A DNA stretch of 19,074 nucleotides from Tannerella sp. (lineage in GTDB: Bacteria; Bacteroidota; Bacteroidia; Bacteroidales; Tannerellaceae). Shown here in pieces: positions 1-19,074 of this stretch (position 1 is the first letter of the stretch; each line of letters begins with the position of its first letter). The notes beneath the pieces were generated by a model that did not search any database, was not told the origin of the DNA, and was given only the letters and a program-made list of their open reading frames with translations. The translations under genes and the position numbers were made by a program. Location of the stretch: contig JAISEZ010000262.1 of assembly GCA_031263835.1 (NCBI GenBank), forward strand, positions 1 to 19,074, in the 5' to 3' direction.

Positions 1-2
1 GG

Positions 3-185
3 TTGAGAAACAGAATAGAAGCTCATATTTGCATTTCATTTACCGCATACACAATACTGATGGAACTGGAGCGGATTTTGAAAAGTAACAACTCTGATAT
101 ACGCTTAAAGCAGGCAGGAGAACTGACCAAACGTATGTATCAGATAAAGAGTATGCTGCCAGCCTCAGGAAAAACAAAAGAATAA
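3..185 (+). pseudogene. IS1634-type transposase, C-terminal fragment
   Basis: The frame is open from the window edge, so the 5' part lies outside; the apparent first codon (TTG) is an internal Leu. The segment RNRIEAHICISFTAYTILME matches, from memory, the conserved end of DDE transposases of the IS1634 type (IS4 superfamily), where an RIEAHICISF block follows the catalytic glutamate region. The frame stops at TAA (183-185). A further family-like tail, MDEKQRELYPIILKNS, is readable at 196-246 in another frame, so the original C-terminus appears broken by a nonsense codon plus a one-base shift. This is probably a decayed insertion sequence end. The sequence is AT-richer than the genes to its right. 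No terminal inverted repeat could be fixed. Confidence is high for transposase ancestry and moderate for the exact family. Confidence 0.75.
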
Positions 186-246
186 ATTCTAAACAATGGA
201 TGAAAAACAGCGGGAACTGTATCCAATCATACTCAAAAACTCTTAG

Positions 247-737
247 GGTGTCCCATTGGCGAAAACAGGAGGGCAGCATACCTTCCGTCACCATCCATTT
301 GAATGAAACGGGGCTGTGAAAATGGATATATTGCCCTTGCAGGGCGCAGGACGGGGCGTGCATTATCTATCCCAAGGCGTTGCCATTGGGCTGGGTTATA
401 TCGGGCTTTCAGCCCAGTCGTGGTCGGAAGATTTTAATTTACAAAGATTCAGTGATTTGCCATATTTTCAAGTAGCAAATTTCACGCTGAACAGCCCGAC
501 GATGAATGTTTCTGTTGCGGCGGACAGCCGGGTACACGCTGCCGTACGGTTTTACAGCCATACGCTGCAGCGGATACGGCCAAAACTTTTCCTTTTAAAC
601 TTTACGGTTTTCCATGTATTATAAATTACCTTTTTCCATGTGATTACCGTGTATACCGGGCACACGGATCCGGAGCACCCGGATATGATATGTCCCGATG
701 CCCGCTCCCTGTCGACAGGTTGCCGCAATACGTCTTT
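247..737. other. Non-coding stretch between two transposase remnants
   Basis: There is no credible gene here; the short open frames have no recognisable protein features. It contains the hairpin-rich segment at 329-420 described separately, followed by an AT-rich part (about 430-640) and a GC-richer part leading into the minus-strand transposase remnant. It reads as decayed mobile-element debris, but no further element could be identified. Confidence 0.6.
329..420. repeat. Hairpin-rich dispersed-repeat-like segment
   Basis: Two tight hairpins are visible: GCCCT-TGC-AGGGC at 333-345, and GGGCT-TTC-AGCCC at 403-415. A larger stem pairs TGGGCTG (387-393) with CAGCCCA (410-416). The phrase GGGCTGGGTTATATCGGG followed by CTTTCAGCCC resembles a repeat I recall seeing scattered in bacterial genomes, usually non-coding. 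There is no second copy in this window, so calling it dispersed is memory plus inference; the palindromes are seen directly. Confidence 0.45.
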
Positions 738-968
738 TTACGGAGACCGTAAATCGATTCTTTTCGGGTCTCCGCCGGATATGACCGCAACGGCAGCCAG
801 CGTCAGTTCCTGTAGCTCAACCGGCATTCTGCGCTTTGCCGTCCCGAACCCGATGCCGTTTTCTTTTCTGTAAATCATTATCGGCATGGCTGTAATGAGC
901 GTCATGTACAGCATCACCTCCATGCCGTTCCGGTTAAGTGATATGAAATGGCTGAAGCTTAGAAACTG
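738..968 (-). pseudogene. IS4-like DDE transposase, C-terminal remnant
   Basis: On the minus strand, an open frame from about 968 down to the stop at 738-740 encodes FSHFISLNRNGMEVMLYMTL, then ITAMPIMIYRKENGIGFGTAKRR, ending near SGGDPKRIDL. This pattern (NRNG-E-MLYMTLI, then a Tyr-Lys-rich GIG-TAKRR block and a terminal GGDPK) recalls the last ~75 residues of IS4-like DDE transposases of Bacteroidota. The catalytic core is absent. The open frame continues upstream to 1100, but only into the dispersed repeat at about 1011-1090, whose translation is not transposase-like. This is therefore a truncated remnant, unrelated in sequence to the transposase fragment at the left edge. The family call rests on remembered motifs. 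Confidence 0.6.
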
Positions 969-1010
969 TATAACTGATGTTACGCAGCACTTTTTGTGCA
1001 CTGCAGGTTG

Positions 1011-1090
1011 CCGCCGGAAGGCGTTCAAGATGGATAATCCCGTGCAAGCCGCAGGCGCAGCTCGGGGTAGAGACGTGACGCATGGCGTCT
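1011..1090 (+). repeat. Dispersed palindromic repeat, copy A
   Basis: This segment contains GGATAATCCCGTGCAAGCCG, then CAGGCGCAGCTCGGGGTAGA and GACGTGACGCATGGCGTC. It is strongly similar to the left arm of the large palindrome at 3046-3109 and to the reverse complement of its right arm (3174-3238). Weaker similarity may extend left to about 980. It ends a few bases past the stop codon of the OstA-like gene and abuts the transposase remnant, which it may have truncated. It has no coding capacity of its own. Repeat status is seen directly through the second locus in this window; its mobility is inference. Confidence 0.8.
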
Positions 1091-1096
1091 GCACGT

Positions 1097-2695
1097 TCAA
1101 TTTTTGAACACGTTTGACCTTTTCGGCGGGATGTCTTCCGTTTTGCGTTTAGCTGTGCGGTAGATGTCGTCTTTGTCGGCGGGACGCAGGTAGTCGTACC
1201 AGTAAAAGCCCTTCAGCTTTTTCTGTTCCGGCAGCAGGTCGGGCAGGGGAGTCGCCGTTCCTGTCGGGTGCGGCCAGATTTTCAGCTTTTCCAGCTGATT
1301 TTCCTTTATCCACATCCGCAGGTAACTGCTTTTCGTTTCGTTCATTTCCCACAGTAAACCGTCGTCGTGAACCGGGTAATATATCGTTTCCACACTGCCC
1401 TCCATATCAATCAGGCGCACGGCGCTGCCCTCCATAAAGGCTTTCATGTCGTCTCCCTTCAACTGGTTGTAGGCCGAAGAGTCCAGTTCCTGAACGGCAA
1501 AGGCGTACAGGATGACGTGCACGTAATCGACCGTACTGTCTTTCATGAACACCTTGACGGTATCGCCGGTGAGCTGGTAGGCTTCGTTCCAGAGTATCGG
1601 GTCGAGGTACATGCGCAGGACGGAATCTTTCGTGTTGAAGAGCATCGAGTCGCAAACGCCCTGTATGTCCGTGCGATAGAAACGGACGCCGTAGTAGGCG
1701 CGGAGTTCGCGGCCGGCCGAGTCGGGGGTGGTCATCTCGAACATGTCGGCGTGAATGTAGAGCGTGTCGCCCTGCGAATATTCCATGCAGCGGGCGCTGT
1801 CGGTCACGTAGGCGTATTCCGTCTTTTCGCCGTACTGCCCGTACTGCCCTTCCAGGATGATGCGGTTGAGCGTGTCCTGCAGGAAGACGTTGCCGAACGC
1901 TTCGCCGAAACCGGTTTCACGGTTGTAGGCAATGGAATCGCCGGTCAGGAAGCGGTTTCCCGATACCACCGTCGAGCGGTCCAGCAGGCGGGAGGTGTTT
2001 TCCGTCGTGTTGTACCAGCCCCTGGAGGTGTAAACCGTTCCGCTGTCCGACTCAATGACGGAGGGGCCAAGGATGATGGCCACCTTCGTGTCGGTCAGAT
2101 AGTGCAGGGTATCCGACCGGAGCGTGAACTCCGGATTTTCGAGGCGAACGCTGTCGTTGAAAATGGCCAGTTCCTGCCCCGGCGAATACTGTCCGTAGAT
2201 GGAATACAGTTCGTTTTCGCTGTCCACAATCACCCCGCCTTCGAAATAATACCCGATATCCGTTGTCCGGCTGTAGTCCAGGCTGTCGGTGAAGAGCGTG
2301 ACAACGGCGGTGTCGGACTGGATGTTCCGCATCACCACGTTCCTCCGTATCCGGGCTATCTGCGTGTTTCCGTCATAAAAGAGGTAGTCGCCGTGAATGT
2401 CCAGCGTGTCGCCCTGTTCCATGCAAACCCTGCCGAAGGCTTCGAGCGAACTGCTCAGCTCGTAGTAATACGCGCTGTCGCAGTACATGAAAGCGCTGTC
2501 GTGCCGGAAACAGACGTTTCCGGTGAGCACCTGCCGGTCGGGGTTGAGTTCCCGGTCATACGTCTGCACGTCTGCGTATTCCAGATAGATTTTGGAAATG
2601 ACACTGTCCGCCTGCTGCGACAGGGCGGCGCCCAGGCACAGGAACATCGCGGCAGCGACGAAAGCCGAACGGCGAAACACGGAGGGGGGAATCAT
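1097..2695 (-). CDS. OstA-like (LptA/LptD-N family) periplasmic protein
   Basis: This 532-residue protein begins with a probable signal peptide (hydrophobic run at about residues 10-26, cleavage near ALSQQ). The rest is a long beta-rich series of repeats of the type 'TGNVCFRHDSAFMYCDSAYY', 'GDTLDIHGDYLFYDG', 'SDTLHYLTDTKVAIILGPS', characteristic of OstA-like beta-jellyroll proteins. Related domains in LptA and LptD carry lipopolysaccharide across the periplasm, so a role in outer-membrane LPS transport is a family-based inference. The ATG at 2695 directly precedes the signal peptide. It lies 643 bp downstream of the cysteine-rich gene on the same strand, separated by the repeat block, so whether it shares the foldase transcript is open. 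The stop (1097-1099) sits inside a short hairpin and next to repeat copy A. No gene follows downstream on its strand in this window. Confidence 0.85.
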   Translation of the reverse strand: MIPPSVFRRSAFVAAAMFLCLGAALSQQADSVISKIYLEYADVQTYDRELNPDRQVLTGNVCFRHDSAFMYCDSAYYYELSSSLEAFGRVCMEQGDTLDIHGDYLFYDGNTQIARIRRNVVMRNIQSDTAVVTLFTDSLDYSRTTDIGYYFEGGVIVDSENELYSIYGQYSPGQELAIFNDSVRLENPEFTLRSDTLHYLTDTKVAIILGPSVIESDSGTVYTSRGWYNTTENTSRLLDRSTVVSGNRFLTGDSIAYNRETGFGEAFGNVFLQDTLNRIILEGQYGQYGEKTEYAYVTDSARCMEYSQGDTLYIHADMFEMTTPDSAGRELRAYYGVRFYRTDIQGVCDSMLFNTKDSVLRMYLDPILWNEAYQLTGDTVKVFMKDSTVDYVHVILYAFAVQELDSSAYNQLKGDDMKAFMEGSAVRLIDMEGSVETIYYPVHDDGLLWEMNETKSSYLRMWIKENQLEKLKIWPHPTGTATPLPDLLPEQKKLKGFYWYDYLRPADKDDIYRTAKRKTEDIPPKRSNVFKN

Positions 2696-2760
2696 GGGAC
2701 AAAACTGTTATGTGATACGAAATAATCAGGATGCAATAGCCTGTTTTACAGACCTGTCAG

Positions 2761-3012
2761 GAAGTTTTCCGCTTATGAGCGGAAGTTTTCCGGTTACAAC
2801 GGGAAGTTTTCTCGTCATGTCGAGAAGTTTTCTCGACATGACGAGAAGTTTTCTCGACATGACGGGAAGTTTTCTCGACATGACGGGAAGTTTTCTCGAC
2901 ATGACGGGAAGTTTTCTCGACATGACGGGAAGTTTTCTCGACATGTCGAGAAGTTTTCTCGACATGACGGGAAGTTTTCTCGACATGACGAGAAGTTTTC
3001 TCGACATGTCGA
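2761..3012. repeat. 21-bp tandem repeat array, 12 units
   Basis: Twelve units begin at exact 21-bp spacing (2761, 2782, 2803, 2824, 2845, 2866, 2887, 2908, 2929, 2950, 2971, 2992), with a degenerate thirteenth at 3013. The common unit has the core GAAGTTTTCTCGACATGAC plus two more bases. The first two units (2761-2802) are the most divergent; the later ones differ mainly at ACATGAC versus ACATGTC and at CGGG versus CGAG. Where ACATGTC occurs, the junction forms a perfect 18-bp palindrome, TTCTCGACATGTCGAGAA, at 2935-2952 and 2998-3015. The array lies 65 bp upstream of the OstA-like start codon. It is minisatellite-like; function unknown. Confidence 0.95.
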
Positions 3013-3045
3013 GAAATGTTGTGCAACGCTTCGTCATTACGGCTG

Positions 3046-3238
3046 GACGCCGTATGGCGTCCGACACGGATAACCCCGTGCAGGCGGAGCGCAACCCGGG
3101 GATAGAGACGCGATGCATCGCGTCTCTACTGCGTGGCAGTTGAACTGCTTCGCAGTTCCGGCAGCCGGATGCGGTCTCTACCCCGGGCTGCGCCTGCGGC
3201 TTGCACGGGGTTATCCGTGTCGGACGCCCTGCGGCGTC
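3046..3238. repeat. Large imperfect palindrome (two head-to-head repeat copies)
   Basis: The left arm (3046-3109) and right arm (3174-3238) are near-perfect reverse complements: GTCCGACACGGATAACCCCG on the left pairs with CGGGGTTATCCGTGTCGGAC on the right, with small differences further in. Between and overlapping the arms are a perfect 26-bp palindrome at 3103-3128 (half-site TAGAGACGCGATG) and a hairpin GAACTGC-TTC-GCAGTTC at 3142-3158. Copy A of the same element lies at about 1011-1090. Such structures are typical of REP-like or MITE-like elements; no transposase is associated here. Confidence 0.9.
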
Positions 3239-3338
3239 AGCCCGGAAAACCGTGCCGCGCACAGTATAAAGGTAGCATATATCCCTTTTCATTCTCTTTG
3301 GCGTTGGCAAATCATGCTGTTTCACAGGAACGCTTATC

Positions 3339-3854
3339 TTAAGGTGGTGTCGTCCACACTGCACCGCACCGACGACACCAGTATTCCGTATGCCCTATCG
3401 AATAGTCGTCTATGCAGTTTCTTTCATCCACGCAGGTTGATTCAACCATAGATGCGCTTCCGCATCTGCACTCGCTGTCCCTGTCGTGTTCTACTGCTCC
3501 GTATCGCCTGCTGCAGTCGTCCCGATGATAGTATGCCATGGATACGGTACCGCATCGCCTGCACTCGCAGTTGTCCCAGGCATGTTCTGCTTCTCCGCAT
3601 CGCTGACAAACACAGCCTGTTTTTTTATGTCCGGCTATCATACAAATAAGGTCAACCATCCGGTTATAAAGCAGGAGGGGGAGTATCAGTACGAGATATA
3701 GCACCAGTCCCACGGTCAATCCTATTCCCCACGGTACCATTGAATTTACGCCAAAGCGGTACATTCCAAAGATAACGAAAACAGCCATTCCACCACCACC
3801 GGTCATCAATAGAACTCTATTACAGCCGGAATCTGTTATTGCTATTTTTTTCAT
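3339..3854 (-). CDS. Cysteine-rich membrane protein with degenerate zinc-ribbon-like repeats
   Basis: This 171-residue protein has two predicted membrane segments (about residues 14-33 and 43-64) followed by a cysteine-rich tail. The tail has C-x-C-x2-C motifs at C81/C83/C86 and C96/C98/C101, partial versions around C114 and C129/C131, and a final C160-x2-C163. The spacing resembles short zinc-ribbon repeats of the HxWxxCxCxxCG type; the middle repeats have lost cysteines, suggesting decay. The start at 3854 follows an AGGCAGGA sequence. An alternative ATG at 3872 overlaps the TAA of the SurA-like gene by one base (TAATG) and would add six residues, so translation is probably coupled either way. 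I do not recognise the family or function. It may be an accessory insertion behind the foldase genes. Confidence 0.7.
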   Translation of the reverse strand: MKKIAITDSGCNRVLLMTGGGGMAVFVIFGMYRFGVNSMVPWGIGLTVGLVLYLVLILPLLLYNRMVDLICMIAGHKKTGCVCQRCGEAEHAWDNCECRRCGTVSMAYYHRDDCSRRYGAVEHDRDSECRCGSASMVESTCVDERNCIDDYSIGHTEYWCRRCGAVWTTPP

Positions 3855-3871
3855 GTGTTCCTGCCTTTTCA

Positions 3872-5422
3872 TTACTGAAGGGACGGGGCTGTTTCGCCGG
3901 GCTTTTGCGCGGGAGGCGGCGCCTTGCGCTGTTCGCTCTTTTGCTTTTTCCGCTCTTCCTTTGCCGCGCGCCTTTTTTCTTTCCGGTCTTCCGTGACGGT
4001 GGGCGTCCATTCCCTGCCGGGCAGGTCGTCCGAAACGTCCCTGACCCAGCCGGCGTACTGGAAGTCGCAGTGACGCCAGCCGTCCGCAATCCGGACATAG
4101 GTCGTTTTCAGCTTTTTCTCCACCCATTCGTTCAGGAGGTCTTCCTTTTTCCGCTCCTCGACCAGGGACTTGAGCGCCTGATAGTCGTCGGCCAGATTGG
4201 CTTTGTGGTTGACCGTCCGGTTACGCAGCTTGACGATGGCTATCACATCCTTCTGCTTGTCGGTTACCATCCGGAAGGGTTTGGATATTTCGCCCGGCTG
4301 CATCCCGTCGACCACCTTGCCCACTTCCTGGGGCAGCTCTTCCATTTCAAACTTGGGCGTTCCGGCGTGCGCGCTTTCGTACCGCTGGTTGACCATCAGG
4401 CCCTTGTTGTTGCGCGTGTCCTTGTCGTAGGAAAGGTAGGTGGCGGCTTCTTCAAAGGTCAGCCTGCTTTCGAGGATGTCCGTGTAGAGCGAATCCATGC
4501 GGACGGCCGTTTCGTTGAGTTCATTGTCCGACACCTTGGGCCGCAGCAGGATGTGGCGGCAGTTGATGCGGTCGCCGCGCTTTTCAATCAGCTGGATGAT
4601 GTGAAATCCGTATTCCGTCTCCACGATGTTGGAAACCCGTTTCGGGTCGGACAGGTTGAAGGCGACGTTGGCAAATTCGGGCAGGAGGTTTCCCTTGCTC
4701 ATGAATCCCATGTCGCCGCCGCGGGAGGCCGAGCCGGGGTCTTCGGAATACATGACCGCGAGGGTCGAAAATTCCATCCTGCCGCTGTGCACCTGTTCGG
4801 TATAGTCTCTCAGGCGTTCCTTGAGGGCGTCGATTTCTTCCAGGGGAATCTTCGGCTCCAGGGTGATAATCTGCACTTCGACCGTGGTCGGAATCATGGG
4901 CAGGCTGTCCTGGGAAATGTTCCGGAAATAGCTGCGCACTTCCGAGGGGGTGAGCTTGACGTCGCCGACCAGCTGCTGCTGCATTTTCTGCACAACCTGC
5001 TGCTCGCGCACCATCGTTTTGCGTATTTCCTTGATTTGAGACAGTTTCATGTTGAAGTATTCCTCCAGTTTCTCCCGCGAGCCGATGCGGTTGATGTCGG
5101 CGTTGATGTACTGGTCAACCATGCGGATGACCTGCCCTTCTTCCACGTCGATACTGTCGAGCTTGGCCTGGTTGAGGTAGAGTTTCTGGATGGCAATCTG
5201 TTCCGGAATGAAACAGTAGGGGTCGCCCTCAAGGCGCATCCGCTGACTTTGCATCAGCAGGCGCTGCGATTCCACATCCGAACGCAGAATGGCTTCGTCG
5301 CCGACAATCCATACAATTTCATCGACTACATTATCCTCGCCCCTGTCCACCGCGTTATCCTGTCCCCTGACCATGCTCAGGCTACAGATACATATTAAAA
5401 TAATTATTTTTGTCCGTTTCAT
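3872..5422 (-). CDS. SurA-like peptidyl-prolyl isomerase (periplasmic foldase)
   Basis: This 516-residue protein has an N-terminal signal peptide (residues 1-20, cleavage near VRG-QD), then a SurA-N-like helical region starting VVDEIVWIVGDEAILRSDVE, in which the protein's own name-giving start of SurA domains is recognisable. A PpiC/parvulin-type domain follows (about 180-283, with SEDPGSASRGGDMGF and ETEYGFHIIQLIEKRGD), then a second, more divergent parvulin-like domain beginning at CRHILLRPKVS (about 288-400). The C-terminus (about 478-516) is a lysine/arginine- and proline-rich tail. It should act in the periplasm on outer-membrane proteins; this is inferred from the family. The ATG abuts the TAA of the upstream lipoprotein gene (5425-5423) with no gap, implying coupled translation within one operon. 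Confidence 0.9.
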   Translation of the reverse strand: MKRTKIIILICICSLSMVRGQDNAVDRGEDNVVDEIVWIVGDEAILRSDVESQRLLMQSQRMRLEGDPYCFIPEQIAIQKLYLNQAKLDSIDVEEGQVIRMVDQYINADINRIGSREKLEEYFNMKLSQIKEIRKTMVREQQVVQKMQQQLVGDVKLTPSEVRSYFRNISQDSLPMIPTTVEVQIITLEPKIPLEEIDALKERLRDYTEQVHSGRMEFSTLAVMYSEDPGSASRGGDMGFMSKGNLLPEFANVAFNLSDPKRVSNIVETEYGFHIIQLIEKRGDRINCRHILLRPKVSDNELNETAVRMDSLYTDILESRLTFEEAATYLSYDKDTRNNKGLMVNQRYESAHAGTPKFEMEELPQEVGKVVDGMQPGEISKPFRMVTDKQKDVIAIVKLRNRTVNHKANLADDYQALKSLVEERKKEDLLNEWVEKKLKTTYVRIADGWRHCDFQYAGWVRDVSDDLPGREWTPTVTEDRKEKRRAAKEERKKQKSEQRKAPPPAQKPGETAPSLQ

Positions 5423-6298
5423 TTATTCAGCGTTTGGTTCCTGATTTGTATAAAAGACGACCTGTCCCTTGCGGACGGCGTCCCGATATAATTCTTCTTC
5501 CGTATTTTTAAGAAATTCAATTTTCCTTCTGTTTATCACTAATTCCTGAATCTGCGGAAGCACATATTCGTAGGGCGCCACATTTCCGGAAAGCACGTAT
5601 TCGGAAATATGGAGCAGATAGCAATACATGCTGTCCGTGACTTCAATGGAATGATTCGTTTTCAGATACTGCGACGTATTCGGAATATGAACCGGTATCC
5701 TGCCCAGTATTTCGCCGGCATCGACCCAGCGGTCGTAAAAATATTCATACGTGACGGCGTTCCGGATACTGAACTTTTCAATATCTTCCACCACATTCAG
5801 CTCCTTCCTGCGATATTTCTTCCGGATGTCCTCCAGCCCGGGCGCATCGACCGGCGCTATCAAAAACAGCCCCTTCATCACGTCGCTGCTCAGGATAAAC
5901 TTTTTCGGGTTCTCCCGATAAAAGGTCTGCTTCTCATGCTCGGGGATTTCGGATGCCAGTTTGGTGCGAATCAGGTTTTCCTGATAGCGGTGCATAAGCA
6001 GGGAACGCCGGTATTCTTCCACCAGACGGTCGATGACGTCCGCATCTTCATTGCCGATGTTCCGCCTGGCCGCTTCATACGTCAGCAGGTCTTTCACCCA
6101 TTTGGTCACATAATGTTCGGCAATCAGCAGGCTGTCGGCGTGCGGCGTCCCGTCCGGTATGAAATGCGCCACTTCATTTTGGGTCAAAACCTGTCCGCCG
6201 ACTTTGACTGCGATGTCCGAACGGACGGTTTCCGGGGGCCGGCAGGCATGCAGCATCAGCATGCCTGCGACAAGGAAAAAAACGGGGGTGCGCGCCAT
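5423..6298 (-). CDS. SurA-N-like lipoprotein, putative foldase
   Basis: This 291-residue protein begins with a lipoprotein signal: a hydrophobic run and lipobox LHAC with the acylated Cys at residue 19. The first ~100 mature residues (DIAVKVGGQVLTQNEVAHFI, then a helical region with WVKDLLTYEAARRN) look like the SurA N-terminal chaperone domain. The remaining part lacks a clear parvulin active-site region, so isomerase activity is doubtful; a chaperone role at the membrane is more likely. It lies 12 bp after the two-domain foldase and directly abuts the SurA-like gene, so the three exported foldases form one transcription unit. Family is inferred from motif and context; specific substrate unknown. 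Confidence 0.75.
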   Translation of the reverse strand: MARTPVFFLVAGMLMLHACRPPETVRSDIAVKVGGQVLTQNEVAHFIPDGTPHADSLLIAEHYVTKWVKDLLTYEAARRNIGNEDADVIDRLVEEYRRSLLMHRYQENLIRTKLASEIPEHEKQTFYRENPKKFILSSDVMKGLFLIAPVDAPGLEDIRKKYRRKELNVVEDIEKFSIRNAVTYEYFYDRWVDAGEILGRIPVHIPNTSQYLKTNHSIEVTDSMYCYLLHISEYVLSGNVAPYEYVLPQIQELVINRRKIEFLKNTEEELYRDAVRKGQVVFYTNQEPNAE

Positions 6299-6310
6299 CT
6301 CCGGATGGGT

Positions 6311-7915
6311 TTATTTTCTGGGAGTTTTTCGAATGTATTTCTTTAGATTCTTCAGCACTTTCCAGTTAATCTCGACCGGAAACTTTTCGTTCAGTTCCCT
6401 AATCCAGGCCGCTTCCAGCTGCGCCTGTTCCTCCAGCGGCTTGTCCCACACCCGCTGATTGCTTATCTCGAACAGCAGGATGCCGTCGTGATATTCCTTG
6501 ACCAGCTGGTTAAATTCGGGATGCCGCTCGTTGAGCGTTCTCTTTTCCAGCTCGGTGACAATGTCGCGGACAAACAGCTGATAGACTTCTTTCAGGAAGT
6601 CGCCGGAATAGGTCTTGGTCGAAAACGGATAGAGCCGGAGATATTCGGCAAATTCGTACTGCGGGAAATCCATCGTGTCCATGTGCATGAGGGTTTTCGT
6701 CATCTCGCGCGCCTCGCTGTAGAACGCCGTGTCGGTCGGGAAATATTTGTCGCTGAGGCGTTGCAGGTCATCGTAAGCGTCCTGATTGAGGACATAGCCG
6801 AATTTGGCTTTCTGGCGCTCGTCAAAGCCTCTGTAGAGGTCGAAATTGCGTTCCCCCTGCTTCATGATTACGTACATGTCGCGTTCCATTTCTTCAAACG
6901 GCACCTGCTCTTTCCGGTTCAGGAGCTTGATGATATGATAGCCCATACGGGTGCGTACCGGTTCGGATATTTCGCCCGGAGCCTTCAGGGCAAATGCAGC
7001 CTCTTCAAAAGGTTTAATCATTTCGCCCAAACCGAAATAGGGCAAAATGCCGTCCTTCGTACTGGTCTTGTCGTCTGCCGAATAGACGCGCGCCAGGTCG
7101 GAAAAATCTTCTCCGCTCTTCACCTTTTCATAGACTTCTTTCACCCTGTCCGCGAACATCTTGTCGAGCACGTCTTTGGGGCCGGCGCTTTCCGGCGGTT
7201 CTGCAATCAGAATATGGGCGACCTGTATTTTGCCGGGATTCGGAATCCGCCGGTTGACCCGCATCAGATGAAAGCCGAAAGGCGTGCGCACCGGTGTGGA
7301 AACGACGCCAACCGGCAGGGAATAAGCCGCGTCTTCGAAGGCCTTGTACGCCTTCAACGGATACAGGTAGTCAATCGTCTCACAGACTACGCCCGACCCT
7401 TCTTCCGCCGCCAGCGACCGGCCGACGGCGTCAAAGTCTTCCCCGTTCGCGATTCGCCGGTAAACCTCATACGCTCTGCTGTAGCCGGCCAGCGTGTCTT
7501 TCGCAAGGCTCTGGGACGGTATTGGAAACAGGATGTGACTGACGGAGACTATCTCGTTATTTCTTTCATACATTTCGCGGAGCGCCCGGGCTTCCCCTTC
7601 CTTGTCGGAAAGATAGCTGGCTTTCAACTGCGTCTGATAGTTATTGAGTTCTTCGTCAAATGCGTAGGTCTGGTCCATTTCCAAAGATTCAGCTTCCGCT
7701 ACTTTCAGCTTGAAATTTTTAAACAGGGTCACGTAATCCTCCAGCGATTTTTTGTCCAGCAGGTTTATGCTGCTGTCCTTTTGAGCCAGAAACAGAAATT
7801 CCGAAAGCAGAATATCTTTTCCTGCAACCTTCATTACTACAGGGTCACTCTCTTTTGAATACGCGGAATAAAAATTCAATCCCAAAATTACGAGTACAAA
7901 AATCTTTTTCATCAT
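6311..7915 (-). CDS. Periplasmic peptidyl-prolyl isomerase with two PpiC domains
   Basis: This 534-residue protein has a signal peptide (about residues 1-20, ending SAYS) and a SurA-N-like helical segment (about 25-115). Two parvulin domains follow: the first at about 122-222 (VSVSHILF to FGFHLMRVNRR) and the second at about 230-333 (IQVAHILIAEP to RMGYHIIKLLNRKE). Each has the typical start (HIL) and end (GYH/FH) motifs of PpiC. The long C-terminal helical region (about 340-534) is seen in Bacteroidota homologues. It likely assists folding of exported or outer-membrane proteins. The ATG at 7915 is followed at once by a second ATG (MMKK), so either may be used. The gene leads the foldase run, 87 bp after recQ; that gap is AT-rich and probably contains a promoter, but no consensus match was found. 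Confidence 0.9.
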   Translation of the reverse strand: MMKKIFVLVILGLNFYSAYSKESDPVVMKVAGKDILLSEFLFLAQKDSSINLLDKKSLEDYVTLFKNFKLKVAEAESLEMDQTYAFDEELNNYQTQLKASYLSDKEGEARALREMYERNNEIVSVSHILFPIPSQSLAKDTLAGYSRAYEVYRRIANGEDFDAVGRSLAAEEGSGVVCETIDYLYPLKAYKAFEDAAYSLPVGVVSTPVRTPFGFHLMRVNRRIPNPGKIQVAHILIAEPPESAGPKDVLDKMFADRVKEVYEKVKSGEDFSDLARVYSADDKTSTKDGILPYFGLGEMIKPFEEAAFALKAPGEISEPVRTRMGYHIIKLLNRKEQVPFEEMERDMYVIMKQGERNFDLYRGFDERQKAKFGYVLNQDAYDDLQRLSDKYFPTDTAFYSEAREMTKTLMHMDTMDFPQYEFAEYLRLYPFSTKTYSGDFLKEVYQLFVRDIVTELEKRTLNERHPEFNQLVKEYHDGILLFEISNQRVWDKPLEEQAQLEAAWIRELNEKFPVEINWKVLKNLKKYIRKTPRK

Positions 7916-8002
7916 TAGTTCCTTTTATGATACATGTTTATTTTACAATCTCAATGTATAACTCAAAAATGAAGATTTTATTATATACCGGCTTCAAAAA
8001 AA

Positions 8003-10180
8003 TCAATTGGCCAGTTCGGAAAGGAATTTGATGCGCATCAAGCGGATTTCCTCCTCCGTATAATCGCTCCCCAATTCCCTGATGGCTTCTTCCAGCCTGT
8101 CGGTTTCCGAATCCTTGAAATAGGCGTAGATGTCCTGAATATGGTCTTCATCCATCGCCTCATTGATGAAATAGTCAATGTTTATCCGCGTTCCCGAATA
8201 AACAATCGCTTCAATTTCATCCAGCAACTCGTCAAACTCCAGTCCTTTGGAGATGGCGATGTCATCCAGCGCAATTTTACGGTCAATGCTCTGCACAATC
8301 CAGACCTTGAGTTTGGACTTGTTGGCTACCGTACGGACACGCATATCTTCCGGGCGTTCGATTTCGTTCTCTTCCACGTATTTTTTGATTATTGCTATAA
8401 ATTCAGAGCCGTAACGTTTGGCCTTGCCTGCGCCGACACCCGGAATATTCTGTAAATCTTCCAGCGTGACGGGATAGGTTGTGGCCATTGCTTCGAGCGA
8501 AGGGTCCTGAAAGATGACGAAGGGCGGCACTTCCAATTGCTTGGACAGTTTCTTTCGCAAATCTTTCATGATGGAATACAATGCCGGGTCTACGGCGCTC
8601 GCGCCGCCGCCCCGCAACGGAGTTTCATTACTTCCGTCCTCGTCAAACTCATTGTCCTTGACGATTTTGAATGAAACAGGTTTTTTCATGAACATTTTTC
8701 CTTTGACAGTAATTTTCAATATGCCGTAATTTTCAATGTCTTTGGCCAGATAGCCGGCAATCTGCGCCTGACGAATCACGGCGTTCCACACTCTCTCGCC
8801 ATCTTCCCGGCCGACGCCGAAAAATTCCAGTTCGTTGTGTTTGTAGGAGATGATTTCCGATGTTTCGAATCCTATCAGCAGGTTGACCATGTAATCGGTC
8901 CTGTATTTTTCCTTCAGGACTTCAATCGCTTCCAGCACCGTGAGCAACAGGTCCTGCGCTTCAATCAGTATCTTCGGATTCAAACAGTTGTCGCAGCTTC
9001 CGCAGTTGTCTTCCGTATAATTTTCCCCGAAATAGTGAAGCAGCACCTTCCGGCGGCAGACGGCCGTTTCGGCGTATGCCGCCGTTTCGAGCAGCAGTTG
9101 CTTGCCGATTTCCTGTTCGACAACCGGTTTGCCCTGCAGAAATTTCTCCAGCTTCTGCAAGTCCTTGCCGGCGTAAAAGGCGATGCACCTTCCTTCGCCT
9201 CCGTCGCGTCCGGAGCGTCCGGTTTCCTGATAGTACCCTTCGAGGCTTTTGGGAATATCGTAGTGAATGACGTAACGTACGTCCGGCTTGTCGATTCCCA
9301 TCCCGAAAGCAATCGTAGCCACAATCACATCCGTTTCCTCCATCAGGAAAGCGTCCTGATTGTTTGAACGCACCTGCGAATCCATTCCGGCGTGGTAGGG
9401 CAAAGCCTTGATGCCGTTTGCGCACAGGATGCCGGTAAACTCTTCCACTCTCTTGCGGCTCAGACAGTAAACAATGCCCGATTTGCCTTCATGATTCTTG
9501 ATGTACTTGATGATTTCGCGGTCGATGTCGCTTCCTTTCGAACGAATTTCGTAGTAGAGGTTCGGACGGTTGAAGGATGATTTGAAAACCGTCGCGTCCA
9601 TCATCCCCAGGTTTTTTTGAATATCATGCTGCACTTTGGGCGTGGCCGTAGCCGTCAGCGCAATCACCGGCTGCTTGCCGATTTCGTTGATAAGCGGCCG
9701 GATGCGGCGGTATTCCGGACGGAAGTCATGTCCCCATTCCGAGATGCAGTGCGCTTCATCTACCGCGTAAAACGAAATCTTTACCTGCCGCAGAAATTCA
9801 ATGTTTTCCTCTTTCGTCAATGATTCGGGGGCCACGTACAGCAGTTTGGTGCGCCCGGCAAGGATGTCCTGTTTAACGGAGTCGATAGCCGCCCTGTTGA
9901 GCGACGAATTCATGAAATGAGCTACACCGTCTTCTTCGCTGAAATTGCGCATGGAGTCGACCTGATTTTTCATCAGTGCAATCAACGGGGAAATCACCAG
10001 CGCCGTACCCTCCATCATCAGCGAAGGCAGCTGATAACAAAGCGATTTTCCGCCTCCGGTCGGCATCAGTACAAGTGTATCCTTGCCGGCAAGAACGCTT
10101 TCTACAATGGCTTTCTGGTTTCCCTTGAACTTGTCAAATCCAAAATGATATTTCAGGGCTTCCGTTATATCCTGTTTCAT
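8003..10180 (-). CDS. recQ: ATP-dependent DNA helicase RecQ
   Basis: This 725-residue protein is a RecQ-family 3'-5' DNA helicase that acts in recombination and fork repair. Motifs visible: Walker A MPTGGGKS (39-46), motif II DEAH (141-144) followed by CISEWGHDFRPEY (the RecQ aromatic-rich loop), ALTATAT (174-180), and motif VI QETGRSGRDG (318-327). The zinc-binding cysteines C375, C393, C396 and C399 follow, then a winged-helix region and an HRDC-like domain with LQNIPGVGAGKAKRYG. The C-terminal ~100 residues extend beyond E. coli RecQ, as in Bacteroidota homologues. It follows clpX by 27 bp on the same strand, with AAGGA upstream of the ATG, so it is likely co-transcribed with clpP-clpX. 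Confidence 0.97.
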   Translation of the reverse strand: MKQDITEALKYHFGFDKFKGNQKAIVESVLAGKDTLVLMPTGGGKSLCYQLPSLMMEGTALVISPLIALMKNQVDSMRNFSEEDGVAHFMNSSLNRAAIDSVKQDILAGRTKLLYVAPESLTKEENIEFLRQVKISFYAVDEAHCISEWGHDFRPEYRRIRPLINEIGKQPVIALTATATPKVQHDIQKNLGMMDATVFKSSFNRPNLYYEIRSKGSDIDREIIKYIKNHEGKSGIVYCLSRKRVEEFTGILCANGIKALPYHAGMDSQVRSNNQDAFLMEETDVIVATIAFGMGIDKPDVRYVIHYDIPKSLEGYYQETGRSGRDGGEGRCIAFYAGKDLQKLEKFLQGKPVVEQEIGKQLLLETAAYAETAVCRRKVLLHYFGENYTEDNCGSCDNCLNPKILIEAQDLLLTVLEAIEVLKEKYRTDYMVNLLIGFETSEIISYKHNELEFFGVGREDGERVWNAVIRQAQIAGYLAKDIENYGILKITVKGKMFMKKPVSFKIVKDNEFDEDGSNETPLRGGGASAVDPALYSIMKDLRKKLSKQLEVPPFVIFQDPSLEAMATTYPVTLEDLQNIPGVGAGKAKRYGSEFIAIIKKYVEENEIERPEDMRVRTVANKSKLKVWIVQSIDRKIALDDIAISKGLEFDELLDEIEAIVYSGTRINIDYFINEAMDEDHIQDIYAYFKDSETDRLEEAIRELGSDYTEEEIRLMRIKFLSELAN

Positions 10181-10207
10181 AATTCAACCGTATTCCTTTT
10201 TTTACTG

Positions 10208-11437
10208 TCATGCTATCTGCAACCGGTTTATATCGGCACCTTCCAGTTTTTCCTTAGCATAATCCAGTGTGACGGCCAGGGTTTTCACGCTGTCCGACGG
10301 CATCTGGTACATGGCATCCATCATGACGGTCTCCACAATCGAACGAAGCCCGCGCGCACCCAGCTTCAGTTCGATGGCCTTGTCCACAACGTACTCATAC
10401 ACCTCTTCATCGAAAGTCAGCTTGATTTGGTCCATCTCAAACAGCTTAATATACTGCTTGATGATGGAGTTTTTGGGTTCCGTCAGTATCTTGCGGAGCG
10501 CCGGACGGTCTAACGGTTTCAAATAGGTCAGAATCGGCAGGCGACCGATGATTTCGGGAATCAGGCCAAAGGCTTTCAGGTCGGTGGGTGTAATGTACTG
10601 CAGCAGATTTTCGCGGTCAACAACCGTTGTTTCCTTGCTGGCGACGTAGCCGACGACGCGGGTATTCAGCCGCTGGGCGATTTTCTTTTCGATGCCGTCG
10701 AACGCGCCGCCACAGATGAACAGGATATTGCGCGTATCTACCGCAATCATCCGCTGTTCGGGATGTTTGCGTCCGCCCTGCGGCGGTACGTTCACCACCG
10801 AACCTTCCAGCAGCTTCAGCAGCCCCTGCTGGACGCCTTCTCCGCTCACGTCGCGCGTGATGGATGGATTGTCGCCCTTGCGGGCAATCTTGTCGATTTC
10901 GTCGATAAAAACGATGCCCCGCTGCGCGGCTTCCACATCGTAGTCGGCAGCCTGCAGGAGGCGGGTCAGGATGCTTTCGATGTCTTCGCCCACGTAGCCG
11001 GCTTCCGTCAATACGGTTGCATCGACAATGCTGAACGGCACGTGCAGCTTCTTTGCTATCGTACGCGCCAGCAGCGTTTTCCCCGTGCCGGTAGCGCCGA
11101 CCATGATGATGTTGGACTTTTCTATCTCCACATCATCTTTCGTCACCCGCTGCATCAGCCGCTTGTAATGATTGTAAACCGAAACCGCCAGATACCGTTT
11201 TGCCTCGTCCTGGCCAATCACATACTGGTCTAAAAAAGCCTTGATGTCTTTGGGTTTCGGCAATTCCTGCCTGTTCGGCAGGACGGCGCGTCCGCTTTTG
11301 GGCTGGTTTTCGCTGACGATGTCGTACGCCTGCCGGACACAGTCGTCGCAGATGGCTCCGAGAAGTCCGGTAATCAGCAGATTGACATTACGCCGGTTCT
11401 TCCCGCAAAAAGTACATGTTTCTTCTGTTTTTGCCAT
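10208..11437 (-). CDS. clpX: ATP-dependent Clp protease ATPase subunit ClpX
   Basis: This 409-residue protein is the AAA+ unfoldase that feeds substrates to ClpP in the cytosol. Visible elements: N-terminal zinc-binding domain with C8/C11 and C30/C33; Walker A GATGTGKT (114-121); pore loop GYVG (147-150); Walker B IVFIDE (176-180 region); the RKH loop at 223-225; and a C-terminal sensor-2 region GARGLRSI. The position normally holding the IGF loop that docks on ClpP reads VGY ([11 protein letters not shown]), a usual Bacteroidota variant. An AGGAG sequence lies eight bases before the ATG. It starts 12 bp after the ancestral (read-through) clpP stop, 45 bp after the premature one, so the two genes are probably one transcript. 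Confidence 0.98.
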
Positions 11438-11482
11438 GGATGCTCCTGCTTATTTCCGTAACATTACTTCGTCAATCATCCC

Positions 11483-12112
11483 TTATTCCCGGGCTTCTTC
11501 GGCGCTCATCCAGTAGTCGCGGTCGCTGTCTGTTTCGATTTGCTCGTAGGGTTTTCCGGAGTGGGAGGAGATGATGCTGTACAGTTCTTTCTTTATCTTC
11601 AAAATCTCCCGCACGGTAATTTCCATATCGGAAGCCTGCCCCTGCATACCTCCCATCGGCTGATGAATCATGACCCGCGCGTGTTTCAGCCCGAAACGCT
11701 TGCCTTTTTCCCCGGCAACCAGCAAAACGGATGCCATCGACGCGGCAATGCCCGTGCAAATGGTCGATACCTTGCTGCCAATGAACTGCATCGTGTCGTA
11801 GATGCCCAGCCCGGCATATACGGAACCGCCGGGCGAGTTGATATAAATGGAAATGTCCTTGCCCGGGTCGCTTGAATCCAGATAAAGCAGTTGCGCCTGA
11901 ATCACATTGGCCGTATAATCGTCAATCTGGTTTCCCAGAAAAATGATACGGTCCATCATCAGCCGTGAAAATACATCCATCTGCGCCACGTTCAACTGAC
12001 GCTCTTCAATGATGGTCGGCGATATCCAGTTACCTGTAATATTCATATAGCTGTTCAGGGCCGTATGATTCATCCCCAGATGCTTCGTTGCATAGTTTTC
12101 AAAATCGTTCAT
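11483..12112 (-). CDS. clpP: ATP-dependent Clp protease proteolytic subunit ClpP, C-terminally truncated
   Basis: This is the ClpP serine protease, which forms a tetradecameric chamber with ClpX. The catalytic triad is intact: S125 in GIAASMAS, H150 in MIHQP, and D199 in SDRDYW. The frame ends at TAA (11483-11485) after YWMSAEEARE, 209 residues. In relatives the next residues are YG(M/L)(I/V)D plus a short tail. Past the TAA the same frame reads GMIDEVMLRK and then a second TAA at 11450-11452, which would give a normal 220-residue protein. The stop therefore replaces a Tyr codon. The lost tail forms the last strand and end of the head domain in known structures, so folding or assembly could be affected. 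Sequencing error is possible. A promoter lies upstream at 12193-12225. Confidence 0.93.
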   Translation of the reverse strand: MNDFENYATKHLGMNHTALNSYMNITGNWISPTIIEERQLNVAQMDVFSRLMMDRIIFLGNQIDDYTANVIQAQLLYLDSSDPGKDISIYINSPGGSVYAGLGIYDTMQFIGSKVSTICTGIAASMASVLLVAGEKGKRFGLKHARVMIHQPMGGMQGQASDMEITVREILKIKKELYSIISSHSGKPYEQIETDSDRDYWMSAEEARE

Positions 12113-12140
12113 ATCTAATTAAAATATCATTTGAGTATAT

Positions 12141-12193
12141 GTTTTCCCTTGGATGAACGGAAAGATGCAAAGCTTTCCGTCCATTGGGAAAAC
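12141..12193. promoter_or_regulatory. Nested inverted repeat in the clpP leader
   Basis: Outer arms GTTTTCCC (12141-12148) and GGGAAAAC (12186-12193) enclose a perfect inner stem ACGGAAAG (12157-12164) and CTTTCCGT (12173-12180). The right outer arm overlaps the predicted -7 element and start site of the clpP promoter, while the inner stem would lie in the 5' leader RNA. There is no T-run after it on either strand, so it is not a typical terminator of tig. It could be an operator or leader structure; role is inference. Confidence 0.5.
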
Positions 12194-12225
12194 AAAGTTA
12201 TAAATAAATTCTTGAAAGGAACAAA
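12193..12225 (-). promoter_or_regulatory. Predicted clpP promoter (Bacteroidota type)
   Basis: On the minus strand, TTTG (12225-12222), a 21-bp spacer and TAACTTTG (12200-12193) match the Bacteroidota housekeeping consensus TTTG-N19-21-TAnnTTTG. The start site would be near 12187, giving a leader of about 75 nt before clpP. It begins a few bases past the tig stop codon, so clpP-clpX-recQ can be transcribed independently of tig. Confidence 0.7.
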
Positions 12226-12229
12226 TCCA

Positions 12230-13582
12230 TTAAACGAATAATTTTTCAAATTCGCCCAGAGAGACTTCTTTCTCAGTGACATCCGCATTCTCCCTGACCC
12301 AGGCGGCCAGCTTCTGTTCCGTCGCGTGCTCCGCGAGCGTGTCTATGGTGTCCTTTTTCTTCAGGAGGCTTTTCGCATGTTGCATCAGCAAGTCGTTCGG
12401 CACGAAAAACAGGCCGTACTGCTCATACTGCAATTTGGCCATCAGGAATGCGGAGGCTTCCAGGTCGCGCTCTTCCACCTTCAGGTTATTGTCTTCCATT
12501 AACTGGTTTTTGATTAACTGGAGTTTAATACCTTCCATCATGGTCGGATATTCGGCCTCCACCTTTTCCGGCGTATTCTTCTCGTCCGTCGAGACGAGCC
12601 AGCGTTTCAGGATGTCGTCGGCGAAAGACAGTTCTCCGGCTTTTTCGAGGAGCAGCGCGCGCATGTCAAGCCTGAATTTGTTGTCGCTTTGCGGCTGGAG
12701 CTGCCCGTTCAGGATGACTCTTGTTCTTTCCCGGCATTCTTCTTCGCTCTTGACGACGCCCTCGCCAAACAGTTTGTCGAACAGTTCCTGATTCAGTTCG
12801 GCGGCGCAGAAACGCTCTATTTCCTGCACTTCGAAGCGGAAATCGCCGGCGAGGGTTTCGGCCGTTTCCTTGTCGATTTGCAGCAGGGAAGCAATTTCAG
12901 CCGTCGCGTCCTGATAGGCGGCTTTCGGGTTGAAGACAATCACGTCGTGCAGCCTGGCGCCGATGAACTTCGCCTGCTCCGTTTCATCCTTTATATAATG
13001 GGGCATCAGCACGGCGCCTTCCACCCGGATACCGCCTTCTTTCGGCTGACCGTCCTCCAGTTCGGCCAGCGTGCCTTTGACCAAATCGTTGGCTTCCACG
13101 TCGTCCGCGGTGACATACGAACCGCAGTTACGGCAATAATCGCTTATCTGCAGGTCTATCATCTGTTCGTCAACGTTCACCCGGTAACGGGTCAGCCTGT
13201 CGCTTTTGGTGAGCTTGACGGAGATGACCGGCGAAAGGGCGATGTCAAAAAAGAACTCGAAATCTTCTTCCGTGTCGAAGTCAATCGCTTTCTGTTCCGT
13301 CCGGTTCGGGACGGGCTGACCGAGCACCTTTAGCCCGCTGGCGTTAATGTAATCGACCAGGCCGTCCAGCACAAGCTTGTTTACTACTTCTGCCAGCACG
13401 TGTCTGCCGTACATTTTTCCAATGACCCCCAGCGGCACCATTCCTCTGCGGAATCCGGGCATATCGGCCCTTTGACGGTACTGACGCAATTTTTTATCTA
13501 CCTGCTCTTCGTAGTCTTTTTTCTCAATCTCTACTTTGATAATGCCGCTCACGGCATCATTACTTACATGTGAAATGTTCAT
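12230..13582 (-). CDS. tig: Trigger factor (ribosome-associated chaperone)
   Basis: This 450-residue protein binds near the ribosome exit tunnel and shields nascent chains. The N-terminal ribosome-binding loop is visible as GFRRGMVP (43-50), equivalent to the GFRxGKxP signature. A central FKBP-like region follows (about 155-245, with KGTLAELEDGQPKEGGI and AKFIGARLHDVIVF), then the long helical C-terminal chaperone domain, including ELNQELFDKLFGEGVVKSEEE. The length matches Bacteroidota homologues. A CRNC motif (150-153) sits where relatives lack cysteines, a minor oddity. It is the first gene of the minus-strand run, with a strong predicted promoter 50-80 bp upstream, and is followed by clpP after 117 bp. 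Confidence 0.97.
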   Translation of the reverse strand: MNISHVSNDAVSGIIKVEIEKKDYEEQVDKKLRQYRQRADMPGFRRGMVPLGVIGKMYGRHVLAEVVNKLVLDGLVDYINASGLKVLGQPVPNRTEQKAIDFDTEEDFEFFFDIALSPVISVKLTKSDRLTRYRVNVDEQMIDLQISDYCRNCGSYVTADDVEANDLVKGTLAELEDGQPKEGGIRVEGAVLMPHYIKDETEQAKFIGARLHDVIVFNPKAAYQDATAEIASLLQIDKETAETLAGDFRFEVQEIERFCAAELNQELFDKLFGEGVVKSEEECRERTRVILNGQLQPQSDNKFRLDMRALLLEKAGELSFADDILKRWLVSTDEKNTPEKVEAEYPTMMEGIKLQLIKNQLMEDNNLKVEERDLEASAFLMAKLQYEQYGLFFVPNDLLMQHAKSLLKKKDTIDTLAEHATEQKLAAWVRENADVTEKEVSLGEFEKLFV

Positions 13583-13901
13583 TACTAATGATCTGTATTA
13601 AATGTTAGTTTCTACATCCGGAAATTTAACCGGCAAAATTAGGATGATAATTTCAATCTCGCAAATATAAACAGAAAGATTATCTACAATTAATGATAAT
13701 TTTTCTTTGGAATTTCTTGGATATTGGAATTTAATCCCTTTCTTTGTGCCCTGAAAGGAGTGATATTACTTCGAATGTGCTTAACAATTGTCTTTTATTT
13801 CCGACTGGATCGATTTATTTTGCGTTGTTACGAACTTCCGGTTTTTTTCTTGCTTTCAAACAGTAACAGTAACAATATTATTTTTTTAATTTCTTGATTT
13901 T
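13583..13901. other. AT-rich divergent intergenic region between tig and the RRM gene
   Basis: This 319-bp region separates the divergent tig and RRM genes. It is clearly AT-rich. It contains the tig promoter (13634-13665) and a second, weaker minus-strand TATATTTG (13669-13662) without a matching upstream element. No TAnnTTTG motif was found on the plus strand; the closest is TATTTTG near 13817 with a one-base-short spacer. No small gene or RNA is evident. Confidence 0.6.
13634..13665 (-). promoter_or_regulatory. Predicted tig promoter (Bacteroidota type)
   Basis: On the minus strand, TTTG (13665-13662), a 20-bp spacer and TAATTTTG (13641-13634) give a perfect fit to TTTG-N19-21-TAnnTTTG. 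The start site would be near 13627, giving a leader of roughly 45 nt. No operator-like palindrome is evident around it. Confidence 0.75.
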
Positions 13902-14147
13902 ATGAACATTTACATTGGTAATTTGAACTATCGGGTTCAGGAAGACAATTTGAGAAAAGCCTTGGAGGAATATGGCGACGTCAGTTCCGTGAAGCTGATT
14001 AAAGACCGTGACACGGGCCGTTCCAAAGGGTATGCATTCGCAGAAATGCCGAATGACCATGAGGCGCACAAGGCAATCAGCGAATTGAACGAGTCGCAGT
14101 TTGAAGGGCGACAACTGGTGATCAAACAGGCGCTGCCGAAAAGATAA
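13902..14147 (+). CDS. RNA-binding protein with a single RRM domain
   Basis: This 81-residue protein is almost entirely one RNA recognition motif. RNP2 is IYIGNL (3-8) and RNP1 is KGYAFAEM (42-49 region), preceded by the typical loop KDRDTGRS. Such stand-alone RRM proteins are common and often multi-copy in Bacteroidota, where they bind single-stranded RNA and are proposed to affect mRNA fate. The usual glycine/arginine-rich tail is almost absent; the protein stops soon after the domain (ALPKR). It is a single-gene unit: divergent promoter region upstream and an intrinsic terminator 30 bp downstream. Target RNAs cannot be inferred. Confidence 0.95.
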   Translation: MNIYIGNLNYRVQEDNLRKALEEYGDVSSVKLIKDRDTGRSKGYAFAEMPNDHEAHKAISELNESQFEGRQLVIKQALPKR

Positions 14148-14177
14148 ATACGTGCGTATGCCGCTTGAAACGTCAAT

Positions 14178-14210
14178 AACTTCCGCCAGAAACAGACGGA
14201 AGTTTTTTTT
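14178..14210 (+). terminator. Intrinsic terminator of the RRM gene
   Basis: An 8-bp perfect stem, AACTTCCG (14178-14185) with CGGAAGTT (14197-14204), closes an 11-nt loop and runs into eight T residues (14203-14210). It lies 30 bp after the RRM stop codon and separates that gene from rpoN. Confidence 0.9.
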
Positions 14211-14495
14211 ATGGCAGCTGGCAGCAAAGCCGTTCGGGATAGTTTTGTACATGTAAATTATCGCCGCAGAGATACGGGAACACAGAGAAATACACTGAGG
14301 AACGCCGTGTTTTCTCCATGTCACTCCATGTAAGAGAGAAGGAACTCCATTCCGCAGAGAAACGAATCGCCGTACTCTCCGTGTTGAATCTTTGAATTAT
14401 TGAATCATTGAATCAATTACGCAGAAAGTTGTTTTGCGGTAGGGGGGTGAAAGGAAATTTTTTGTACGTTTGCATGGATTTCATGAGTGGATGCA
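14211..14495. other. Intergenic region with degraded CACGGAG-type repeat
   Basis: There is no gene here. The part from about 14260 to 14390 contains ACACAGAGAAATAC, ACGCCGTGTTTTCTCC and CGCCGTACTCTCC (14368-14380) followed by GTGTTGA, related to the better-preserved inverted repeat at 18839-19002, where the same 13-mer occurs at 18960-18972. A short tandem stretch of TTGAAT(C/T)-type units (period 8-9 bp) occupies 14383-14417. The rpoN promoter element lies at the right end. Confidence 0.6.
14465..14472 (+). promoter_or_regulatory. Possible rpoN -7 promoter element
   Basis: TACGTTTG matches the Bacteroidota -7 consensus TAnnTTTG and sits 23 bp before the chosen rpoN ATG. No good TTTG lies 19-21 bp upstream; the nearest (14433-14436) is 28 bp away. 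The promoter is therefore only half supported. Confidence 0.45.
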
Positions 14496-15959
14496 ATGTT
14501 TAGACAAAGGTTACAACAGAAAATGCAGCTGCGGCTGTCACCGCAGCAAATTCAATATGTCCGTCTGCTGGAACTTCCGGCCATGGAACTGGATGAGCGC
14601 GTCAAGCAGGAGCTGGAAGACAATCCGGTACTGGAAGAAGGCCTGGAGACTCCCCGGGAGGAAGCGCCGGACGAAAACACGTTCGACGTGGACGAGCCGT
14701 CGCTCTCCGGCGACAACGAGGCCGACCTCTCGCTGGGCGACTACCTGACCGAAGACGACGTGCCCGATTACAAACTGGCTCAAATCAGCAGCCAGGCCGA
14801 ACGGAAAGAAGATATTCCCTTTTCCGCAGGCCCCTCTCTGCATGAACATCTCGAAGAGCAGCTGGGCCTGCGCGACCTGTCGGAACGGGAACGGCGAATC
14901 GGCGAATACATCATCGGAAACATTGACGACGACGGCTATCTGCGACGCGACACGGAGGCCATCACGGACGACCTTATCTTCAAGGCGGGTGAAAGCGTGA
15001 GCGAATCGGCCGTCAAGGCCGTTCTGTCCGTCATACAGGACTTTGACCCGGTCGGCATTGCCGCCCGCAATCTGCAGGAATGCCTTTTGCTGCAGCTGGT
15101 ACGCAAGAACCGGACGCCCGAAGTAAGGTGTGCCATCGACATCCTCGAGCATCACTTCGACTCGTTTGCCCGCAAGCACTACGAACGGATTCAGAAGCTC
15201 ATGACCCTCAGCGACGACGGCCTCAAGCGCGTTCTGCGCGAGATTACCTCCCTGAATCCCAAGCCCGGCAACGCCTGGGGAGGCAGCGTGATGGACACGC
15301 GAATGAACCAGATTATCCCGGACTTCATCGTCGAGGAAAACAACGGCGAACTGACGCTGAGCATGAACCGGCACGGCGTGCCCGACCTGCATATCAGCCC
15401 CGAATATACCGCCATGTTTCAGGACTACATGGGCAACAAGGCCAACCGGAGCGGCCAGATGAAGGAAGCCGTGCAGTTTGTCAAGCAGAAGCTGGACGCC
15501 GCGCAGTGGTTCATCGACGCCCTGCGGCAGCGCTACGAAACCCTGCAGCGGACGATGCAGACCATCGTCATCCTGCAGCGCGACTTCTTCCTCACCGGCG
15601 ACGAATCCAAGCTCCGGCCCATGATTCTGAAAGACGTGGCCGAACGTTCCGGCTACGACATCTCGACCATTTCGCGCGTCAGCAACAGCAAATACGTTCA
15701 GACCTGCTTCGGCGTCTTTCCCCTGAAATTCTTCTTCTCCGAATCGACACAGACCGAAACCGGCGAAGAGATTTCCACCCGCGAGGTCAGGCAGATTATG
15801 AAGGAAACCGTCGAAACGGAAGACAAGCTCTGTCCCGTCACGGACGGGGAACTTGCCGCGCTGCTGAAGGAAAAGGGATACCTCATCGCGCGCCGTACCG
15901 TGGCCAAATACCGTGAACAGATGAACATTCCGGTTGCCCGCCTCAGAAAAGAATTGTAA
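14496..15959 (+). CDS. rpoN: RNA polymerase sigma-54 factor RpoN
   Basis: This 487-residue protein directs RNA polymerase to -24/-12 promoters and needs an enhancer-binding ATPase to open DNA. Region I is the glutamine/leucine-rich start (RQRLQQKMQLRLSPQQIQYV, to about residue 50), which contacts the activator. An acidic linker follows (about 51-100), then the core-binding domain, a helix-turn-helix with KDVAERSGYDISTISRVSNS, and the RpoN box ARRTVAKYRE (465-474). A GTG at 14487 would add three residues (VDA read as MDA); the ATG at 14496 aligns better with family starts, so it is chosen. The stop TAA overlaps the gcvH promoter. No activator gene is present in this window. Confidence 0.97.
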   Translation: MFRQRLQQKMQLRLSPQQIQYVRLLELPAMELDERVKQELEDNPVLEEGLETPREEAPDENTFDVDEPSLSGDNEADLSLGDYLTEDDVPDYKLAQISSQAERKEDIPFSAGPSLHEHLEEQLGLRDLSERERRIGEYIIGNIDDDGYLRRDTEAITDDLIFKAGESVSESAVKAVLSVIQDFDPVGIAARNLQECLLLQLVRKNRTPEVRCAIDILEHHFDSFARKHYERIQKLMTLSDDGLKRVLREITSLNPKPGNAWGGSVMDTRMNQIIPDFIVEENNGELTLSMNRHGVPDLHISPEYTAMFQDYMGNKANRSGQMKEAVQFVKQKLDAAQWFIDALRQRYETLQRTMQTIVILQRDFFLTGDESKLRPMILKDVAERSGYDISTISRVSNSKYVQTCFGVFPLKFFFSESTQTETGEEISTREVRQIMKETVETEDKLCPVTDGELAALLKEKGYLIARRTVAKYREQMNIPVARLRKEL

Positions 15960-15964
15960 CTTTG
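15934..15964 (+). promoter_or_regulatory. Predicted gcvH promoter overlapping the rpoN stop
   Basis: TTG (15934-15936), a 20-bp spacer and TAACTTTG (15957-15964) fit the Bacteroidota promoter consensus apart from the first T of TTTG. The TAA of the -7 element is also the rpoN stop codon. The start site would be near 15971, giving a short leader of about 19 nt before gcvH. Confidence 0.6.
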
Positions 15965-15989
15965 CGCCGCAAACAATACAGACAGTAAT

Positions 15990-16367
15990 ATGAATTTTCC
16001 AACCGATTTGAAGTACACCCGCGACCACGAATGGATTCGGGTGGAAGGAGAAACCGCCCGCGTCGGCGTCACCGACTATGCACAGAGCGAACTGGGCGAA
16101 ATCGTCTATGTGGACGTCACAACCGAAGGCGAAACGCTGAACCGGGAAGACGTCTTCGGGTCCATTGAAGCCGTAAAGACGGTTTCCGACCTCTTCCTGC
16201 CCGTATCGGGCGAAGTGCTTGAGTTCAACCGCGAACTGGAAGAGACGCCGGAACTGGTCAACACCAGTCCGTACCAGGACGGCTGGCTGATACGGATAAA
16301 GCCGTCCGACCCCTCCGAGCTGGACGCCCTGCTCTCCGCCGAAGCCTATCAACAGCTAATCGGATAG
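15990..16367 (+). CDS. gcvH: Glycine cleavage system H protein
   Basis: This 125-residue protein is the lipoyl carrier of the glycine cleavage system, shuttling the aminomethyl group between the P and T proteins. The lipoylation site is K63 in [12 protein letters not shown], with the upstream GEIVYVDV and downstream [14 protein letters not shown] blocks typical of the family. The length is normal. No P or T protein gene lies in the window. It starts 30 bp after rpoN and ends 4 bp before purE, so gcvH-purE-ispG reads as one operon. Confidence 0.97.
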
Positions 16368-16371
16368 CCGC

Positions 16372-16878
16372 ATGACGCCTTCCGTAAGCATCATCATGGG
16401 CAGCGCCTCCGACTGGCCGGTCATGGAACAGGCCGCCCGCTTTCTGGACGGGATGGAAATCCCCTTTGAGGTGAACGCCCTGTCGGCACACCGCACGCCC
16501 GAAGAGGTCGAGCGGTTTGCGAAAGGCGCGCGGGCGCGCGGCGTCAGGGTTGTCATCGCCGCGGCAGGCATGGCGGCACACCTGAGCGGCGTCATCGCCT
16601 CCATGACCACGCTGCCCGTCATCGGTGTGCCGGTAAACGCCTCGCTGAACGGCCTGGACGCCCTGCTGGCCACCGTACAGATGCCCCCCGGGATACCCGT
16701 AGCCACGGTAGGCATCAACGGCGCGCTGAACGCCGCCATCCTGTCCGCCCAAATCCTTTCACTCGGCGACGGAGCGCTGCAGCAGCGGCTGCTCGACCAC
16801 CGGGAATCCCTGAAGAAGAAAGTGACGGAAGCCAACAAAACGCTGGCCGGCATGACCTTCAAATACAAAGTCGATTGA
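16372..16878 (+). CDS. purE: N5-carboxyaminoimidazole ribonucleotide mutase PurE
   Basis: This 168-residue protein converts N5-CAIR to CAIR in de novo purine synthesis. Visible motifs: the nucleotide-binding start SIIMGSASDWPVM, the SAHRTPEEV loop with the catalytic-site histidine, AAAGMAAHLSGVIA, and GLDALLATVQMPPGIPVATV. The pattern fits class I PurE, which works with PurK; no purK is in the window. The ATG follows the gcvH stop by 4 bp. The stop TGA (16876-16878) overlaps the TTG start of ispG, so the two are likely translationally coupled. Confidence 0.97.
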   Translation: MTPSVSIIMGSASDWPVMEQAARFLDGMEIPFEVNALSAHRTPEEVERFAKGARARGVRVVIAAAGMAAHLSGVIASMTTLPVIGVPVNASLNGLDALLATVQMPPGIPVATVGINGALNAAILSAQILSLGDGALQQRLLDHRESLKKKVTEANKTLAGMTFKYKVD

Positions 16879-18713
16879 CCCTTCTTCACTATCAGCGACG
16901 TCCGTCGTCCGCCGTCCGTATCGGGAACACCCCGCTGGGCGGCGACGCGCCGGTACGTATCCAGTCCATGGCATCCGTGTCCACCATGGATACGGAAGCG
17001 GCCACGGAGCAGGCCGTCCGGATGATTGAAGCCGGCGCCGAATACGTCCGTTTCACCGCCCAGGGCGAGCGCGAAGCCCGTCAGCTGGGCGTCATCCGTC
17101 AGGCCCTGCGTGCGCGGGGCTATGATACGCCCCTGGTGGCGGACATCCATTTCAACCCGAAAGCAGCCGCGGTCGCCGCCGCAAACGTGGAGAAAGTGCG
17201 CATCAACCCCGGCAACTACGCGGACGGCGTCAAGTCGTTCAGGCAAATCGAATACACCGAAGCAGCCTACACGGCCGAACTCCGGAAGATACGCGAGCGG
17301 TTCGTCCCCTTTCTCGAACTGTGCCGGAAACACGGCACGGCCATCCGGCTCGGCGTCAACCACGGCTCGCTGTCCGACCGCATCCTGAGCCGCTACGGCG
17401 ACACGCCGGAAGGCATGGTGGCCTCGTGCATGGAATACCTGCGCATCTGCCGGGAGGAGCATTTTCCGGACACGGTCATCTCCGTCAAGGCCTCCAGCAC
17501 GCCGCTGATGGTGCAGACCGTGCGCCTGCTGGCGCGCACGATGGAGGCGGAAGACATGCACTACCCGCTGCACCTGGGCGTGACGGAGGCCGGCGACCGG
17601 GAAGACGGCCGCATCAAGAGCGCCGCGGGCATCGGCGCGCTGCTGGCCGACGGCATCGGCGACACGATTCGCGTGTCGCTGAGCGAGCCGCCCGAAGCGG
17701 AAATCCCCGTTGCCCGCAAACTGGCGGACTACATCCGGCAGCGCGAACATTACGCGCCCGTGGAGGCGCCGGATACGTGCCTGTCCGGTTTCCGGCGCGC
17801 CACGCGCACCGCCGGCGGCTGCATCGGCGGCGCCTGTCCGCCGGTCGTCATCTCCGACCACAGTCAGGGCCGTTGCACCATCGACCGCGCCGGCCGACCG
17901 GACTTCATCTACCTCGGCGCCGGCAACGCCGCCGGTTCCTCCGCCGCAGCCGGCGGAGCCGCCATCCCGCGGATTGTCGACGCGGACTGCTGGACAAATC
18001 AGCCGGATACCTGTCCCTGTTTCCGTGCAGGCGATACGGACAGGCTGTCCCGCTGTTCCGCGCCCCTGAAGTTTGTCGAATGTACCGGCGGCGACCTGAC
18101 CGGCGACCGGATACGCCTGTTCCGGCAGGACCCGTCCGCGGTCATCATCTGGGACGGACGCCATCCGGATTACATCAGCGAGGCGCGCGCGACGGTTTGC
18201 CGCCTGCGGGAAGCGCACTGCGAAACGCCGGTGATTCTGCGCCGCCGCTACCGCGAAACGGACTGCGAAACGCTCCAGCTGCAGGCGGCAGTCGACTTCG
18301 GCGCCCTGCTGCTCGACGGCATCGGCAACGGACTGATGCTGAGTCACGCGACCGTCGATTCCGGCGTGACGGACGGCTACCTGTTCAGCATCCTGCAGGC
18401 CGTCCGGCTGCGCATCAGCAAAACGGAATACATCTCCTGTCCCGGCTGTGGCCGGACGCTCTACGACCTGCAAACGGCCGTCGCCCGCGTCAGGGCTGCC
18501 ACCTCCCGCCTGACAGGGCTGAAAATCGGCATCATGGGCTGCATCGTCAACGGCCCGGGCGAAATGGCCGATGCCGACTACGGCTACGTAGGCGCCGGCC
18601 CGGGGCGCATCAACCTCTACAAAGGCAGGGAATGCCGCCTCCGGAACCTCCCCGAAGAAGAAGCGGTACAGCAGCTGGTACAGCTCATCAGGGAAAACGG
18701 GGACTGGAAATAA
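16875..18713 (+). CDS. ispG: 4-hydroxy-3-methylbut-2-en-1-yl diphosphate synthase IspG (long form)
   Basis: This 612-residue [4Fe-4S] enzyme catalyses the penultimate step of the MEP isoprenoid pathway. The N-terminal TIM-barrel part carries VRIGNTPLGG, RIQSMASVSTMDT, VADIHFNPKAA and EKVRINPGN. The C-terminal domain carries the cluster cysteines C522, C525 (CPGC) and C556, and glutamate E563 in CIVNGPGE. The length, with an insert between the domains, is that of the plant/Bacteroidota type rather than the ~370-residue E. coli type. The only start that keeps the conserved N-terminus (LLHYQRRPSSAVRIG) is TTG at 16875, overlapping the purE stop; the next ATG would remove about 31 conserved residues. 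The gene is very GC-rich. No terminator with a T-run follows. Confidence 0.96.
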   Translation: MTLLHYQRRPSSAVRIGNTPLGGDAPVRIQSMASVSTMDTEAATEQAVRMIEAGAEYVRFTAQGEREARQLGVIRQALRARGYDTPLVADIHFNPKAAAVAAANVEKVRINPGNYADGVKSFRQIEYTEAAYTAELRKIRERFVPFLELCRKHGTAIRLGVNHGSLSDRILSRYGDTPEGMVASCMEYLRICREEHFPDTVISVKASSTPLMVQTVRLLARTMEAEDMHYPLHLGVTEAGDREDGRIKSAAGIGALLADGIGDTIRVSLSEPPEAEIPVARKLADYIRQREHYAPVEAPDTCLSGFRRATRTAGGCIGGACPPVVISDHSQGRCTIDRAGRPDFIYLGAGNAAGSSAAAGGAAIPRIVDADCWTNQPDTCPCFRAGDTDRLSRCSAPLKFVECTGGDLTGDRIRLFRQDPSAVIIWDGRHPDYISEARATVCRLREAHCETPVILRRRYRETDCETLQLQAAVDFGALLLDGIGNGLMLSHATVDSGVTDGYLFSILQAVRLRISKTEYISCPGCGRTLYDLQTAVARVRAATSRLTGLKIGIMGCIVNGPGEMADADYGYVGAGPGRINLYKGRECRLRNLPEEEAVQQLVQLIRENGDWK

Positions 18714-18721
18714 TAATAAGA

Positions 18722-18785
18722 GAATGAGCCAATGTGGGAATAAGTCAATGTGGGAATGAATTGACATTGGCATACTGGCTCATTC
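18722..18785. repeat. Inverted repeat with internal direct repeats after ispG
   Basis: GAATGAGCCA (18722-18731) pairs with TGGCTCATTC (18776-18785), and inside it CCAATGT (18729-18735) pairs with ACATTGG (18764-18770). A direct repeat of (C/T)CAATGTGGGAAT lies within. It begins 8 bp after the ispG stop and could fold in the transcript as a long hairpin, but only four T residues follow, so terminator function is uncertain. Confidence 0.6.
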
Positions 18786-18838
18786 GCTCATTTTCTCCGT
18801 ATCCACGCATAAAGCCATCCATGGACATGGATAATAAG

Positions 18839-19002
18839 TTATCAACACGGAGGCACAGAGGACACGGAGATTCGCTGTTCTGCGGAACGAAGTTCCTCCT
18901 CTGTGGCCTCCGGACAAACGCTTTCCCTGCACAGCGGACACAGAGAAAATACGGCGTTCCGCCGTACTCTCCTCCGTGTTCTCCGTGCCTCCGTGTTGAT
19001 AA
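18839..19002. repeat. CACGGAG-type inverted repeat element
   Basis: The left arm (18839-18870, starting TTATCAACACGGAGGCAC) and the right arm (18968-19002, ending GCCTCCGTGTTGATAA) are near-perfect reverse complements. Inside are further stems: GGAAC-GAA-GTTCC (about 18884-18896) and TACGGC-GTTCC-GCCGTA (18950-18966). A degraded relative lies upstream of rpoN (14260-14390). I recall similar CACGGAGGCACAGAG repeats from other Bacteroidales genomes, always non-coding; that part is memory. Confidence 0.8.
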
Positions 19003-19074
19003 TATATTCTTCATGTTCATGCATAAAACCGTCCCGCGCACAAGTATAATGTGAGAGTGAATTGACACATTGGC

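Follow-up and report, generated by a model that had tools for sequence, protein, structure and literature searches.

The clpP gene in the window, by which we mean the whole stretch of 19,074 nucleotides analysed here, is cut short by an in-frame TAA. Among the relatives examined this stop is private to the window genome, and it appears to be either very recent or not real. This view builds on the conserved codons that follow the stop, the purifying selection upstream of it, the ClpP-docking motif of the neighbouring ClpX, and the lack of a suppressor tRNA or an RNA structure in the sequence searched. Most likely the stop is no new biological feature but has an ordinary explanation, either a wrong letter in the sequence or a mutation that arose by chance very recently. 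We think it somewhat probable that the stop reflects an error in the consensus of the metagenome assembly.

The clpP gene is located between tig and clpX (Table 1), and these genes and the nearby recQ are all on the same strand. The reading frame begins with an ATG at 12112 and ends directly after SAEEARE, which shortens the product by 11 residues. On the minus strand, GCC GAA GAA GCC CGG GAA is followed by the TAA and then, in the same frame, by GGG ATG ATT GAC GAA GTA ATG TTA CGG AAA and a second TAA. Both the stop at 11483-11485 after SAEEARE and the resumption of the frame with GMIDEVMLRK up to 11450-11452 had been described in a sequence-only reading of this DNA, and both are borne out at these coordinates. 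An ATG is found one codon past the first stop. The second TAA is separated by 12 nucleotides from the start codon of clpX at 11437. We found no further stop within the 209 codons of clpP, and no internal stop in the 12 other window genes checked.

Table 1. Features of the clpP locus in the window
Feature	Position	Strand	Description	Basis or remark
clpP as it stands	11483..12112	-	209 aa, TAA at 11485-11483	ORF list, NCBIfam NF011091
Private in-frame TAA	11483..11485	-		Aromatic residue in 109/109 other matching loci
Ten conserved codons and second TAA	11450..11482	-	GMIDEVMLRK	Second TAA lines up with the stop codon of 220-aa relatives
clpX	10208..11437	-	Intact, 409 aa	V-G-Y at the presumed ClpP-docking loop
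tig (trigger factor)	12230..13582	-	Intact, upstream of clpP	ORF and family match

The shortened protein is still recognized as ClpP. It scores 410.4 bits against NCBIfam NF011091 (cut-off 361), covering positions 1-209 of 221, and 254.4 against TIGR00493, under the cut-off of 308.6 for that family. In the Pfam family CLP_protease (PF00574) it reaches profile position 171 of 182, while its full-length relative P0004 reaches position 180. Solved ClpP chains run beyond the stop point; chain 1tyf_A has 193 residues, with a match only to 180. Ser125, His150 and Asp199, which we take to be the catalytic triad, are all present and invariant in an alignment of 35 sequences (the window protein and 34 relatives), so that the three catalytic residues do lie upstream of the stop, as first noted. 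The C-terminal stretch that carries the pocket residue for ClpX docking is absent. Counting from the conserved Tyr, codon 217 aligns with Ile190 of Chlamydia trachomatis ClpP2 and with Leu189 of Escherichia coli ClpP, whereas the protein ends at residue 209. Compared to other Bacteroidales ClpP (NF011091, PF00574, tig-clpP-clpX operon), the window protein is thus alike in sequence, catalytic residues, gene order and, apart from the tail, length, but it stops 11 residues early at an otherwise aromatic codon. A structure prediction of P0004 gave a mean pLDDT of 39.5, and no conclusion rests on this model.

We read the position of the stop in 111 loci, 110 of which gave a match (L002 did not; L006 and L078 are duplicates of each other). 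In the 109 other matching loci the codon encodes Tyr in 106 and Phe in three (L107, L108 and L109), in agreement with the proposal that a conserved Tyr codon has been replaced by TAA. A full ClpP match, defined as an E-value below 1e-70, was found in 57 of the 61 genomes searched, including the window genome, and in none of the 56 others does it contain a stop. Full matches are present in 33 of the 36 other genomes of the genus. Of the remaining three, G012 has no match, and G022 and G031 have only a weak match of a second, approximately 600-aa, PF00574 kind. In the order as a whole, 380 of 393 genomes have a ClpP match at 1e-50, and six of the 325 good-quality genomes have none. Among the best 150 matches listed in this search two were flagged, the window genome and G072, where the TAG is the natural end; broken copies with lower scores may lie beyond these 150. 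It should be noted that G072 has three strong ClpP matches, and that the copy read (L215, on contig C386) stops directly after VIDKVI and is shorter than usual.

The tail motif, an aromatic residue followed by Gly, two hydrophobic residues and Asp, is kept in 115 of the 120 homologues listed out of 8000 scored, the window protein being one of the 120. The other four exceptions (P0084, P0097, P0099 and P0100) have altered, longer tails. Relatives whose ClpP normally ends at EEARE had been named as a finding that would speak against a lesion, and we found none in the loci, genomes or listed homologues. In P0084, P0097, P0099 and P0100 unrelated sequence replaces the tail after TAEEA, which could reflect inserted or rearranged sequence or joins made during assembly; for P0100 there are records on 10 contigs. 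Two further homologues, P0001 (327 aa) and P0003 (275 aa), have an internal partial duplication, each on one contig.

The ten codons past the stop are conserved. The nearest relative reads GMIDEVMIRK where the window reads GMIDEVMLRK; of the ten codons, one differs synonymously and one by a conservative replacement. On this comparison their likeness to the relatives exceeds chance. Compared to the nearest syntenic relative (locus L209 of genome G024), clpP has a dN of 0.033 and a dS of 0.582, a ratio of 0.057. The corresponding ratios for clpX, recQ and tig are 0.063, 0.039 and 0.20. By these estimates clpP upstream of the stop is under strong purifying selection. Polarised counts of nonsynonymous and synonymous changes in clpP are 7/17 on the window branch and 1/13 on the sister branch (p 0.216). 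When the count is extended to all 220 codons and other outgroups are used, they are 11/25, the stop counted among the 11, and 2/10. Seven other genes together gave 154/194 on the window branch and 109/250 on the sister branch; as their nonsynonymous share is likewise higher on the window branch, clpP does not stand out. A pseudogene under relaxed selection is not supported, given the ratio of 0.057, the lack of a second stop in 209 codons and the p value of the branch difference.

The gene of the partner protein, clpX, is intact. The V-G-Y stretch of the window ClpX, which we take to be the ClpP-docking loop, is shared with L209, L210, L211, L032 and L034, and reads V-G-F in L212-L214. Together, the dN/dS, the branch counts and this motif argue that clpP worked until very recently, or still works. 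The selection, the downstream codons, the register of the second stop and the ClpX motif make the surroundings of the stop look like those of a working clpP-clpX operon.

Draft metagenome-assembled genomes can carry consensus errors, and the window genome is such a draft, with 331 contigs, a total of 2,051,865 bases and a completeness of 63.12%. Close protein relatives carry the source name 'Tannerella sp.' and are metagenome genomes too; for the window genome we would guess at an origin in a termite or cockroach gut. In favour of an error we counted this fragmentation and the absence of the stop from all 56 other genomes in which the match is full and from all 109 other matching loci. As is seen with such errors, the draft is incomplete and one conserved gene in it bears a single lesion that relatives lack. 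In brief, we infer that a base of the stop codon is probably wrong; the living strain would then have an ordinary 220-aa ClpP that works with ClpX. No unusual error rate is needed for one such event in a scan of many genes, since 71 of the 1881 possible single-base changes in clpP create a stop. A rate near one in ten thousand would suffice and is compatible with the counts given below.

The sampled sequence is otherwise clean, which counts against an error; the window genome differs from the typical case in having no excess of errors in the rest of the sample. We compared 41 contigs of the window genome with 800 kb of the one-contig genome G030, from the same genus, and with six syntenic contigs, and sorted stop events as internal or not by alignments and ORF lists. 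The 17,249 aligned codons held seven stop events, namely the clpP stop, five before a start codon and one natural end, which leaves the clpP stop as the only one judged internal. The reverse comparison covered 16,103 G030 codons, and its two stop events fall in a frame that runs antisense to the RRM gene; a third comparison, of the syntenic contigs, gave a raw count of three in 24,040 codons. Three breaks of the frameshift type were found; all three lie in the window, at the edges of genes rather than within them, and G030 had none. At 2611 sites that are otherwise invariant among seven genomes, the window genome has 19 private residues, one of them radical, compared to 19, 19, 26, 44, 46 and 201 in the other six. 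Among 20 ABC-transporter domain matches from the whole genome one has an internal stop, and it scores below the family cut-off. Thus no excess of private lesions was found in these codons and sites, and by these counts the assembly is not of poor quality overall. In length the window contig exceeds each of the 40 other contigs of the genome compared, and this does not suggest poor coverage. The counts bound the error rate loosely, at about one in a thousand. A codon-usage scan for split genes gave 17 uninformative candidates, its training frames perhaps including antisense ones, and was replaced by the homology comparison.

The same clean surroundings favour a second explanation, that a nonsense mutation has truly arisen, very recently, in the strain or its population, leaving a 209-aa product and ClpXP proteolysis lost or strongly reduced. 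We regard this as possible, though less so than an error; the weights given to the two are our judgement, drawn from how seldom clpP is broken in relatives. A ClpP ending at residue 209 is without the docking-pocket residue, and by analogy a real stop would likely cost the protein its partnership with ClpX, and perhaps its folding. One study reports that ClpX-driven degradation of GFP-ssrA was lowered when Ile190 of C. trachomatis ClpP2 was changed to Thr, and names Leu189 as a pocket position (PMC6773864). Side chains of the ClpX IGF-loop pack into hydrophobic clefts of ClpP, according to another (PMC7112951). Firmicutes under acyldepsipeptide selection are reported to survive with spontaneous premature stops in clpP, some by single-nucleotide exchange and taken to abolish function (PMC7496096). 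A premature clpP stop is common to those mutants and the window; the mutants were selected and sequenced in isolates, whereas the window stop comes from one draft metagenome genome with no known selection. The six order genomes without a match suggest that a strong ClpP may be missing from some genomes, although gaps would explain them too. The lean towards nonsynonymous change in window-branch clpP also fits a real mutation, but the seven other genes share it. Against a real mutation, neither another broken clpP among the relatives listed nor a further lesion in clpP itself was found.

If the stop is real, the window encodes a natural ClpP with an active site but without its partner-docking end, for which we found no other case among the genomes examined. 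If the stop is an error, a single base in a draft metagenome genome has made a conserved housekeeping enzyme look truncated. It is improbable, in our view, that the only known ClpP of a gut Bacteroidales strain was deprived of its ClpX-docking end in nature not long ago, so that an intact ClpX is cut off from proteolysis and the catalytic residues are kept, or that leaky termination yields a mix of short and full-length protein.

A decaying clpP backed by a paralogue had also been proposed. We found no second clpP in the available 63% of the genome, a result limited by this incompleteness, and upstream selection is intact, so this proposal is not sustained. The only other PF00574 match, on contig C306, was rejected (28.8 bits, profile positions 24-98). 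It lies in a 617-aa frame, probably a signal peptide peptidase, of a kind seen at about 600 aa in many relatives. A search for Lon gave no hits, which is uninformative in a 63%-complete genome. A phage origin of the clpP region was rejected after no match was found among phage records.

Read-through of the stop, or a ribosome restart just after it, would give some full-length or two-piece ClpP, and we hold this to be very unlikely. The codons conserved up to the second TAA and the ATG past the stop would fit, but an error or a recent mutation predicts conserved downstream codons equally well. None of the 17 tRNAs found has a stop-reading anticodon, a negative that the 63% completeness of the genome limits, the RNA at the stop has no stable structure (z +0.99), and the window has no Rfam match. 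Of the four readings first offered, sequencing error and real truncation therefore both stand, while paralogue-backed decay and read-through are left unsupported. A functional short ClpP that is normal for the lineage is more doubtful still; all catalytic residues are upstream of the stop, but the tail motif is nearly general among the listed homologues, and none of the four other exceptions ends here. Least likely of all, and likewise unsupported, is a reassignment of TAA to Tyr: TAA does stand where relatives have a Tyr codon, but seven of the 12 other window genes checked end in TAA, clpP itself uses TAT and TAC for Tyr, no other internal stop occurs in the aligned codons, and the tRNA-Tyr found has the anticodon GTA.

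The window also carries peptidylprolyl-isomerase-like genes, an OstA-like gene, a gene for an RRM protein, rpoN, gcvH, purE and ispG. Upstream of the OstA-like gene, at 2760-3015, a 21-nt unit that is in part self-complementary (ACGAGAAGTTTTCTCGACATG) is repeated in tandem approximately 12 times. Its core pattern has nine matches there, none elsewhere in the genome and none in the 37 other genomes searched. A dispersed, largely palindromic repeat at 3030-3250, also present at 1006-1074, is matched 89 times when both strands of the genome are searched. Close to the contig end, 18817-18869 and 18972-19024 form a 53-nt inverted repeat that is 85% complementary.
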